Below are positions 1-64,000 of a stretch of DNA of 64,000 nucleotides, piece by piece (position 1 is the stretch's first letter; the number at the start of each line of letters is the position of its first letter). The translations under genes and the position numbers were made by a program. The stretch comes from Bacteroidota bacterium (GTDB taxonomy: Bacteria; Bacteroidota; Rhodothermia; JANXDC01). The DNA is taken from assembly GCA_025998875.1 (NCBI GenBank), contig AP024675.1, positions 434,001 through 498,000 of the forward strand, in the 5' to 3' direction. Under the pieces are notes generated by a model. The model saw only the letters and a list, made by a program, of their open reading frames with translations, made no database searches and was not told the DNA's origin.

Positions 1-1
1 C

Positions 2-325
2 TGGCCAGGAAATGTGCGAGAGCTCAAGAACGCCGTAGAACGCGCCGTACTCATCGCCGAAGGGCCGGAGATCACGGTCGAGGATCTGCTGCTGGAAAAC
101 CCGCAACTTACAGCTGTCTCCTCTGCCGCGGTCCGGGAGGCCGTCGCTCCGGCTTCGGGATCGGTCGTGCGGGAAATCGTACCCCTGGAGGAGCTCAAGC
201 GGCAGGCTGTCATTCAGGCCTTCGAGGCCTGTGGGCGAAACGTAGATCGCGCGGCCGTGCAACTGGGTATAGGGCGGGCCACCATGTATCGGTTGCTCAA
301 GAAATACCGCCTGCTTTCCGGTTAG
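2..325 (+). CDS. Sigma-54-dependent transcriptional activator, C-terminal fragment
   Basis: The reading frame is open at the left window edge, so only the last 107 residues or so are present. It begins with WPGNVREL, the conserved sensor II region at the end of the AAA+ domain of sigma-54 activators. It ends with a Fis-type helix-turn-helix (NVDRAAVQLGIGRATMYRLL). In this family the AAA+ domain remodels RNA polymerase-sigma54 and the Fis helix binds an upstream enhancer. The sensory N-terminus is outside the window, so the signal is unknown; a response-regulator receiver domain is the usual partner. Its stop overlaps the stop of the convergent M16 peptidase by 4 bp. Confidence 0.93.
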   Translation, partial: WPGNVRELKNAVERAVLIAEGPEITVEDLLLENPQLTAVSSAAVREAVAPASGSVVREIVPLEELKRQAVIQAFEACGRNVDRAAVQLGIGRATMYRLLKKYRLLSG

Positions 326-1560
326 CCCGGCCGAAGCACAACCCCGGAGAAGGCTTCCTCCAGAAAGAGCTCCTGAGCCAGCTGCCGCACCTGCTCCGGG
401 GTGACGGACTCGATCCCGGCGAGTACTTCTTCGGGCGGCACAGGACGCCGATAATAGAGCTCATCTTTGCCCAGGCGCATCATACGGGACTGCGTACCTT
501 CCATCCCCATCCACAGCGCGCCCCTGAGCTGGGCCTTGGCTTGCTCGAGCAGGCGGCTGCTAATCCGCTGCTGACGCAACCGGTCCAGCTCTTGCCAGAT
601 CAAGCCGATCAGGCGATCAAGCCTGCGCACCTCCACCCCCGCATAGATACCGAACTGGCCCCCGTCCTCCCAGCCTTGGTAGAAGGAATAGATGGAATAG
701 CAGAACCCGTATCGCTCCCGGATGTGCTGATTGAGCAACGAGCTCATCCCTCCGCCCAGCAAGATATTGAGTGCGGAGAGAGCGTACTGGCGTTCATCGA
801 GCATGCCCGGCGCCCGAACACCCATGACGAGATGGGCCTGCCCTATAGGCCGAATCTCCTCCCGCCAGGCGGGCCTGTATCCGTGGAGCGGGATCCGCTC
901 CAGCGGAGGCTCTGCAGGGCTCGATAGGGCTCCGAGAACATAACGCTCCAGCAGGGACATTACGGCCGTTATCGAGACCGGACCGGCGATAGTGATAATC
1001 ATCCGCTCCGGCCGGTACTGGCGGGCTCTATAGGCCCTCAGCTCCGCTGGACCCAGCTGGGAGACGGTCTCCGGCCGCCCCACAATGGGATGGGCTAACG
1101 GATGCCCGGCAAACAGGACCTCATCGAAGAGATCAAGCACGAACTCATCCGGGGTGTCTTCGTAGAGGCGCATCTCCTCTAGGATAACCTGGCGCTCCCG
1201 GATCACCTCATGTTCCGGGAAGGTCGGCTCCAGCACCAAATCGGCCAAGAGGTCAATGGCCCGTTCCAGATGTTCGACGAGCACCCGGGCGTAGAAGCAG
1301 GTGTGATCCTTCGTGGTGAAGGCGTTCACATACCCGCCCACGGCCTCCAGGTAGCGCGCGATGTGATGCGTGCGACGCCGACGCGTACCCTTGAAGACGG
1401 CGTGCTCCAGAAAGTGCGAGATCCCCAGCCAGGGTTCCGGCTCATCCCGACTGCCCGTTTGGATCCAGATCCCCACAGAGCAGGTGCCCACATCGGGCAC
1501 CTGCTCCAGCAGTACACGCAGACCTCCGGCGAGCTCCAGGCGCTCCACCCGATACTTCAT
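322..1560 (-). CDS. M16 family zinc metallopeptidase (processing-peptidase-like)
   Basis: A 412-residue protein of the insulinase/processing-peptidase family. The inverted zinc motif HxxEH is visible near residue 50 (ISHFLEHAVFKG), with a downstream acidic helix (EEMRLYED) that supplies the third ligand in this family. Length matches single-chain bacterial members. It follows pnp by about 70 bp on the same strand, the same order as pnp and the M16 gene of Bacillus. I start it at MKYRVERLEL, where family similarity begins; an in-frame ATG at 1602 would add 14 residues. Substrate is unknown. Confidence 0.9.
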   Translation of the reverse strand: MKYRVERLELAGGLRVLLEQVPDVGTCSVGIWIQTGSRDEPEPWLGISHFLEHAVFKGTRRRRTHHIARYLEAVGGYVNAFTTKDHTCFYARVLVEHLERAIDLLADLVLEPTFPEHEVIRERQVILEEMRLYEDTPDEFVLDLFDEVLFAGHPLAHPIVGRPETVSQLGPAELRAYRARQYRPERMIITIAGPVSITAVMSLLERYVLGALSSPAEPPLERIPLHGYRPAWREEIRPIGQAHLVMGVRAPGMLDERQYALSALNILLGGGMSSLLNQHIRERYGFCYSIYSFYQGWEDGGQFGIYAGVEVRRLDRLIGLIWQELDRLRQQRISSRLLEQAKAQLRGALWMGMEGTQSRMMRLGKDELYYRRPVPPEEVLAGIESVTPEQVRQLAQELFLEEAFSGVVLRPG

Positions 1561-1629
1561 GCTCAACCCGGAGGCGGTTTTTGACCGTAGGCGTGTGCGC
1601 ATACCCGCGGCCCCGCTGGAAGGGCGAGC

Positions 1630-4002
1630 TCAACGTCGATGCTTCCCCGGAGAACCGCCCCGATGCCGACGAGCATCCCGGGAAGGGGGCTTTGTGGGGG
1701 AACGGCCCGGGGAAGAACGCCCTTCTCCATTGGAGGAGCCTCCCGTTGTCTGGGCTTCCCCCCCTTCGGAGCGAGGCAGAAGGGATTTCATGCTGAGGCG
1801 GAACTTGCCCCCTTCCTCGATGCGGATCACCTGCACCCGGATCTTGTCGCCCACCTTGAGGTAATCGGAGACGTTCTCCACCCGCTTATGGGCGATCTCG
1901 CTCACGTGCAGCAGGCCGTCCTTTCCGGGCAGGATCTCCACAAACGCTCCAAAAGGCTGGATACTGCGCACCACGCCCTCGTACACCTGCCCCTCGACGG
2001 GCTTGGCCGTAATGCGCGAGATCCACTCAATGGCCTTGCGTGCCGCCTCCGCATCGGTGGCCGCGATCGTGACCAGCCCCTTGCCCTCTTTTTCCTCGAC
2101 GACGATCTCCGTCTTCGTCTCCCGCTGGATCTCCTGGATCACCCGACCGGCCGGACCGATTACCGCTCCGATATCGGATACGTCGATCTCGATCGTGGTC
2201 AGGCGTGGAGCAAACGGCGACAGGTCCGGGCGCGGCCTGTCGAGCACCTGATCCATGATATCCAGGATCCTGAGCCTCCCCTGGCGGGCCTGCTCCAAGG
2301 CCCGGGCCAGCACCTCCATGGAGATGCCGGAGATCTTGATATCCATCTGGCAGGCCGTAATGCCATCCCGCGTGCCGGCGACCTTGAAGTCCATATCCCC
2401 CAGATGATCTTCGGCCCCCAGAATGTCGCTCAGGATGGCCACCTGATCCCCTTCTTTGATGAGCCCCATGGCAATACCCGCCACGGCCTTGCGGATGGGC
2501 ACGCCGGCATCCATCAGGGCCAGGGATCCAGCGCAGACGGTGGCCATGGAGGAAGAGCCGTTGGATTCCAGAATCTCGGAGACCACGCGGATCGTGTAGG
2601 GAAACTCCTCATATGGGGGTATGACGGCCTTCAGCGCCCGCTCGGCCAGGTTACCATGGCCGACCTCGCGCCGGGAGACGCCCCGGATGGGCTTGACCTC
2701 GCCCGTGGAAAAGGGAGGAAAGTTATAGTGGAGCATGAAGGTCTTCGAGCTATCATGAAACAGCTCGTCGATGATCTGCTCATCGAGCTTCGTGCCGAGC
2801 GTAACGGAGGCCAGCGCCTGCGTCTCCCCACGCGTGAATATCGCCGATCCATGCACACGGGGCAGATAGCCCACCTCGCACCAAATGGGCCGGATCTCAT
2901 CCGTGCGCCGGCCGTCCAGGCGTCGGTTCTCCTCCAGGATCATCCGGCGCATCTCCTGATACTCCAGCTCATCGAAGGCGCGCGCCACCTCGGCTGCGCG
3001 TTCGGGGAACTCCGGGGCGCGCACGATAATCTCCTGCTCGGAGAGCACGCCCTCGATGCCCACCTCTTCTTCCACGGGCGTTTGCACCTCCACCGGAGGG
3101 CCTTCTTCCGCTTCCGGAACGGCCACAGGCAGACCGGTAAGCTGCTGGATGATCTCCTCTTTGAGCGCCTTCACGGCGGCCTGATATTCGATCTTCACAT
3201 AGGGACGGTGCAGAATCTCCCGCAGCCGCGGGCGGGCCAGCTCCACGACCCGGTTCCAGACCGCCTCATCCAGCACGGGAGCCGCAAATGGACGCACCGA
3301 ACGCGGTCCTTGGAAGCGTCGCGCCACCAGCTCCAGCTGGGCCTGGCAGAGGCGACGGATCGCCTCCTGGGCGAAGGCGATGCCCGCCAGCATGTCCGCC
3401 TCGGAGATCTCCCGCATCTCGCCCTCGACCATGACGATCGAATCCAGCGTGCCGGCCACCACCATATCCACATCGCTTCTCTGCAGCTCCTCCAGCGTGG
3501 GGAAAAGCACCCACTGGCCGTCCAATCGCCCCACGCGCACCTCCGCCATGGGACCGTCGAAGGGCAGGTCGGAGAGCATAATAGCGGCCGAGGCGCCGAT
3601 CCCGGCCAGCACATCGGCATCGTTCTGTCCGTCGGAGGAGATCACGGTGCAGATCACCTGCACCTCGTGCATGAACCCCTCTGGGAACAGGGGACGGATC
3701 GCCCGATCGATCAACCGGGCCGAGAGGATTTCCTTCTCATTGGGCCGGCCTTCCCGTTTGATAAAACCGCCGGGGAACTTGCCCCCTGCGTAGAATTTCT
3801 CCCGGTATTCGACCGTGAGCGGAAAGAAGCTCTGCCCCTCTTTTGCCGTCTCGCTGGCACAGACGGTGCAGAGCACCATCGTATCACCCAGCCGCACTAC
3901 CGCCGCTCCATCGGCCTGTCGAGCCAGACGGCCGGTCTCGATCTGCAACACCCGACCCGCTCCAATATCCAGAGCCTGCACCCACACCTCTGGTTTTTGC
4001 AT
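1630..4002 (-). CDS. pnp: Polyribonucleotide nucleotidyltransferase (PNPase)
   Basis: About 790 residues: two RNase PH-like domains joined by a helical linker, then a KH domain (IGAVIGPAGRVIQEIQ) and an S1 domain (GQVYEGVVRSIQPFGAFVEI). It ends in a basic, Gly/Ser-rich tail of about 45 residues. PNPase is the phosphorolytic 3'-5' exoribonuclease of mRNA decay. Start chosen at MQKPEVW because GGAGG lies 10 nt upstream; an upstream ATG at 4074 would add a low-complexity leader unlike the family. It follows rpsO, the conserved bacterial order, with a strong hairpin between them. Confidence 0.97.
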   Translation of the reverse strand: MQKPEVWVQALDIGAGRVLQIETGRLARQADGAAVVRLGDTMVLCTVCASETAKEGQSFFPLTVEYREKFYAGGKFPGGFIKREGRPNEKEILSARLIDRAIRPLFPEGFMHEVQVICTVISSDGQNDADVLAGIGASAAIMLSDLPFDGPMAEVRVGRLDGQWVLFPTLEELQRSDVDMVVAGTLDSIVMVEGEMREISEADMLAGIAFAQEAIRRLCQAQLELVARRFQGPRSVRPFAAPVLDEAVWNRVVELARPRLREILHRPYVKIEYQAAVKALKEEIIQQLTGLPVAVPEAEEGPPVEVQTPVEEEVGIEGVLSEQEIIVRAPEFPERAAEVARAFDELEYQEMRRMILEENRRLDGRRTDEIRPIWCEVGYLPRVHGSAIFTRGETQALASVTLGTKLDEQIIDELFHDSSKTFMLHYNFPPFSTGEVKPIRGVSRREVGHGNLAERALKAVIPPYEEFPYTIRVVSEILESNGSSSMATVCAGSLALMDAGVPIRKAVAGIAMGLIKEGDQVAILSDILGAEDHLGDMDFKVAGTRDGITACQMDIKISGISMEVLARALEQARQGRLRILDIMDQVLDRPRPDLSPFAPRLTTIEIDVSDIGAVIGPAGRVIQEIQRETKTEIVVEEKEGKGLVTIAATDAEAARKAIEWISRITAKPVEGQVYEGVVRSIQPFGAFVEILPGKDGLLHVSEIAHKRVENVSDYLKVGDKIRVQVIRIEEGGKFRLSMKSLLPRSEGGEAQTTGGSSNGEGRSSPGRSPTKPPSRDARRHRGGSPGKHRR

Positions 4003-4107
4003 ATCTTCTTTGCCTCCCCCCGCCCGCTGCTGGGTTCCGGCGCCTCCTGGCACATGCGCCCGGGAGGCCCGCATGTCGGGCGGGATGCTCTTTAGGTCTT
4101 ATTCACG

Positions 4108-4140
4108 TCGAAGGGCACCGAATCGCACGGTGCCCTTCGA
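4108..4140 (-). terminator. Strong hairpin between rpsO and pnp
   Basis: A perfect 13-bp inverted repeat (4108-4120 with 4128-4140) around a 7-nt loop begins 2 nt after the rpsO stop. No T-run follows on the transcribed strand, so it is not a textbook intrinsic terminator. In Escherichia coli the rpsO-pnp spacer carries a terminator and an RNase III site used in PNPase autoregulation. A comparable processing or 3'-end-protecting role here is inference. Confidence 0.65.
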
Positions 4141-4142
4141 AT

Positions 4143-4409
4143 TTACTTGCGCAGGTTCAACTGCTCGATCAGCGCTTGGTAGCGTTCGTAGTCTTTGCGC
4201 TTAAGATATTCCAGCAAGCGGCGCCGTTTCCCCACCAGCTTGAGCAACCCCAGACGCGTGGCGTGGTCTTTCCGATGCACGTTGAGGTGCTCCGTCAGAC
4301 GCCGGATGCGCTCCGTAAAGAGCGCGATCTGCGCCTCCGGAGATCCCGTATCCTGCGGGGTGCGCCCGAACTGTTCGAAAATCGCGCGCTTCTGTTCTTT
4401 GCTCAGCAT
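4143..4409 (-). CDS. rpsO: 30S ribosomal protein S15
   Basis: 88 residues, full length for S15, with the typical core [22 protein letters not shown] and the basic helix containing [21 protein letters not shown]15 binds the central domain of 16S rRNA early in small-subunit assembly. It lies 37 nt downstream of ribF and just before pnp. An AAGGGA element is present about 8 nt before the ATG. Confidence 0.98.
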
Positions 4410-4445
4410 GCGTACATCCCTTTTTCTTCCGCCTGAGGGGCCTTT

Positions 4446-5393
4446 TCAAGCATGCAAAGGTACATCAGGCCGAAACGATGCGCAACGGGCCCGATCTTCC
4501 TCCAGCTGCCGGCGCAGCGCTTCCGCATCGGGGAAGCGCGCAATGGGCCGCAGATAGGCCAACAGCTCCACCCAGAGCATCTGTCCGTAGAGGTTCCCGG
4601 AAAACTCCAGCAGGTGCACCTCGGCCAGGGGTTCTTCTTCCTGGAACGTGGGCCGGGATCCGAGGTTGAGCATACCTCGATAGCGGACCCCCTCGGAGGT
4701 ACACACATCGACAACGTAGACCCCATACGGGGGTAAGAGTTTCTCCGGGGGCAGAGCCAGGTTGGCCGTAGGAAAACCGAGCTCGCGGCCGCGCCCCTGA
4801 CCGGCAACGACAACGCCGCTGATCCAGTAGGGGCGCCCCAGAAGCTCGCGGGCCAAAGCCAGCTTGCCCTGCTGCAGCGCCCTGCGGATCTGCGTGCTGC
4901 TTACGGCGAGCTCATCGACGTGCTGAGGCGGGATCACCTCCACGGAAAAGCCCCAGCGCGCAGCCAGACGCCGCAGCGTCTCCGGATCTCCCCGGCGCCC
5001 TTTTCCGAAATGATGATCGTATCCCACTACGATCTCGCGCATGCCCAGGCGCTTGAGCAACACCTCGCGCACGAAGGACTCGGAATCCATCTGCGCGAAA
5101 TCCTGATCGAAATGCGCCACGACCACCTGCTCGATGCCCAGCTCGTGGATCAGATAGCTGCGCTCGGCAAGCGTGCTCAATAGCCGAAAAGGTCCTTCCT
5201 GGGGATAGAGCACGGCGCGGGGATGAGGATGAAAGGTGAGCGCCAGGCTACGCAGGCCCAGTGCGCGGGCCCGCTCCCGAACGTGGCGCAAAATCACCTG
5301 ATGCCCCCGATGCACCCCGTCGAAGGTGCCCACCGTCAGGACCGAAGGCGCCGGTTGGGACAGGTGCTCCAGCCACAGATACGCCGTATTCAT
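4446..5393 (-). CDS. ribF: Bifunctional riboflavin kinase / FAD synthetase
   Basis: 315 residues. The N-terminal FMN adenylyltransferase domain has the GTFDGVHRGHQ nucleotide-binding motif near residue 25. The C-terminal riboflavin kinase domain has the FPTANL motif and GVYVV strand. It makes FMN and FAD from riboflavin in the cytosol. The ATG overlaps the truB stop as ATGA, so translational coupling is likely and decides the start over longer in-frame extensions. truB-ribF-rpsO is a common bacterial gene order. Confidence 0.97.
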   Translation of the reverse strand: MNTAYLWLEHLSQPAPSVLTVGTFDGVHRGHQVILRHVRERARALGLRSLALTFHPHPRAVLYPQEGPFRLLSTLAERSYLIHELGIEQVVVAHFDQDFAQMDSESFVREVLLKRLGMREIVVGYDHHFGKGRRGDPETLRRLAARWGFSVEVIPPQHVDELAVSSTQIRRALQQGKLALARELLGRPYWISGVVVAGQGRGRELGFPTANLALPPEKLLPPYGVYVVDVCTSEGVRYRGMLNLGSRPTFQEEEPLAEVHLLEFSGNLYGQMLWVELLAYLRPIARFPDAEALRRQLEEDRARCASFRPDVPLHA

Positions 5394-6109
5394 ACCCCCT
5401 CCCCGGGGCGCAGTGCGCGCTCCAGATCCGGAATCGTCCAGGCCTCCTCGACCCGATACGGACCGATCGCGGTGCGCCTGAGCTCGAGCAAATAGGCGCC
5501 CGATCCCAATGCCCGCCCCAGATCGTGTACAAGCGAACGCACGTAGGTGCCTTTGCCGCATCGGACCTCGAAGCTCACCTCCGGCCCCTCCATATCCAGG
5601 ATCTCGAAGGCGTAGACCTCCACCGGGCGGGGCTCCAGCTCCAGCACCTCGCCCCGCCGCGCGCGCCGGTAGGCGGGAGTTCCGTTGCGCTTGAGGGCCG
5701 AATAGGGCGGGGGCACCTGCTCGATGCGGCCCACAAACCTCCCCACAGCCCGGCGCACATCCTCCAGCCGGATGTGCTCCCAGGGATACTCCTCGGCTAT
5801 CGGGGTCTCCGCATCGTAGCTGGGCGTGACAGCGCCCAGCCGGAACCTCCCCCGATAGGTCTTGGGCATATGCATAAAGCAGGAAAGCGCGCGCGTGGCC
5901 CTGCCCACCCCGCAGAGCAACAGCCCGGTCGCCAGGGGATCGAGCGTACCGGCATGGCCGATTTTGCGAACCCGGAGCCGGGACCGCAACCAGCGCACCA
6001 CATCAAAGGACGTCCACCCGGCCGGCTTATCCACGGGCAGTACGTAGCCGCAATCCGGGACGGACCTCAGGGCGCCCTCGTTACGTTTCTTGACCGGGGG
6101 AAGCGTCAT
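5390..6109 (-). CDS. truB: tRNA pseudouridine(55) synthase
   Basis: About 239 residues. It carries the TruB signature GHAGTLDPLATGLL with the catalytic Asp, plus the conserved DKPAGWTSFDVV strand near the N-terminus and KTYRGRFRLG. It isomerises U55 in the T-loop of tRNAs. The start is uncertain: ATG 6109 overlaps rbfA by 29 nt, ATG 6145 by 65 nt, and neither has a clear ribosome-binding site. I prefer the shorter form. Confidence 0.95.
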   Translation of the reverse strand: MTLPPVKKRNEGALRSVPDCGYVLPVDKPAGWTSFDVVRWLRSRLRVRKIGHAGTLDPLATGLLLCGVGRATRALSCFMHMPKTYRGRFRLGAVTPSYDAETPIAEEYPWEHIRLEDVRRAVGRFVGRIEQVPPPYSALKRNGTPAYRRARRGEVLELEPRPVEVYAFEILDMEGPEVSFEVRCGKGTYVRSLVHDLGRALGSGAYLLELRRTAIGPYRVEEAWTIPDLERALRPGEGV

Positions 6110-6476
6110 CTGAACGGGAAGCACGTTGCTGGCGGATCTGGGCAAAGAGTGCCTCCAGCCGCTCTACGTAATCCTGCGTGTCGTCGTGCAGGAATTCCAA
6201 CTCGGGCATGGTCCGCAGATGATGCCGGATGCGGGCCGAAAGCGCCCGGCGGATTTCCGGCGTCTGTTCCCGCAATCGTTCCAGGGTCACGCGCTGCGTG
6301 GCCGGATCCCCCATGATGCTCACATAGACGCGCGCTATGCTCAGATCGCGCGGCATCTGCACCTTGGTCACGGTCAGCAGCGCATGGGAGACCTCGCGGA
6401 ACTCGGTCTCCAGCAGATCGGCCAGCTCTCGCTTGATCAGCGAGCTGACCCGCTCAACACGCCGTTCGCTGCTCAT
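6081..6476 (-). CDS. rbfA: Ribosome-binding factor A
   Basis: 131 residues. It matches RbfA with [18 protein letters not shown] at the N-terminus and the KH-like core ([29 protein letters not shown]). RbfA assists late maturation of the 16S rRNA 5' end in the 30S particle. Its ATG overlaps the infB stop in an ATGA junction. Together with infB and nusA upstream this is the canonical order. Confidence 0.96.
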
Positions 6477-9229
6477 GGGGTGCTCAGCGTACGCCTGGTC
6501 TCCACGATTTCGTAGGCCTCGATGATATCGCCCACCTTGATATCGTTATACCCCTCGATGCCCATGCCGCACTCATATCCGGCTGCGACCTCGCGGACAT
6601 CCTCCTTAAAGCGCTTCAGGGAGGCCAGCCGGCCCTCGTAGACGACCACCCCGTCGCGGATGAGCCGGACGCGGTCGTTGCGCCGGATTCGGCCCTCGGT
6701 GACATAGCAACCGGCCACCGTGCCCACTTTGGGTACCTTGAACGTGGCCCGCACCTCGGCCATGCCGGTGATCTGCTCCTTGCGTTCCGGGGCCAGCAGG
6801 CCTTCGAGGGCGGACCTGAGGTCGTTGATCGCATCATAGATGATGGAATACAGGCGGATATCGATATGCTCCTGTTCGGCCAGTTTGCGTGCCGCCGCAG
6901 AGGGCCGAACCTGAAAACCGATGATGATCGCATTAGAGGCCGAAGCCAGCAACACATCGGATTCCGTAATAGCGCCTACGCCGCTGTGGATAATGTTAAG
7001 GCGCACCTCCGGGTTGGAAAGCTTCAGCAGCGCGTCGCTCAGGGCCTCAACCGACCCGGCCACATCGCCCTTGAGCACAATATTGAGCTCTTTGAGCTGA
7101 CCTTCAGCCATCTGGCGGGAGACCTCCTCCAGGGAGAGGTGTTTGCGGCGCCGGAGGTCCTGCTCGCGCTTAATCTGCTGCCGCCTGAGGGCGATCTCGC
7201 GCGCTTCGCGCTCATCGGCCACCACCATGAAGCGATCCCCGGCCTGGGGCAGGTCTTCAAATCCCAGCACCTGCACCGGCGTGGAGGGACCGGCCTCCTC
7301 GACCCGCTGATCGCGCTCGTTGAACATCGCGCGCACCTTTCCATAGGTCAGTCCCGCCACGAAAGCATCCCCCACGCGCAACGTGCCGTTCTGCACCAGC
7401 ACCGTGGCCACCACCCCGCGCCCCCTGTCGAGCTGGGCCTCGATAATGGTGCCCTGAGCCCGACGCTTGGGGTTGGCCTTCAGCTCCAGGAGCTCGGCCT
7501 CCAGGAGGATCTTCTCCAGGAGCACATCCACGTTCTTGCCCGTTTTGGCCGAGATCTCCGCGCACTGGTATTTACCCCCCCACTCCTCCACAAGCACGCC
7601 GTGCTCGGCCAGTTGCTGACGGATGCGATCCGGATTGGCCTCGGGCTTGTCGATCTTGTTGATCGCCACCACGATGGGCACGCCCGCGGCCTTGGCGTGG
7701 TTGATGGCCTCAACCGTCTGAGGCATGACCTGATCGTCGGCCGCCACCACGAGCACCACGATATCCGTCACCTGCGCCCCGCGGGCGCGCATGGCCGTAA
7801 AAGCCTCATGTCCCGGGGTATCAAGGAAGGTGATCTTGCGCCCATCGGGCAAGGTGACCTCGTAGGCGCCGATATGCTGGGTGATCCCCCCCGCCTCACC
7901 GGCCACCACGTTCGTCTGCCGGATATAATCGAGCAACGAGGTCTTGCCGTGGTCGACGTGTCCCATAACGGTGACGATCGGGGGACGCGGCTCCAGGTCC
8001 TCGGGCCGATCGGGCTCCTCTTCCTCTTCGACCTGGAGCATCTCTGTGGTGTCCACAAACTGCACCTGATAGCCGAACTCATCGGCCAGGAGGGTGATCG
8101 TGTCCGCATCCAGACGCTGGTTAATCGACACCGGAAGCCCCAGGCCGAGGCACTTGGTGAGCACCTCCGCCACATCGACGCCCATAAGCTCGGCCAGCTC
8201 CCGGGCCGTGACGAACTCCGTGACCCGCAGCAGACCGGATTCCTGGGCCTCTCGCTGCTGGGTTTCCCGCTGTGCGGCGCGCTCCTCGCGCCGGCTTTTG
8301 CGGATCTTGCCCCGACGCCCCCCGGAGGCGCGCTCTATCTCGGCCATGGTCTGGCGCAGCGCACGCACGACCTCTTCTTCGTCGACAACAGGGCCTTTCT
8401 TCTTTTTCTTCTTCTTGCCCTGCAGCTCCTTTCTGGCCAGCGACAGATCCTCTTCCGGATCCATGGACACGGGGATGCGCTTGCGCTTCTTCTTTTTATC
8501 CTTTCGCTCCGCCTCTTTTGTTGGTGACTCCGCCCCCGCCGCAGGAGTCCTGCCGCCGAGCTTATCCAGATCCACCTTGCCCACCACCTTGGGCCCGACA
8601 AGCACCACACGGCCCCGGGCCCGGATGACCTCATCTTTTTCCTCAGCGGCTTCCTGAGCGGACTCCAGGCCCTCCGCTTCCGGCTTCGCGCCGGACTCTG
8701 CCCCCACCGCGGGCGGTGCCTCTGCTACCTCGGGGACAGATGCGGGCTCTTCCTGGCCTGACTCCTCCATCTCTACGAATCCATCCTCTAGCTCTCCAGC
8801 CGGCTCCGCTGCCTCCACCACCTCTTCCGGTTCTCCCCCGTCCGGAGCCGGCACCTCCGGGGAGGCCATATCGGCTTCAGGCAGGACCTCAGGCAGCACC
8901 TCGGCAGGCACCTCTTCGGGCTCGGAGGCCACCTCCGCCTCTGCGGAGGTGACCACGGTACCGATTTCGGAATCCACGGTTACGGCCTCATGGCGGACGC
9001 GTTTGCGGTACTCTTCCCGCTCACGGTACTGCCTTTCCTTGAGCCGGTGTCGCTCGGCCACCTCTTTTTCCCTGCGGAAGTGGGTTATGATCTCCAGGTA
9101 CATCTCATCGGTAAGCCGCGCATTCGGGTTGTCCTGGATATCAAACCCCTTCTTGCGCAAATGGGCCACGATGGTATCCGTGCCCAGATTGAGCTCACGG
9201 GAAACCTGAAATAACCGCTTGGAAGGCAT
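6473..9229 (-). CDS. infB: Translation initiation factor IF-2
   Basis: 918 residues. The short N-terminal IF2_N motif ([20 protein letters not shown]) is followed by a long acidic, Ala/Pro/Glu-rich linker to about residue 290 that contains poly-Lys blocks. The GTPase domain starts near residue 420: G1 [15 protein letters not shown]3 DTPGHEAF, G4 NKID. Domains II-IV then bind the ribosome and fMet-tRNA. It starts 6 nt after the nusA stop. Confidence 0.98.
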
Positions 9230-9235
9230 AGAAGC

Positions 9236-10489
9236 TCAGCTTTCTTCCTCGTATTCGCCTTCTTCGAATTCTTCCTCCAGGATCCGGTATATCTCGCGGA
9301 CCGTGGCGGCCGACAACCCCGTACGACGCTCCAGCTCGATCTGGCTCAGCCGCAGCACGGAACGCGCTGTATCGCAGCCGATAGCTTTGAGGCGCTCGAT
9401 AACCTCCGGATCGATTTCGTCGGCGAATTCCTCCAGGGGCACATCCTCTTCGCGCTGATCGATATCCCGGTAGACGTCGATCTCGTAGCCCGTCAGAGCC
9501 GAGGCCAGCCGGATGTTCTGCCCCCCCCTGCCGATGGCCAGCGCCACCTGATCGGGTTTGACCAGCGCACGGGCGCGCTTGTTGGCCTCATCGATCTCCA
9601 CCTGCAACACCTTGGCCGGCTGCAGGGCGCGCCGGATGAGCTCCACCGGGTCGTCCGTCCAGGCGATCACGTCGATGTTTTCGTTGTTGAGCTCGCGCAC
9701 AATGGCATGGATGCGCACCCCCTTCATGCCCACACAGGCGCCCACGGGGTCCACCCGATCATCGTGGGAGAGCACAGCCACCTTGGCGCGCTCCCCGGGC
9801 TCGCGGACGATCTTTTTGATCTCCACGATCCCGTCGTATATCTCCGGCACCTCGATCTCAAAGAGCCGCTGCAGGAAGAGCGGATCGGCCCGGCTGATGA
9901 TGATGCGTGGATTGCCGTTGACGCGCTCCACGCTTTTGATCACCGCCCGGATGGTGTCTCCCTTCCGATACCGGTCCTTGGGGATCTGCTCTTTCTTGGG
10001 CAGAATGAGCTCCGTGCGCCCGTGGTTGACCAGCACCTCATCGCGCCGGATCTGATATATGTCCCCCACGACGATCTCACCGATCATCCCGGAGTATTCC
10101 TCGAAGATGTTGTCCTTTTCGATATCCCGGATTTTCTGACTGAGCAGCTGCTTGGCCATGAGGATGAGCCGGCGGTCGAAGTCCTTCATCTGGACCTCTT
10201 CGGCCAGCTCATCGCCCACCTCGTAGTCGGGATCGATCTGGCGGGCCTGGGAGAGCGGAATCTCAAAGACGGGATCCTGCAGCTCCTCGTCCTCGACGAC
10301 CTGACGCACGTGCCATATCTGCAGATCACCCTTGTCCGGGTTGACAATCACATCAAAAGGCTCATCCGTACCGAAACGCTTCCGAAGCATGATCCGGAAG
10401 ACGTCCTCGATGATCGTCTGCAGCGTATCCCGATCAATGCCCTTCTCGCGGGCCAATTCGGCAAAGAGGGATACCAGTTCGTTCTTCAT
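9236..10489 (-). CDS. nusA: Transcription termination/antitermination protein NusA
   Basis: 417 residues: N-terminal polymerase-binding domain, S1 domain (GMIGEIVVGDIYQI), then tandem KH domains (VGACVGMKGVRIHAIVREL and VALAIGRGGQNIRLASALTG). A short C-terminal helix-hairpin-helix-like segment and an acidic EEEFEEGEYEEES tail follow. NusA modulates pausing, termination and antitermination. It sits between rimP and infB. In E. coli NusA regulates its own operon, relevant to the hairpin ahead of rimP. Confidence 0.97.
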   Translation of the reverse strand: MKNELVSLFAELAREKGIDRDTLQTIIEDVFRIMLRKRFGTDEPFDVIVNPDKGDLQIWHVRQVVEDEELQDPVFEIPLSQARQIDPDYEVGDELAEEVQMKDFDRRLILMAKQLLSQKIRDIEKDNIFEEYSGMIGEIVVGDIYQIRRDEVLVNHGRTELILPKKEQIPKDRYRKGDTIRAVIKSVERVNGNPRIIISRADPLFLQRLFEIEVPEIYDGIVEIKKIVREPGERAKVAVLSHDDRVDPVGACVGMKGVRIHAIVRELNNENIDVIAWTDDPVELIRRALQPAKVLQVEIDEANKRARALVKPDQVALAIGRGGQNIRLASALTGYEIDVYRDIDQREEDVPLEEFADEIDPEVIERLKAIGCDTARSVLRLSQIELERRTGLSAATVREIYRILEEEFEEGEYEEES

Positions 10490-10528
10490 ACCTGCTCTGC
10501 ACTCCTTTGCTCTACGTCGTCGGCGGCC

Positions 10529-10999
10529 TCAGAGCTCGATCTGGACCACCGCTTCCTCGATTTCCTCATAGGCCAGCCGCACCGATCCCTTCGAGGTCTG
10601 GAGCATCACACCGTACTCATCGGCCTCCTGGATGCGGCCCAGCAGGGTATCGGTCCTGCCCTCCGGGCCCAAACGCCGCACCCGGAGCAGACGGCCCACG
10701 TTTTTGCGATACTGCCAGGGCCACTGCAGAGGCCGATCCACACCGGGGGAGGAGACCTCCAGCCGGTACCTTCCCTCGATGAAATCCTCCAGGTCCAGTC
10801 GCTGTTCCACCTCCAGACTCAGTGCGGCGCACTCGTCGGCCGTGATCCCCCGTTCGGTATCCACGTAGATCGTTACGACCCGACCGTTGCGAAACCCCCG
10901 CACGGCGACTTCCACCAGATAATAGGGCCGTCCGTGCAGGATTTCCCGCATGATCGCCTCGACCCGCTCCTGGATGGCTTCGTTGGTCATCTCGGGCAT
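10529..10999 (-). CDS. rimP: Ribosome maturation factor RimP
   Basis: 156 residues from MPEMTNEAIQ. The fold is recognisable from the YYLVEVAVRGF strand, GVDRPLQWPWQYRKNVGRLL and a C-terminal SH3-like strand ending EEAVVQIEL. It helps 30S assembly. An ATG three codons later (10990) is an equally plausible start. It is the first gene of the rimP-nusA-infB operon. The leader holds a promoter at 11055-11087 and a T-tailed hairpin directly before the start codon. Confidence 0.94.
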   Translation of the reverse strand: MPEMTNEAIQERVEAIMREILHGRPYYLVEVAVRGFRNGRVVTIYVDTERGITADECAALSLEVEQRLDLEDFIEGRYRLEVSSPGVDRPLQWPWQYRKNVGRLLRVRRLGPEGRTDTLLGRIQEADEYGVMLQTSKGSVRLAYEEIEEAVVQIEL

Positions 11000-11000
11000 C

Positions 11001-11035
11001 AAAACAAAAAAAGTGGGCTTTGCGAAATCCCACTT
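11001..11035 (-). terminator. Hairpin plus T-tract in the rimP leader (candidate attenuator)
   Basis: A 7-bp stem (11029-11035 with 11011-11017) around an 11-nt loop is followed on the minus strand by CCCACTT running into TTTTTGTTTT, ending 1 nt before the rimP ATG. This has the form of an intrinsic terminator. It lies downstream of the predicted rimP promoter, so it would act on the operon's own transcript as well as on read-through from the TonB-like gene. Confidence 0.7.
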
Positions 11036-11054
11036 CTTTCTTTTTTTCGCAACG

Positions 11055-11087
11055 CAAAGATACGAAAGCACGCAGAGGAGCTGCAAA
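11055..11087 (-). promoter_or_regulatory. Bacteroidota-type promoter for rimP-nusA-infB
   Basis: On the minus strand TTTG (11087-11084) is separated by 21 nt from TATCTTTG (11062-11055). This fits the Bacteroidota housekeeping consensus of TTTG at -33 and TAnnTTTG at -7. Predicted transcription start is near 11048, about 50 nt before the rimP ATG. It lies immediately after the stop of the upstream TonB-like gene. Confidence 0.72.
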
Positions 11088-12032
11088 TCACTCAAACTGT
11101 ACGGGGACCCGCAAACGACGGCCGAATAGACGGGGCTCGGAGACGGAAATCTGCTCCAGTATGGTCCGCAACTCGCGCAAAAAGGCGTTTCGCAGATCCG
11201 CCTCCCCGGCCCGCAGGTCCACCTCCTGAAAACGCAGCACGCGCACCTCCCCCTCTTCGGAGATGAGCACATGCACCGCTACACGACCCCGCAGCAAGGG
11301 ATCCTGAGCCCGGTATCGGCTGTAGAGGCGATCCAGCTCGGTTCGATAGGCCTGTAAAATGGGCAGAAACAGCGTTTCCACGGGCACCACGGCCTCCGGA
11401 AGCGCATTCCCCTCTCTTACCCCCCGCCCATCCCCGACCCCACCGGCCGTGCCCGCCCCCCGCCCGCCGCCCCAGCCCCAGAGGCGGCGCAACAACCGGT
11501 TGGCGGTGAGCGCGTCGGCCGAGGAAGCCCGTGATCCGACCACCATCCCGGAACCCACCTCCGGCGGCAGAATCGCCTGCGATGTCGATGTGCGCGCAGG
11601 CGCCGTTATGGGGCGGGTCAGCAGGCCCGGATCTACATCCGGACGGGGAGGTTCGTACAGGCTTCGCGTTCGGCCCAGCCGATCCACAGGATTGGAGCTT
11701 CCGCCGGGTCTATCGTCGTGACCATGCACCTGAATCGATGCGGTTCTGGAGGCGACGTATCGGGGCAGCACGAGCTCAGCCCGCAGGAGTGCACGCTCCG
11801 AGAAGCCCGACAGGGGAAACGGACCGGACCAGGACATCGGGCGAGACTGCCCCCGTTCGAGCCGCTGCACACCCACCCCTATGGCCAGCCCCGAAAGGAA
11901 AAACAGACTCAGGATAAGCAGCAGGCGCGCCAGATGTGCCGGAGAGGGAAGAGGCCGTAATACGCTCCGCAGATCGACCGGTGGGCGATCTTCCGGTTCC
12001 AGGTAGACCTCTATGCGGTATCCGTGGCTCAT
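11088..12032 (-). CDS. TonB/AgmX-like periplasmic energy-coupling protein
   Basis: 314 residues: a short cytoplasmic N-terminus, one transmembrane segment at about residues 34-53 (LARLLLILSLFFLSGLAIGV), and a long low-complexity periplasmic linker with a Gly-rich stretch. A C-terminal domain has the RGRVAVHVLISEEGEVRVL pattern typical of TonB or AgmX/PglI C-terminal domains. It is last in an ExbB-ExbD-ExbD operon and its ATG overlaps the preceding stop as ATGA, so a force-transmitting role is likely. The partner on the outer-membrane side is unknown. It differs enough from classical TonB that I give no symbol. Confidence 0.75.
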   Translation of the reverse strand: MSHGYRIEVYLEPEDRPPVDLRSVLRPLPSPAHLARLLLILSLFFLSGLAIGVGVQRLERGQSRPMSWSGPFPLSGFSERALLRAELVLPRYVASRTASIQVHGHDDRPGGSSNPVDRLGRTRSLYEPPRPDVDPGLLTRPITAPARTSTSQAILPPEVGSGMVVGSRASSADALTANRLLRRLWGWGGGRGAGTAGGVGDGRGVREGNALPEAVVPVETLFLPILQAYRTELDRLYSRYRAQDPLLRGRVAVHVLISEEGEVRVLRFQEVDLRAGEADLRNAFLRELRTILEQISVSEPRLFGRRLRVPVQFE

Positions 12033-12508
12033 GTCTTCCTGCCCATCGGACGGACAAGCAGGGAAACCCGCTCAAAACCAGCCTGACTTATGGTATAGAG
12101 CACGGGAGCTATGAGCCCATAGCGCATCCCCGCGGGGGCCAGAAGGACACAGGAGAGCTCCACTGCCCCCCCCTGAGTTGATCCCCACCGGACCTCTTGC
12201 AGGGCGGCATGCAGGGCGGGCAGGAACCACTCATTCGGCCCCAGCTCTTCGATAGCGGAGAGCGCCAGCACGGGCTTTCCTCCTACGTAGAGGAAGCTGC
12301 TGTCGATGGCAATCACCACACCCGAGCCGGCCAGCACGGGGGCGTTCGCCTCGGGCAAAAGGTCCGTGTAGGGCACCCCGAGCCGATCCTCGGCCCACAC
12401 CAGGGTGCTCAGCATAAAAAGCAGCAGAATAAAGAGCACATCCAGTAGAGGCGTCAACACACCCGCCTCCGCGTGCCGATTGAGTCGATGGATGGCCAAA
12501 CGCCTCAT
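12029..12508 (-). CDS. exbD: ExbD/TolR family protein with intact membrane Asp
   Basis: 159 residues: one N-terminal transmembrane helix with the family motif LTPLLDVLFILL, in which Asp23 is the proton-carrying residue of ExbD/TolR/MotB-type stators. A periplasmic ExbD-like domain follows (LYVGGKPVLALSAIEEL, MRYGLIAPVLYTISQAGF). It starts in an ATGA overlap with the preceding ExbD-like gene. ExbD proteins form a dimer inside an ExbB pentamer, so the two tandem copies may form a heterodimer. Confidence 0.88.
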   Translation of the reverse strand: MRRLAIHRLNRHAEAGVLTPLLDVLFILLLFMLSTLVWAEDRLGVPYTDLLPEANAPVLAGSGVVIAIDSSFLYVGGKPVLALSAIEELGPNEWFLPALHAALQEVRWGSTQGGAVELSCVLLAPAGMRYGLIAPVLYTISQAGFERVSLLVRPMGRKT

Positions 12509-12993
12509 TGTAGCGCAAGCGCTAGGGTAATCCGCTGACCCCATGGCTCCGGCATGGCCTGCAAGGCCTGCAGCGCCTCCACAAGGAGCTGATAGGATAC
12601 CTGGGGATCAGCGGCAAGCTGGATCACCCCCGCAGGCCGGGACGGGCGGGCAAGGTAACGCAGTAACGCCTGCTGCACCTGCGGCCAGGGCACGAAATCC
12701 GCATCCCGGCTCGGGAAACGCTCTACCAATCGGTTTCCCTCCAGGGGGTCGAAGAGGTATACCCCCTCCGGATCCAGCCATACGCGCAGAGCCGGGGCAT
12801 CGGGTGGGCTCAGCGGGGGGTCGGCCGTAGCGGACTCCTCGGCCTGGGGCCACCAGAGCACAATCGCCCGCAGATCCTCCAGGCGTGCCGTACTGGCCAG
12901 CAGCACAAGCAGCACGAGCAAGAGGTTCAGCACGGCCATCAGACCGAGTGCGACGGGAGCGTGGAGGCGTCTCTGGCTGAATCGGCGCCGCAT
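12505..12993 (-). CDS. ExbD/TolR-like protein with Asn in place of the membrane Asp
   Basis: 162 residues: a basic N-terminus, a transmembrane helix at about residues 13-34 (LGLMAVLNLLLVLLVLLAST) and a periplasmic ExbD-like domain ending VIQLAADPQVSYQLLVEALQ. Aligned without gaps to the next gene, Asn23 sits exactly at the Asp23 position, so the usual proton carrier is absent. ATG 12993 lies 4 nt after the exbB stop; a GTG at 13011 would overlap exbB. This copy probably partners the Asp-bearing ExbD rather than working alone. Confidence 0.82.
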   Translation of the reverse strand: MRRRFSQRRLHAPVALGLMAVLNLLLVLLVLLASTARLEDLRAIVLWWPQAEESATADPPLSPPDAPALRVWLDPEGVYLFDPLEGNRLVERFPSRDADFVPWPQVQQALLRYLARPSRPAGVIQLAADPQVSYQLLVEALQALQAMPEPWGQRITLALALQ

Positions 12994-12997
12994 GGGC

Positions 12998-13684
12998 TCA
13001 TCCCAGTACACGCTCGATGAGTCTTCCGCCGAAGGCCTCCAGCTCGTCGTAGCGCTGCTCCAGATAGTGCTGCAGAAAGCTGTAGGCCAGCAGGCTCGGA
13101 ATGGCCACCATGAGCCCGCCCATGGTGGTCACCATCGCTGTGGCGATGCTGCGCGAGAGTATGGCCACGCGCTCGGCCGGTGGCAGCACAACCGAACCCA
13201 GGTTGTGGAAGGCCAGAATCAACCCATAGATGGTACCGGCCAGCCCGATGAGCGTGGCCACATGGGCGATCATGTTCAGATGGCGCACCCCGCGTTCCAG
13301 GCTCGGCGCGGCCTCGAGCAACGCCGTTTCCACGGCGGCGCGCAGACGAGCCTCCTCACCCCCGCTCAGATAGACCCGTACCACCGCTTCCCCCAGACGC
13401 CCGATCAGCCGTGGCCGCAGTCTCCCAAAGAGCTCCAGCAGGCGATCCCAGCTGCGCTCCCTGAGCATAGGCTCCAGCATGCGTTCCAGCGCTCTGTAGT
13501 CGACGCGCAGGCTACGCCAGAACACCCAGAAGCGCTCCACGCTTACCACAAGCGCCCACAAAAAGAGCAACAAAAGCACCCACATGAACACCCATCCGTC
13601 GGCGGGCGGGAGCACCTGTCCGCTGTGATCGGTCTGGCTCCAGAAACGGAACTGATCCCAGAAAACCCCCCAGAAGGAACGCAT
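12998..13684 (-). CDS. exbB: MotA/TolQ/ExbB family proton-channel protein
   Basis: 228 residues with three predicted transmembrane helices: about residues 31-52, then TLIGLAGTIYGLILAF near 145, then TTMGGLMVAIPSLLAYSFL near 190. The Thr residues and the VAIP turn in helices 2-3 are the conserved proton-path features of ExbB/TolQ. It would form the pentameric stator around the ExbD dimer and use proton motive force. It starts 6 nt after the small secreted gene. Confidence 0.92.
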   Translation of the reverse strand: MRSFWGVFWDQFRFWSQTDHSGQVLPPADGWVFMWVLLLLFLWALVVSVERFWVFWRSLRVDYRALERMLEPMLRERSWDRLLELFGRLRPRLIGRLGEAVVRVYLSGGEEARLRAAVETALLEAAPSLERGVRHLNMIAHVATLIGLAGTIYGLILAFHNLGSVVLPPAERVAILSRSIATAMVTTMGGLMVAIPSLLAYSFLQHYLEQRYDELEAFGGRLIERVLG

Positions 13685-13690
13685 ACCCCT

Positions 13691-13957
13691 TTATCGCCCC
13701 CGAAGCCCGGTATCCGGATTACGCACACGACGCGGACGCTCAAGCATCATCTCCGGCCTGTGGAACATCGCCCCCCGAGGCCCCAGCAGGGGTCCGGAGG
13801 GAACCCGATACATCACGGCAAGCGCAGGAGGCGCCTCCGCACGGGCGCGCACGACCACGGGATCGGTCCAGAGGGGCAATCTGGATTCCGATCCGCTTTG
13901 CGCGTTCAGCACCAAAGGCGCAAGCCCAATGCACAGAAGCGCAACGAGATATCGCAT
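13691..13957 (-). CDS. Small exported protein in the ExbB/ExbD operon
   Basis: 88 residues. A signal peptide (MRYLVALLCIGLAPLVLNAQ) precedes a short Pro/Arg-rich mature part with no recognised domain. The ATG shares one base with the stop of the TPR gene (TGATG), and exbB begins 6 nt downstream, so it is almost certainly co-expressed with the motor genes. A periplasmic accessory or assembly role is inference from position. Confidence 0.7.
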   Translation of the reverse strand: MRYLVALLCIGLAPLVLNAQSGSESRLPLWTDPVVVRARAEAPPALAVMYRVPSGPLLGPRGAMFHRPEMMLERPRRVRNPDTGLRGR

Positions 13958-16770
13958 CACTGCATCCCCACCAGTCGACTGATCGCCTGTTGGAGCTCCG
14001 AATCCACGTATCCGGATGGCCCTAAGATTGCACGGGCCCGCTGAATCCAGCGAGCTCGATCCGCCGGCCGGCTGGCCTGATCGGCCAGCCCCACCCACAA
14101 CCAGGCCACCGCATTTCGAGCCCAGGAATCGTATTCGGGTTCCCGGCGCAGAAGCCGGATAGCCCCCTGTTCCAGTTTTTCCACCTGCGCTGGATCGTAA
14201 CGCTGACCCCGGTGGCGATAGGTGTAGTGCGCCCATCGCAACTCGGCCCGCAACACCAGGGGCTCTACGTCCTCCAGCTCCAGAGCGGCAAGCCCGGAGG
14301 CCAGATTGCGAATCTGCGCGTAGAGCGCCTCGATGGCTTTCTCCGGCGCCTGAGAGGCTCCTTCGGTGGCCTCCCAGAACTGATCGAGCCGATATCGCAA
14401 CAGCTCCCGGGCGGCGCGGACCTCATGAGGCAGGGGAATCGGCGCTCTGGAGATGCCGTTGCGGACGATCCACTCCAACTGGACAACAGCGCGATCCCGC
14501 AGACCCCGCCGGGCCAGGCCTTGTGCCAGCTCCCAGAGGGCCCATCCCGTACGCGGATCGTTCGGATAGGCCTGCGCAAAGCGCTCCAGCACCGCCTCGG
14601 CCGAATCCAACTCCCCCACCTGCATCCAGGCCAATCCCTTCAGCAACCAGGCGCTGCTTTGCCAGAGATTGCCCCCTTCCACCTCCGGCAATGGCACAAG
14701 ACAAGCCAGTGCGGAGTCCGCTCGGCCCATCCGGTAAAACCAGCGCGCCGCCTCGTATCCGGCCCGGGGCAACCCGAGACGGGCGGCCTGAGCCCACCGG
14801 GAGGCGGCCAGATCCGCACGCTCCGTTTCCGCAAATACGATGGCCTCCTCGACCGGAGCGCGCAGGGAATCGGGAATCACATCCAGGGGAATGGCCGGCG
14901 AAGGAAAGGGATCTTCCAGAAGGCGCACAGCCCCCAGCCAGGAGCGCCATGCCGAGGCCCCCGCTCCCAGCAGGGAGATCGCTTCCTCCAGGGCCGGGAG
15001 CAACTCGCCCCATCGGGAGATGCTGTCGGCCTCAAAAGCCAGGGTGGCCGTATAGTAGATCGCCCGCTCGATCCAGCGGGCCGCTTCGGCCGGATTGTTG
15101 TGACGCAGCAGATCGGCGAGCACGGTCGCATAGCCCACATGCAGGGAAAGCGCCTCCCGGGCCCAGGCGCGCACCCGGGGATCGCCGGATGCCGGATGGG
15201 TTCCAGGGGGGCCGTAGGCCCGCCAGAAGGCCTCCGTCAGCAGGGCAAGCCGGGTGGTGGTCTCCATCCATTGGGGGGCCTGACGTTCCGGATGCAGCCG
15301 GTGTCGCCGTTCCTGCAGCCGACGGATCCACCCCCAGGCCAGAGCCGGCGCCCGGGGATGATCGGGCTGCAGCCGGAGCGCTGCCTGATAGAAGGCCGAG
15401 CCATCTGGAAGCCGCTCGGCGATCTGGATCAGCAACTCCACCGGCTCCAGCCCCGCCTCAGGAGCCCAGCGCAGGACCGCCTCCGGATTGGCGTCGGGCA
15501 TCTGGGCCCAAAGCGCTACCACCTCACCGAGCGCCGCTTTGCGCACCTCCTGAGGTAGGCTATCCCGCAGAGCCTCCGCCCAGACCGCAAGCGCGGCCCG
15601 AAGTCCATGCTCCATCTTGGCCTGACGGGCGCGCTCCGCGTAACGATAGAAGCGATAGCCCGGGGCCTGGCGCAGGGATACATCGCCCAGCAGAAGCGCC
15701 CGTGCGGCTTCGAGTTCAAGGGCGCTCATCCCCTGCAGCGGACCCGGGTGCTCAATGGCCTTCAGCCACGCCTCCCGCTGCATCGGCGACAGGGGGACCT
15801 GCTCCACTACAGCCAGCAGGGCAGGAGCCAGATCGCGCAGGATCTCGGCCCGGTCCAAGGGATCGGAGGGCAACTCGGCCAGCGCGTTGTCGATCAGAAT
15901 ACGGGCCCGCGCGGTAAGGCCCATCCGAAGGGCCAGCATCACGGCCTCGGATCCGGAAAGCTGGCGCAGCAGAGGCGTCCAGCGCGCCATCGCGCGAGCG
16001 GAATCCCCCCTTTCGGCCTCCAGAATCCCAAGGCGCCAGAGGGCCCGGGCCCTGAGGGGACTGCCGAGCAGAGCCTCATAGGCCCGTCGCGCCGAGGCCG
16101 TATCTCCTTCCTCCTCCAGCATCCAGGCCCGCAGGAAATCCCCTTCCGGACCCGGGGGCAGCACAGCGCGCGCTTCCTGAAAACGGCCCCGCTCCATGGC
16201 CCATCGGGCCAGGAGCAGACGCGCCCGATAGGTCAGCGAATCCGTGGCGGGCATGTAGGCCAGGAGCTCCAGACGCCGGGACCAGGAGACGGAATCCGGC
16301 AGGATCCGCAGCAGCCGAAAACCCGCGGCGGCCGCATACGGGGAATCCGGATCCCTGAGCAGGCGCTCGTACAGGGCACCGGCCTTGTCCAGCTGTCCGA
16401 ACCGGAGCCAGGATTCGGCCGCAAAATAAAGCACATCATCTCGCGGCTCCAGATACGGGGCATAGGCCTCTTCTAGCTCCTCAAACCACCGGGCTGCCTC
16501 CGCCCAGCGGCCGGCCTCGTAGAGCCCGACCCCCGTGCGCAGATCTTGCTGCCACAAACGGAGACGCGCCTGTGGGTCTACTTTCGATAACACAGCCCGC
16601 CGTATGGAGCGCAGATCGAGGAGACCGGCACGGGGCACGGCCACTTTAGCCCGGCGGGCCTCCTGCATCCACCCCTGAGAGGCCCGACCCACCCAGGCCG
16701 TATCGGCTGGCTGAGCCGCCGAAAGCAGAGGAAAAAGCCACAGCAGGATGAGAAGCATCTTAATGCGCAT
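13957..16770 (-). CDS. Exported tetratricopeptide-repeat protein of the ExbB/ExbD operon
   Basis: 937 residues: an N-terminal signal peptide (MRIKMLLILLWLFPLLSAAQ) then almost entirely helical TPR-like repeats. Examples are GLYEAGRWAEAARWFEELEEA near residue 80, SWLRFGQLDKAGALYERLL, and further groups up to QVGELDSAEAVLERFAQAYP. It overlaps the polA stop by 11 nt, and the next small gene begins in its stop. Exported TPR proteins accompany ExbB/ExbD/TonB-type motors in several phyla and probably act as scaffolds. No catalytic motif is visible. An ATG at 16758 is an alternative start without overlap. Confidence 0.82.
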   Translation of the reverse strand: MRIKMLLILLWLFPLLSAAQPADTAWVGRASQGWMQEARRAKVAVPRAGLLDLRSIRRAVLSKVDPQARLRLWQQDLRTGVGLYEAGRWAEAARWFEELEEAYAPYLEPRDDVLYFAAESWLRFGQLDKAGALYERLLRDPDSPYAAAAGFRLLRILPDSVSWSRRLELLAYMPATDSLTYRARLLLARWAMERGRFQEARAVLPPGPEGDFLRAWMLEEEGDTASARRAYEALLGSPLRARALWRLGILEAERGDSARAMARWTPLLRQLSGSEAVMLALRMGLTARARILIDNALAELPSDPLDRAEILRDLAPALLAVVEQVPLSPMQREAWLKAIEHPGPLQGMSALELEAARALLLGDVSLRQAPGYRFYRYAERARQAKMEHGLRAALAVWAEALRDSLPQEVRKAALGEVVALWAQMPDANPEAVLRWAPEAGLEPVELLIQIAERLPDGSAFYQAALRLQPDHPRAPALAWGWIRRLQERRHRLHPERQAPQWMETTTRLALLTEAFWRAYGPPGTHPASGDPRVRAWAREALSLHVGYATVLADLLRHNNPAEAARWIERAIYYTATLAFEADSISRWGELLPALEEAISLLGAGASAWRSWLGAVRLLEDPFPSPAIPLDVIPDSLRAPVEEAIVFAETERADLAASRWAQAARLGLPRAGYEAARWFYRMGRADSALACLVPLPEVEGGNLWQSSAWLLKGLAWMQVGELDSAEAVLERFAQAYPNDPRTGWALWELAQGLARRGLRDRAVVQLEWIVRNGISRAPIPLPHEVRAARELLRYRLDQFWEATEGASQAPEKAIEALYAQIRNLASGLAALELEDVEPLVLRAELRWAHYTYRHRGQRYDPAQVEKLEQGAIRLLRREPEYDSWARNAVAWLWVGLADQASRPADRARWIQRARAILGPSGYVDSELQQAISRLVGMQ

Positions 16771-19525
16771 CGAGCCAGTTTTTTCCTATACCGATGTCTA
16801 CACGGACCGGTACACCCAGAGGCAAAGCGTGTTCCATTGTTTCGCGCACCAGCTCCCGAACGGATTCCAGCTCCTCCTCGGGCACCTCGAAGAGCAGCTC
16901 GTCATGTACCTGCAGGATCATCCGCGTCCGGTAGCCACGCTCTCTAAGAAGCCGGTATAGGTCCACCATGGCCAGTTTGATCATATCCGCCGCCGTGCCC
17001 TGAATGGGCATATTGATGGCCACGCGCTCGGCCGCGCTGCGCACATTCGGGTTGCGATCCTGAATGCCCGGCACGTAGCGACGCCTGCCCAGCAGGGTCT
17101 CCACATAGCCCACTTGTCGGGCTTTTTCGAGCGTCTGCTGGATATACTGGTTGACCCTGGGAAACTGTCGGAAGTACTCCTCGATGATCTGACGCGCCTC
17201 TTCGGTGGAGATACGCAACCGCTGGGCCAATCCGAAGGCGCTGACCCCGTAAGGGATGCCGAAATTCACCTCCTTGGCCTTTCGGCGCATTTCCGGCGTC
17301 ACGGCCTGGCGGGGTACGTTGAAAAGACGCATGGCCGTACGGGAGTGAATGTCGTCCCCCTCTTCGAAGGCCTCGATCAGATGGGGATCCTGGCTGAGGG
17401 CGGCGATAATACGGAGCTCGATCTGGGAATAATCCGCCGACAAGAGCCACCAGCCGGGCTCGGCCACAAAAGCGCGCCGGATCTCTCGGCCTAGCTCCGA
17501 GCGAACCGGGATGTTCTGCAGGTTTGGGTTGCTGGACGACAACCGGCCCGTGGCCGTCACGGTCTGGTTGAAGCTTGTATGCACCCGGCCCGTGGAGGGA
17601 CGGATGAGCCTGGGCAGGGCATCGACATAAGTGGATTTAAGCTTGGCCAGCGAACGGTAATCGAGAATCAATCCCGGCAGGGGATGCTCGGTGGCCAACT
17701 CGGCCAGCACGCGTTCGCTTGTGGAGTATTGTCCCGTGGGGGTTCGCCCCCTGGGCTTGAGCCCCAGCTGGCCGAAAAGCACCTCGGCCAGCTGACGGGG
17801 AGACTGGATGTTGAAAATACGCCCCGCTGTGGCGTAGATGCGCTCCTCCAGCTCGGCGAGTTCTCGCTCGATCTGCTCCCCGATGAGCACAAGCACCTCG
17901 GGGTCGATTCGGACCCCAACCCACTCCATCTCGGCTAAAACCGGGATGAGCGGAAACTCGATGCGCTCGGCGATGTGGTCCAGCCCCTCCTCTCGGAGTC
18001 GGCGTTCCAGCAGACGGCTAAGGCGCAGGGCGATGTCCGCATCCTCACAGGCATACGGGGTGATGCGCTCCAGGGCCACCTGCTGCATGGACCCCTGAGC
18101 GGGTCCCCGGGGGCCGATCAGCTCCTCGATGGGGATCATGCGATAGTGCAGCAAACCCTCGGCAAGGGTATCGAGGTCATGCGGCGCCTCCGGTTCCAGC
18201 AGGTAATGGGCGACCATGGTGTCAAATAACCGCCCTTCGGGCATCGGCAGACCCGCCCGCCGGAGCACGAGCAGGTCGTATTTCAGGTTGTGCCCGATCC
18301 AAGAACGCGCCGCATCCAACCACAGGGGCCGCAGACCGGCGAGCACCTCTTCAGTCGGGGTGCCGTCTGGCAGGGGGAGGGGCACGTATCGAGCAAAACG
18401 GGCCCGATCGGCAATGGAGATCCCCACCGGATCCGCTTCCAGCGCGTCCAGGCCCGTGGTTTCCGTATCGATGGCCACTTCCGGACTCTCTATTAGGCCG
18501 TTCCAGAGGGCCTCAAGCTCGGCGCGGGTGCGGATGGCCGCGTAGTCAGCCCGCTCTGCTGAGAGATCCTGCACACCGGAAGCCAGGGCCCCCGCTCCGG
18601 TTCCCTGCTCCGACTGGCCCCCCGGGGCGGAAGCCGGAACCCCGAACAATCCCGAACGCAGACGGGCAAGCAAGGTAACGAACTCGAGCTTGCGAAACAG
18701 CGCCTCAAGCCGTCCCCAGTCGGGCTCGCTCACCCGCAGGGTGTGCCAATCTACGCGAAGCGGCACGTCTGTTTTGATCCTGGCCAGCTGACGAGAAAGG
18801 AAGGCCTGCTCCCGATAGCGCTCCAGGTTCTCCCGAACCCGCCCTTTGAGCTCCTCCAGGTGGGCGTAGATATTTTCCAGGGATCCATAGCGCCGCACCA
18901 GCTCCAGGGCGGTCTTCTCCCCGATTCCGGGCACGCCGGGGATGTTATCCGAGCTATCCCCCATCAGCGCCAGCACATCCACGTACTGTGCGGGCTCGAT
19001 ACCCAGCTCCTGGCGGATCTGGTCTCCGGTTATGCGATCAAAGCTCTCCCCCCGACGGGCGGGCTTGTAGAGGTAAATGCGGTGGTTGAGCAGCTGGATG
19101 AAGTCCTTATCCGGGGTAACGAGATAGGCCTCTGCCTCCTGGGCGCGGGCGTCATAGGCCAACGTGCCGATTACGTCATCGGCCTCGTAGCCGGGCTGCT
19201 CCAGGCAGGGCACATCCAGGGCGCGGACAACCTCCTTGATGTACGGCAGCCCGTCGGCCAACTCCGGAGGGATGGGGGGACGATGCGCCTTGTAGTCGGC
19301 ATAGAGCTGCTTGCGGAAGGTGGGCTCGGCCGTATCGAAGACCACGGCCAGATGTTCGGGCCGCTCCTCTTCGAGGATCTTCAGCAACGTCGTGGTAAAG
19401 CCGTAGATGGCGCTCGTATTGAGCCCGTAGCTGGTCAGGAGCGGACGGCTGATAAAGGCGAAATGCGCCCGATAGGCCAGCGCCATCCCATCGAGCAGAA
19501 AGAGCCGTTCGCGCGCAGCGGACAT
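16760..19525 (-). CDS. polA: DNA polymerase I
   Basis: 921 residues with all three domains. The 5'-3' exonuclease occupies about residues 1-300 (GYEADDVIGTLA, TPDKDFIQLL). The 3'-5' exonuclease keeps its metal ligands (AIDTETTG, NLKYDLLVL, CEDADIALRL), so proofreading looks intact. The family A polymerase has motif A DYSQIELRI and motif C VHDELLFEVP. It fills gaps in repair and removes RNA primers. Start chosen at MSAARERLFLLDG. It follows dprA after 75 nt with no obvious terminator. Confidence 0.97.
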   Translation of the reverse strand: MSAARERLFLLDGMALAYRAHFAFISRPLLTSYGLNTSAIYGFTTTLLKILEEERPEHLAVVFDTAEPTFRKQLYADYKAHRPPIPPELADGLPYIKEVVRALDVPCLEQPGYEADDVIGTLAYDARAQEAEAYLVTPDKDFIQLLNHRIYLYKPARRGESFDRITGDQIRQELGIEPAQYVDVLALMGDSSDNIPGVPGIGEKTALELVRRYGSLENIYAHLEELKGRVRENLERYREQAFLSRQLARIKTDVPLRVDWHTLRVSEPDWGRLEALFRKLEFVTLLARLRSGLFGVPASAPGGQSEQGTGAGALASGVQDLSAERADYAAIRTRAELEALWNGLIESPEVAIDTETTGLDALEADPVGISIADRARFARYVPLPLPDGTPTEEVLAGLRPLWLDAARSWIGHNLKYDLLVLRRAGLPMPEGRLFDTMVAHYLLEPEAPHDLDTLAEGLLHYRMIPIEELIGPRGPAQGSMQQVALERITPYACEDADIALRLSRLLERRLREEGLDHIAERIEFPLIPVLAEMEWVGVRIDPEVLVLIGEQIERELAELEERIYATAGRIFNIQSPRQLAEVLFGQLGLKPRGRTPTGQYSTSERVLAELATEHPLPGLILDYRSLAKLKSTYVDALPRLIRPSTGRVHTSFNQTVTATGRLSSSNPNLQNIPVRSELGREIRRAFVAEPGWWLLSADYSQIELRIIAALSQDPHLIEAFEEGDDIHSRTAMRLFNVPRQAVTPEMRRKAKEVNFGIPYGVSAFGLAQRLRISTEEARQIIEEYFRQFPRVNQYIQQTLEKARQVGYVETLLGRRRYVPGIQDRNPNVRSAAERVAINMPIQGTAADMIKLAMVDLYRLLRERGYRTRMILQVHDELLFEVPEEELESVRELVRETMEHALPLGVPVRVDIGIGKNWLDAH

Positions 19526-19600
19526 GGCATTTCCCTTTTCCGTATCCGGAAGAACATACACGATCCGCGTCGCCGATGACAACCCACCAGGGCCGCAGGA

Positions 19601-20716
19601 TTACGGACCGATTCGCAGAAAGCGTTTGCCCGGAAACTGGCGCACCACCCCCAGACACTCCAGCTCCAGGAGGGCCACCAGCAATTCCGAAGGAGAACGG
19701 TCGGTGAGCTGAGCCAGCTCTTCGAGCGGGATCGGCTGATCGATCGGGATGCGCTCGTACAGCTCCGTATGGGGGACCGGCGCAGCCAGATGTCCATCGG
19801 CGCCGGACTCCGGGACGGGGGCCGCACGCAGCAACAGCGCCTGAAGCTCTTCGAGCACATCGTCTACGGAAAGGATGAGCTTGGCCTGTCCGCGCTGGAT
19901 GAGCCGGTTCGGGCCGCGCCCCTGGGGCACATGGGCCGCGTTGGGAACGGCGAAGACCTCCCGATTCAGCTCCAGCGCCCACCAGGCCGTGATCATGCCC
20001 CCTCCGGTTTCCCGGGACTCGACCACGATCACCCCCAGACTCAGGGCCGCGATCGTGCGGTTGCGCTGGGGAAAGTGTGCCGCCTCGGGCCGGGTACCCA
20101 GGGGAAACTCGGACAGCAACGCACCCTGCTGGCTGATCTCCTGGGCCAGCCGCACGTGCGCGGCGGGATATATGACGTTGACCCCGCTGCCGAGCACGGC
20201 CAGCGTCCTCCCGCCGGCCTGCAGGGCGGCGCGATGGGCGGCGGCGTCGATACCGTACGCCAACCCGCTTACGACAACGATCCCCGCTCGGGCCAGCTCC
20301 CCGGCCAGCTCCTCGGCCATGCGCAGTCCGTATTCGGTGGGCCTGCGCGTGCCCACGATGGCCACCGCATCCCGATCTCGGGGATCAAGCCCCCCGCGCA
20401 CGAACAGAAACGGAGGGGCCTCCTCCCAGACACGCAAAAGCTCCGGGTAGTCCGGATCCCAGAAGGGCAGGAAACGCAGCCCCATGCGGGCCGCCGCCTC
20501 CAGCTGGCGCAACCCGTACTCGAAGCCCCGATGTTGCAGGATAGCCTGGGCCAGAACGGGCCCGATACCCTCGACGCGCTCCAGGTCCCGTCTGGAAACC
20601 TCCCAGATCTGCGAAACGGAACCGAAAGCGGCCACCAGACGCCGGATGCGCGCCGGCCCGATGCCCGGCAGACGCGCCAGCTCCAGCAGGGCCGCCTCCT
20701 CGGAAGGCGCCCTCAT
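19601..20716 (-). CDS. dprA: DNA-processing protein DprA
   Basis: 371 residues. An N-terminal helix-hairpin-helix region ([20 protein letters not shown]) precedes the Rossmann-like DprA core ([56 protein letters not shown]) and a C-terminal winged helix. DprA loads RecA onto incoming single-stranded DNA during natural transformation. Its ATG overlaps the stop of the CHASE2 regulator as ATGA. This suggests competence capacity, but no uptake genes lie in the window. Confidence 0.95.
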
Positions 20717-23121
20717 GAACGCACCGATTCCAGCGCTCGCTCCACGTAGAAATGATACCGACGGGGCAGACGACGCAACAGCGTGCTCAGATCCTCTCGG
20801 CTGCGGAGCGCATCCAGATGCTCGCGTATTTTTTGCTCCACCCGCGCTAGCACCTCCGGATCGTCGCTCCCGGCCAGGACGCGGGCGGCAGCTGATACGG
20901 AGAACCCCTGTTCACAGTAGACGCGCAGGCAAATCCCGCGCAGATGATCCGATACGGTGCGGCGGTGAAGGCCGAGTTCCGAGGCGACCTGGGTCAGGGC
21001 GCTGTGCGCAAATCGCCGGCGGCGGAGCCCCTCGAGGATGCGCTCTTCCCAGTCTTCCTCGGCTTCTGCCCCGATATGTTCAGGTAGATCGCGCCTCTGG
21101 ATGCGCTGACGCCCCTCTGAACGGGCCAGAATCACGGCGCGCTGGAGGGTGTTCTCCAGCTCGCGCACATTGCCCGGCCAGCTGTAGCGCATCAGACAGT
21201 GCATGGCCTGTTCGGAGATCTCCAGCCCTTCGGCAAAGCGCAGGGCCAGAAGCGGGATGTCCTCGGGACGCTCGCGAAGCGGGGGCACCTTAATGGGGAA
21301 GACGTTGAGCCGATAGTAGAGGTCCTCCCGGAACCGACCCTGGCGCACCAGCGCCTCCAGATCCTTGTTCGTGGCCGCGATGACGCGTACGTTTACCCGA
21401 CGCGTCTGCGTATCTCCCACGCGCTCAAACGTCCCCTCCTGCAGCACGCGCAGCAGCTTGATCTGAAAGGCTTCGCTGGTCTCCGTGATCTCATCCAGAA
21501 AGATCGTGCCCCCATCGGCGAGCTCAAAACGGCCGGGTTTGTCGGCTACCGCCCCGGTGAAGGCGCCCCGCCGGTGGCCGAAGAGTTCGCTCTCGAGCAG
21601 GGATTCGGGCAGCGCGCCGCAGTTGACGGCCACAAAGGGCCGATCCCGGCGTGCGCTATGCGCATGAATGGCCCGGGCAATGAGCTCCTTGCCTGTTCCG
21701 GACTCGCCCTGGATGAGCACGGTGGCATCCGTAGGGGCTACCTTTTCCACCAAACGCAGCACCCGGTTGAGGGGACTGGAGGGAGCACGCACGATCTCCG
21801 GAAATCCCTCTACAGGGGAATCCGTATCCAGAGCAAAAGGCTCCTCATCGGCCTCCCGGGCCTGAAGCTTCTGCTGAGTCTGGGCCAGCAACTGATCCCG
21901 CAGCCGGAGCTCGATCTCCATACTCCGGCGCTTCTGCTCGGCCAGGGCAGCCCGCTCGGCCTCCTGGCCCAGCCGTATGCTACCCCCCACCAGAAAAGCC
22001 AGAAAAGCCAGCACAAGCGGCTCCACCAGCGGAGCCCACACATCGGCGGCCACGAACAGCAGGGCGACCAGGGCGACATAACCCGCAATGGCGCCAAAGG
22101 CGGCCAGCACCCCCGCGACAACGCGCAGCTCCAGGAGCACATACACGATCCCCAGACCCAGCAGAAGCGCCAGCAATCCGGAAACCCACCCGGCCGGATA
22201 GCGCAGAAAATCATCCTGGAGCAGGTTGCTCACCAGCACCAGATTGAGCGCTACCTGGGGAAAGGCCGGATCATAGGGGGTCTCCAGCACGGGGCTGACC
22301 AGGTCGGCCACATATCCCACCACGACCAGCTTATCATGCAAGGCCTCATAGAGGGGCGCCTGGCGCACCTGCCCGGTCTGACGCATGTATTCATAGGAAC
22401 GGATCACGGCCTGATAGGAGAAAACGGGCAGATCGCGAAAAGCTCCCGGCAGGTTGAGCCGATCGTTGCGATCGACCCGAATCCGCTGCGGACCGATCCA
22501 GAGCTCCGGCCCCCGAACCCGTATGGCACCCGGCTCCACACCCCGGTACCGGGCCACAAGGGCGGTGGCAAAGGCCCAGACCGTGTCCCGCCCGTAGCGG
22601 GCGGCCACAGGCATATGGTAGCGATCCTGCCCCAGGTTGGCAAACCCGGTGGCCCAGGCGGCCCGTTTGAAAAGCGGAAGGGGCCCGATGAGCGTATCGC
22701 CGCGGGGTAGCCCCCAGAAGGAGGGCTCCAGCGTGCGAAAATAGGAAGCCAGCACCACGTCGCGCCGCTCGGCCATCGCAGCGGCCAGCTCCCGATCGTC
22801 TTCGGGGAAGAACGAGGAAGAATCCGAAAGGGCAAAGGCGAACCCCACGGCGCGCACCCCATGGGCGCGCAGCGCCTCCAGCAGCAACAGATACGCGCTC
22901 CGGCGCAGACGCACCCCGTCTCCGAGCTGGCGCAAGACGGGCTCATCGATATACACCATAGCCGCCTCCGGGGCGACCGGACGGGGTCCACGAACCCGAT
23001 AACGCCACCGGAGCGTTTCGTCCTCGAACGCCTCCCAAGCAGGATCCAGAAGCTGGACCATCCCCCAGAGGACGAGCAGGATGAAAAAAACCAGGGCATA
23101 GGGGGAGCGCATGGGGAACAT
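20713..23121 (-). CDS. CHASE2-domain sigma-54 activator (membrane-bound)
   Basis: 802 residues. An N-terminal transmembrane segment is followed by an extracytoplasmic CHASE2 domain ([35 protein letters not shown]) and three transmembrane helices at about residues 310-385. A coiled coil leads to a full sigma-54 AAA+ domain: Walker A GESGTGKE near 470, GAFTGA loop, and [15 protein letters not shown]. The C-terminus has a helix-turn-helix ([19 protein letters not shown]) and a second helical segment rather than a plain Fis helix. It starts in a TGATG junction with rdgB. CHASE2 usually serves cyclases and kinases, so a direct membrane-sensor to sigma-54 fusion is uncommon. The ligand is unknown. 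Confidence 0.9.
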
Positions 23122-23729
23122 CAGCCCTTTTCTGTCCATCTTCGCCCCAGATCGGCCAGAAAAGCTCCAAAAGCACGGCCTCGATGGCTAATCCGGTTCT
23201 TGACTTCCTCCCCCAGCTCGGCAAACGTTTCGGAAAACCCCTCGGGCACGAAAATAGGATCGTAGCCGAATCCCCCGCTTCCACGAGGCTCTGAGAGGAT
23301 ATAGCCTGAGCAGAGGCCCTCATATAGGCGCACTCCGGAGCCATCTGCATAGGCGAGCACGCATCGGAAGCGGGCTCGACGATCCGATACCCCTTCAAGA
23401 AGACGAAGCAACAGGGCCATGTTCTGCTCATCTGTGGCCCCCGGGCCGGCAAAGCGGGCCGAACGCACCCCGGGAGCCCCGCCGAGGGCCTCCACCTCAA
23501 GCCCCGAATCATCGGCCAGCGCGGCAAGCCCGGTATATCGATAGGCGTGCTCGGCCTTTTTGCGCGCGTTCTCCTGCAGGCTCTCCCCGTCTTCTATGGC
23601 GGGCGGGACGTGAGGAAAATCCTCCAGCGTACGCACCCGCAACGGCAGGCCTGCCCGGCGCAAAAGGGCCTCCAGTTCGGCTCGTTTGCCCGGGTTCCGC
23701 GTGGCCAGCACGAGTTCCGGTATCCCCAT
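23121..23729 (-). CDS. rdgB: Non-canonical purine NTP pyrophosphatase (RdgB/HAM1 family)
   Basis: About 202 residues. It has the N-terminal [15 protein letters not shown] motif, the [10 protein letters not shown] helix, the metal-site [16 protein letters not shown] motif and C-terminal [11 protein letters not shown]. It hydrolyses ITP, dITP and XTP to monophosphates, keeping deaminated purines out of nucleic acids. Start chosen at [11 protein letters not shown], where the family begins; ATG 23765 would add 12 residues. The stop shares a base with the next start. Confidence 0.95.
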
Positions 23730-23786
23730 AGGCGGCAAGGCAACGCGCAGGTAACTTGCAAACATCTCCCGGGGCCCCGCAAGCCT

Positions 23787-24431
23787 TCAGGGGGCCAGAC
23801 GCTGGCGCCTCCAAGATCCGTCCTCCTGACGCACGTAGAGAATCCGATCGTGCAGTCGGCTCGGACGGCCCTGCCAGAACTCGACGCTCTCGGGGCGAAC
23901 GCGGAAGCCCCCCCAGAACGGGGGACGGGGCACTTCTCCGACCGGAAAACGGGCCAGCGCTTCGGCCACCCGACGCAACAGCTCTATGCGGCTTTTGAGC
24001 GGCCGGCTCTGTGGAGAAGCCCACGCCCCGATGCGGCTGCTCCGGGGCCGGGTGCGAAAGTAAGCGTCCGCTTCCTCATCCGATACAGGCTCCACGGGCC
24101 CCTCCAGGCGCACCTGTCGCTCCAGCTCGGGCCACCAGAACAGGAGCGCCGCTCGGGGGTTGGAGGCAAGCTCCCGGGCCTTGCGGCTCTCCAGATTCGT
24201 GTAGAATACCAGCCCCCGGCTATCAAGCCCTTTGAGCAACACCATCCGGGCCGAGGGCCGACCGTCCGGTGTGGCCGTAGCCAGGGCCATGGCGTTGGGT
24301 TCGGGCACACGAGCCCGGACGGCCTCCTGCAGCCAGCGCTCCAGCTGACGAATCGGATCCGGATCGAGCTCGCCCTCCTTCAGTGCGGCGCGCCGGTATT
24401 CCCGACGCAGGGCGTCCAGCTCTATACCCAT
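23787..24431 (-). CDS. pdxH: Pyridoxamine/pyridoxine 5'-phosphate oxidase
   Basis: 214 residues matching PdxH throughout: [21 protein letters not shown] (FMN site), [72 protein letters not shown]. It oxidises PNP/PMP to pyridoxal phosphate using FMN and oxygen, so the organism is at least partly aerobic. It is the first gene of a minus-strand run with rdgB 57 nt on. A TATGTTTG element lies 24 nt upstream. Confidence 0.96.
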
Positions 24432-24454
24432 GATCATCCCCCACCTGTCGAGCA

Positions 24455-24462
24455 CAAACATA
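24455..24462 (-). promoter_or_regulatory. Probable -7 element upstream of pdxH
   Basis: TATGTTTG on the minus strand matches the Bacteroidota TAnnTTTG -7 element and is 24 nt before the pdxH ATG, in the divergent spacer with the phosphodiesterase gene. I see no matching TTTG at the expected -33 distance, so the call rests on the -7 element and position only. Confidence 0.45.
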
Positions 24463-24525
24463 CAACAGCGGCGGGTCCGTTTCCCATTTGCCCCGAAACG
24501 GGGATGCTGGCGAACTTCTCGGCCG

Positions 24526-25032
24526 ATGTATATCGGTTTGCTCTCCGATACGCACGGCTACCTGCCCCCCGGACTCGAAGAGGTCTTCCGGGGGGTAGAT
24601 CTGCTCTTACATGCCGGAGACGTGGGCCGTCCGGAGGTGCTCTGGGAGCTGGAAACGATCGCCCCCGTGCGCGCCGTCTGGGGCAATGTCGACGACTGGT
24701 CCCTGCGGCGCATGCTACCGGAATGGCTACAGGAGGAGTGGGAAGGCGTACGCCTGCTCATGACCCATATCGGGGGCAGGCCCGAACGGCTTCCGCCCGC
24801 GGTTCGGGAGCGCATCGAGCGCAGCCGGGCCCAGGTTTTCATCTGCGGCCATAGCCATGTTCCATATGTGGGCCGATGGGGCTCGACGCTCTTGCTCAAC
24901 CCCGGCGCCTGTGGACGAGAAGGTCCGCACCAGAAGCTGACCGTGATGCGGTTTCGGCTGGGGCAAGGCCGTCTGTATGATCTGGAGCTTGTGGAGCTGG
25001 GGGACCGCTCCAGCTTCTCCGGGGCGCCATGA
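24526..25032 (+). CDS. YfcE/MJ0936-type metallophosphodiesterase
   Basis: 168 residues of the small calcineurin-like phosphoesterase family. Metal-binding motifs are in order: LLSDTHG near residue 5, [22 protein letters not shown] and GHSHVPY. Such enzymes hydrolyse phosphodiesters with a dinuclear metal centre; the physiological substrate is not predictable. Its stop overlaps the next start (ATGA), so it is coupled to the glycosyltransferase fusion. Confidence 0.9.
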
Positions 25033-27065
25033 GTCCCGATATCAGCATCATCATCGTCACCTATAACGTCCGCCGCTTCCTGGAACAGGCGCTCTACTCC
25101 ATCGAACGAGCCGCGCGGGGGCTTTCTGTGGAAGTCTTCGTGGTGGACAACAACTCCGTCGACGGTACGGCGGAGATGGTTCGGGATCGCTTTCCCTGGG
25201 TTCATCTTATCGCGAACACGGAAAACGTGGGGTTTGCCCGCGCCAACAACCAGGCCCTCCGGCTGGCCCGCGCTCGATATGTGCTTCTGCTCAACCCCGA
25301 TACCCTGCTGCAGGAAGACACCCTGCATGTGATGTACGCCTTTATGGAGGCCCATCCGGAGGCGGGGGCGGCTGGCTGCAAGATCCTCACCCCGGAGGGC
25401 CGATTCGCCCTGGAATCCCGTCGCGCCTTCCCCACACCGGCTACGGCCTTCTACCGCATGGTGGGCCTGAGCCGGTTATTTCCCCGCAGCCATCGTTTTG
25501 GCCGCTATAACCTGACCTTTTTGCCGGAAGACGAGGTAGCCGAAATCGACGCCCTTTCGGGCTCCTTCATGTTTGTCCGCCGCAAGGCGATCGAGGAGGT
25601 GGGGCTGCTGGATGAGTCCTTTTTCATGTACGGGGAGGACCTGGACTGGTGCTACCGTATTCAGCGGGCCGGATGGAAGATCTACTACGTGCCCTGGACC
25701 CAGATCATCCACTACAAGGGCGAGAGCACCAAGAAGAGCGACCTGGTCTATGTGAAGCTCTTCTACGGGGCCATGCTCGCCTTTGCCCGCAAGCACTTCG
25801 CCGGGCAGTACAACCCGCTCTTCGAAGGGCTCATTCAACTGGGCATTTACCTGCACGCGGGGCTTTCGCTGCTGGTGCGGGCGTTCCGCCGGCTCCGGCC
25901 CGTTTTCTTTGACGCCGCCGCGATCGCGCTCAGCGTATGGCTGGCTGAGCTTCTCTGGCTGGAGGCGCGCGGCAAGCGACAACCGGACTTCTTTCTGACC
26001 GTGATCCTGCCCGGTTATACGGGGCTGTGTCTTCTGGGGCTTGCCCTGCTTGGCGCCTATGGGCGCAACCGGGACCGATGGCGCACCCTGCCGGCCGGCA
26101 TCGGGCTGGGGCTGATGCTGGTGGCCACGATTTCCTTTTTTATAAAGTCCATCGCCTTTTCGCGGGGCGTGGTCGTGCTCACCTGGATGCTGGGCACGGC
26201 GTTGACGAGCTTCTGGCGCATTCTCTGGTACCTGAGCCGGGAAGGACGCCTGCGTCCAGGTCCGGCCCACCGGCGCGCGCTCATCATAGGTACCGACCCG
26301 GAGGCCCGACGCGTGGGCGCAGAGCTGGAGCGCCAGCCCGAACTGCCCTACGTACTGGTGGGCTATGTGCATCACGGAACGGACCCCGCCCCCCGGGATC
26401 TGCCCGTATGCGGGCACACCCGGCAACTCCGAGAGCTTGTGCGCCTGCTGGGGATCGATGATCTGCTCTTTACCACCGGTCAGCTCAGCTATACCGATAT
26501 TCTGCATCTGCTGCGTCGGGTGCAGGACCTGCCCATACAGGCGCGCATCATCCCGCGGGAGCGGGATTTCATCATCGCCAAAGCGCGCGTGGACGTGCTG
26601 GGCGAACTGCCCACCATCGAAGTCCACCTCAACCTCTCCCGGCCCTCGCAGCGGTGGGCCAAACGGGCCTTCGATCTGGGCTGGGCGCTGCTCTGGCTCA
26701 TCCTGGGCCCGCTTTTGGAGCTCACCTGGGGATTGGTTCAACCCGCAAGACGTCCTATCTTACGTCGATTCTGGAACGGCTGGCCCGCCGTATGGCGGGG
26801 CCGCAGAACGTGGGTCGGATATGCCGAGCCGGCCTCCGAGGACCTGCCCCCGATTCCGCCCGGGGTCTTTAACGTACTGGAGGCGCTGGGCTGGATTCCA
26901 CAGGCTATCCGTCCCGGCCAGCAGGACCGCCACAACGCGCAGTACGCGCGCACGTATACGATACTGCTGGATCTGGAGCTGCTGCTGAAGATTCTTTTCG
27001 GTCCCCAGAACCAGTACAGCCAGCCTGAGGGTGCGCTGTTATCCAAGCTCGGGGAGGCGCTATGA
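25029..27065 (+). CDS. Family 2 glycosyltransferase fused to a degenerate polyprenyl-phosphate sugar-transferase region
   Basis: 678 residues. Residues 1 to about 260 are a GT2 rhamnosyltransferase-like domain ([43 protein letters not shown]). Several transmembrane helices follow (about 290-395). A nucleotide-binding-like fold of the type seen in polyprenyl glycosylphosphotransferases starts near 415 ([15 protein letters not shown]). The last 135 residues resemble the ends of a bacterial sugar transferase ([11 protein letters not shown] near 544, [13 protein letters not shown] near 590, [13 protein letters not shown]) but lack the central catalytic portion with its KFR and DE motifs. It could still glycosylate a lipid-linked acceptor, but the phosphotransferase function appears lost. 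ATGA junctions occur at both ends. Confidence 0.85.
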
Positions 27066-28021
27066 ATTACCTGGATTTCGAACGACCGATCGCGGAACTG
27101 GAGGAAAAAATACGCGAAATGCGCCTTCTGGCCGAATCGACCGGGTCCGATCTGACGGCCGAGATCGACCGGCTGGAACGCCGCGTACAGGAACTTCGGG
27201 AACGCACCTACCGGAATCTGACCCGCTGGCAACGGGTACAGCTGGCCCGTCATCCAGACCGCCCGTATACGCTGGACTATATCCATCTGATGACCACGGG
27301 ATTTGTGGAGCTACACGGAGACCGTTGCTTTGCCGATGACCCGGCCATCGTGGGGGGATTGGCCAAGTTCAATGGCCGCACGGTGCTCGTGGTCGGGCAT
27401 CAGAAGGGGCGCGATGTCAAATCCCGGCAGTATCGTCGTTTCGGTATGCCCAACCCGGAGGGATATCGCAAGGCCCTGCGGCTGATGAAGCTGGCGGCCA
27501 AGTTCAACAAACCCATCATCAGCTTTCTGGACACGCCTGGGGCGTATCCCGGTCTGGAAGCCGAGGAACGGGGCCAGGCCGAGGCCATCGCCCGCAACCT
27601 GCTTGAGATGTCCCGCCTGCCGGTGCCCATCGTAGTCTGCGTGATCGGCGAAGGGGGATCTGGGGGCGCTCTGGGTATCGGGGTCGGCGACCGAATTCTG
27701 ATGCAGGAAAACGCCTGGTACTCGGTGATCTCACCGGAATCATGCTCCGCCATCCTGTGGCGCAGCTGGGACTACAAAGAACAGGCGGCCGAGGCGCTCA
27801 AGCTTACTGCGCAGGACCTTTTCGAGCTGGGCATTGTGGACCGGATCGTAGCCGAACCGCTCGGTGGGGCCCACCGTAACCCCCAGGAAGCGGCCCGGCT
27901 TCTGGCCGAAGCCATCGAGGAAGCCCTGACCGAACTGCTGCCCAAAGATCCGGAAACCCTCATCCGGGAGCGACGGGAAAAATACAGCCGCATGGGCGCC
28001 TGGATCGAAACCTATCTGTAG
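27062..28021 (+). CDS. accA: Acetyl-CoA carboxylase carboxyltransferase subunit alpha
   Basis: 319 residues, normal length. The N-terminal coiled coil ([17 protein letters not shown]) is followed by the crotonase-like core: [82 protein letters not shown]. It transfers carboxyl from carboxybiotin to acetyl-CoA, together with AccD, in the first step of fatty acid synthesis. Its ATG overlaps the glycosyltransferase stop. Confidence 0.98.
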
Positions 28022-28121
28022 GCTTCTCCCCGCCCCAAAACGACGGACCGTGCCGGCCCGGAGAACGGCGGGCGCATAGCCGTGGCATCCGTCGCGGAGG
28101 CATCGTATTTTCCCCAGCGCC

Positions 28122-28541
28122 ATGGAGCCGTATATCTACCGACATCGGGTGCGATATCGGGAATGCGATCCTATGGGGGTGGCCTATCACGCACACTATC
28201 TGGATTGGTTCGAGGCCGCCCGAACCGAGATGGTGCGCACCCTGGGTCTGCCGTACAGGCAGCTGGAGGCCCTCGGCATTTTTATGCCCGTCGTAGCCGC
28301 AACGGTCCGCTATCACCGGCCCGCCTACTACGACGACCTGCTGGAGATCCACGTCCGGATTCCCGAACCACCGAGGGCGCGCATCCGCTTTGCATACCTG
28401 GTTTTCCGGGAGGGCGAAACGGAAGCCCTGGCCAGCGGAGAGGTCGTGCTCTGCTTTCTGGACCGAAACCGCCTTCGCCCCATACCGGCCCCGGAGATCG
28501 TCCGTCAGCTCTGGGCTCACTACGCAACGGATCCCCGATGA
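28122..28541 (+). CDS. Hot-dog acyl-CoA thioesterase (YbgC/4HBT family)
   Basis: 139 residues of the 4-hydroxybenzoyl-CoA thioesterase fold. The active-site segment ECDPMGVAYHAHYLDWFEAAR contains the conserved Asp and Gly, followed by VRYHRPAYYDDLLEI. Members hydrolyse acyl-CoA or acyl-ACP thioesters; the substrate is not predictable here. It lies 100 nt after accA with no clear terminator between. Confidence 0.9.
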   Translation: MEPYIYRHRVRYRECDPMGVAYHAHYLDWFEAARTEMVRTLGLPYRQLEALGIFMPVVAATVRYHRPAYYDDLLEIHVRIPEPPRARIRFAYLVFREGETEALASGEVVLCFLDRNRLRPIPAPEIVRQLWAHYATDPR

Positions 28542-28568
28542 AGCCCCACCTGCCTCATACTACTCCGA

Positions 28569-28742
28569 CCCTTCGAAAAGGGCCGGAAGCCCCCGGCACG
28601 CAAAAACGGCGTAGGCCTGCCAAGGTCCCGCTCTCGATAGGCCGGGCAGGGACAGCGCCGCTCTTCTCCGCGGAAGTCGGCAGGCAAACGGTCTTTCGAA
28701 GACCGGGGGTGTGCGATTGCCCCGCCCCCCGAGGGCTACGGC
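28569..28742. ncRNA. Highly structured interval before nadC (candidate RNA element)
   Basis: The 220 nt between the thioesterase stop and nadC hold a series of inverted repeats. These are: 28569-28573/28578-28582 (CCCTT-CGAA-AAGGG); 28582-28586/28593-28597; 28609-28614/28736-28742 with one bulge; 28615-28621/28679-28685 (GCCTGCC/GGCAGGC) enclosing 28625-28629/28649-28653 and 28658-28661/28670-28673; and 28689-28695/28699-28705. They can fold as a nested multibranch structure on either strand. I could not match it to tmRNA, RNase P, SRP RNA or a cobalamin riboswitch. A 75-codon frame at 28538-28765 spans it but has unlikely codon use. Confidence 0.4.
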
Positions 28743-28761
28743 GAGCACAGGAGCCAGATCG

Positions 28762-29622
28762 ATGACCCCCGCTCAGTGGCTTGCCCATATCGAGCCGGCG
28801 ATTGAAGCGGCCCTGCATGAGGATATCGGCTCCGGGGACCTGACCACGCTGGCCACGGTTCCGGCTTCTGCGCAGGCCGAGGGCACCTTTCGGGCCAAGG
28901 CCTCCGGTGTGCTGGCCGGGCTAGCCGTGGCCGAACGGGTATTCCATCGCCTGGATCCCTCAGTACGGGTGCGGTGGCTGCTCTCCGACGGAGATCCGGT
29001 AGAGCCGGGGGCGGTCTTCGGCATGGTCCAAGGCCCGGCGCGCAGCCTGCTTTCCGGGGAACGCACGGCGCTGAATTTTCTGGGCCGCATGAGCGGCATC
29101 GCCACCCGCACGCGCGCCTTTGTCGAAGCCGTTTCCGGAACCCGGGCCCGCATTCTGGATACGCGAAAGACCGCGCCGGGTCTTCGGTGGGCGGATAAAT
29201 GGGCCGTTCGGATTGGGGGCGGAGAAAACCATCGCATGGGCCTCTATGATCAAGTGCTCATCAAAAACAACCATATCGCCGCGGCGGGCGGTGTGGAGGC
29301 CGCCCTGCAGCGCTGTCATCAGTACCTGCGCGCCCACGGCCTGGAACTCTTCGTCACCGTCGAAGCTCGCACCCTCGAGGAGGTCGAGGCCATCCTGCGC
29401 CACGGGGGGGCAAATCGGATCCTGCTGGACAACATGGACCTGGGTACGTTGCGCCGGGCCGTCTCCCTGATCGGCGGCCGAATGCAGACGGAGGCCTCGG
29501 GCAACGTCACGCTGCAAAACGTACGCCCCATCGCGGAGACCGGCGTAGACTACATTTCTATAGGCGAGCTCACCCACTCAGCCCCGAACCTGGATGTCTC
29601 CCTGGAGCTCCGGCTCCTGTAG
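28762..29622 (+). CDS. nadC: Nicotinate-nucleotide pyrophosphorylase (quinolinate phosphoribosyltransferase)
   Basis: 286 residues. Motifs are ALHEDIGSGDLTTLA, ERTALNFLGRMSGIATRTRAF, ILDTRKTAPGLRWADKWAVR, GGGENHRMGLYDQVLIKNNH and EASGNVTLQNVRPIAETGVD. It converts quinolinate and PRPP to nicotinate mononucleotide in de novo NAD synthesis. The last 45 nt overlap the convergent VOC gene. nadA and nadB are not in the window. Confidence 0.97.
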   Translation: MTPAQWLAHIEPAIEAALHEDIGSGDLTTLATVPASAQAEGTFRAKASGVLAGLAVAERVFHRLDPSVRVRWLLSDGDPVEPGAVFGMVQGPARSLLSGERTALNFLGRMSGIATRTRAFVEAVSGTRARILDTRKTAPGLRWADKWAVRIGGGENHRMGLYDQVLIKNNHIAAAGGVEAALQRCHQYLRAHGLELFVTVEARTLEEVEAILRHGGANRILLDNMDLGTLRRAVSLIGGRMQTEASGNVTLQNVRPIAETGVDYISIGELTHSAPNLDVSLELRLL

Positions 29623-29991
29623 GGAAGCGTACAGCTCGATCCGGTTACCGTCCGGATCCTGCACGAACAGGGACCGGCTCCCTGGATCTCGCCATACGGG
29701 TCCGAGCAGAATCGGCACACCACGGAATCGGAAGCGGGCAACCCAGCTATCGAGCTCGGCCGGATCCCCGATCTCAAAACCCATATGCCCCATCCGCGAA
29801 TCCCGCACGCCGGGCTCCAAGGGAGTCTCCGCCTGTCGGAGCACGAGTTCGTCGTCCCCCACGGCAAACACGACCCCGTCCTGGCCGATGCGCCGCAGGA
29901 CGGGGAGCCCGAGCACATCCCGATAGAAGGCCTCCGAGGCAGAAAGTCGACTGACCCGTAGAATCAAGCGGGATAACCCGCGCAGACGCAT
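29578..29991 (-). CDS. Vicinal-oxygen-chelate (glyoxalase-like) protein
   Basis: 137 residues with the paired beta-alpha-beta-beta-beta modules of the VOC fold: LSRLILRVSRLSASEAFYRDVLG, then MGHMGFEIGDPAELDSW and FVQDPDGNRIELY. His and Glu positions suited to metal binding are present in the C-terminal module. VOC proteins include glyoxalases, dioxygenases and resistance proteins, and I cannot choose among them. The gene converges on nadC with a 45-bp overlap. Confidence 0.85.
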   Translation of the reverse strand: MRLRGLSRLILRVSRLSASEAFYRDVLGLPVLRRIGQDGVVFAVGDDELVLRQAETPLEPGVRDSRMGHMGFEIGDPAELDSWVARFRFRGVPILLGPVWRDPGSRSLFVQDPDGNRIELYASLQEPELQGDIQVRG

Positions 29992-30068
29992 GGCCGTTGT
30001 TTTTTTGCCTAAACAGCTGGAGGGGCGAAATTCGTTTCCCGGAACGCCGGCGCCCAATGCTCCTCCAC

Positions 30069-31106
30069 TCAGGAGCCCTCTCGGGGCCGCCATCGCCCCT
30101 CTCGGAAGACGCGTCGAATGTCTTCGAGCACTTCCCGATCGATTTTGAGCGTATCCCCACGGGCCAGGTTGACCCGCTGGACCTCTTCGATACGCATGTC
30201 GTAGTTCTCCCAACCCATGAAGTCGATCAGGATACGCTGAAAGAGCGTATCCACGCGCCCGTTTACGGGGCCGTTGTAGAAGCCCCGCGCCCGCCAGATC
30301 TCCTGCAACTCCCGGGCTATATCCGGGGTGATGGGCACCAGGTTTTCCGGACGAGAGCGGCTGAAATAGAGCTGATTGAGCCGGTAGAGCCGCACCAGTT
30401 CCTCGATTGGACGGGGGTGATCATAGACGGAGATATCGATGTAGTTATCCAGCCCGTCATAGCCCGCCCCGCGGCGCACAACGAGCAGGGCGGCGGACTG
30501 TTCTCCGCGCCGATCGCCCCCGGCCTTCCCCCCGGCCACCAGGGCGGCCAGCAGACGCTCGGCCAGCGGTCCCCGGCTTTCCTGGTAGGCGCGCACCATG
30601 GCCTCCAGCACCCCGGGACCGGCCAGGATATTGCCCTGCGCGGCAAAGAATCGGCCCGTTACGAGCTCTCCTTTGCCCCCACGCTGTCCACCGGCGTTCG
30701 AGCCGGCCCAATCAAAACAGGCCGCGCCGGTCCAGGAAGCCGCATGACCCCGGGCATCGACCATGCCCACCTGCCGGAGTTCCGGATTGGGGTCTTCTCG
30801 CAGGCAGATCCGGAGCGCCTCCTCGGCCGTGGCCCCCTGGCGCATGAGCTCCAGCCCTCTCCTGGCGTAATCGATCCGGGCATAGGATTGCGTGGCCACC
30901 GCGCCCACATCCGCCTCGGCCCAGGGCACAATGGGCCGCACGTTGGGGAACTTCGACTGCACCACCACGCCCAGTTCGCCCGTCTCCGGATCCCAGGCGA
31001 CCATGGAAAAGGTGCCGATCAGCGCCTCGGACCAGAAAACCCGATCGGCGCTCCCCAGCAGAGCGGCCCCGAGCAGGAAGGCCATCCAGCCCGCTTTGCT
31101 CCCCAT
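30069..31106 (-). CDS. DUF1028 family protein with C-terminal peptidoglycan-binding-like domain
   Basis: 345 residues. A weak N-terminal hydrophobic segment (MAFLLGAALLGSA) precedes the DUF1028 core, recognised by TFSMVAWDPETGELGVVVQSKF, VGAVATQSYARIDY and GNILAGPGVLEAM, an Ntn-hydrolase-like fold. The last 90 residues resemble the putative peptidoglycan-binding domain often attached to this family (IARELQEIWRARGFYNGPVNG). No enzyme activity is established for the family to my knowledge. The first codons overlap the divergent promoter at 31095-31127. Confidence 0.85.
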   Translation of the reverse strand: MGSKAGWMAFLLGAALLGSADRVFWSEALIGTFSMVAWDPETGELGVVVQSKFPNVRPIVPWAEADVGAVATQSYARIDYARRGLELMRQGATAEEALRICLREDPNPELRQVGMVDARGHAASWTGAACFDWAGSNAGGQRGGKGELVTGRFFAAQGNILAGPGVLEAMVRAYQESRGPLAERLLAALVAGGKAGGDRRGEQSAALLVVRRGAGYDGLDNYIDISVYDHPRPIEELVRLYRLNQLYFSRSRPENLVPITPDIARELQEIWRARGFYNGPVNGRVDTLFQRILIDFMGWENYDMRIEEVQRVNLARGDTLKIDREVLEDIRRVFREGRWRPREGS

Positions 31107-31127
31107 AGCGAACCTCCCGTACCTTTG
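31095..31127 (+). promoter_or_regulatory. Bacteroidota-type promoter for the DUF4159-rpiB-glyA-tatC operon
   Basis: TTTG (31095-31098) is separated by 21 nt from TACCTTTG (31120-31127), the same architecture and spacing as the rimP promoter. Predicted start of transcription is near 31134, about 45 nt before the DUF4159 ATG. The -33 element lies within the first codons of the divergent DUF1028 gene. Confidence 0.72.
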
Positions 31128-31178
31128 GTTCGTTCAATCCGGTACCCTGAAGCTATCATCCGGCGCGCAAGGCGCACA

Positions 31179-31880
31179 ATGCCGATGCGGCTCTTGTTGC
31201 TGGCCTGCTTTCTGGTCCTGAGCGCACAGACCTCCTTCGCCCAGGAAGGGGGCATTCGCCTGGCCCGTCTCAAATACGGGGGCGGTGGGGATTGGTACAA
31301 CGACCCTTCGGCGCTGCCCAACCTGATTCGATTTGCGCGGGAACATACCCTCCTGGATCTACATCCCCGCCCCGAGGTGATTGAGGCCTCCAGCGATAAC
31401 CTCTTCTCCTATCCGTGGATCTTCATGACCGGGCACGGAAACATCCGCTTCAGCGACGAAGAGGTGCGCCGGTTGCGGCTGTACCTGGAAAATGGCGGTT
31501 TTCTATACGCCGACGACGATTACGGCATGGATCAGGCCTTTCGACGGGAGATCAAGCGCATCTTCCCAGACCGGGAGCTGGTGGAGTTGCCTTTTGACTA
31601 CGGACTCTTTCACTGCCATTTTTCCTTCCCCCGCGGGGTGCCCAAGATCCATGAGCACGACAACAAACCCCCGCAGGCGTTTGGGATCTTCCACAACGGC
31701 CGGCTCGTGGTGCTCTATACGTATGAATCAAATCCATCCGACGGATGGGCAGACCCTGAGGTGCACAACGATCCCCCGGAGAAGCGTCTGGAGGCCCTGC
31801 GCTTCGGGGTCAACATTCTGGTCTGGGCCCTATCCCATGGGGGCCTGTACGAAAAACAGAAACCCCGTAGTACGCGATGA
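31179..31880 (+). CDS. Exported DUF4159 domain protein
   Basis: 233 residues: signal peptide (MRLLLLACFLVLSAQTSFAQ) then a DUF4159 domain. Landmarks are LKYGGGGDWYNDPSALPNL, FMTGHGNIRFSDEEVRRLR, YLENGGFLYADDDYG and FPRGVPKIHEHDNKPPQAFG. The fold looks glutamine-amidotransferase/flavodoxin-like. The His/Asp-rich GHGN, DDDYG and HEHD segments could bind metal (inference). Function is unknown. It overlaps rpiB as ATGA. Confidence 0.85.
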   Translation: MPMRLLLLACFLVLSAQTSFAQEGGIRLARLKYGGGGDWYNDPSALPNLIRFAREHTLLDLHPRPEVIEASSDNLFSYPWIFMTGHGNIRFSDEEVRRLRLYLENGGFLYADDDYGMDQAFRREIKRIFPDRELVELPFDYGLFHCHFSFPRGVPKIHEHDNKPPQAFGIFHNGRLVVLYTYESNPSDGWADPEVHNDPPEKRLEALRFGVNILVWALSHGGLYEKQKPRSTR

Positions 31881-32317
31881 AACTGCTCATCGGCTCCGAT
31901 CATGCGGGATATGAGCGCAAGCAGGCGCTTGTGCGTTTTCTCAGCGGGCAGGGGTGGGAAGTAGAGGATGTGGGCACCCACAGCCCGGAGTCGACGGACT
32001 ATCCCGAGTACGCCGTGGCGGTGGCCCGGCGCGTGGCTCAGGGCGAGGCCGAGGGAGGTATTCTGCTTTGCGGAAGCGGAAACGGGGTTTGCATCACGGC
32101 TAACAAGGTTCCCGGCGTTCGAGCCGCTCTGGCCTGGAACCCGGAGCTGGCCCGTCTGGCGCGGGCGCACAACGATGCGAACATCCTCTGCCTGCCCGCC
32201 CGCTTTGTGACGGACGAGGAAGCGATTGCCATCGTTCGGGCGTGGCTGGAGGCCACATTCGAGGGCGGCCGACACGCCCGCCGTGTACAGAAAATCCATG
32301 AGCTAACGGGTCGCTAA
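31877..32317 (+). CDS. rpiB: Ribose 5-phosphate isomerase B
   Basis: 146 residues of the RpiB/LacAB family: [13 protein letters not shown] at the N-terminus, [27 protein letters not shown] with the active-site Cys, and [13 protein letters not shown]. It interconverts ribose 5-phosphate and ribulose 5-phosphate. The ATG overlaps the DUF4159 stop, and rpiB-glyA adjacency is common in bacteria. Confidence 0.96.
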
Positions 32318-32330
32318 AGGGGAGCGTGTG

Positions 32331-33665
32331 ATGCGCGCTGCGCTGCGGGAACAGGATCCGCGGGCCTATCAGATTCTGGCCAGGGAGGCAGAACGCCAGA
32401 ACATGGGGCTGGAACTTATCGCCTCCGAAAACTTCGTCAGCCGGGCCGTGCTGGAGGCCATGGGCTCGGTGCTGACGAACAAATACGCCGAGGGCCTGCC
32501 TGGCCGCCGCTACTACGGAGGGTGTCAGTTCGTCGACGAAGCCGAACGCCTGGCCCAGGAACGAGCCAAAGCGCTCTTTGGGGCCGAGTGGGTAAATGTA
32601 CAACCCCATTCCGGCGCACAGGCCAACGCCGCCGTCTACCTGACCCTGCTCAAACCGGGAGATGTGTTCCTGGGCCTGAACCTGGCCCACGGAGGGCACC
32701 TGACGCACGGCAGTCCGGTGAACTTTTCCGGGATCCTGTATCGGGCCGAATACTACGGTGTGCATCCGGAGACGGGCCGGATCGATATGGACGAGGTGCG
32801 CGACAAGGCGCTCCAGATCCGTCCCCGACTCATCTCCATCGGCGCCAGCGCCTATCCACGGGATTTCGATTATGCCGCCTTCCGGGAGATCGCCGATGAG
32901 GTGGGCGCCTTTCTCTGGATGGACATGGCGCACACGGCCGGACTGATCGCGGCCAAACTGCTCAACGATCCCCTGCCGCACTGCCATATCGTCTCTACGA
33001 CCACGCACAAGACCCTGCGGGGTCCCCGGGGCGGGATGCTGCTTATGGGGCGAGATTTTGATAACCCCTTCGGGCTTGTCGCCCCGAAATCGGGTCGGCT
33101 CAAGCGCATGAGCGAACTCTTCGACAGCGCGGTCTTCCCGGGCATACAGGGCGGCCCCCTCATGCACGTGATCCTGGCCAAAGCCGTAGCGCTGGGAGAA
33201 GCCCTACAACCCGATTTCGTCGAATACGCCCAACAGGTGATCCGAAACGCCCGGGCGCTGGCCGAGCGCCTCCTGGAGCATGGCTATGAGCTCGTCAGCG
33301 GGGGAACGGACAACCACCTGGTGCTCGTGGACCTGCGCTCCCGGGGCCTGACCGGAAAGCAGGCCGAGGAGGCGCTGGAACGGGCCGGTATTACGGTGAA
33401 CAAAAACATGGTGCCCTTCGATACGCAGAGCCCGCTGGTCACAAGCGGAATTCGAATCGGCACGCCGGCTGTGACCACGCGGGGGTTCAAGGAGCCGGAA
33501 ATCCGCTACGTGGCAGACCTGATCCATGAGGTGCTCTCCGATCCCGATAACGAGACCGTCCTCGAGCGGGTGCGCAACAAGGTCCTTGAGCTCTGTCGGC
33601 AATTCCCTCTGTATGATTTTGTCTCCATCGGAGACCCTGCGGAGCTGAGCGCAAGCCGTCTGTAG
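32331..33665 (+). CDS. glyA: Serine hydroxymethyltransferase
   Basis: 444 residues. Motifs are [35 protein letters not shown], the PLP lysine in [16 protein letters not shown], and [15 protein letters not shown]. It converts serine and tetrahydrofolate to glycine and methylene-THF. ATG 32331 is preceded by GGGGAG; a GTG one codon earlier (32328) is also possible. tatC follows after 3 nt. Confidence 0.98.
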
Positions 33666-33668
33666 CCT

Positions 33669-34523
33669 ATGGAGCCGTTTCCGGTAGCCCGAACCGATCC
33701 TCCCCCCTCGCCGCGGCCCGAATCGCAGAAGCCCGCCGCGGAGATGTCGTTCTGGGACCATCTTGAAGAACTGCGCTGGCGCCTGCTCAAGGGTCTGGGG
33801 GGTATCCTGCTCGGGGTAGTGGGGGTGGCCCTCTTTGCCGACTGGATCATGCAACACGTCCTGCTCGGTCCGACGCGAGCGGATTTCTTCATGTATCGCG
33901 TTCTCGGGCTGGAAGGTGTAGATCTGGCCCTACAAAACCGCCGACTTCCCGGGCAGTTCGTAACCTACTGGGGGACGATCCTGTTGCTCGGGAGCATTCT
34001 GGGATCCCCCGTGCTGTTTTATCAGCTCTGGCAGTTCATCAAGCCCGGGCTCTACCCGCATGAACAGCGGGCCATGCGATGGGCGGTGGGATTCGTATCG
34101 CTCTGCTTTCTCCTGGGGGCCGCTTTTGGATATCTGGTCCTGATGCCCGCGATCACCCAGTTTTTTGCTCGGTTTCAGATCGCCCCCCAGATTGAAAACA
34201 TCATCGACATCACCACGTACTTCAGCACCCTGGCCATGCTGGTTCTGGCCAGCGGGTTGCTGTTTGAGATGCCCATGCTGGCCTACTTTCTCTCCCGCAT
34301 TGGCCTGCTTTCCCCGAGCCTGATGCGCCGCTTCCGCCGGCACGCCTACGTGGGTATTCTGATCCTGGCCGGCGTGCTCACCCCTTCGCCGGATCCCTTC
34401 ACGCAGCTTCTGCTGGCCATCCCCCTGATCGTGCTCTACGAGGTGAGCATCGGGATTTCGGCCTTGATGGCTCGTCGACGGGAAGAAGAACTGCGCAGGG
34501 TGCTGAACGGAAACCCGGGCTAA
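33669..34523 (+). CDS. tatC: Sec-independent protein translocase TatC
   Basis: 284 residues with six predicted membrane helices. Family landmarks are MSFWDHLEELRWRLL, FYQLWQFIKPGLYPHEQRA, the conserved acidic helix region and LAGVLTPSPDPFTQLLLAIP. TatC binds twin-arginine signal peptides and exports folded proteins. A likely client in this window is the RRRFLG-type aminotransferase at 38348-39658. Its stop overlaps the stop of the convergent gene (CTAA). Confidence 0.97.
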   Translation: MEPFPVARTDPPPSPRPESQKPAAEMSFWDHLEELRWRLLKGLGGILLGVVGVALFADWIMQHVLLGPTRADFFMYRVLGLEGVDLALQNRRLPGQFVTYWGTILLLGSILGSPVLFYQLWQFIKPGLYPHEQRAMRWAVGFVSLCFLLGAAFGYLVLMPAITQFFARFQIAPQIENIIDITTYFSTLAMLVLASGLLFEMPMLAYFLSRIGLLSPSLMRRFRRHAYVGILILAGVLTPSPDPFTQLLLAIPLIVLYEVSIGISALMARRREEELRRVLNGNPG

Positions 34524-35266
34524 TCTTCTGAAGACAACGTCCGCATCCCTTCCAGCAACCGCCGCACCTCCCCGGTGCGCATGTGTTCTCTGTCGACAAG
34601 CTCCTCCAGCAGAGCACGCGCCCGGGGAAGGTTACCCTGCATGAGATAGGCTTTGGCCAGAAAGTATCGTGCCTCGACCCCCTCCCACGTCTCCAGCCCC
34701 CGGAGACGCTGGATACGCTCCAAGAGCGCTATGGCCCGCTGTACACGCTCGGGGTCAAAATGGGGAAAGAGCCCCGCATAGGAGCGAGGCGCGCGCTGAA
34801 GTTCCTCTATCGCCCGGGCCAGAACCCGATGCAGGGAATCGGAGGGTTGAGGCGCAGAATCGCGCAACACCACCTGGACCGGGGAGACCAGGCCCTTGGG
34901 CACTTCGGCAAGGCGAACCCATGGAGCGCGGGTCTTTTCCCCGTACCACCACAGCCCGCCGTAGAGCCCCAGCAGGAGGACCGCGGCCGCCGCCCAGCTC
35001 GAGGTCCGGTGCAGAAAACGCACCCGACCGCGGGGATGAATCCGGGGAATGGGGTTGGTGAAACGCTGGATCGGAGGAATCGGAATCGAAACCGGCTCCC
35101 CGGTTTCCTCGGGAAACTCCGCCCTCAAAAGTCGGTACAGACGCCGGTACCGTTCGAACTCCTCCCGCCATTGCGGGTGCGCATCCAGAAACCGACGCAC
35201 CTCGTCCTGCTCTTGCGGGGAGAGGAGATCGAAAATCGCGATACGCTCAAGCCATTTCTCATCCAT
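34520..35266 (-). CDS. Membrane anti-sigma-like protein with TPR-like periplasmic part
   Basis: 248 residues. A cytoplasmic helical N-terminus (LSPQEQDEVRRFLDAHPQWREEFERY) resembles the cysteine-free anti-sigma domains of Bacteroidota. One transmembrane segment lies near residues 88-105 (SSWAAAAVLLLGLYGGLWWY), and a helical C-terminus has a TPR-like repeat (EARYFLAKAYLMQGNLPRARALLEEL). No sigma factor gene precedes it; the tRNA operon lies upstream. The role is inferred from layout only. Confidence 0.65.
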   Translation of the reverse strand: MDEKWLERIAIFDLLSPQEQDEVRRFLDAHPQWREEFERYRRLYRLLRAEFPEETGEPVSIPIPPIQRFTNPIPRIHPRGRVRFLHRTSSWAAAAVLLLGLYGGLWWYGEKTRAPWVRLAEVPKGLVSPVQVVLRDSAPQPSDSLHRVLARAIEELQRAPRSYAGLFPHFDPERVQRAIALLERIQRLRGLETWEGVEARYFLAKAYLMQGNLPRARALLEELVDREHMRTGEVRRLLEGMRTLSSED

Positions 35267-35447
35267 AGCAATAGCCTTGCCATACCGTTCCGCATAGGTT
35301 CGACACAGAAAGATCGCCTCTTAATGCGAGGCGTTACAAGAACAGATTCGTCTGTCGAGCTCAGCAGACAGAAAGTGGCGCGTTTCCTTGTGGGCAGAGT
35401 TTGGCGCAAAATAAAAGCGGCATGCGCACAAACGGTCGACGTACAAT

Positions 35448-35480
35448 AAAAAACGCCCTTCCTCTGCAGCGGAAGGGCGT
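35448..35480 (-). terminator. Intrinsic terminator of the tRNA operon
   Basis: On the minus strand ACGCCCTTCC (35480-35471), an 8-nt loop and GGAAGGGCGT (35462-35453) form a perfect 10-bp stem followed by TTTTTTATTG. It starts 4 nt after the tRNA-Glu gene. The 180 nt between it and the anti-sigma-like gene hold small inverted repeats (35315-35333, 35351-35372) and no gene I can support. Confidence 0.93.
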
Positions 35481-35484
35481 CCTG

Positions 35485-35556
35485 TGGCGCGTACGGGATT
35501 CGAACCCGTGTTCCGGCCTTGAAAGGGCCGTGTCCTAACCCCTAGACGAACGCGCC
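35485..35556 (-). tRNA. tRNA-Glu (anticodon TTC)
   Basis: 72 nt with a GGCGCGT/ACGCGCC acceptor stem and discriminator A. The anticodon stem CGGCC/GGCCG has loop CTTTCAA giving anticodon TTC at 35523-35521, and the T-arm contains GGTTCGAATCC. CCA is not encoded. Last of four co-directional tRNAs. Confidence 0.97.
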
Positions 35557-35589
35557 ACCTCTCTGGTGGGCCGCTTGTGCAAGCGGCAG

Positions 35590-35664
35590 GGTGACCGAGG
35601 GGATTCGAACCCCCGACCCCCAGGGCCACAACCTGGTGCTCTGACCGGCTGAGCTACGGTCACC
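35590..35664 (-). tRNA. tRNA-His (anticodon GTG)
   Basis: 75 nt. The acceptor is an 8-bp GGTGACCG/CGGTCACC helix, meaning the extra G-1 paired with C73 that identifies tRNA-His is encoded. The anticodon loop TTGTGGC in a CCAGG/CCTGG stem gives GTG. CCA is not encoded. Confidence 0.97.
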
Positions 35665-35681
35665 GTATTGGGTATCCGAGG

Positions 35682-35755
35682 CGCGCCCGGCAGGACTTGA
35701 ACCTGCAACCGGCGGCTTAGAAGGCCGCTGCTCTATCCGGTTGAGCTACGGGCGC
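35682..35755 (-). tRNA. tRNA-Arg (anticodon TCT)
   Basis: 74 nt with acceptor GCGCCCG/CGGGCGC and discriminator G. The anticodon stem GCGGC/GCCGC has loop CTTCTAA giving TCT, which reads AGA/AGG. The T-arm contains GGTTCAAGTCC. CCA is not encoded. Confidence 0.97.
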
Positions 35756-35764
35756 TCCCGCACG

Positions 35765-35840
<76 letters not shown>

Positions 35841-35856
35841 ATTGCAAACCGGGTTA

Positions 35857-35888
35857 CAAAGGTAGAGCCCGGTGCCCTGTTCTGTCAA
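35857..35888 (-). promoter_or_regulatory. Promoter of the Pro-Arg-His-Glu tRNA operon
   Basis: On the minus strand TTGACA (35888-35883) is followed after 18 nt by TACCTTTG (35864-35857). It combines a classical -35 hexamer with the Bacteroidota TAnnTTTG -7 element, as expected for a strong stable-RNA promoter. Transcription should start a few nt before tRNA-Pro. Confidence 0.72.
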
Positions 35889-35974
35889 GAAAACCCCTTT
35901 TCGGAGGTCCAGGTTGTCTTTTTCTTCCTCTCTGGCCACATTGCTACCTGCTTCCTCATGGAAGGAAAAGCGCC

Positions 35975-37666
35975 ATGCGCACCCCCTGTGGGTTATGGCT
36001 GACTCTTGTCCTGGTTTCCGGCTGTGCCGGCCTTCGGCCCGTTTCGGGCCCGGAACCTTATGACTGGATCATTACCGGAGGCCGTATCGTCGACGGCAGC
36101 GGAAATCCGTGGTTTTACGGCGATGTGGCCCTTCGGGGAGATCGCATCGTGCGCATCACCCCGCCGGGAGGGTTGCAAGGGGCGCCGGCGCGCAGGCGTC
36201 TGAACATATCCGGCCTGGTCTTATCGCCGGGGTTTATCGATATTCAGAGCCATTCCCGGGAAGCGTTTCTCCGCGGTGACGGTCGGGTGTTGAGTAAAGT
36301 CACCCAGGGGGTCACCACGGAAATCCTGGGGGAGGGCTGGACCGATGCCCCCGTGAACGAGCGCACGCTGGAGACGGCCGATCCGGCCCTGCGGCCTGTT
36401 CTGGAACGATTCCGGGGCCCGCGGGGCTTTCGCGCCTGGCTGGAGTATCTGCAGGACCGGGGGCTTTCGGTAAACGTGGGCTCCTTTCTGGGGGCAAGCA
36501 CGGTACGGCAGTACGCCATGGGGATGGCCGTAGGTCCTCCCAGCCCGGAGGCGCTCGATACCATGCGCGCTGTGGTGCGTCGCGCCATGGAGGACGGCGC
36601 CTTTGGGTTGGCCTCGGCGCTGATCTACCCGCCAGGCAATTTCGCCAGCACCGAGGAGCTCATCGCCCTGTGTCGGGAAATCGCCCCCTATGGAGGGCTC
36701 TACATCACGCACATGCGTTCGGAGGCGGACCGGCTGCTTGAGGCCCTCGAGGAGGCCATACGCATCGGTCGCGAGGCAGGGGTACCGGTGGAGATCTACC
36801 ACCTCAAAGCGGCCGGGGTACGCAACTGGCCGAAGGCCCGACAGGCCATCGCCCGCATCGACTCGGCCCGGCGAGGCGGGCTGGATGTGGCGGCCAACAT
36901 GTATCCGTACACAGCCGGCGGCACAGGCCTCACCGCCTGCCTGCCCCCGTGGGCGGCGGCCGATGGCCGGCTGCTTGATAACCTGCGCGATCCGCAGATG
37001 CGCCAGCGCATGCGCGCGGAAATGGAAAAATCCACCACGGATTGGGAAAACCTCTGCCAGCTGGCCACCCCGGAGGGCGTGCTCCTGCTCGGCCTCCGGC
37101 GCCCGGAGCATCGGCGTTTTGTGGGCCGGAGGCTTTCGGAAGTGGCCGCCGAATGGGGCAAGGACTGGATCGAAACAGTCTTCGACCTGCTTCTGGCCGA
37201 AGAGCAACCCATCAGCACGGTCTATTTCCTGATGAGCGAAGAGAACGTGCGCCTCACCCTCCAGCAACCCTGGATCAAAATCGGCACGGATGCGGGCGGA
37301 TTCGATCCGGACTCCGCTCGAGGGCCGGTACATCCCCGCGCCTACGGCACCTATCCTCGTATCCTGGGCCGCTACGTGCGTCAAGAGGGTTTGTTGAGCC
37401 TAGAGGAGGCGGTGCGCCGGATGAGCTCTGCCGTGGCCAACCGGCTCATGATCCGGAACCGGGGCCAGATCCAGGAGGGGTTCTATGCGGACCTGGTGAT
37501 CTTCGATCCGGACCGCATCCAGGATCGGGCCACCTTCGAAAACCCGCATCAGCTTTCCGGAGGGGTTCGATATGTGTTCGTCAACGGCGTGCCCGTGCTC
37601 TGGGAGGGCCGGCATACCGGAGCCCGGCCGGGCCGCATCGTGTGGGGACCGGGACAGCGGGAGTGA
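35975..37666 (+). CDS. Lipoprotein N-acyl-D-amino-acid deacylase-like amidohydrolase
   Basis: 563 residues. The N-terminus is a lipoprotein signal (LTLVLVSGCAG). The body is a D-aminoacylase/amidohydrolase: YDWIITGGRIVDGSGNPWFYGDV, SPGFIDIQSHS, YITHMRSEADRLLEALEEAI, KIGTDAGGF and GFYADLVIFDPDRI. In the usual HxH metal motif the first His is replaced by Gln91, leaving only His93, so metal binding may be altered. AAGGA before ATG 35975 supports the start. It is 4 nt from the uracil-DNA glycosylase gene. Confidence 0.87.
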   Translation: MRTPCGLWLTLVLVSGCAGLRPVSGPEPYDWIITGGRIVDGSGNPWFYGDVALRGDRIVRITPPGGLQGAPARRRLNISGLVLSPGFIDIQSHSREAFLRGDGRVLSKVTQGVTTEILGEGWTDAPVNERTLETADPALRPVLERFRGPRGFRAWLEYLQDRGLSVNVGSFLGASTVRQYAMGMAVGPPSPEALDTMRAVVRRAMEDGAFGLASALIYPPGNFASTEELIALCREIAPYGGLYITHMRSEADRLLEALEEAIRIGREAGVPVEIYHLKAAGVRNWPKARQAIARIDSARRGGLDVAANMYPYTAGGTGLTACLPPWAAADGRLLDNLRDPQMRQRMRAEMEKSTTDWENLCQLATPEGVLLLGLRRPEHRRFVGRRLSEVAAEWGKDWIETVFDLLLAEEQPISTVYFLMSEENVRLTLQQPWIKIGTDAGGFDPDSARGPVHPRAYGTYPRILGRYVRQEGLLSLEEAVRRMSSAVANRLMIRNRGQIQEGFYADLVIFDPDRIQDRATFENPHQLSGGVRYVFVNGVPVLWEGRHTGARPGRIVWGPGQRE

Positions 37667-37670
37667 GGAG

Positions 37671-38351
37671 ATGCCAGCGGATCAGGCCCTGCAAGCGCTC
37701 TACGAAGCGCTCCTGGATTGCCGTCGGTGTCCGCGCCTGGTCGCCTGGCGAGAGGAAATCGGGCGTCGCAAGCGCGCCGCCTATCGGGATGAGCCCTACT
37801 GGGCCCGACCCGTTCCGGGCTTCGGAGATCCCCATGCCCGGCTCCTGCTTCTGGGGCTGGCTCCGGGGGCGCACGGGGCTAACCGTACAGGGCGCATGTT
37901 CACCGGCGATGCCTCGGGGGATTTTCTCTACCGCGCCCTCTATGAGATGGGCTGGGCCAACCAGCCCACCTCTCGCTCCCGAAACGACGGGCTCCAGCTG
38001 AGGGGCCTATACATCACAGCCGCTCTGCGCTGTGTTCCGCCCGGCAACAAACCGCTAGCCGAAGAGCTCCGCCATTGCGCCGTATGGACGGAGCGCGAAC
38101 TCGGTCTGCTTACAAACCTGCGCGTTTATCTGGCGCTGGGTCGTATTGCCCATGAGGCCCTGCTGCGCCACTACGGGCTTTCCCCGCGGGCCCATCCCTT
38201 CGCGCACGGGGCTGAATATGCGCTTCCGGACGGGCGCTGGCTTGTGGCCAGCTACCACGTCTCGCGGCAAAACACGCAGACCGGAAGGCTTACTGCCTCC
38301 ATGTTCCGCGCCGTGCTCGAGCGCGCCGGTCAAAGAGCCGGCCTGCTTTAA
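37671..38351 (+). CDS. Uracil-DNA glycosylase, family 5 (UDGb-like)
   Basis: 226 residues. Cysteines CRRCPRL at the N-terminus, RCVPPGNKP and HCAVW are spaced to bind a 4Fe-4S cluster. Motif A is GLAPGAHGANRTGRMFTGDASG, the family 5 form, and the C-terminal motif is SYHVSRQNTQTGRLT. It excises uracil and other deaminated bases. This family is frequent in thermophiles. GAGGAG directly precedes the ATG. Its stop overlaps the stop of the convergent aminotransferase gene (TTAA). Confidence 0.92.
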   Translation: MPADQALQALYEALLDCRRCPRLVAWREEIGRRKRAAYRDEPYWARPVPGFGDPHARLLLLGLAPGAHGANRTGRMFTGDASGDFLYRALYEMGWANQPTSRSRNDGLQLRGLYITAALRCVPPGNKPLAEELRHCAVWTERELGLLTNLRVYLALGRIAHEALLRHYGLSPRAHPFAHGAEYALPDGRWLVASYHVSRQNTQTGRLTASMFRAVLERAGQRAGLL

Positions 38352-39658
38352 CGAGCCGCCACCTCGGGCACCTGACCCCGGACGACGCGCTCGAGTATCT
38401 CGGCAAAATAGTCGATCTCCGAAATCCGGGTATAGACGTTCGGGGTAACCCGGATACCCCGGAACTCCGGATGCACGATGGGGGTGACGATGATGCGGTG
38501 CCGCTCCAGAAGCCAGTCCGTGAGCCGGACCGGATCCACCCCCTGGATATCGACTACCAGCAGTCCGCACCACTGAGTGGGATCATCCAGGTTGGTCAAA
38601 AAACGCACCCGCTCGTAGGTCCGGAGTCGCTCCGCCCAGCGAAGGTTGAGATAGCGCAACCGGGCCGCCTTGCGTTCCACCCCGAGCCCCTCATGAAAGG
38701 CGAGCGCTTCGGCGATCGCGTTGTGGTTGGCCGCCGGATGGGTGCCGATTTCCTCGAACTTGCGGATGTTGTCCTCCATGTCGGCCGGCGCCGCCATGAG
38801 CGGCCATACCCGGCGGATCCGATCTCGCCGCACGTACAGGAACCCTGTACCGATAGGGGCGTAGAGCCATTTGTGCAGGCTGGTGCCGTAGTAGTCGCAC
38901 TCCAGATCAGAGACGGAAAAGGGAAAATGGGCAAAGGCATGCGCCCCGTCGACGATCACCTCCAGGCCGCGCTCATGGGCCATCCGACAGACCTCACGCA
39001 CCGGCAGGATCTGGCCCGTAATGTTGATCACATGGCAGATATGCACCAGCCGGGTTCGGGGCGTGATGGCGGCCTCGAGGCGGCGCACAAACTCCCTCCC
39101 ATCCCGCAGGGGCACCGGAAAGGTGATCTTGCGCACCACGATGCGATCCCGGCGCACTCGCTGGTCCCAGGTCGTCAGCATCCGGGGGTAATCCTGTGTG
39201 GTCGTGACCACCTCATCACCCGGCTCCAGATCAATGCCCAGCTGCACGATCTCGAGCGCCTCGCTGGCGTTGCGCGTAATGGCGATCTCCTCCGGATCGG
39301 CACCAAAATGCCGGGCCAGCTGAGCGCGGACGGACTCGATGCGGGGTTCCAGATGACGCCACATGTGGTATACAGGGGCCTGGTTGGCATACTCCAGATA
39401 TTGCCTGAGCGCCTCCTGCACCACGCGCGGACTGGGGCATACCCCTCCGTTGTTCAGGTTGATGAGCGTGCGATCCACAGCAAAGGCACGCTGCACCTCG
39501 GCCCAGAACAGCTCATCGCGGGCCAGATCCTCCGGAGAACGGGCCGGATCGATCGAAGCGGAGGCATCGAGGAGGCGAGCCAGCCCATCCTCGCGCAATA
39601 CGGCCAGCGCGGCACCAGTCCAACCGGCCAGCCGACCCAGAAATCTTCTCCGGGACAT
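38348..39658 (-). CDS. Tat-exported class V aminotransferase-like PLP enzyme
   Basis: 436 residues. A twin-arginine signal (SRRRFLGRLAGWTGAALA) precedes a fold type I PLP enzyme of the class V/isopenicillin-N-epimerase type: NNGGVCPSPRVVQEAL, TRNASEALEIVQLG, IVDGAHAFAHFP and the Schiff-base Lys in GTSLHKWLYAPIGTGFLY. A cofactor-containing enzyme suits Tat export, since PLP is inserted in the cytoplasm. Activity could be desulfuration, epimerisation or transamination. Confidence 0.88.
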   Translation of the reverse strand: MSRRRFLGRLAGWTGAALAVLREDGLARLLDASASIDPARSPEDLARDELFWAEVQRAFAVDRTLINLNNGGVCPSPRVVQEALRQYLEYANQAPVYHMWRHLEPRIESVRAQLARHFGADPEEIAITRNASEALEIVQLGIDLEPGDEVVTTTQDYPRMLTTWDQRVRRDRIVVRKITFPVPLRDGREFVRRLEAAITPRTRLVHICHVINITGQILPVREVCRMAHERGLEVIVDGAHAFAHFPFSVSDLECDYYGTSLHKWLYAPIGTGFLYVRRDRIRRVWPLMAAPADMEDNIRKFEEIGTHPAANHNAIAEALAFHEGLGVERKAARLRYLNLRWAERLRTYERVRFLTNLDDPTQWCGLLVVDIQGVDPVRLTDWLLERHRIIVTPIVHPEFRGIRVTPNVYTRISEIDYFAEILERVVRGQVPEVAAR

Positions 39659-39811
39659 CATAAACGGCTCCTCCCCGCTCTCTTACGACAGACGCGAACA
39701 AAAAAACAGCGAGGCGATATGGGGCGCAAGCCGAAGGATCGAACACCACGAGGTGCGGGAAACCCGAAAAAGCGCCTTGCCTGGACGATAGAGCGCCGCT
39801 TTCTTTACAGC

Positions 39812-41632
39812 ATGCGATATACGGGCGCCCTGCTTCTGTACCTGCTCTGGAGCTCGGTCGGGGCGGCTCAGCAGATGCCGAGCGAGGCCCAGATAGCTCG
39901 TTTTCGGCTGGCCGACTCCTACCTGCGCGCCGGTCAGCTGGAGCGCGCCCTGCCCATTCTGGAGGAGCTATATCGGTCCGACCCCGGCTCCTACGTCTTC
40001 TACGACAAGCTGCGCGAGGTCTACACCGGGCTCAAGCGCTACACGGAGGCCGAGGGGCTTGTCCGAGCCCAGCTGGCCAGACAGCCGGATAACCCCACCC
40101 TGTACTGCGATCTGGCTTCCATCCAGCTGGCCCGGGGCAACAGAGAGGAAGCGCTCCGGAGCTGGAACCGAGCCCTGGAGATCGCCCCCAGTCAACCTCA
40201 GGTGTACCGGATCGTCTACTACTCCCAGTTCAACAACCGCCTGCTTGATGAGGCGGCACGCACCCTGCTGGAGGGGCGCAGAAAGCTCAATAACCCGACG
40301 CTTTTCGCTCTCGAACTGGCCATGCTCTACAGCACCACCGGGCAGTACGAAGCCGCCGTCGGGGAATACCTGATGGTCCTCAGAACCGAACCCCAACAGC
40401 TGGGCTTCGTACGCGCCCGCCTGGGACGGCTCCTGCAGGATTCCACCCTGGTCTCATCCATCACCCGGCTTATCGAGCGGGCCGTACAGCGCGAACCGCT
40501 CTTTCGACCCTATCGCGAGCTACTGGCCTGGGTATATCTGGAGATCGGCCGCTATGAAGAAGCCTACCGGGCTGTACGCGCCCTGGACCGCCTGGAGAGG
40601 GCCGAAGGGCAGTTTCTGTTTCGGTTCGCCGAGCAGGCCTATGCGGCCGGGGCCTGGGGGGCGGCACAGCAGGCCTACGAGGAGCTGCTGGGGCAGTTCC
40701 CCGCATTCCCCCTGAGCCGGACGGTCCGGCTCCGGCTGGGCGAGGTGTACGAACAGCTGGCCGCCGCCAAGGAGGACAGCGCGCTGTACCGGAAAGCGAT
40801 CTCCTACTACGAGACGTATGCCCAGGAGCCGGACCCCACCTCCCCGCCGGTTGAGATCTGGTTGCGCCTGGGCCGGCTGTACCGGGACATCTTCCGGCAG
40901 AACGAAGCGGCGCGGCGCTACCTGGAGCAGGCTCTTCAGGCCTCGCAGGCCGAAACCGAACAGTTCCTGCAGGCTCTCTATGAACTGGGCCGGCTCGCCC
41001 TAGAAGAAGGCAACCTGGATCAGGCCCGGCTGTATTTCATCCGGCTCACCGCGCGTGCCCAGGAAGGGGAGCTCTACGATCAGGCCCGACTGGAGCTGGC
41101 CTGGCTGGATTTCTACCAGGGCGCTTTCGATGGCGCCCTGAGCCTGGCCGATGTGCTGGCCCAGAGCACAGATCGGGATATCGCCAACGACGCTATCGCC
41201 CTCAAGGTGCTCCTGGAGGAAAACCGCGCCCGGGATTCCACCTACGCCCAGCTCCGCCAGTACGCCCGTGCGGCCCTGCTGCTGGCCCAACGTCGCTATC
41301 CGGAAGCCCTGCAGGCCATCGAGGAGGCTCGTCAGCACCTGGCCGCAAGCGCGCTGGTCGAGGAGCTCTACATGCTGGAGGCCGAGGTATACCATCGCAC
41401 CCGCCAGTGGGAGCGCCTGGAGGCCACCTATCGCCTGGTCACCGAACGCTTTCCCGGCTCCTTTCAGGCCGAACGGGCCTGGCTGGCTCTGGGCAAGCTC
41501 TACGAACAGATCCTGCACGATCCGGCACGGGCTATGCAGGCCTATGAGACGCTCCTGGAACGCTATCCGACCAGTGTGCTGATTGACGAGGCCCGTTACC
41601 GTATCCGCCGACTGCGAGGAGAAACATCATGA
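39812..41632 (+). CDS. Exported tetratricopeptide-repeat protein
   Basis: 606 residues: signal peptide (MRYTGALLLYLLWSSVGAAQQ) then TPR units throughout, for example ADSYLRAGQLERALPILEELY near residue 35, ASIQLARGNREEALRSWNRAL, and WLALGKLYEQILHDPARAMQAY at the end. No enzymatic motif. It overlaps the next gene in an ATGATG junction, so the two are translationally coupled. An ATG at 39719 would add 31 residues before the signal peptide and is less likely. Confidence 0.85.
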   Translation: MRYTGALLLYLLWSSVGAAQQMPSEAQIARFRLADSYLRAGQLERALPILEELYRSDPGSYVFYDKLREVYTGLKRYTEAEGLVRAQLARQPDNPTLYCDLASIQLARGNREEALRSWNRALEIAPSQPQVYRIVYYSQFNNRLLDEAARTLLEGRRKLNNPTLFALELAMLYSTTGQYEAAVGEYLMVLRTEPQQLGFVRARLGRLLQDSTLVSSITRLIERAVQREPLFRPYRELLAWVYLEIGRYEEAYRAVRALDRLERAEGQFLFRFAEQAYAAGAWGAAQQAYEELLGQFPAFPLSRTVRLRLGEVYEQLAAAKEDSALYRKAISYYETYAQEPDPTSPPVEIWLRLGRLYRDIFRQNEAARRYLEQALQASQAETEQFLQALYELGRLALEEGNLDQARLYFIRLTARAQEGELYDQARLELAWLDFYQGAFDGALSLADVLAQSTDRDIANDAIALKVLLEENRARDSTYAQLRQYARAALLLAQRRYPEALQAIEEARQHLAASALVEELYMLEAEVYHRTRQWERLEATYRLVTERFPGSFQAERAWLALGKLYEQILHDPARAMQAYETLLERYPTSVLIDEARYRIRRLRGETS

Positions 41633-42891
41633 TGAAGGGGTGGTGCACGCTGAGCGCGCTTCTCATGAGCGCCTGGCTCGCTCAAGCGCAGCGGATCCTC
41701 ATCCCCATGGATGAGCGGCAGACGGATCACCTCAAAGCCTACGGCGTGGCCTACTGGGTGCTGACCCAAGGGGTGGACGTGGACTGGTTGCTGAACTATC
41801 GAGGGGGCTCCTTCCTGACCCGCGACTTTCCCGAGCTGGAACGAGAACTGCGCATACGCGGCGTGGCCTATGAGAAGCTCACCAGCGCGCAGGCGGAGCA
41901 GATTCTGGCGCAAATCGCCAGCGAGGACTCCAACATGGAGGCCATCAGGCTGGAAAAGGCCCCCCGGATTGCGGTCTATACCCCACCCCATTCACTGCCC
42001 TGGGACGATGCCGTCACCCTGGTGTTGACCTATGCAGAGGTGCCTTACGACAAGGTATGGGACGAAGAGGTGCTACGGGGGAAACTGGCCGAGTATGACT
42101 GGCTGCACCTGCACCATGAGGACTTCACCGGTCAGTACAGCCGCTTCTGGGCCCTGTACCGGCATATGCCCTGGTTCGTGCGTCAGCAGCGGGATCAGGA
42201 GGAGATGGCCCGCAAGCTCGGTTTTGCCACGGTACCGGAACTCAAGAAGGCCATAGCGCGAGCGATCAAAGAATACGTCGCCGCAGGAGGGTTCCTCTTT
42301 GCCATGTGCACGGCCACCGAAACCCTGGATATCGCCCTGGCCGCCGAGGGTATCGACATCGTACCCCCGGAACTCGACGGCACCCCGATCACCCCGGAAG
42401 CCCAGCAAAAGCTGGACTACGGCAAAACGCTCGCCTTCCAGGGGTTTCAGGTCAGCCTGAACCCCTACGAAACCGAACACTCCGATATCGACGTACAGCC
42501 CCCGCCCGCCCTGCAGAACCCGCTTGCGGACTACTTCGTGCTCTTTGAGTTCTCCGCCAAACACGATCCCGTGCCCACGATGCTGACGCAAAATCACGTC
42601 AACGTGATCAAAGGATTCATGGGACAGACAACCAACTTCCGCAAATCCCGCATCAAAGAATCCGTCGTGATCCTGGCCGAAGCCCCGGGACGGGATGAGG
42701 TTCGATATCTGCACGGCAACTACGGCCGAGGCACCTTCACCTTCTACGGCGGACACGATCCGGAGGACTACCAGCATTTCGTGGGGGATCCCCCCACAGA
42801 TCTGGCCCTGCATAAAAACTCCCCGGGCTATCGGCTCATCCTGAATAACATCCTCTTCCCCGCCGCGCGCAAAAAACCCCAGAAGACCTGA
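41629..42891 (+). CDS. Conserved exported protein of unknown function (amidotransferase-like fold)
   Basis: 420 residues with a signal peptide (CTLSALLMSAWLAQAQ). Distinctive segments are LIPMDERQTDHLKAYGVAYW, LHLHHEDFTGQYSRFW, GGFLFAMCTATETLDIAL, FEFSAKHDPVPTMLTQNH and FTFYGGHDPEDYQHFVGDPP. I recall such proteins being labelled asparagine synthetase B, but I see no asparagine synthetase domain. Alternating strands and the FAMC elbow suggest a class I amidotransferase or flavodoxin-like fold (inference). It is coupled to the exported TPR protein. An ATG at 41632 is an alternative start. Confidence 0.75.
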   Translation: MMKGWCTLSALLMSAWLAQAQRILIPMDERQTDHLKAYGVAYWVLTQGVDVDWLLNYRGGSFLTRDFPELERELRIRGVAYEKLTSAQAEQILAQIASEDSNMEAIRLEKAPRIAVYTPPHSLPWDDAVTLVLTYAEVPYDKVWDEEVLRGKLAEYDWLHLHHEDFTGQYSRFWALYRHMPWFVRQQRDQEEMARKLGFATVPELKKAIARAIKEYVAAGGFLFAMCTATETLDIALAAEGIDIVPPELDGTPITPEAQQKLDYGKTLAFQGFQVSLNPYETEHSDIDVQPPPALQNPLADYFVLFEFSAKHDPVPTMLTQNHVNVIKGFMGQTTNFRKSRIKESVVILAEAPGRDEVRYLHGNYGRGTFTFYGGHDPEDYQHFVGDPPTDLALHKNSPGYRLILNNILFPAARKKPQKT

Positions 42892-42979
42892 TCTGCCTTG
42901 AGCCAGAGGCCTTTCGGCATCTTGTACGAAAAGGCACCAGAACCCGATCTTGCGTTCAGCTTCCGGGGAGGGAAGCCGT

Positions 42980-43369
42980 ATGGTTCGATGGGGATGGATT
43001 CTTGCTGGTGCGCTGCTGGTGTTGCTGCTCGTGCTCACGAATCCGAACCAGGAGCGTTTTGCCCGTTTTGCCTCTGAGCAGGTGGAAAGCTGGGCCCTGC
43101 AGCACATCCCGGCTGCCGATACGCACAGGGCGCAGAGCCTGGCCCGCGGCCTGGGGTTCCTGGCCACGGTGGCCGCGGAGCGGCAGAACTTCGGTATCCT
43201 GAGCCTGTATTCCGTGGATCTGAGCCCGTATACGGGGCATCCGACCGATCGATGGCGCTTCCTGGGTATACTGGGCCGCTTTATTGCCCTGAAGCGCCCC
43301 CCCGAGCCCGGGGATCGGCTCCCTCGGCAACGCGACGGAGCGTCTCGATCGCGCGAGGGCCCAGGTTAA
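42980..43369 (+). CDS. Small single-span membrane protein (DUF4359-like)
   Basis: 129 residues. A transmembrane helix (WGWILAGALLVLLLVL) is followed by TNPNQERFARFASEQVE, NFGILSLYSVDLSPY and RFLGILGRFIAL, a pattern I associate with DUF4359. GGGAGG lies 8 nt before the ATG. The last 89 nt overlap the convergent WbqC-like gene, and the encoded tail there is Arg/Pro-rich and looks non-functional. The spacer before it holds an imperfect inverted repeat at 42909-42935. Confidence 0.65.
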   Translation: MVRWGWILAGALLVLLLVLTNPNQERFARFASEQVESWALQHIPAADTHRAQSLARGLGFLATVAAERQNFGILSLYSVDLSPYTGHPTDRWRFLGILGRFIALKRPPEPGDRLPRQRDGASRSREGPG

Positions 43370-43967
43370 AGAGCAGGTCCAGCACAGACAGGTTGGCCTC
43401 AAAACCCGCAAAGGCCTGGGGGTAGACGGGGGGCTTGAGGGAAAGCACACGGCATCGGCCTGCATACCGAGGGGGCAGAGCGGCCTCTGGAACCGTCCAC
43501 CAGCTGCTGGGATCCGTTACGCCCTCCCAGTCGGATTCCTCACTGGCCCACCGCATCCGGGCCGGCACACGTAGTGCCGCCCAGAGCCATTCCAGGGTGG
43601 GTCGGAGGAGTTCTATGAGCCGTTGGGGCACCGAACGCCTGTACAGGGGAGCGAAGCCGTCCTCATAGAACTCAAAATACGGGGCGCGACGGTAGAAGAA
43701 CTCCAGCGCCTTCCAGTGCTTATCAAACCATCGGTGACTCAGATCGAGCTCGATTTCCGCGATCGATCTGGGCCGGGCAGACCGTCCGGAACGCACGGGG
43801 GCGATGAGCCATTGCCATCCTTGCGGGGTGCGAATTCGGGCTCGGTTTTGAAAGGACTGCTTCTGGTATCGGATCGTATCGAGAAACAGCACCGCATCTA
43901 CGCACCAGAACGCCGCCACCACCGTGATCGGCGGCCAATACATGGGGGGAAGCACCAGATATTGCAT
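43281..43967 (-). CDS. WbqC-like family protein
   Basis: 228 residues. The start MQYLVLPPMYWPPI and VDAVLFLDTIRYQKQSFQNRARI match the WbqC-like family, as do PQGWQWLIAPV, DLSHRWFDKHWKALEFFYRRAPYF and LNLGPRAIETL-like positions. Family members occur near polysaccharide or lipoprotein genes; biochemical function is not established. A TAATTTTG element lies 25 nt upstream, and it is divergent from the RuBisCO-like gene. Confidence 0.85.
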   Translation of the reverse strand: MQYLVLPPMYWPPITVVAAFWCVDAVLFLDTIRYQKQSFQNRARIRTPQGWQWLIAPVRSGRSARPRSIAEIELDLSHRWFDKHWKALEFFYRRAPYFEFYEDGFAPLYRRSVPQRLIELLRPTLEWLWAALRVPARMRWASEESDWEGVTDPSSWWTVPEAALPPRYAGRCRVLSLKPPVYPQAFAGFEANLSVLDLLFNLGPRAIETLRRVAEGADPRARGGASGQ

Positions 43968-43991
43968 GGCTTTCCTCAGGCCGGGTGGCGA

Positions 43992-43999
43992 CAAAATTA
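43992..43999 (-). promoter_or_regulatory. Possible -7 element upstream of the WbqC-like gene
   Basis: TAATTTTG on the minus strand matches TAnnTTTG and lies 25 nt before the start codon. No TTTG is present at the -33 distance, so support is partial. Confidence 0.35.
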
Positions 44000-44033
44000 G
44001 CCCGCCCATCATATAGCATGCCTGCCCCGGGCC

Positions 44034-44047
44034 CTGTAATTTTACAG
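44034..44047. repeat. Palindrome at the ribosome-binding position of the RuBisCO-like gene
   Basis: CTGTAA-TT-TTACAG is a 6-bp inverted repeat with a 2-nt centre, ending 3 nt before the ATG at 44051. It could be an operator, or it also resembles a weak -7 element on the plus strand (TAATTTTA). There is no Shine-Dalgarno sequence in the usual place. Confidence 0.4.
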
Positions 44048-44050
44048 CCG

Positions 44051-45178
44051 ATGGAAAGTCTTCTGGTCACATACCGGCTACAGAGCGCATCTGAGGAGGC
44101 GCAGGCCCGGGCAGAGGCGCTGGCGCTGGAACAGACGGTAGAACTACCACGGGAGCTGGTGCAAAACGCTTTTGTCAGAACACACATCATGGGCCGGGTG
44201 GAAGCCCTGGAGCCGGACCCAGCGGGGGGCATCCGGGCCCGGATCCGCTACCCCGCCCAGACGATCGCGGGCAATCCGGCCCAGCTGATGAACGTGCTCT
44301 TTGGCAACTGCTCTCTGCAACCGGATGTGGAGCTGGTGGACGTGGAGCTGCCGGAATCCGTGCGCTCCCTGTTTGCAGGCCCCCAACACGGCATTGCCGG
44401 GATCCGCGCGCGTCTGCAGGTAGAGAAGCGGCCGCTTACGTGCACCGCGCTCAAGCCCATGGGGCTGGGGCCCGAGGAGCTGGCCGGGCTCTGTGAGCTA
44501 TTTGCGGAAGCGGGCATCGATCTGATCAAAGACGACCACGGCCTGGCCGATCATCCGTTCTGTCCATTTGCGGAGCGGATCCACCGCTGCCAGGAAGCCG
44601 TAGAACGCGCGGCGGCCCGCACAGGCCGCCGCTCCTGGTATGTACCCAACCTTATCGGACGCCCCGAGGAGCTGGAGGGACAAATCGCCCGGGCTCGCGA
44701 GCTGGGTATAGAGGCCGTGTTGGTAGCCCCGATGCTGATCGGCCTACCGGTCTTCGAAAGTCTGGTCCGGCGTTTTCCAGAGCTCGTCTTCCTGGCCCAT
44801 CCCGCTATGGCGGGATCGGGACGCATGGCCCCGGAGGTGCTGCTGGGCCGCATCTTCCGCCTGATGGGAGCCGATGCGGTGATCTTTCCCCACGCCGGGG
44901 GACGGTTCGCCTACTCGGAAGCCACCTGCGCAGAGATCACCCAACGCCTGCGCAGCCCATGGCCTCCGGTGCGGTCTGCCTTTCCCGTACCCGCTGGAGG
45001 GCTTCGGTGGGAAAAGCTAGCCGATGCCCTGCAGTTCTACGGCCCGGATACGATTTTTCTGATGGGGGGAGCGCTCTATGAGGCCGGACCGCGGCTCAAA
45101 GAGCGCAGTAGGGCCTTCGTAGAGCAGATCCACAGGCTCGCCAAAGAGGGGGTCGGTGTCCATGCTGGTTCGCTTTGA
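44051..45178 (+). CDS. RuBisCO-like protein (form IV)
   Basis: 375 residues with the RuBisCO large-chain barrel: TALKPMGLGPEELAGL near residue 133, AGIDLIKDDHGLADHPFCPF near 156, LAHPAMAGSG, VPAGGLRWEKL and FLMGGALYEAG. The Lys equivalent to the carbamylated residue (Lys160) and following Asp-Asp are kept. The Glu of KDDE is His163 and the KPK signature is KPM, so it cannot be a carboxylase. The Gly pairs that hold substrate phosphate remain. Characterised form IV proteins act in methionine salvage or sulfur-sugar isomerisation. It overlaps a cupin gene by 17 nt, as discussed in the findings. Confidence 0.9.
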   Translation: MESLLVTYRLQSASEEAQARAEALALEQTVELPRELVQNAFVRTHIMGRVEALEPDPAGGIRARIRYPAQTIAGNPAQLMNVLFGNCSLQPDVELVDVELPESVRSLFAGPQHGIAGIRARLQVEKRPLTCTALKPMGLGPEELAGLCELFAEAGIDLIKDDHGLADHPFCPFAERIHRCQEAVERAAARTGRRSWYVPNLIGRPEELEGQIARARELGIEAVLVAPMLIGLPVFESLVRRFPELVFLAHPAMAGSGRMAPEVLLGRIFRLMGADAVIFPHAGGRFAYSEATCAEITQRLRSPWPPVRSAFPVPAGGLRWEKLADALQFYGPDTIFLMGGALYEAGPRLKERSRAFVEQIHRLAKEGVGVHAGSL

Positions 45179-45596
45179 AGAGCCGTTCTGCTGGCAGGGG
45201 ATCGCCGTTCAAGAGTACAAAACCGAAGGCACGCATTTTCGCGCCATTACTCGCCAGACCTTGCTACGGCATCGTGAGGGGCTCGCCTGCGAAGTGCGGT
45301 ACTTTGAGGTCCAGCCTGGCGGGTATTCGAGCCTGGAGCGACACCAACATGCCCATGCCGTCATCGTGCTGCGCGGAACGGGCCGGGCCCTTGTCGGAGA
45401 AAGCATATACTCCCTTCGCCCCTTCGATGTGCTCTACATCCCTCCCGGATGCTGGCATCAATTCCGCGCAGAAGAGGACGTACTGGGCTTCCTCTGTCTG
45501 GTAAACTGCCATCGGGATCGTCCCGAGCTGCCCACCGAAGCGGACCTGGAGCAGCTGCGCCGGCATCCGGAAATCGCCGCCTTCATACGGATATAG
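45162..45596 (+). CDS. Cupin protein coupled to the RuBisCO-like protein
   Basis: 144 residues of the single-domain cupin fold. The metal-site region is HQHAHAVIVLRGTGRALVG, followed by LRPFDVLYIPPGCWHQF. Three His in the first motif and one in the second are present, but the usual Glu after HxH is replaced by a hydrophobic residue. ATG 45162 lies inside the RuBisCO-like gene; a GTG two codons earlier is possible. In Rhodospirillum rubrum a cupin works with a RuBisCO-like protein on methylthio-sugar phosphates, which makes the same partnership plausible here. Confidence 0.8.
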   Translation: MLVRFEEPFCWQGIAVQEYKTEGTHFRAITRQTLLRHREGLACEVRYFEVQPGGYSSLERHQHAHAVIVLRGTGRALVGESIYSLRPFDVLYIPPGCWHQFRAEEDVLGFLCLVNCHRDRPELPTEADLEQLRRHPEIAAFIRI

Positions 45597-45607
45597 GATC
45601 CCCCGCC

Positions 45608-46471
45608 GTGCACACCCTGGCCGAACAGATCCTGCACTACGCTCGAAGGAAACCGGAAGAGCTGGACCGCGCCGCAGCTCTGAGGGCTGTCCGGGAGCTG
45701 CTTGAGCAACTCAGAGCCGGTCACGTCCGGGCCGCCGAACCCGATCCGGACAGCCCCCTGGGCTGGCGCGTGCAGAGCTGGGTCAAAGAGGGCATTCTTC
45801 TGGGTTTTCGTCTGGGGGAGCTGGTGGAGGTGGAAGCCGCCCCCCCGTGGCGCTTCTTCGACAAATCCACCTATCCGCTTCGCCCCACCCGACTGGAGGA
45901 ACGCGTGCGCCTCGTACCCGGGGGCACCGCGGTGCGGGACGGCGCCTATCTGGCTCCGGGGGTGATCCTCATGCCCCCGAGCTACGTCAACGTGGGGGCT
46001 TACGTAGACGAAGGAGCCCTCATCGACTCCCACGTGCTGGTGGGCAGTTGCGCTCAGATCGGTCGACGCGTCCACCTGAGCGCCGGGGTGCAGATCGGGG
46101 GCGTGATCGAGCCCGCCGGCGCCCTGCCCGTGATCGTCGAAGAGGAGGCCTTCATCGGCGCGCAGGCGGCCATTCTGGAGGGCACCATCGTCCGGCGTCG
46201 GGCGGTGATCGCCCCCGGGGTTATCCTGACAGGCAGCACCCCCGTCTACGATCTGGTGCAAGAACGCATCTGGAGGGCCGAAAACGGCCGGCCCCTGATC
46301 ATCCCCGAGGGGGCCGTGGTCGTACCGGGAGTGCGTTCCGTCTCTGCCCGAGGAACCCTGGCCCGAGAGATGGGTATCGGATTGTACGCGCCGATTATTA
46401 TCAAGTATCGCGATGCGGGCACCGATGCCCGCCTGGCCCTGGAAAGCGCTATACGGGAAAGCGGCTCATGA
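45608..46471 (+). CDS. dapD: 2,3,4,5-tetrahydropyridine-2,6-dicarboxylate N-succinyltransferase
   Basis: 287 residues from a GTG start (no ATG is available between the cupin stop and the conserved region). The left-handed beta-helix is visible in repeated hexapeptides with VNVGAYVDEGALIDSHVLVGSC, HLSAGVQIGG and VIVEEEAFIGAQ. DapD succinylates tetrahydrodipicolinate in the lysine/diaminopimelate pathway. Its stop overlaps the next start as ATGA. Confidence 0.95.
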   Translation: MHTLAEQILHYARRKPEELDRAAALRAVRELLEQLRAGHVRAAEPDPDSPLGWRVQSWVKEGILLGFRLGELVEVEAAPPWRFFDKSTYPLRPTRLEERVRLVPGGTAVRDGAYLAPGVILMPPSYVNVGAYVDEGALIDSHVLVGSCAQIGRRVHLSAGVQIGGVIEPAGALPVIVEEEAFIGAQAAILEGTIVRRRAVIAPGVILTGSTPVYDLVQERIWRAENGRPLIIPEGAVVVPGVRSVSARGTLAREMGIGLYAPIIIKYRDAGTDARLALESAIRESGS

Positions 46472-47187
46472 ACAATCAGACGCCCTACGACTCTTCGCGT
46501 CGACAGCAGCAACGGGCGCAGAAAGCCTGGCAAGAGGCCACCATCAAAGACGCCTGGCGGATCTTCCGCATTATGGCCGAATTCGTCGACGGATTCGAAA
46601 AACTGGGCCGGCTCGGTCCGTGCGTGTCCATCTTCGGATCGGCCCGGGTATCCCCGGGAAGTCGGTATTACACTTGGGCTGTTGAGGTGGCCCGCCTGCT
46701 AGTAGAATACGGCTACGGCGTCATCACGGGGGGAGGACCGGGAATTATGGAGGCGGCAAACCGAGGGGCTCAGGAGGCCGGCGGCCCTTCGGTGGGCCTG
46801 AACATCGAATTGCCCCATGAACAGCGGCCCAACGCGTACATCGATCCGGACAAGCTGCTCACCTTCGACTTTTTCTTCGTCCGCAAGGTCATGTTTGTCA
46901 AATACGCCCAGGGGTTTATCGTCCTGCCCGGCGGGCTGGGCACCCTGGATGAGCTCTTCGAAGCCCTCACCCTGATTCAGACCCAGAAGATCTCCCGCTT
47001 TCCCGTTGTCCTCATGGGCCGTGACTACTGGCAGGGGCTAATTGACTGGTTAGCAAAGACCGTCCTGGGCGCCGGACACATCGCCCCGGAGGATATGCTG
47101 CTTTTTTCTATCACAGACGATCCCGCAGAAGCGGTCGAGACGATCGACACCTTCTACAAGGAGCATGCGCTCAAGCCGAACTTTTAA
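46468..47187 (+). CDS. LOG family nucleotide phosphoribohydrolase-like protein
   Basis: 239 residues with the LOG/TIGR00730 signatures GGGPGIMEAANRGA near residue 92 and PGGLGTLDELFEALTLIQ near 156, plus FGSARVSPGS at the N-terminal strand. Characterised members cleave nucleoside 5'-monophosphates to free base and ribose 5-phosphate. It is coupled to dapD by an ATGA overlap, and the next gene starts inside its 3' end. Confidence 0.92.
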   Translation: MNNQTPYDSSRRQQQRAQKAWQEATIKDAWRIFRIMAEFVDGFEKLGRLGPCVSIFGSARVSPGSRYYTWAVEVARLLVEYGYGVITGGGPGIMEAANRGAQEAGGPSVGLNIELPHEQRPNAYIDPDKLLTFDFFFVRKVMFVKYAQGFIVLPGGLGTLDELFEALTLIQTQKISRFPVVLMGRDYWQGLIDWLAKTVLGAGHIAPEDMLLFSITDDPAEAVETIDTFYKEHALKPNF

Positions 47188-48106
47188 CACGAGGCGGCTC
47201 TCCTGGATGGCCACCACGGCTCTAGTGGGCCTGACGGCCATGCTGGCCCTGGGGCTCGCAATGGGCCGCCTCCAAAAGGAGCGGCCGCCCTCCCGAGGTC
47301 CGGATCCGGAATGGCGCCCGTTCCGGGTTCTCCCCCTGCCCGATCGCCTTTCCTTCTGCGGGGAGCCGGTGCGGCTGGAAGATCCGGACGTGCGGGAGCG
47401 CTTTGAACGCGAACTGTACCTGCTCATCTACCGGCCTTTTCAGGTCTTCTTCCACATCAAACGCAGCCCTCGGTATTTCCGCTACATCGAGACCGAGCTG
47501 CGCGCCCGCGGACTCCCGGAGGACCTCAAGTATCTGGCCGTGGCCGAAAGCGACCTCCTCCCCCGAGCGGTCTCTCCGGCCGGGGCCGCCGGGCTGTGGC
47601 AGTTCATGCCCGACGTGGCCCGCCAGTTCGGCCTGCGGGTCGATGAGGACGTAGACGAACGCCTGCATCCGAAGAAGGCCACCGATGCGGCCCTGCGCTA
47701 TCTGAAAGCCCTCTATGAACGCTTTGGCAGCTGGCATCTGGCCGGGGCTGCGTACAATCTGGGCCCGCGCCGGCTGGAAACGCTCATCGCTCAACAGGGC
47801 ACGCGGGATTACTACGAGCTCTGGCTTGCAGATGAAACGGCCCAGTACGTGCTTCGAGCCGCCGCGATCAAGCTGCTCTTTGAGCGGCCCGACTGGTTCG
47901 GCTTCGACCTCGAAGGTCTGGAGCCCTATCCGGAACACCCCACCCGCACCGTGCAGGTCGAGGGTCCGATAGCGGATCTTCCGGCCTGGTGCCAGAAGGA
48001 GGGTATTTCCTACCGGTGGGTGCGTCTGCTCAATCCCTGGATCAAGAAGCCCTCCCTACCGGCCGGACGATTCGAATTGGAAATTCCCGTTACCTCGGCC
48101 CGATAG
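47165..48106 (+). CDS. Lytic transglycosylase (SLT family)
   Basis: 313 residues: basic N-terminus, membrane/signal segment (ATTALVGLTAMLALGLAMG), then an SLT domain with the catalytic Glu in AVAESDLLPRAVSPAGAAGLWQF and later SWHLAGAAYNLGPRRLETL. A short C-terminal part may mimic a degenerate LysM. It cleaves glycan strands of peptidoglycan. The start at 47165 overlaps the LOG gene by 23 nt; ATG 47207 would avoid it. Confidence 0.9.
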   Translation: MRSSRTFNTRRLSWMATTALVGLTAMLALGLAMGRLQKERPPSRGPDPEWRPFRVLPLPDRLSFCGEPVRLEDPDVRERFERELYLLIYRPFQVFFHIKRSPRYFRYIETELRARGLPEDLKYLAVAESDLLPRAVSPAGAAGLWQFMPDVARQFGLRVDEDVDERLHPKKATDAALRYLKALYERFGSWHLAGAAYNLGPRRLETLIAQQGTRDYYELWLADETAQYVLRAAAIKLLFERPDWFGFDLEGLEPYPEHPTRTVQVEGPIADLPAWCQKEGISYRWVRLLNPWIKKPSLPAGRFELEIPVTSAR

Positions 48107-48120
48107 AAGTGGCGAAAAAA

Positions 48121-48151
48121 CCCGTCGGGTGTTATCTTCCGACCCGACAGG
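48121..48151. repeat. Hairpin in the spacer before the TPR gene
   Basis: GTCGGGT (48124-48130) and ACCCGAC (48142-48148) form a 7-bp stem around an 11-nt loop, extendable by two GC pairs after one mismatch. A T-run follows only in the minus-strand direction, where no transcribed gene needs a terminator. It may mark the end of the transglycosylase message or the leader of the TPR gene. Confidence 0.45.
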
Positions 48152-48184
48152 GATCTTCCATGCGCAAAAAAGAGGAGTGCAGGC

Positions 48185-48967
48185 ATGTATGTACGTTTCG
48201 CTCTGATCGCGCTGGTTTTGCTCGGGGGGGTATTTCCCATCGCCGTACTGGCCCAGTCCGCGGCGGACAAATCCAAGCTCGCCTACAACGAAGGGCTGAC
48301 TCTGGTGCGGCAACAGAAGTATCAGGAGGCGCTGGCCAAGTTTGATGAGTCTATCCAGCTTGATCCGCAGAACTATCGGTCCCTGTATATGAAGGGGCTC
48401 ACGTTGGCGCGTCTGAACCGGGTCCAGGAGGCCATCGAAGCCTACCGGCGCACAGCGGAGCTGGCCCAGCGGGCCAAGGACGCGCGGGTGGAGTACCTGG
48501 CTCATGAGCAGATCGGCAAAATATACACCCAGCAGGGCAAGTTCGATGAGGCGCTTGCCGCCTATGACCGGGCGCTTGCCATAGCGCCCGCGGCCAACCG
48601 GGCCGAACTTCTTCTGGCCAAGGGCACCGTGCTCATCCAGCAGCAGAACTACGAAAAGGCCATCCCGTTGCTGGAAGAGGCGGTCCAGTCGCTCAAAGCG
48701 GCCGACAAGGGAGATGCATACTGGTATCTGGCCCGGGCCTACAACGCCTCCGGTGCTTTTCCGAAGGCCCTGGAGGCCGCACAGAAAGCCGTGGAGCTCA
48801 TTCCCGGGGGGCCTGCGCAGAAGGCCAAAGCGTATTTTGAAATGGGGCAGGCCTATCGAGGTCTGGGGCGGTATAACGAGGCCCGTGATGCTTTTCAAAA
48901 AGCCGCTGTGGGTCCCTACCGGCAGGCGGCCCTCTATGAGCTGGAACTGCTCAAGAACATGAACTGA
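48185..48967 (+). CDS. Exported tetratricopeptide-repeat protein
   Basis: 260 residues: signal peptide (VRFALIALVLLGGVFPIAVLAQ) and about six TPR units, for example GLTLVRQQKYQEALAKFDESI, ARLNRVQEAIEAYRRTAELA and KIYTQQGKFDEALAAYDRAL. It has its own leader and a strong terminator downstream, so it is probably monocistronic. No partner is evident. Confidence 0.88.
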   Translation: MYVRFALIALVLLGGVFPIAVLAQSAADKSKLAYNEGLTLVRQQKYQEALAKFDESIQLDPQNYRSLYMKGLTLARLNRVQEAIEAYRRTAELAQRAKDARVEYLAHEQIGKIYTQQGKFDEALAAYDRALAIAPAANRAELLLAKGTVLIQQQNYEKAIPLLEEAVQSLKAADKGDAYWYLARAYNASGAFPKALEAAQKAVELIPGGPAQKAKAYFEMGQAYRGLGRYNEARDAFQKAAVGPYRQAALYELELLKNMN

Positions 48968-48988
48968 ACGGCCGTCTTCCCTTCCTTT

Positions 48989-49016
48989 AAAAAGCCCCGC
49001 GCATGCGGGGCTTTTT
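48989..49016. terminator. Bidirectional intrinsic terminator
   Basis: AAAAAGCCCCGC (48989-49000), loop GCAT, GCGGGGCTTTTT (49005-49016): a perfect 12-bp arm pair with a T-run on both strands. It sits 21 nt after the TPR stop and 6 nt after the stop of the convergent dehydrogenase gene and serves both. Confidence 0.95.
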
Positions 49017-49022
49017 GCTTGT

Positions 49023-50336
49023 TCAGGCCTTCCAGACATTGCCCACCCGGAGGCCGCGCACCCGCAGTGCGTTGCGCGTATCGATGAGCAGCCGGGCCTC
49101 CTGCGCCAGCAAGGCGTAATCGATCCCGCTATGATGAGTGGTGATCAGCACGGCATCGTAGCTGCGAATCCGTTCCGGAGCAAGGGGCACGGAGCTTTTC
49201 TCGAAGCGGAACTTCCGCGTGGGCGGGAGGACGGGTACGTACGGATCGTGATACTCCACCTCCGCGCCGAGCTCCTCGAGCCGATGCATAATCACCAGCG
49301 CCGGGCTTTCGCGCAGATCGTCGACATCGGGTTTGTAGGCAATCCCGACGAGCAGAATGCGGGCCCCGTGGACGGACTTGCGCTGCTCGTTCAAGGCGAG
49401 CATGAGTTTATGGAGCACAAAATCGGGCATAGCCGTGTTGATCTCCCCGGCCAGCTCGATAAACCGGGTGTGCACCCCGTAGGCGCGCGCTTTCCAGGTC
49501 AGGTAAAAGGGATCGATGGGAATGCAGTGGCCACCCAGTCCGGGACCTGGATAAAACGGCTGAAACCCAAAGGGTTTGGTGGCCGCCGCCTCGATGACCT
49601 CCCAGATATCGATACCCATCCGATCGAAGACGATCTTGAGCTCGTTGACCAGGGCGATATTGACGGCCCGGTAGATGTTCTCCAGTAGCTTGGCCGCCTC
49701 GGCTATGCGGGGAGAGCTCACAGGCACCGTGCGCAGGCCCGCAGCCCGATAGAGCGCATCCACAAGCGCGGCGCAGAGCGGGGTAAGGCCGCTGGTGATC
49801 TTCGGAATGCGTTCGGTGGAAAACTCCCGATTGCCGGGATCCTCTCGCTCTGGAGAGTAGCCCAGATAGAAATCCACCCCCACACGCAGGCCGCTTTGCT
49901 CCAGGATGGGCAACAGCTCCTCTTCGGTCGTGCCCGGATAGGTGGTGCTCTCCAGGACCACGATCTGCTCTCTGCGCAGGTGCTGGGCGATGACGGTTGC
50001 GGTCTGATGGACGAAACGCAGATCGGGCTCCTGATGCGCTCCCAGCGGCGTGGGCACGCAGATGAGCAGGGCATCGGCCTCCGGAAGCCGGCCAAAATCC
50101 GCAGTCGGCTCCAGTCCTCCGGAGCGCACCGCCTCAAGGACCCATTCGGAGGGAATATGTCGGATGTAGGAATGTCCCGAGCGCAACCGTTCGATCTTCT
50201 GGGGATCGATATCGAAGCCGAGCACACGAAACCCCCTGCGCTCAAACAGCCGGGCCAGGGGCAATCCCACATAGCCCAGCCCGATGATGCCCACCCGGAT
50301 GCGACGTTTTTCGATGGCCTCTTCAAGCGGATGCAT
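49023..50336 (-). CDS. Nucleotide-sugar dehydrogenase (UDP-GlcNAc/ManNAc 6-dehydrogenase-like)
   Basis: 437 residues. An N-terminal NAD fold (VGIIGLGYVGLPLARLFERRG) is followed by CVPTPLG, LESTTYPGTTEEEL, SPEREDPGN and the catalytic Cys in GLGGHCIPIDPFYLTWKA. The C-terminal UDP-binding domain has GIAYKPDVDDLRESPAL. It oxidises the C6 of a UDP-amino sugar or UDP-hexose to the uronic acid for surface polysaccharide. Substrate choice cannot be fixed from sequence. It overlaps the upstream phosphatase gene by 14 nt. Confidence 0.93.
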   Translation of the reverse strand: MHPLEEAIEKRRIRVGIIGLGYVGLPLARLFERRGFRVLGFDIDPQKIERLRSGHSYIRHIPSEWVLEAVRSGGLEPTADFGRLPEADALLICVPTPLGAHQEPDLRFVHQTATVIAQHLRREQIVVLESTTYPGTTEEELLPILEQSGLRVGVDFYLGYSPEREDPGNREFSTERIPKITSGLTPLCAALVDALYRAAGLRTVPVSSPRIAEAAKLLENIYRAVNIALVNELKIVFDRMGIDIWEVIEAAATKPFGFQPFYPGPGLGGHCIPIDPFYLTWKARAYGVHTRFIELAGEINTAMPDFVLHKLMLALNEQRKSVHGARILLVGIAYKPDVDDLRESPALVIMHRLEELGAEVEYHDPYVPVLPPTRKFRFEKSSVPLAPERIRSYDAVLITTHHSGIDYALLAQEARLLIDTRNALRVRGLRVGNVWKA

Positions 50337-51093
50337 ACATCGCCTCCAAGACAGCAGCAAGCAGATGTCCGTTGGTACTCAAGGCCTCGCCCGCTTCAAT
50401 GCTCGGACGGCCCCTCCAGTCCGTAAACGTCCCCCCTGCCTCCCGGATAATCGGATACAGGGCAGCACAATCCCAGAGGTTCATGACCGGATCGAGCATG
50501 ATATCGGCCCGGCCCGTGGCCACGAGCACGTGCCCGTAGGCGTCGCCCCAGGATCGCTCCAGGCGCACCTGGGGACGCAGGTGCTCGAGCAGGCGGCGCT
50601 TTTCCTCTGGAAAGCCGCGGGGATCGGTGTACAGCAGCACCGCATCGGAAAGACGATCCGTCCGGGATACGCGCGCGGGACGACCGTTCCAGCGGCACCC
50701 CTCCCCCCGAGCGGCATAGACGAGCTCTTCCAGAGCCGGAAAATAGGCCACCCCCACGACGGGCTCCCGTTCATAGAGCATACCCACCAACACCCCGTAC
50801 AGGGGCACTCCACAGAGAAAAGAGCGCGTCCCATCGATGGGGTCCAGCACCCACTGGAAAGGGGAGGCGGGCTGATGGGCGCCGAACTCTTCCCCAATGA
50901 TCCCGTGATCCGGATAGTGACGTTGAATTTGCGCGCGCAGATATGCTTCTGCCTCCCTGTCGGCGATTGTCACCGGGGATCGATCGGCCTTTTCCTCTGC
51001 AACAAGGTGTGTCTGGAAGTAGCGCAGGGTGATCCGACCGGCCCCCCAGGCGATCTCCACGGCAAAATCCAGATACGCCCCCCACCGAGACAT
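50323..51093 (-). CDS. Inositol-monophosphatase-family phosphatase (HisN-like)
   Basis: 256 residues with the Mg-binding motifs of the family: GIIGEEFG near residue 66, DPIDGTRSF near 85 and NLWDCAALYPIIREAGG near 205, plus SPVTIADREAE at the N-terminus. Closest type is histidinol-phosphatase HisN; a 3'-phosphoadenosine or inositol phosphate substrate is possible. It lies between fabF and the dehydrogenase in one run. Confidence 0.9.
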   Translation of the reverse strand: MSRWGAYLDFAVEIAWGAGRITLRYFQTHLVAEEKADRSPVTIADREAEAYLRAQIQRHYPDHGIIGEEFGAHQPASPFQWVLDPIDGTRSFLCGVPLYGVLVGMLYEREPVVGVAYFPALEELVYAARGEGCRWNGRPARVSRTDRLSDAVLLYTDPRGFPEEKRRLLEHLRPQVRLERSWGDAYGHVLVATGRADIMLDPVMNLWDCAALYPIIREAGGTFTDWRGRPSIEAGEALSTNGHLLAAVLEAMYASA

Positions 51094-51099
51094 GCCCGC

Positions 51100-52335
51100 T
51101 TATCCCTCGTAACGACGGAAGACGACCGTGGTGTTGGTTCCCCCGAAGCCAAACGCATTCGAGAGGGCATATTCGAATACGGCTGGACGGGCTACCGGAA
51201 CGTGGTCCAGCGGGTCGTTGGGTTCCGGTTCGCGGAAATTGATCGTGGGGGGCAGCATCTGATCCCTCAGCGCCTGTATGGTGAAAATAGCCTCTATAGC
51301 GCCGGCCGCCCCGAGCAGATGTCCGACGGCGGACTTCGTGGAGCTGGTCGGGGGGGCGTTCTGGCCGAACAGGCGCACGATGGCCTCGACCTCGATGATA
51401 TCCCCCACCGGAGTGCCGGTGGCGTGCGCGTTGATATAGCCCACTTCGGCAGGGGGAATGCCCGCATGCTCCAGGGCCCGCTTCATGCTCCGATAGGCGC
51501 CTTCTCCTGCGGGATGAGGGGCGGTGATGTGGTATGCATCGGCCGACATCCCGTATCCCACGATCTCGGCCAGCGGCCGCGCCCCGCGGGCCAGAGCCTG
51601 ATCCAGGGGTTCGAGCACGAGCACTCCGGCCCCCTCTCCCATCACAAACCCGTCACGGCTTCGGTCGAACGGTCGGGAGGCGGCCTCCGGGGGCTCGTTG
51701 AGCGTGGAGAGTGCCCTCGCCGCACAGAAGCCGGCCAGGCCCAGTGGGGTTATGGAGGCTTCCGTACCCCCTACAATCATCACCCGCGCATCTCCCCGCT
51801 GCAGCATGTGGTATCCTTCCCCGATGGTGTGATTTCCGGTCGAACAGGCCGAGACCACGGACAGATTGGGCCCTTTGAAACCATATTCGATGGAGAGCAG
51901 CCCACTGGCCATGTTGATGATGCTACCGGGCACGAAGAAAGGAGACACGTACTTGAGCCCTTTTTCGTGCAACAGCAGTACGGTCTCTTCGATGTTCCGG
52001 ATTCCCCCGATACCCGATCCGATCAGCACACCGGTCTCCTCGAACAGCTCCGGATATTCCAGCAGTCCGGACTGTTCCAGGGCCTCGCGGGCGGCCACGA
52101 GCAAGAAGTGCAGAAACCGGTCGTACCGGCGTGCCGTTTTGGGATCGAGCACACGGCTGGGGTCGAAATGCTTCACCTCTCCGGCTACCCGAGTCGGATA
52201 CGGCGACGGATCAAAATACGTGATCGGGCCAATACCAGAACGTCCCTCCAGAATGGCCTTCCAGGATTCAGCCACCGAATGGCCCACCGGAGAGATCAAC
52301 CCCATGCCGGTTACCACAATGCGCTTGCGTGCCAT
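51100..52335 (-). CDS. fabF: 3-oxoacyl-[acyl-carrier-protein] synthase II
   Basis: 411 residues. Landmarks are VVTGMGLISPVG, the catalytic Cys in VSACSTGNHTIGEGYHML, His in NAHATGTPVGD and Lys/His in KSAVGHLLGAAGAIEA. It elongates fatty acids by condensing malonyl-ACP with acyl-ACP. acpP and the other fab genes are not adjacent. A possible promoter is at 52365-52394. Confidence 0.97.
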   Translation of the reverse strand: MARKRIVVTGMGLISPVGHSVAESWKAILEGRSGIGPITYFDPSPYPTRVAGEVKHFDPSRVLDPKTARRYDRFLHFLLVAAREALEQSGLLEYPELFEETGVLIGSGIGGIRNIEETVLLLHEKGLKYVSPFFVPGSIINMASGLLSIEYGFKGPNLSVVSACSTGNHTIGEGYHMLQRGDARVMIVGGTEASITPLGLAGFCAARALSTLNEPPEAASRPFDRSRDGFVMGEGAGVLVLEPLDQALARGARPLAEIVGYGMSADAYHITAPHPAGEGAYRSMKRALEHAGIPPAEVGYINAHATGTPVGDIIEVEAIVRLFGQNAPPTSSTKSAVGHLLGAAGAIEAIFTIQALRDQMLPPTINFREPEPNDPLDHVPVARPAVFEYALSNAFGFGGTNTTVVFRRYEG

Positions 52336-52364
52336 AGCTCCCTACCCTTATCCCCGCCGTGGCA

Positions 52365-52394
52365 AAAAACTACAGGAAGCGCTTTTTCAGGCAA
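52365..52394 (-). promoter_or_regulatory. Possible promoter for fabF
   Basis: On the minus strand TTG (52394-52392) is followed after 19 nt by TAGTTTTTTG (52372-52363), close to TTG-N19-TAnnTTTG but with two extra T before the G. It lies about 30 nt before the fabF ATG. Confidence 0.4.
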
Positions 52395-52415
52395 CCTGGG
52401 CCGGATGGGAAGGTT

Positions 52416-53843
52416 TCAGTAGGGGGGATTATTAGAAACAGAACGCCGCACCTCCCGTTGCCAGTCGGCGCTTTTGACTTCGCCGGAGACGGTGGAATGG
52501 ATAAGCTGAAATTCCCCGAACCCCATCTTGTCGGCGAAAACGAACATGCCTGGCCCCTCGCCCGGGATGTTGTAGTACTCCCAGATCTCGTAAGGTACGG
52601 TGTCCGGGTTGTGGTAATATGGCTGAATGGTATTCGGTGGCCCATATTTGAGGTAGATCCGTCCGCGATCCGTGCGCCAGCCCTCGCGGTTTTTGGTCGA
52701 GTAGCGCTCGTTCACATACCGAACCCGGTTCATGTATTCCTGGTAGGCCTCATTGAGCGGGGTGGCGGGGTCGGGATCGCGGCGGAGCCAGAATTCATAG
52801 AGAAAACGGCGTTTCTCCTCTATATCGCGCAACCTGCGGAACGTGCGCCGTTCGTTCTCCGTGGCGATCGGATTGGCGTACTCAAAACTGCGCTGCAGCT
52901 CGTGCTCATCCATACGCGCAAATACACTGGAGGCGAAATCCCGTTCCGGGGCCTGGTCGGCGGCCACCTGCGGAGGACGCACGTCCGGGTTGTAGACATA
53001 CACACGCCTGGATGCTATGATCACGGGGCGGCGATCGGGATCCAGGGCGGCCACGTGCAGCACATATACACCCGTGGGCAATCCACCCACGTCAAACCCT
53101 CCCACCAGCACATCGACCGGACGCACCGCGCGCATTTGTCGGCGGGTGTAGGCCTCCAGCGCCCGTTCCGAGTTGGCCTCGGAGAGGTAGACGAGGGCCT
53201 CATACTCTCCGGATGCCAGGCGAGGGGTCCGGTCCAGATGATAGAGCTCCACGTAGTAGTAGAGCGTGTTCAGCGTACTGCCAAAGAGGGCCGAGGGGTT
53301 GGGGTATATGAGCAGGCCGTTTCGGTAGAAACGATGCCCCGTCTCCTCGGAGCGCTCTATGCGGCCGGCCAACAGAAGCGTACTCGACCGGGGCAAGGGC
53401 TGCGCGAAATCCGGTACAAGCAGGTCGCGTTCCAGAAGTTGCCGACGATCGGTGGGGTCGGCTTCATCGCGCACCCAGAGCCGCAGCTGATAGGCGCCCG
53501 GTGGAAGCAGAAAGCGATACACATCAAGCACCTGCTGACCCGCCCGAAGCTGTTCCAGGCTGTCGACGGGCACCTCCAGGCGCCATCGATCCTCAAGCAC
53601 CCGTTCCGGACCCTTGAAGATCTCCAGCTCCAGGCTCAGGCGGGCGACAAAACCCGGCCCCTCGGCGCGGGGCAGGAAACGCAGGGAGGCCGCTTCCACC
53701 GCTGTATATAGCTCCAGGTAGGCCTGCGTGGAGTCGTAGCGGAAAACCCCCTGATCCAGTTCGGCCCGAATTGCGGGTTGTGCCCGAAGCGAGAGCATCC
53801 CACCCAGCATGAGCAACACGCCCAGAAACGAGCCTCGAGACAT
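52416..53843 (-). CDS. GWxTD-domain exported protein
   Basis: 475 residues: signal peptide (SFLGVLLMLGGMLSLRAQ), a beta-rich middle, and a C-terminal GWxTD domain recognisable by RDIEEKRRFLYEFWLRRDPDP, RVRYVNERYSTKNREGWRTDRG, YLKYGPPNTI and YEIWEYYNIPG. This domain is widespread in Bacteroidota-Gemmatimonadota relatives and its function is unknown. Start at ATG 53843 gives a clean signal peptide; ATG 53852 is three codons earlier. Confidence 0.85.
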   Translation of the reverse strand: MSRGSFLGVLLMLGGMLSLRAQPAIRAELDQGVFRYDSTQAYLELYTAVEAASLRFLPRAEGPGFVARLSLELEIFKGPERVLEDRWRLEVPVDSLEQLRAGQQVLDVYRFLLPPGAYQLRLWVRDEADPTDRRQLLERDLLVPDFAQPLPRSSTLLLAGRIERSEETGHRFYRNGLLIYPNPSALFGSTLNTLYYYVELYHLDRTPRLASGEYEALVYLSEANSERALEAYTRRQMRAVRPVDVLVGGFDVGGLPTGVYVLHVAALDPDRRPVIIASRRVYVYNPDVRPPQVAADQAPERDFASSVFARMDEHELQRSFEYANPIATENERRTFRRLRDIEEKRRFLYEFWLRRDPDPATPLNEAYQEYMNRVRYVNERYSTKNREGWRTDRGRIYLKYGPPNTIQPYYHNPDTVPYEIWEYYNIPGEGPGMFVFADKMGFGEFQLIHSTVSGEVKSADWQREVRRSVSNNPPY

Positions 53844-53899
53844 GGCGCACATGGCCTTTTTCCGATCACCTTTTTGCGAATATGCCGCCCGTATCGGGG

Positions 53900-53940
53900 A
53901 AAAGCAAAAGCGGGGTGCCGGCTACAGGCCCGCACCCCGC
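53900..53940 (-). terminator. Intrinsic terminator after the PorV-like gene
   Basis: On the minus strand GCGGGGTGC (53940-53932), a 13-nt loop and GCACCCCGC (53918-53910) form a 9-bp stem followed by TTTTGCTTTT. It is about 20 nt past the stop of the PorV-like gene and closes that transcription unit. Confidence 0.9.
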
Positions 53941-53962
53941 CACACATCCAGGCGCATTCCGC

Positions 53963-54997
53963 TCAGAGCTTCAGGCGCACGCTGATCGTCTGCACAGCGC
54001 CCAGCCCGGCGTAGCGGGTACCTGTGTAGCTATAGTCCACGCTCAGGCTCGTGGTGGCGAGCTTCAGGTTCAGGCCGGCTCCGAAGTTGAGTCCGTTGAA
54101 CCAGGTGTCCTCTCGCGTTTGTTGCCAGGCGTAGGCCCCGCGCAGGTAGAGCACATCGCGCAAGTTGAACTCCAGGCCGCCCTGGAACTCGTCCTCCGTG
54201 AAGGAATTGGACCGGAAGTTCCCCATGGCGGTCAGAGCCGCCCCGCCGGCCAGCCTGTACTGGTAGGAGACCCCCACGTTCATCAAGCTGGGCAGCTCGA
54301 AGGAAGCCGGATTGATCTTCAACCCGTTCGTGGTGGCATCCGGCCGCTGCTCGGGCAGGTTGACGAAGCGGACGAATCCGTCCCCGTCGAAGCGCATAGC
54401 CGGACCGATGTTCTTGAGCGCCACGCCAAAGCGCAGCCCTGTTTCTCCGACCACGTACTGCACGCCCAAATCGGCGGCCACTCCAGAGGCGGAGACCCGG
54501 TCGATGGACTCGTTGATGAGCTTGATCGTCACTCCGCCGGCGATGCGGTCGGTGAAGATGCGGGCGTAGGAGAAGCCCACCGTGATAAAGGTAGGGTTGA
54601 AGGTCGAACCCGTGCCCTCGGGCTGATCCTCTGTGGTGATGGGAATATCCCCGAAGGTAAGCGCCTGCACGCTCAGGCCCAGCGTATTATAGCCGAACGT
54701 CTGCGCCACGCCCAGGTAGTTGAGCCCGATGTCGGCCACATACTGCACGCGGCTGAACATGGCCTCCGTACCCCCGGTATAAGCCAGACCGGCCGGATTG
54801 GAGAAAAGGGCCTCGATGCCGGTCATGTTCGCCGTCACAGCCCCGCCGAGCGCGTACGTGCGCGCTCCGAAGGGGATCAGCAACTCCTGCGCCCCGGCGC
54901 CCCCCCGGCGGTTGCGGTCGCCCGCCTGTGCGGGTGCGGTGCTGAGCAACAGGAAGAAGGCCCCCAGAAGGCTCAGCGATAGCGTATATCGTGTCAT
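53963..54997 (-). CDS. PorV/PorQ-family outer-membrane protein
   Basis: 344 residues: signal peptide (LLGAFFLLLSTAPAQAG) and a beta-barrel of the PorV/UPF0164 type, marked by LLIPFGARTYALGGAVTANMTGIEALFSNPAGLA and a C-terminal SVSYTGT-like strand ending in LKL. PorV carries type IX secretion cargo at the cell surface in Bacteroidota. AAGGAG precedes the ATG by 8 nt. It lies 20 nt downstream of a large secreted protein that may be its cargo. Confidence 0.87.
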   Translation of the reverse strand: MTRYTLSLSLLGAFFLLLSTAPAQAGDRNRRGGAGAQELLIPFGARTYALGGAVTANMTGIEALFSNPAGLAYTGGTEAMFSRVQYVADIGLNYLGVAQTFGYNTLGLSVQALTFGDIPITTEDQPEGTGSTFNPTFITVGFSYARIFTDRIAGGVTIKLINESIDRVSASGVAADLGVQYVVGETGLRFGVALKNIGPAMRFDGDGFVRFVNLPEQRPDATTNGLKINPASFELPSLMNVGVSYQYRLAGGAALTAMGNFRSNSFTEDEFQGGLEFNLRDVLYLRGAYAWQQTREDTWFNGLNFGAGLNLKLATTSLSVDYSYTGTRYAGLGAVQTISVRLKL

Positions 54998-55017
54998 GGC
55001 CTGCTCTCCTTCGCGCT

Positions 55018-58000
55018 TTAGAAATCAGACAGCTGGAGGGTCTTCTTCAGGATGGCCACCTTCAGAATTCGGGGCTTCTCCTGGGGATAATCCGGGAACT
55101 CGACATGCACGATGTACATACCCGAGGCCACCGGTAGCCCCTGCTCGTTCTGCAGATCCCAGTCGAGCGTGGTGCTGTTCGGATTATCCTTGATCAACGT
55201 CCGAACGAGCGTGCCGGCCACGGTGAAGATGCGCAGCACGGCCCGCTCCGGCAGGTTGGTGAAGCGGATCACGTCCGTGACGTTGCGGATCTCATAGGCG
55301 CTGGCCCCGTAGTACGGGTTCGGCACGGCCCGGATCTGATCCAGCGAAGCCTTGAGCGCGCTGTCGGACTTGACCGGAGCCAGGCTGGCCAGGGAGAACT
55401 CGTACACGTCTGTGGGGGAGATCACTTTGTTCGGATAGATTCCGAACCGATCCTCCCCACTCTGGTTGGGCGAGAAGGCCACATTACCCCGGCGGTTCCA
55501 AGAAGCCCAGTACATGACCGGAAGCGGCTGGGTCAGGATGTTGCCCGCCAGTTCCGGATCCTGGGTTTCGCTGTAAGGCTTGGTGAAGATGAAGAGCCAC
55601 TCCCGGGGACCGCTAGAGGCCCAGTTGTCCGTGTTCGTGGGTCCAGGCCAGTATTTGCCATCCACAAGCCCGCCAGAGGTGTTATTCTCCAGGAACCCCA
55701 CAGCAAGCCGCCTGGGATTGTTGGGATCGGTCACATCCCAGGCCGAAAGGGGCACGTTCTTCTCGAAGATCTGGAAGGCGTATCCCCCGGAGCGATTGAT
55801 AATGTACGGGGCGAACTCCGGACGGGCCGGTGCGGCCGTGGCCAGTCGCAGGTACCGATACCCCCTCGACCAGTTCGGATCATTGGGATCCAGCACATTG
55901 CCGTTTACGTCTGTGCGCGCCAGACGCAGCTCCACATCCCGCAACTGCGTGGGGGACACGGCTCGCGGACCGAAGCCAAAGTAGGAGTACGGATCCCACA
56001 GCCCGGTCAGGGCGTGCTGGAAGCCCTCGAATTCCTCGTTTTCCCCGCCGGCCCAGGTGAAGCGTCGGGTACCTGAGATAATCTTCCATCCCCACTTGCT
56101 TTCGTCTTCTGTGGAGAACATATCCTCCCGCTTCACCCCCGGAGGTGGCCCATCGACCACAAGCTCAATACCCTCATCAACCAGCGCAACGGGATCCGGG
56201 CTCAGGGGCATGTCGGACTTGAGCACCTGACCTGTGTTTTTGTTGCGCACCGACCACTTCAGAATCTGCTGCCCGTGGTCATCGCGACCCGCGTCCTTGA
56301 AGGTGATCTGGTAGGTGTTGTCTTTAACCTTGAGCGGGTTGACCACGGTCGGGATGATCGTCGCATCGCTCTTACCCGTAGTCTGCACCACCGGCGCCTT
56401 ATCTCCATACCGGGCCCTGGGGGTAAGCCCGCCGAAGCTGCCCACGTAGGTGGGCCGGACGGTGATGAGCTCGGAGGCCGAAAGCGGGCTGGTGAGCATA
56501 CGCAGCCCGGGAGCCCCTTCCGGATCGATGGCATAGGCGACGACGGCAAAGTAGTAGTCCTTGCCGTTAATGAGGGGACCGCCCGTGAAGGCGTCCTTGT
56601 CGATCGTGATGGAGAACTTAAGCCCCGAATCCGATCCAAAAGCCACGGGCACGTTCACCTCAACGCCGTAGCGCTCATCGAAGATCTCATCAAAGACGAC
56701 CGTGATGTCGTTCTTCACATCATAGGTCGCCAGCAGCTTGCGTTCGGCCGTGGTGGAGGGCGTACGGTACTGGTAGATCATGTAGCCCTCGAAGCGATAA
56801 TTACCCGCCCGATAACTCACGGCCCGATCATCCCAGGAGAGGGTAACCTGGTTGGGGAGCTGGGCCACTTCAACCCGAGGCGAGGGCGGCCCGGAGGGCA
56901 GCTCGAAATTCAAATCGAAGGCGGCCTGCGCTTTGGCGTCGGCGCTCTTGAGCGCGGTCACGGAAGCCAGCCGGTTAAGCCCCTGCGCCCACACCGTACC
57001 GAAGACGATCTCTTGCACCTGACCACGCTTGAGCGTAAAGGGACCTGTGGTCATCACAAATCGGCGGTCGGCGGGCACGTTTCCGGCGCAGACCTCATGC
57101 CAGACGTTCGGCCCGCAGGGCTCGTTCGGATCCGATGGGAAAGCGAAGAAGGTACGCCGGCTGGCCGGATTCGTACCGTCCCCACCAAAGGTAAGCGGGG
57201 ACCCGTCGCGGAACCGAGCCTGCATGTAGTTGTAGTACTGTATCCCCGTGGTGGGGTCGCAGTTATTGCAGGCCCCGTTGTTGAAGTACGTAAAGGAGGT
57301 CATCTTGAGCCGCTCATCGGCCTCATCGACCTGCCCATCCTGATCGTTATCGATCCCGTCATTGTTCACAAGCGGACCCTGGAAGAAGTCCGTCCCCACA
57401 GCGGGGGGACGGTCCCCGTATCCGGCCGCCCCCTCGTCGACGTTATCCCCATTGTAGCAGAAGCCCAGCCCCAGCAGGGTATCGCAGCCGATGTAGTCAT
57501 CCTGGAAGTTCCCCAGGTCCGGGTCATGGAAGATGGATACGTAAGCGTTCGTCAGATCCGCATCGCCTTTGTTGACGAGCTCGATCTTGTAGAACGTCGT
57601 ATTACCCAGCGCGCCTTCCCGGTTGAAGGCAAAGGCCGTAAAGCGGACCTCCAGCCCGATCGGGGCTCCGTCGGTGGCCCGGTGCTGACCGCCCACGTCG
57701 TTCATGATCATCCACAGCATCTGGTCGCCCAGAATGCGCGGACGATCCCCGTCCTCGATGCGATAGCGACCGTCGCCGTTTTTGTCGATCCAGGGCGCCC
57801 CCAGCTGCCAGGGCCAATCCCGGATATCCGGCGTGGGAGCTCCGCCTTCATCGAGCGCCTCGAGATCTTTGCGGTCCACCTTCCAGATCCGGTCGTACTG
57901 GGCGCAGGTGCCATTCTGACCGGCCTCGATCGGACCGGGCCAGAGCTCATAGTTGCCGTACCGAGCGGCGGAAATGCGCAGTTGTCCGTTGGCAAGCCCC

Positions 58001-58293
58001 CCGATCCACATAGCGCCCGCGAAGATGGAGGTCTTGCCGCTACCCCGGGGCACCTCATAGCGGGGATTCTGGTTATCCCACCAGAACCCGCCTGTGTTGA
58101 GTAGACCCGCGCTGACGTTGTTGACATCCAGCGTCTTGAAGGCGCTTCCGGTGTTGCAGCCAGCCTGTACACTGGCCAACGCGGAGCGAGCCGGGGCAGA
58201 CTCCGCCTTGTTGCGCTCAGCCCAGCTCGGTCGGACACCCCACAGAAGCGCCGCACACAGACTCAGGGCTGCAAGCGTTCGAGTAGTTTTCAT
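55018..58293 (-). CDS. Large secreted protein with Ca-binding loops and type-IX-like C-terminus
   Basis: 1091 residues: signal peptide (TRTLAALSLCAALLWGVRPSWA) and a long beta-rich body with Cys pairs (CNNCD, CDTLLGLGFC). Two EF-hand-like loops are visible (DKNGDGRYRIEDGD near 165, NNDGIDNDQDGQVDEAD near 310), and a fibronectin-like segment around residue 480. The final 80 residues (RIFTVAGTLVRTLI, GLPVASGMYIVHVEFP, ILKVAILKK) resemble FlgD-Ig/type A sorting ends of type IX secretion. It is flanked by the TonB-dependent receptor and the PorV-like gene. Function is unknown; a surface or extracellular protein is likely. Confidence 0.82.
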   Translation of the reverse strand: MKTTRTLAALSLCAALLWGVRPSWAERNKAESAPARSALASVQAGCNTGSAFKTLDVNNVSAGLLNTGGFWWDNQNPRYEVPRGSGKTSIFAGAMWIGGLANGQLRISAARYGNYELWPGPIEAGQNGTCAQYDRIWKVDRKDLEALDEGGAPTPDIRDWPWQLGAPWIDKNGDGRYRIEDGDRPRILGDQMLWMIMNDVGGQHRATDGAPIGLEVRFTAFAFNREGALGNTTFYKIELVNKGDADLTNAYVSIFHDPDLGNFQDDYIGCDTLLGLGFCYNGDNVDEGAAGYGDRPPAVGTDFFQGPLVNNDGIDNDQDGQVDEADERLKMTSFTYFNNGACNNCDPTTGIQYYNYMQARFRDGSPLTFGGDGTNPASRRTFFAFPSDPNEPCGPNVWHEVCAGNVPADRRFVMTTGPFTLKRGQVQEIVFGTVWAQGLNRLASVTALKSADAKAQAAFDLNFELPSGPPSPRVEVAQLPNQVTLSWDDRAVSYRAGNYRFEGYMIYQYRTPSTTAERKLLATYDVKNDITVVFDEIFDERYGVEVNVPVAFGSDSGLKFSITIDKDAFTGGPLINGKDYYFAVVAYAIDPEGAPGLRMLTSPLSASELITVRPTYVGSFGGLTPRARYGDKAPVVQTTGKSDATIIPTVVNPLKVKDNTYQITFKDAGRDDHGQQILKWSVRNKNTGQVLKSDMPLSPDPVALVDEGIELVVDGPPPGVKREDMFSTEDESKWGWKIISGTRRFTWAGGENEEFEGFQHALTGLWDPYSYFGFGPRAVSPTQLRDVELRLARTDVNGNVLDPNDPNWSRGYRYLRLATAAPARPEFAPYIINRSGGYAFQIFEKNVPLSAWDVTDPNNPRRLAVGFLENNTSGGLVDGKYWPGPTNTDNWASSGPREWLFIFTKPYSETQDPELAGNILTQPLPVMYWASWNRRGNVAFSPNQSGEDRFGIYPNKVISPTDVYEFSLASLAPVKSDSALKASLDQIRAVPNPYYGASAYEIRNVTDVIRFTNLPERAVLRIFTVAGTLVRTLIKDNPNSTTLDWDLQNEQGLPVASGMYIVHVEFPDYPQEKPRILKVAILKKTLQLSDF

Positions 58294-58340
58294 AGACCCG
58301 TGACCCCACATTTCATGGTTGGTCGTTGTTTTGTCTTTAC

Positions 58341-58372
58341 CCTCCCCGGAGGGGGAGGCTTTAGCCCTCCCC
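58341..58372 (-). promoter_or_regulatory. Mutually exclusive hairpins between receptor and secreted-protein genes
   Basis: GGGGAGG at 58352-58358 can pair either with CCTCCCC at 58341-58347 or with CCTCCCC at 58366-58372, giving two alternative 7-bp stems. The segment begins about 20 nt after the receptor stop, and the next start is at 58293. No clear T-run follows, so it may tune read-through or mRNA stability rather than terminate. Confidence 0.5.
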
Positions 58373-58390
58373 TCCGGAGACCGGTTTCCC

Positions 58391-61300
58391 TTAGAAGTTC
58401 AGTCGGACCCCCAACCGGACCGAACGCGGTATACCGTAGTTGTTCGGGTTATTAGCTCGGATCCGATAGTGCTCCACGAAGGAGACGGGATCCAGTACGC
58501 GCTCCAGCTCCCCACGACCCTCGGGGGTAGAGAGGAATCCGTCATCATTGGGCACGCCCGTGTAGGGGTAAACGGCGCGCACATTTTGGTTGTTGAACAG
58601 GTTCTGCACCCAGAGGTAGACCGTCAGATTGGCCCGCCCCAGATCGAAACGCCGATCCAGACGTACGTTTACAAGCGTCGACCAGGGCATGCGCGCCCCA
58701 TTGATCCCGCCCAGCGGGGCGCGGGTACGGCTCGTCCAGAACGGCCCCACGTTTTTGGATCGCGTATAGGGTCGGCCGCTGGCCGCCTGCACAAGCAGGT
58801 TAATGCCGAAGTTCTCTAAAGGCTTACCGCCCAGCAGCTCTGGCCCCTCACCGCGCCCCAGACGCCAGTCGACGTTCAGGTTGATGCGATGCCGCTGATC
58901 GAAATCCAGCGGTGAGATGATGTTGGGCACCACGCCCTGCACCCAGGTGACCAGCGAAAGCGTGTTCGGATCCGAACCCGTGCCGTCGGCAAAGGAGAGC
59001 GTGTAGTTGGCGTCGACGGAAACGTTGTTCGTGCGCCGCAGCTGGAACTCCAGGGTAGCCCCCTTGACCGTGCCAAAGTCCACGTTCTGGTAGCCCGTAT
59101 AATCGAAGGGGCGCACGAAAAAGATGTTGCGGCGCTGGATGAGATCCTTGATCTGCTTGTAGAACCCCGAGATCCCGAGCACGGCTCTGTCGGAGAGCGT
59201 CTGCCGGAAGCCGAGCTCATACTCGATCGTCTTCATCGGACGCAGGTTGGCGTTCGGCAGCAACCCGCCGGATTCGGCGATATCGCGGAAGTTCTCCAGC
59301 GTCGCGTAGAGCTGACCCTCCGAGGGGCGCTGGGTGAGCACGTCGTAGTGGGCATGGAAAATAGCCCGGTCCGTGATGGGAAAGGCGAAGCCGATGCGCG
59401 GCATCACGGTGATCTCGGGCTTGTAGTCCTCAAAGACCTCGGGCCGCAGTTCGTTGGCCAGGAAACGCACGTCCCCGCCCAGCTTACGCGTGATCGTGAA
59501 GCCGTCGGAAGCCTGGCCGTTTTTGTCGTAGAAGTTCCCCCGCTTGTCGCGATACCCCACGATCTCGTTGGCGTTGTTGTAGTAGACGGCCAGCTCCTCC
59601 TTGGCCCACGAAGGACGCTGGTACTCGATGGGGAAAAGCGCGTAGGGGTCTTTGAGTACCTTCTGGTTGGCGTCGAAGAGATCGACGCGCACCCCGATGT
59701 TGAGGACCAGGTCGCGGTACTCGACTTTGTCCTGCACAAAGCCGGCCATATACAGCGGCCGGAACGGCGCAATGGGCGGGCTGGTGCGGTTTTCCGGCTT
59801 GAACCAGTCTTCCCACTTCGGGTTGATCTTACGCATAGTCAGCGGATCATAGCCGTAGTAGCCCAGAATATCCTCGATGTCGAAGAATCCGTTGCGGAAC
59901 TTGGTAAGACTGGCCTCCGCCAGGGGCACTCCGAGCGGAGCCATACGCTTGTAGAGCACCTGCGGGCTGATGCTCCAGGCCCGGAGCACCTTCTGCTCAA
60001 ATTCCCCGCCGAACTTGATCTGATGGATCCCGATCTGGGTGGTCACGTTCCCGGAGAGGCGGAATTGTTCAGTCTGGCTGAAGGAGTAGCCGTTGAAGAC
60101 CGTGCCGGGTTCGGCCATAACGCGATAAATGCCCGTGATGGCCGGATACTCGATCGCACCCGGATTTCTGACGAACCCGTCACCCCGGTCGGTGACGTCG
60201 TCGTCGCCGTCGCCATCGAGCCGGTTGTACCAGTACATGGCCGTAGTATCTCCGCGAGCGAGCCCGAAGAGGGGATCGCCGTAGGCGAAGAGGTTGTCCT
60301 TCAGAATCGGATCGTACGATTTACCATAAGCACGCAGGTAATCGACCTGGACCTGATAGAACGTGCTGGCCGAAACCGAATGCGTCCAGTTCACGTAGGC
60401 CCGGTAATCCTGGCGCTCCCCACGGCCGTTGTGGTCCCAGTTATAGAGCATGCGCTGCAGCGACCAGCTGTCATCGAGGCTCTGATAATACGTTCCCCCG
60501 ATCCGCAGGGACATGCCGGAGGCGGGCCGGAAGGTCAAGCGCCCCACCAGGTTGATGTTCCAGAAGTCGTTATTGGGTTTTACGCGCGTATCCACAAAGG
60601 TACGGTTCGTCTCCGGAGCCCGGATGAGCCGACCCTGGTCGTCGATGAAGCGCGGCCGCTTGAGAAAGCGCTGGAAAATGGAATCCGGTACGCTCTTCAT
60701 AACAATCGGGGTCGGATCAGAGTCCTTGCGATAGTTGTACTCCGCACTGAGCATGAAGCCCAGACGCGTACCCGCCAGCGGGCCCCCTACGACCAGGCTG
60801 GTCGTATTGTAGCCGTAGGGATCCAGGAACTGGCTCGAGATCCCCTCCACGGTGCCAAAGAAGCGGGAACCGGCATCACGGGTGGTAACCTGGATCACCC
60901 CGGACATGGCGTCTCCGTACTCTGCCGGCAGACCGCCGATGAGCATGGTCTGCTCCTGAATGGCGTTCTGCGGCACAGCCAGGGCGCCGGCGGAGATACG
61001 CACCCCGTCGACGATGTAGATCACCTCATCCGTACGCCCGCCGCGCACGTTGATCGATCCGGTTCGCTCATCCTGCACCACCCCGCCCTGCAAGCCGGCG
61101 ATATTGTTGACCCCGCGCACGGGCAGGTTCTGGATCTGCTCCGCGTCCACGATCCGGGGCAGGCCAATGGCGTCTTTCTGGATCAGGGGCCGTTCGTATT
61201 CGACGACCACTTCACCGAGCTGGCCCACCTGCTCGCGCAACTCCACGTTGAGCTCGCGCGTAAAATTGGCGTTGATCACCACCCCCTCGATACGCCGGGT

Positions 61301-61540
61301 CTCGTATCCCACAAAGGAGACCCGAACCGTATACGTGCCCGGTGGGATGGCCAGGATGAAATAGTTCCCGTTAACATCGGCAGCGGTGCCCAGAGTAGTC
61401 CCCTCCAGCACCACACTCGCCCCGGGCAGCGGCTCGCCCGTACGGGCGTCGGTGACGCGACCGGCCAGCTTGCCGGTCTGCGCCCACGCCAGTATGGGCA
61501 ACAGTACCCCCAGGGCCACCGTACCCAGACGTCGGATCAT
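58391..61540 (-). CDS. TonB-dependent outer-membrane receptor with N-terminal carboxypeptidase-like domain
   Basis: 1049 residues: signal peptide (RLGTVALGVLLPILAWAQ), a carboxypeptidase-regulatory-like domain (GKLAGRVTDARTGEPLPGASV, GTYTVRVSFVGYE), a plug (NLPVRGVNNIAGLQGGVV, INVRGGRTDEVIYIVDGVRI) and a 22-stranded barrel ending GIPRSVRLGVRLNF. It imports a ligand using TonB-ExbB-ExbD energy. GGAGG lies 8 nt before the ATG. No SusD partner is adjacent; the neighbours are a secreted protein and a PorV-like protein. The 220-nt spacer upstream shows no clear promoter. Confidence 0.93.
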   Translation of the reverse strand: MIRRLGTVALGVLLPILAWAQTGKLAGRVTDARTGEPLPGASVVLEGTTLGTAADVNGNYFILAIPPGTYTVRVSFVGYETRRIEGVVINANFTRELNVELREQVGQLGEVVVEYERPLIQKDAIGLPRIVDAEQIQNLPVRGVNNIAGLQGGVVQDERTGSINVRGGRTDEVIYIVDGVRISAGALAVPQNAIQEQTMLIGGLPAEYGDAMSGVIQVTTRDAGSRFFGTVEGISSQFLDPYGYNTTSLVVGGPLAGTRLGFMLSAEYNYRKDSDPTPIVMKSVPDSIFQRFLKRPRFIDDQGRLIRAPETNRTFVDTRVKPNNDFWNINLVGRLTFRPASGMSLRIGGTYYQSLDDSWSLQRMLYNWDHNGRGERQDYRAYVNWTHSVSASTFYQVQVDYLRAYGKSYDPILKDNLFAYGDPLFGLARGDTTAMYWYNRLDGDGDDDVTDRGDGFVRNPGAIEYPAITGIYRVMAEPGTVFNGYSFSQTEQFRLSGNVTTQIGIHQIKFGGEFEQKVLRAWSISPQVLYKRMAPLGVPLAEASLTKFRNGFFDIEDILGYYGYDPLTMRKINPKWEDWFKPENRTSPPIAPFRPLYMAGFVQDKVEYRDLVLNIGVRVDLFDANQKVLKDPYALFPIEYQRPSWAKEELAVYYNNANEIVGYRDKRGNFYDKNGQASDGFTITRKLGGDVRFLANELRPEVFEDYKPEITVMPRIGFAFPITDRAIFHAHYDVLTQRPSEGQLYATLENFRDIAESGGLLPNANLRPMKTIEYELGFRQTLSDRAVLGISGFYKQIKDLIQRRNIFFVRPFDYTGYQNVDFGTVKGATLEFQLRRTNNVSVDANYTLSFADGTGSDPNTLSLVTWVQGVVPNIISPLDFDQRHRINLNVDWRLGRGEGPELLGGKPLENFGINLLVQAASGRPYTRSKNVGPFWTSRTRAPLGGINGARMPWSTLVNVRLDRRFDLGRANLTVYLWVQNLFNNQNVRAVYPYTGVPNDDGFLSTPEGRGELERVLDPVSFVEHYRIRANNPNNYGIPRSVRLGVRLNF

Positions 61541-61762
61541 GTGATGAGCCTCCTCTTTAAGGACTCTGCAGAACGCATAGACCGCTCCACACCCACGTGC
61601 GAAGCGGGCATACCGGCTTCGATGTAGGACGGACAGGGTCGTTCTTCAGGATCGGACTGAGTAGCCAACACGCGCAGGCAGTCCCCCTCAGCTTGTTCTG
61701 CACTTGGGGCGGTGCAAACGCGCACGCGCCGCAGGAGAAGTTATCCGAAGCAGATGGGCTTG

Positions 61763-62728
61763 TCAAGCCCCTTTTGTTTTCCCCGCATAAGCAGGCATGC
61801 GCAGAACGGGTAGCTGACCCGCCCGCAGTGTACAGGAGAGCGCATGTGCCCCGCGGGTGAGCACCTCCCCATCGGCATGTACGGGCAAGGGGATATCGGC
61901 ATAAACCTCAATTCGGGAAGCGCGCAGCAACTCGATCTCTCGTGCTCCCAGATGAGTACCGCGCATAACGCGCGGCATGAGCCAGAGCGCCCTCCAGAAG
62001 GGCAGGGCATCGACCAGACAGAGATCAAACAGCCCATCGTCAATACGGGCATGAGGGGCAAGATAAAATCCGCCTCCCGAACAGGCTCCATTGCTTATGG
62101 TGAGGAAAAAATACCGCCGCCTGCAGGATCCGGCTCCAGAGGGCGCCTCCCAGCGAAGATGCATCCAGGGGGCCCGCCATCGACACAGGGTCCAGAGTAC
62201 GGCTACAACATAGCCGAGCAGCCCTCCGAAACGCTTAGTCCACCGAGCCCGATAGGCGGCCTCCGCGTCGAATCCGACCCCCACGGCATTCAGGAAGTGG
62301 CGCTCCCCGGATCCATCCCACCGTACGGTTCCGTAATCGGTCGGGATCGGACGAGCCCGCAGCAGCCCCTTCAGGGCCTGGGTCCAGGAGGTGGACAGGC
62401 CGGTCATCTTGGCGAAATCATTGCCGCTCCCCATCGGCAATACGCCCAGCGCCGCGGGGGTTTCCAGGAGCCCGTTTAGTACCTCATTGGCTGTCCCATC
62501 TCCCCCTACGGCGATCACGTAGGGCAGGCGCCGGCCCCACTCGGCGGCCAGTTGCACGGCATGTCCCGGGGCGCGCGTGAGCAAAAGCACGTGTGCTACG
62601 GCATGCGCCGTAAGCCAGTCCTCAAGATCCCGCACCAGCCGACCGGCCCTCGCCCTGCCGGCGGCCGGGTTGATGATAAAGGCATATGACACCCCCTCTC
62701 CTCCTCCCGAAAGGGACTCCTGGGCCAC
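61763..62728 (-). CDS. Diacylglycerol/sphingosine-kinase-family lipid kinase
   Basis: 321 residues. It has FIINPAAGRARAG at the N-terminus, the nucleotide motif VIAVGGDGTANEVLNGLLE, GVLPMGSGNDFAKMTGL and IPLPVHADGEVL near the end. Enzymes of this family phosphorylate lipid alcohols such as diacylglycerol. Residues typical of catalysis (GGDGT) are present. It follows the protease gene by 18 nt. Confidence 0.93.
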   Translation of the reverse strand: MAQESLSGGGEGVSYAFIINPAAGRARAGRLVRDLEDWLTAHAVAHVLLLTRAPGHAVQLAAEWGRRLPYVIAVGGDGTANEVLNGLLETPAALGVLPMGSGNDFAKMTGLSTSWTQALKGLLRARPIPTDYGTVRWDGSGERHFLNAVGVGFDAEAAYRARWTKRFGGLLGYVVAVLWTLCRWRAPWMHLRWEAPSGAGSCRRRYFFLTISNGACSGGGFYLAPHARIDDGLFDLCLVDALPFWRALWLMPRVMRGTHLGAREIELLRASRIEVYADIPLPVHADGEVLTRGAHALSCTLRAGQLPVLRMPAYAGKTKGA

Positions 62729-62746
62729 GTGCTGGGATGCGCTCTG

Positions 62747-64000
62747 CTACCGCCGCGCCCAGTACAGATCGTAGTAGAGCACACCCCCATCGGGCCGACG
62801 CACCTTGAGCAGGGTCCCTCCCCGTTGCAGCGCCTCCAGAAGCGCCCTGCGCGCCTCCTCCAGCGAGCGCACCGGACGCCGTCCGATGGCCAGCAGGACG
62901 GAGCCGGGCTCCAGGCCCCGACGCGCCGCCAGGCTACCGGGCAGCACACTCCGGATCCGGACCCCGGAGCCGGGGCCCTCTTCCTGCGCCGGATCCAGGG
63001 GTTCAAGGACCAGCCCCCAGGCGCTCAACACAGCCCCCCCCGATTCATCTACATCGGGCAAGGGGAAAGGCGGCAGATCCTCCTGGCCCAGCGTATCGGG
63101 ATTATCTTCCGGAGTACTCTGGGCCCATTGCTGGATGGGCGCCGCCTCAGGTCCCTGCAGAACGACTTCCACGCTCAGACTGCGGCCGTCGCGCCAGACA
63201 AGCAGGGGCACCCGGTCTCCGGGTCGGTATTTGAGCACTTTGGACTGCAGATGATTGGCCGCTTCCACGTCCTCGCCGCCTACCTGCAGAATGATATCCC
63301 CGACCCGAAGGCCAGCTTTTTCCGCCGCACCGCCGGGCAGAATGCGATTAATCACCACCCCAGTCACCCGGCTCAGACCCGCCCGACGGGCCAGGGCATC
63401 ATCCACATCGGCAATCTCGACGCCGATGAAGCCACGTCGTACCGTTCCATACCGGATAAGGTCTTCCACAATACGCCGCACCATGTTCGAGGGTATGGCA
63501 AAGCCATATCCCTCATATGAGCCCCCCTCGGTGGCGATGGCCGTATTGATGCCGATAAGCTCTCCGCGCAGGTTCACAAGCGCCCCTCCGGAATTGCCCG
63601 GATTGATGGCGGCATCGGTTTGTATAAAGTCCTCGATGCCAAAGCGCTCGTTGATCACCCCCACATTGCGGCCCGTGGCGCTTACGATACCGGCGGTGAC
63701 CGTGGAGGTGAGCCGGAACGGGTTACCGATGGCCAACACCCATTCGCCGACCTGCACGGCATCGGAGTTGCCGATCGCGATCGTCGGAAGCCCCCGGGCC
63801 TCGATTTTGAGCACGGCCAGATCCGTGGACGGATCGCGGCCCACCAGCCGGGCCACAAATTCCCGCTTGTCGGCCAGCTGGACCCGGATTCCCCCCTCGT
63901 CGGCTCCTTCGACGACGTGGTTGTTCGTCACGATATAGCCATCCGGGGTGAGAATGACACCCGATCCCGCACCCTGCCGGGGGCGTTCGAAGAACTGACG
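62747..64000 (-). CDS. HtrA/Deg-family serine protease, N-terminally truncated by the window
   Basis: The frame is open to the right edge, where [21 protein letters not shown] is in frame, so about 417 residues are visible and the signal sequence is outside. The catalytic triad is visible: His in TNNHVV, Asp in [12 protein letters not shown] and Ser in [11 protein letters not shown]. The first PDZ domain is around [13 protein letters not shown] and [15 protein letters not shown]; the second is weaker ([22 protein letters not shown]). It degrades or chaperones misfolded envelope proteins. Confidence 0.95.

Follow-up and report, generated by a model that had tools for sequence, protein, structure and literature searches.

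Conserved pairs of ExbD proteins in which one copy lacks the proton-carrying Asp and the other carries it are nearly certain to exist. One such pair lies in the window, that is, in the whole stretch of 64,000 nucleotides of a Bacteroidota genome analyzed here (contig AP024675.1). The pairing is new; the kind of motor to which it belongs (ExbBD/TolQR/AglRQS) is already known. Searches of the open literature, which covered only a minority of subscription papers and no bioRxiv preprints, yielded no description of an ExbD partner lacking the Asp.

The gene cluster and its Asp-less ExbD

The genes of the cluster all lie on the minus strand. The first one encodes a large protein matching TPR families (13957..16770), and it is followed by the genes for a small secreted protein of 88 aa, with a signal peptide predicted by eye (13691..13957), and for an ExbB/TolQ/AglR-like pentamer subunit (12998..13684; PF01618, 82.4 bits). 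Then come two genes of the ExbD/TolR family. The upstream one, here called ExbD-N, has Asn at residue 23 (12505..12993; codon AAC, 12925-12927), and the downstream one, ExbD-D, has Asp at the same residue (12029..12508; codon GAT, 12440-12442). Both match PF02472 above its cut-off of 25.4 bits, with 30.9 and 39.8 bits, respectively. The last gene encodes a TonB/GltG-like force transducer (11088..12032), in which a long disordered linker joins a TM helix to a TonB-fold C-terminal domain; beyond it are ORFs reading as rimP, nusA and infB. An AglR-like gene and two TolR-like genes are clustered here, as in the Agl-Glt core complex. ExbD-N starts at the ATG at 12993, and an in-frame GTG is also present at 13011. 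The junctions ExbD-N/ExbD-D and ExbD-D/TonB-like both show an ATGA overlap, and the overlap of the two exbD genes favors equal synthesis of both ExbD proteins.

The original prediction had aligned the N-terminal helices of the two proteins without gaps, with Asn23 in the first copy and Asp23 in the second. This alignment is correct, since both residues align to Asp25 of E. coli K-12 ExbD. When a profile of the Asp-less family is aligned, the column of residue 23 is also that of the Asp in the solved TolR and ExbD chains. A misread start or frame was considered and rejected, because both frames are intact and the helix aligns gap-free to E. coli. ExbD-N is therefore a member of the ExbD/TolR family by descent, without the active residue: it has the PF02472 match, the TM helix and the TolR-type periplasmic domain, but not the proton-carrying Asp, which is present in the TM helix of ExbD-D. 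The genome contains five ExbD genes in total, and ExbD-N is the sole one without Asp; the copies of the second tandem pair have SLADIA and SLPDIV here, and the unpaired ExbD has SMTDIV.

The AlphaFold2 model of ExbD-N (mean pLDDT 70.6) consists of a TM helix and a periplasmic domain. In VIA-align, its best match is TolR (5by4; Z 8.9, 93 residues), followed by ExbD (8p9r; Z 8.1), with a small margin over unrelated folds at Z 8 and below, so that the family claim is carried by the sequence evidence. Foldseek alone gave weak matches only for this protein. The ExbB of the window, aligned to E. coli ExbB, has the equivalents of Thr148 and Thr181, as expected of a subunit of a 5:2 motor, and Thr at the position of Glu176.

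Conservation of the pair in two phyla

The operon with Asn and Asp was found in six Bacteroidota genomes: two of the same genus as the window and four of another class, where the search covered these four genomes only (4/4). In the other species of the genus, the gene order is the same and both Asn and Asp are kept (identity 57% and 54%). The four more distant operons came to light when ExbB was compared with 394 Bacteroidota genomes, which contained four more full-length relatives, 29% identical and all from one family. Besides ExbB and a transducer, each of them encodes one ExbD with VIMN or VVMN and another with SLMD; a TPR-type protein lies upstream wherever the contig extends, and a small secreted protein was seen in two. 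A large TPR protein of a similar kind occupies the same position in L018 (the genus relative) and in L099-L102; sequence homology of the TPR protein of the window to its counterparts in the distant class was looked for, and none was detected. Counterparts of the small secreted protein are at about 3741-4007 in L018, 7017-7343 in L099 and 6517-6834 in L100. This protein, encoded between the TPR gene and exbB, has a conserved R-A-R-like motif in two classes.

The original prediction had proposed comparing orthologs at residue 23. The expected pattern, Asn in one paralog and Asp in the other, was obtained in all six Bacteroidota genomes with the operon (6/6). Asn23 is among just 18 invariant columns in the alignment of the six ExbD-N proteins, and Asp23 is invariant among their six ExbD-D partners. 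As Asn is invariant in six genomes from two classes, chance is excluded.

ExbD-N is under purifying selection and is not a dying gene. Between the two species of the genus, dN is 0.33 for ExbD-N, 0.40 for ExbD-D and 0.49 for the transducer, with dS near saturation. Decaying genes often lose a key residue first, and the ExbD-N of the window has diverged, so one could see in it a decaying duplicate whose Asn is a product of drift. We give this idea next to no credence: ExbD-N orthologs share just 57% and about 23% identity, yet Asn is invariant over them, dN is well below dS, the frame is intact, and an Ala counterpart is found in 20 loci. The retention of ExbD-N across species refutes it.

Outside the genus, ExbB matches among the 244 genomes of the window's class reached at most 110 bits, against 364-371 bits within the genus. 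The best of these matches, where read, are ordinary Ton/Tol-type loci and were set aside, as were generic ExbB matches in other Bacteroidota, which are also ordinary Ton/Tol-type loci with Asp present. The ordinary ExbB-ExbD-ExbD tandems of Bacteroidota resemble the window in having two adjoining ExbD genes after one ExbB. However, they belong to a different ExbB group, and in the window's class they have Asp in both copies in all 18 pairs completely read, the second pair of this genome included.

Asp-less copies are also present in Bdellovibrionota. A Bdellovibrionales MAG (L106) encodes ExbB, an ExbD reading LAPLLAVMV, an Asp-bearing ExbD, a TPR protein and a GltG-like protein; the same MAG has two additional ExbD pairs, each with Asp in both copies. 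Among 144 sampled Bdellovibrionota genomes, 20 loci have Ala and one has Ser in the upstream copy, and all 21 have Asp in the downstream copy; several related D/D families occur beside this A/S family. Altogether 57 operons were sampled, and since many of the loci are closely related, the following counts are not independent. The upstream residue is D in 30, A in 20, N in 6 and S in 1, and the Asp-less copy is upstream in every case. The downstream residue is Asp in 57/57, and ExbB likewise has Thr at the positions of Thr148 and Thr181 in 57/57, indicating that the chemistry of the pore has been preserved. In hhalign, the N and A families match each other with E 3e-13. A Pro seven positions further along (LVP/LIP) is common to the Ala copies and the Asn copies of the other class but missing from the window copy.

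Glu is found at the Glu176 column of ExbB in 8 of the 30 D/D operons and in none of the 27 Asp-less operons. Its absence was considered as a correlated change, but Glu is also missing from most D/D operons, so no conclusion follows. In L151, the Asp of the first ExbD is replaced by Ser (LAPLLSVLV), the third kind of neutral residue at this position after Asn and Ala. In L141-L159, the Ala of the first ExbD is followed four residues later, within the predicted TM helix, by a Lys (LLAVMVKLVP) that might form a pair with the Asp of the partner.

In the tree built from ExbB and ExbD-D, with the upstream ExbD left out, the six N operons group together (support 96/87), next to a Bdellovibrionota clade with A/S operons plus some D/D operons. 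The deep placement of the window's genus is uncertain because of its long branch. Three changes between Asp and Asp-less states are needed on this tree, be they losses or regains. The first ExbD of L187, from Bdellovibrionota, keeps Asp, yet its helix motif (DIIVAIVP) is as in Asp-less copies. Its nesting with two Ala loci in the tree suggests that it is an intermediate or that the Asp was regained.

The transducer and related systems

The window transducer has a confidently modeled TonB-type C-terminal domain, as in the Ton system, and the first hit of this domain in the fold search is the C-terminal domain of H. pylori TonB (prob 0.99, E 3.3e-3). Its match to the AgmX/PglI tail family (NF033768) is weak (20.8 bits, under the cut-off), and hhalign against GltG-like proteins gives E 1.2e-4 but a probability of 55. 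The transducers of the other class match GltG with 111 bits (a partial match; the equivalog cut-off is 650) and the AgmX/PglI tail with 83 bits, above the cut-off. The Bdellovibrionales members likewise clearly match both.

The module probably works like, and is related to, the Agl-Glt core complex, of which the window copy would be a putative member. The original prediction had noted that tandem ExbD copies beside one ExbB recall the AglR/AglQ/AglS motor of Myxococcus. This likeness holds in part and is extended by the GltG-like transducer. The core complex of Myxococcus and Bdellovibrio (AglRQS/GltG; PMC3169522) also combines a TolQ-like gene, two TolR-like genes, the TonB-like GltG and TPR proteins. 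The likeness does not extend to the Asn, as AglQ and AglS are both reported with Asp (PMC9389320), and the window transducer differs in its weak match to the AgmX/PglI tail family. In L099-L102, an AglR/Q/S plus GltG-like cluster is found inside Bacteroidota. In an earlier survey, the gliding machinery was reported as not conserved in this phylum (PMC3169522).

E. coli ExbBD-TonB and TolQR-TolA share with the window the family, the pore threonines, the periplasmic domain and the transducer fold, but they have one ExbD/TolR gene and a homodimer with two Asp. For the paired TPH-vWA force transducers, heterologous pairs are predicted inside a TolQ-like pentamer (PMC12204202); unlike the present pair, these are vWA proteins, with Asp reported in each monomer.

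A possible one-site motor

ExbD-N and ExbD-D likely share one pore. We consider it reasonably probable that the product of the operon is a 5:2 motor driven by protons, with ExbD-D and ExbD-N as the two halves of a heterodimeric axle and the sole proton site on ExbD-D. An ExbB pentamer, as in motors of the ExbBD/TolQR/AglRQS type, would hold one copy of each protein. Protons would be bound and released by the Asp of ExbD-D alone. Level with it, ExbD-N would present a side chain that is always neutral (Asn here, Ala or Ser in the Bdellovibrionota copies) and mimics the protonated state. Such a motor may use about five protons per turn and move in unequal half-steps, compared with ten equal 36-degree steps. 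The TonB/GltG-like protein would relay force to a putative target in the outer membrane, probably aided by the TPR protein and the small secreted protein. In favor of this reading are the N/D pattern of the six Bacteroidota operons, the A/D and S/D pairs of Bdellovibrionota, the invariant downstream Asp and pore threonines, the fixed upstream place of the Asp-less copy, the common grouping of the N operons in the tree, and the domain structure, low dN and gene overlap of ExbD-N.

In most solved ExbBD/TolQR structures, the two Asp point in different directions, and an exchange of protonation between them at every 36-degree step has been proposed (PMC12905483; PMC12215075). In MotB, D22N has been described as a mimic of protonation (PMC9389320). 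In light of this alternation and mimicry, a permanently neutral partner agrees with a heterodimer whose cycling is confined to ExbD-D. On the other hand, L187, with its Asp kept within an otherwise Asp-less clade, counts against the one-site heterodimer. Moreover, published rotary models use both Asp sites, and five ions per turn would need an entirely new model (PMC9389320). In M. xanthus, AglQ D28N abolished proton conductance despite the presence of AglS (PMC3858216). One Asp is thus not always sufficient, and motors of the present type would need other adaptations.

Alternatively, the axle could consist of two ExbD-D proteins, and ExbD-N, though produced together with them, would act outside the motor pore, as an accessory protein or a binder of peptidoglycan. 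In agreement with such a role, the solved structures of ExbBD and TolQR generally contain homodimers, and the helix of the window ExbD-N has diverged. Nevertheless, we regard it as unlikely, given that ExbD-N has a gap-free ExbD-type helix together with a TolR-like domain, that its gene is flanked by exbB and exbD-D and overlaps the latter, and that it is present in every operon found. The halt of conductance by the Asp-to-Asn change in AglQ (PMC3858216) would also agree with ExbD-N forming inactive ExbB pentamers as a brake or reservoir, the copy ratio tuning the output of the motor. The overlapping genes predict a fixed ratio, however, and the arrangement is conserved in two phyla, which makes this explanation quite improbable. 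Still harder to believe is that ExbD-N joins proton transfer via another residue of its own: the Lys four residues on in the helix of many Bdellovibrionota Ala copies might serve in this way, but the helix of the ExbD-N proteins from the window and the other class has no charged residue.

A review left open if AglQ and AglS assemble as heterodimers or as homodimers (PMC9389320), and the conserved pairing of Asp with Asn or Ala is comparative evidence for an obligate heterodimer. Tentatively, and with somewhat less than an even chance of being right, these operons may represent a natural and widely conserved class of 5:2 rotary motors, in which a heterodimeric axle bears just one proton site and a turn takes five protons against ten. 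Current models expect two proton-carrying residues, and a natural one-site motor, if true, could test them. The Asp/Asp-less pair would offer a ready-made single-site motor with which the stepping mechanism may be tested.

Follow-up and report, generated by a model that had tools for sequence, protein, structure and literature searches.

A RuBisCO-like protein and an overlapping cupin as candidate enzymes of a methylthioadenosine-isoprenoid shunt in a Rhodothermia bacterium

The window, a 64,000-nucleotide stretch from the genome of a Bacteroidota bacterium of the class Rhodothermia, carries a gene for a RuBisCO-like protein (RLP) that overlaps a cupin gene (Table 1), and the two products very probably catalyse steps 3 and 4 of an oxygen-independent methylthioadenosine (MTA)-isoprenoid shunt. 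This route was originally elucidated in Rhodospirillum; it starts from a toxic by-product and yields methanethiol together with an isoprenoid precursor. MTA would be phosphorolysed to 5-methylthioribose-1-phosphate, probably by one of two purine nucleoside phosphorylases, and isomerised by MtnA to 5-methylthioribulose-1-phosphate, which the RLP would convert to 1-methylthioxylulose-5-phosphate. Together with a low-molecular-weight thiol, the cupin would then generate 1-deoxyxylulose-5-phosphate (DXP) and a methylthio-thiol adduct. DXP would enter the MEP pathway via Dxr, and the methanethiol could be reused for methionine. The chemistry is assigned by analogy with R. rubrum and R. palustris; the gene identities, clade membership, co-occurrence and the presence or absence of the other pathway genes come directly from this analysis. 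The pair would represent a complete-genome case of oxygen-independent sulfur salvage supplementing isoprenoid precursors, in a lineage apparently using bacillithiol.

Table 1. Features of the RLP-cupin locus (positions within the window)
Feature	Position	Strand	Detail
DeepYkr-clade RLP, predicted 5-methylthioribulose-1-phosphate 1,3-isomerase	44051..45178	+	375 aa, ATG 44051 to TGA 45178
KPM, residues 135-137 of RLP (RuBisCO KPK motif, Met137 for second Lys)	44453..44461	+	alignment
KDDH, residues 160-163 of RLP (carbamylated-Lys/Asp/Asp metal-site motif, His for Glu)	44528..44539	+	alignment
Single-domain cupin, predicted 1-methylthioxylulose-5-phosphate methylsulfurylase	45162..45596	+	144 aa from ATG 45162; GTG 45156 possible
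H61-x-H63-x-H65 metal motif of cupin, no motif-1 Glu	45342..45356	+	alignment
His99, fourth predicted metal ligand of cupin	45456..45458	+	invariant in alignment
Overlap, RLP 3' end / cupin start	45156..45178	+	17-23 nt

The RLP is recognised by the Pfam RuBisCO_large profile (82.5 bits against a cut-off of 30.1), and in alignment its same-genus homologue begins at the same ATG. It is the sole RuBisCO-family gene in the complete genome (2.35 Mb, single contig) and has neither KPK nor KDDE, on which grounds a carboxylating RuBisCO was rejected. Translation and alignment confirm the residues picked out in the first-pass annotation, with Lys160, Asp161 and Asp162 kept, His163 in place of Glu, and KPM in place of KPK. 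KDDH is invariant in a 13-row RLP alignment that includes the solved structure 3qfw, Lys135 and His250 are likewise invariant columns, and the third position of the KPM motif varies within the clade between M, V, I and Q. As His163 occurs in every DeepYkr RLP examined, 3qfw included, and in all RLPs examined from the window's class, it is a mark of the clade.

Searched against all solved structures, the RLP has its nearest match in 3qfw (325.6 bits, E 4e-96), which we take to be R. palustris RLP1; the structures that follow, MtnW enolases among them, score 144 bits. In a tree of 62 RLPs, with 3qfw and the R. palustris sequences L055 and L092 as references and the R. rubrum RLP left out, the window RLP belongs with these references to a 24-row clade (support 100/100) whose members come from Rhodopseudomonas, Meiothermus, Verrucomicrobiota and several families of the window's own class. 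Within it 3qfw branches as sister of the R. palustris and R. pseudopalustris RLPs, at 68-70% identity. The DeepYkr set is supported at 97/99, apart from an MtnW clade of four structures (100/100), and forcing the window RLP into the MtnW clade is rejected by the AU test (p-AU 0.00011). The RLP of Fodinibius (Balneolaceae) falls among those of the window's class in the same tree. R. palustris RLP1 is a 5-methylthioribulose-1-phosphate 1,3-isomerase both in vivo and in vitro (PMC5893883). The window RLP is 49% identical to the Meiothermus RLP and only about 45% identical to this proven enzyme, so its specificity could have drifted.

The cupin, a Cupin_2 domain in Pfam (49.6 bits), has as its nearest solved relative 3jzv, deposited as Rru_A2000, which it matches over residues 5-142 of 144 (156.9 bits, E 3e-45); 3kgz and 3ibm come next, and no other cupin scores better than E 2e-5. 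The protein Rru_A2000 serves R. rubrum as methylsulfurylase (PMC4958253, PMC4334135). Sequence identity of the window cupin is 53% with Rru_A2000 and 56% with 3kgz, comparable to the 56% between the R. rubrum and R. palustris cupins (PMC5893883). Neither this match nor that of the RLP to 3qfw is a chance similarity. The lack of the usual metal-site Glu was correctly read from the outset and is a family-wide trait. HxHxH and His99 are invariant in an 11-row cupin alignment that includes 3jzv, 3kgz and 3ibm, and HxHxH is present in each full-length RLP-adjacent cupin compared; the "missing" Glu is therefore no defect. Degeneration as an account of the His-for-Glu exchange in the RLP and the absent Glu of the cupin was rejected, both being family invariants.

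The RLP stop codon (45176-45178) lies 17 nt into the cupin frame when counted from ATG 45162 and 23 nt when counted from GTG 45156, in agreement with the overlap originally proposed, and the overlap implies co-translation. The same-genus genome shows this arrangement too, with both genes side by side on one strand and in overlapping frames. Since dapD starts 12 nt past the cupin stop codon and upstream of the RLP, on the opposite strand, is a WbqC-like gene, the neighbourhood itself names no pathway. Elsewhere in the window, 38348-39661 on the minus strand encodes a PLP enzyme with a twin-arginine-like N terminus (MMSRRRFLGRLAG). Its nearest model is the periplasmic PvdN family (156 bits against a cut-off of 650), and the product is a predicted exported aminotransferase-V-like protein.

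RLP and cupin occur together across genomes. Among 80 genomes around that of the window, 24 have both and 56 have neither, with no exceptions (Fisher p 6e-21, a value that ignores shared ancestry); the count omits a 25th RLP match, in genome G044, which is another type of RLP. In eight genomes (G003, G005, G013, G015, G014, G024, G026 and G057) the two genes share a contig at a distance of some 6-13 kb, and here adjacency has been lost and co-occurrence kept. Further afield, a cupin adjoins the RLP at 43 of 80 named DeepYkr loci from many phyla, on the same strand every time (the script total of 44 includes a match at L110 that is no cupin by sequence). Such adjacent pairs are found in Meiothermus, Verrucomicrobiota, Chloroflexota, Actinomycetota, Planctomycetota, Gemmatimonadota and Pseudomonadota. 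Co-occurrence over the 80 related genomes provides strong genomic support that the two enzymes work as a unit in lineages far removed from the purple bacteria. Two large ORF clusters at the compared loci were discarded, as they consisted of the cupin and, apparently, of frames antisense to it. An O-acetylhomoserine sulfhydrylase gene (metY, TIGR01326) adjoins the RLP-cupin pair at L037, L057 and L076, matching the model above its cut-off in L037 and L076 and assigned by similarity in L057, an arrangement that fits the reuse of methanethiol to make methionine. The G044 protein (L030:1420-2718, a 433 aa frame, same class) is related to the Photo-type RLPs 1ykw and 2qyg and sits on a very long branch; this genome lacks a cupin of the Rru_A2000 family.

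The rest of the genome is compatible with a shunt and incompatible with conventional salvage. MtnA is present (450 bits against a cut-off of 279), as are Dxs (820 bits) and Dxr (489 bits). No match to the acireductone dioxygenase MtnD (PF03079) was found in the complete genome, and for MtnB the genome offers a single below-cut-off match of the aldolase family, its highest-scoring models being those of decarboxylases, epimerases and FucA-like aldolases. With MtnD absent and no MtnB over cut-off, the conventional oxygen-dependent pathway cannot be completed, as the first-pass annotation had anticipated. That annotation had proposed the RLP-cupin pair as a candidate MTA-isoprenoid shunt, a reading now supported by the clade of the RLP, the similarity of the cupin to Rru_A2000, co-occurrence and the pathway genes. 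Given the presence of Dxs, the shunt would add to the DXP supply without taking the place of Dxs, and isoprenoid synthesis without Dxs, with the shunt essential, was rejected. The MtnB match, the class II aldolase-family product of L005:1471-2109 (213 aa), scores below every family cut-off. It is a possible methylthioribulose-1-phosphate or deoxyribulose-1-phosphate aldolase; as MtnB it was rejected for its below-cut-off score.

For the entry of MTA, a nucleosidase was rejected, as no mtnN was found in the genome. Of the two genes expected at the head of the pathway, mtnA was recovered and mtnP as such was not. The MTAP model gives 84.4 and 78.3 bits in the genome against a cut-off of 274.85, and both matches are class I purine nucleoside phosphorylases (L003:1486-2325 and L002:1471-2298). 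In the base-recognition segment the L003 enzyme has Asp (VITDECF) and the L002 enzyme Asn. Inosine/guanosine phosphorylases have Asn at this position, and Asp there favours 6-aminopurines. Both proteins, however, keep the HEEV segment, which contacts the 5'-hydroxyl; either may be the MTA-cleaving enzyme.

The thiol used by the cupin may set this organism apart. When R. rubrum is fed MTA it accumulates a glutathione-methylthiol adduct, which a methylsulfurylase mutant lacks, and glutathione is the in vivo co-thiol (PMC4334135). The use of glutathione is a trait of that organism and does not define the cupin by sequence. The window's genome has no match to the glutathione synthetase family PF02955 (gshB-type), so that glutathione, as judged by this type of synthetase alone, is likely absent; BshC, which completes bacillithiol synthesis, scores over cut-off at 266.9 bits. 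Taken together, these two results suggest that, if the pathway works, its cupin probably relies on bacillithiol or a different thiol. A shunt without glutathione, in which the methylthio group passes to bacillithiol or another non-glutathione thiol and methanethiol release needs bacillithiol recycling, is a tentative proposal to which we give slightly less than an even chance. If true, the organism would run, with the thiol exchanged, a variant of a pathway that has been demonstrated with glutathione only. A general expectation that organisms should differ in this thiol has been put forward (PMC6302742), and if the thiol does differ, methylsulfurylase specificity becomes directly testable. Against the shunt reading as a whole stand the lack of an MtnP over cut-off, the lack of a glutathione synthetase, and the position of dapD directly downstream with no sulfur-salvage gene alongside.

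Three other accounts of the locus were weighed. The RLP could be the 2,3-diketo-5-methylthiopentyl-1-phosphate enolase (MtnW) of conventional oxygen-dependent salvage, with the cupin either unrelated or acireductone dioxygenase-like. The NCBIfam MtnW models are indeed the best named matches of the RLP, but at 190.8 and 135.8 bits these fall far under the cut-offs of 409 and 513.6. The protein has KDDH rather than KDDE, the genome is without acireductone dioxygenase, and the RLP groups outside the MtnW (YkrW) clade, which was the placement that could have spoken for the enolase. Tree, AU test, model scores and the absence of MtnD led us to reject this reading, which retains hardly any probability. 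An account closer to the shunt takes the main substrate to be 5-deoxyribulose-1-phosphate, derived from the radical-SAM by-product 5'-deoxyadenosine, which the RLP would convert directly to DXP, leaving the cupin for the methylthio substrate only. In its favour, North et al. in 2020 (cited in PMC10418091) reportedly found that MtnA-type steps serve the salvage of both MTA and 5'-deoxyadenosine in other bacteria, and on chemical grounds the equivalent isomerisation of a C5-deoxy analogue would yield DXP itself. The obligate co-occurrence with the cupin, however, says that the methylthio substrate matters, and no such RLP activity was found in the literature searched; we regard this account as improbable.

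The third account divides the labour differently, with most MTA passing through a DHAP shunt by way of MtnA and a class II (Ald2-like) aldolase, the L005 protein, and the RLP-cupin pair serving a minor branch. A class II aldolase of this size does exist in the genome, its best models being aldolases and decarboxylases of the same fold at 111-134 bits, and R. palustris operates both routes (PMC5893883). However, every one of its family scores is under cut-off and its gene is linked neither to mtnA nor to the RLP, which leaves a mainly aldolase-based route unlikely in our judgement. The MTA-isoprenoid shunt through RLP and cupin is the reading that we retain.

The comparison of DeepYkr loci also uncovered a distinct arrangement. 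At 36 of the 80 named loci there is no cupin match, and in 17 of these the RLP is directly preceded, in the same orientation, by a transketolase-like gene that in most cases is divided into an N half and a C half (L078, L105, L062, L068, L071, L074, L085, L087, L090, L091, L093, L098, L101, L102, L103, L108 and L111). No cupin-bearing locus among the 80 has a transketolase directly upstream; two have a distant opposite-strand match. In Anaerosolibacter (L078:614-6119) and Alicyclobacillus sp. ALC3 (L105:680-6098) an mtnK gene (464 and 512 bits, respectively) comes first, followed by mtnA, the N and C halves of the transketolase and the RLP. In Anaerolineales L068 an MTAP-like gene is next (240.5 bits against the cut-off of 274.85). 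The transketolase C half scores 219.6 bits to transketolase and 199.7 to Dxs, both under cut-off. The change of partner between cupin and transketolase occurs once on the RLP tree, and this single switch suggests an alternative, apparently undescribed route of MTA salvage; no description of the transketolase-RLP arrangement was found in the literature searched, of which coverage is partial. We speculate that a thiamine-diphosphate enzyme might cleave 1-methylthioxylulose-5-phosphate at C2-C3 to glyceraldehyde-3-phosphate and a methylthio two-carbon unit. In the window's own genome, mtnA (C1:1904919-1905896) lies about 2 kb from a transketolase-like gene on the same strand (C1:1907529-1909085), with two small ORFs for probable membrane proteins between them. 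The proximity is possibly due to chance, and is of note given the transketolase-RLP operons elsewhere.

The window pair is a good new example of a known shunt and not a new system. It does lie outside the lineage in which the shunt was described, as initially suggested, but this is not in itself new. The spread beyond Rhodospirillum has been published, with Meiothermus, Nitrococcus and Halorhodospira already listed with an RLP-cupin pair in similar organisation (PMC4958253), the shunt demonstrated in R. palustris (PMC5893883), and thousands of genomes screened for the RLP and cupin enzymes (PMC10663253). Bacillus MtnW (YkrW) has a RuBisCO-like fold, as the window RLP does, and acts on a neighbouring substrate of MTA salvage, but belongs to a separate clade, carries KDDE and works with MtnB, MtnX and MtnD. 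The Meiothermus pair (L034, L035) resembles that of the window as an adjacent pair in a non-proteobacterial phylum; it has been named as a likely anaerobic salvage pathway (PMC4958253), and its function is likewise only predicted. The RLP1 and cupin genes of R. palustris (RPA2169-RPA2170) are adjacent, as in the window, and the RLPs belong to one strongly supported clade; unlike the window's genome, that of R. palustris encodes MtnP and a second RLP as well. Compared with the R. rubrum shunt (Rru_A1998 RLP, Rru_A2000 cupin), in which the RLP and cupin locus tags are two apart, the window genes overlap, no dedicated MtnP was found in the genome, and with BshC but no glutathione synthetase the co-thiol probably differs. 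In common with R. rubrum, the window combines a DeepYkr RLP with an Rru_A2000-type cupin bearing HxHxH..H, in a genome that has mtnA, dxs and dxr and is without mtnD.
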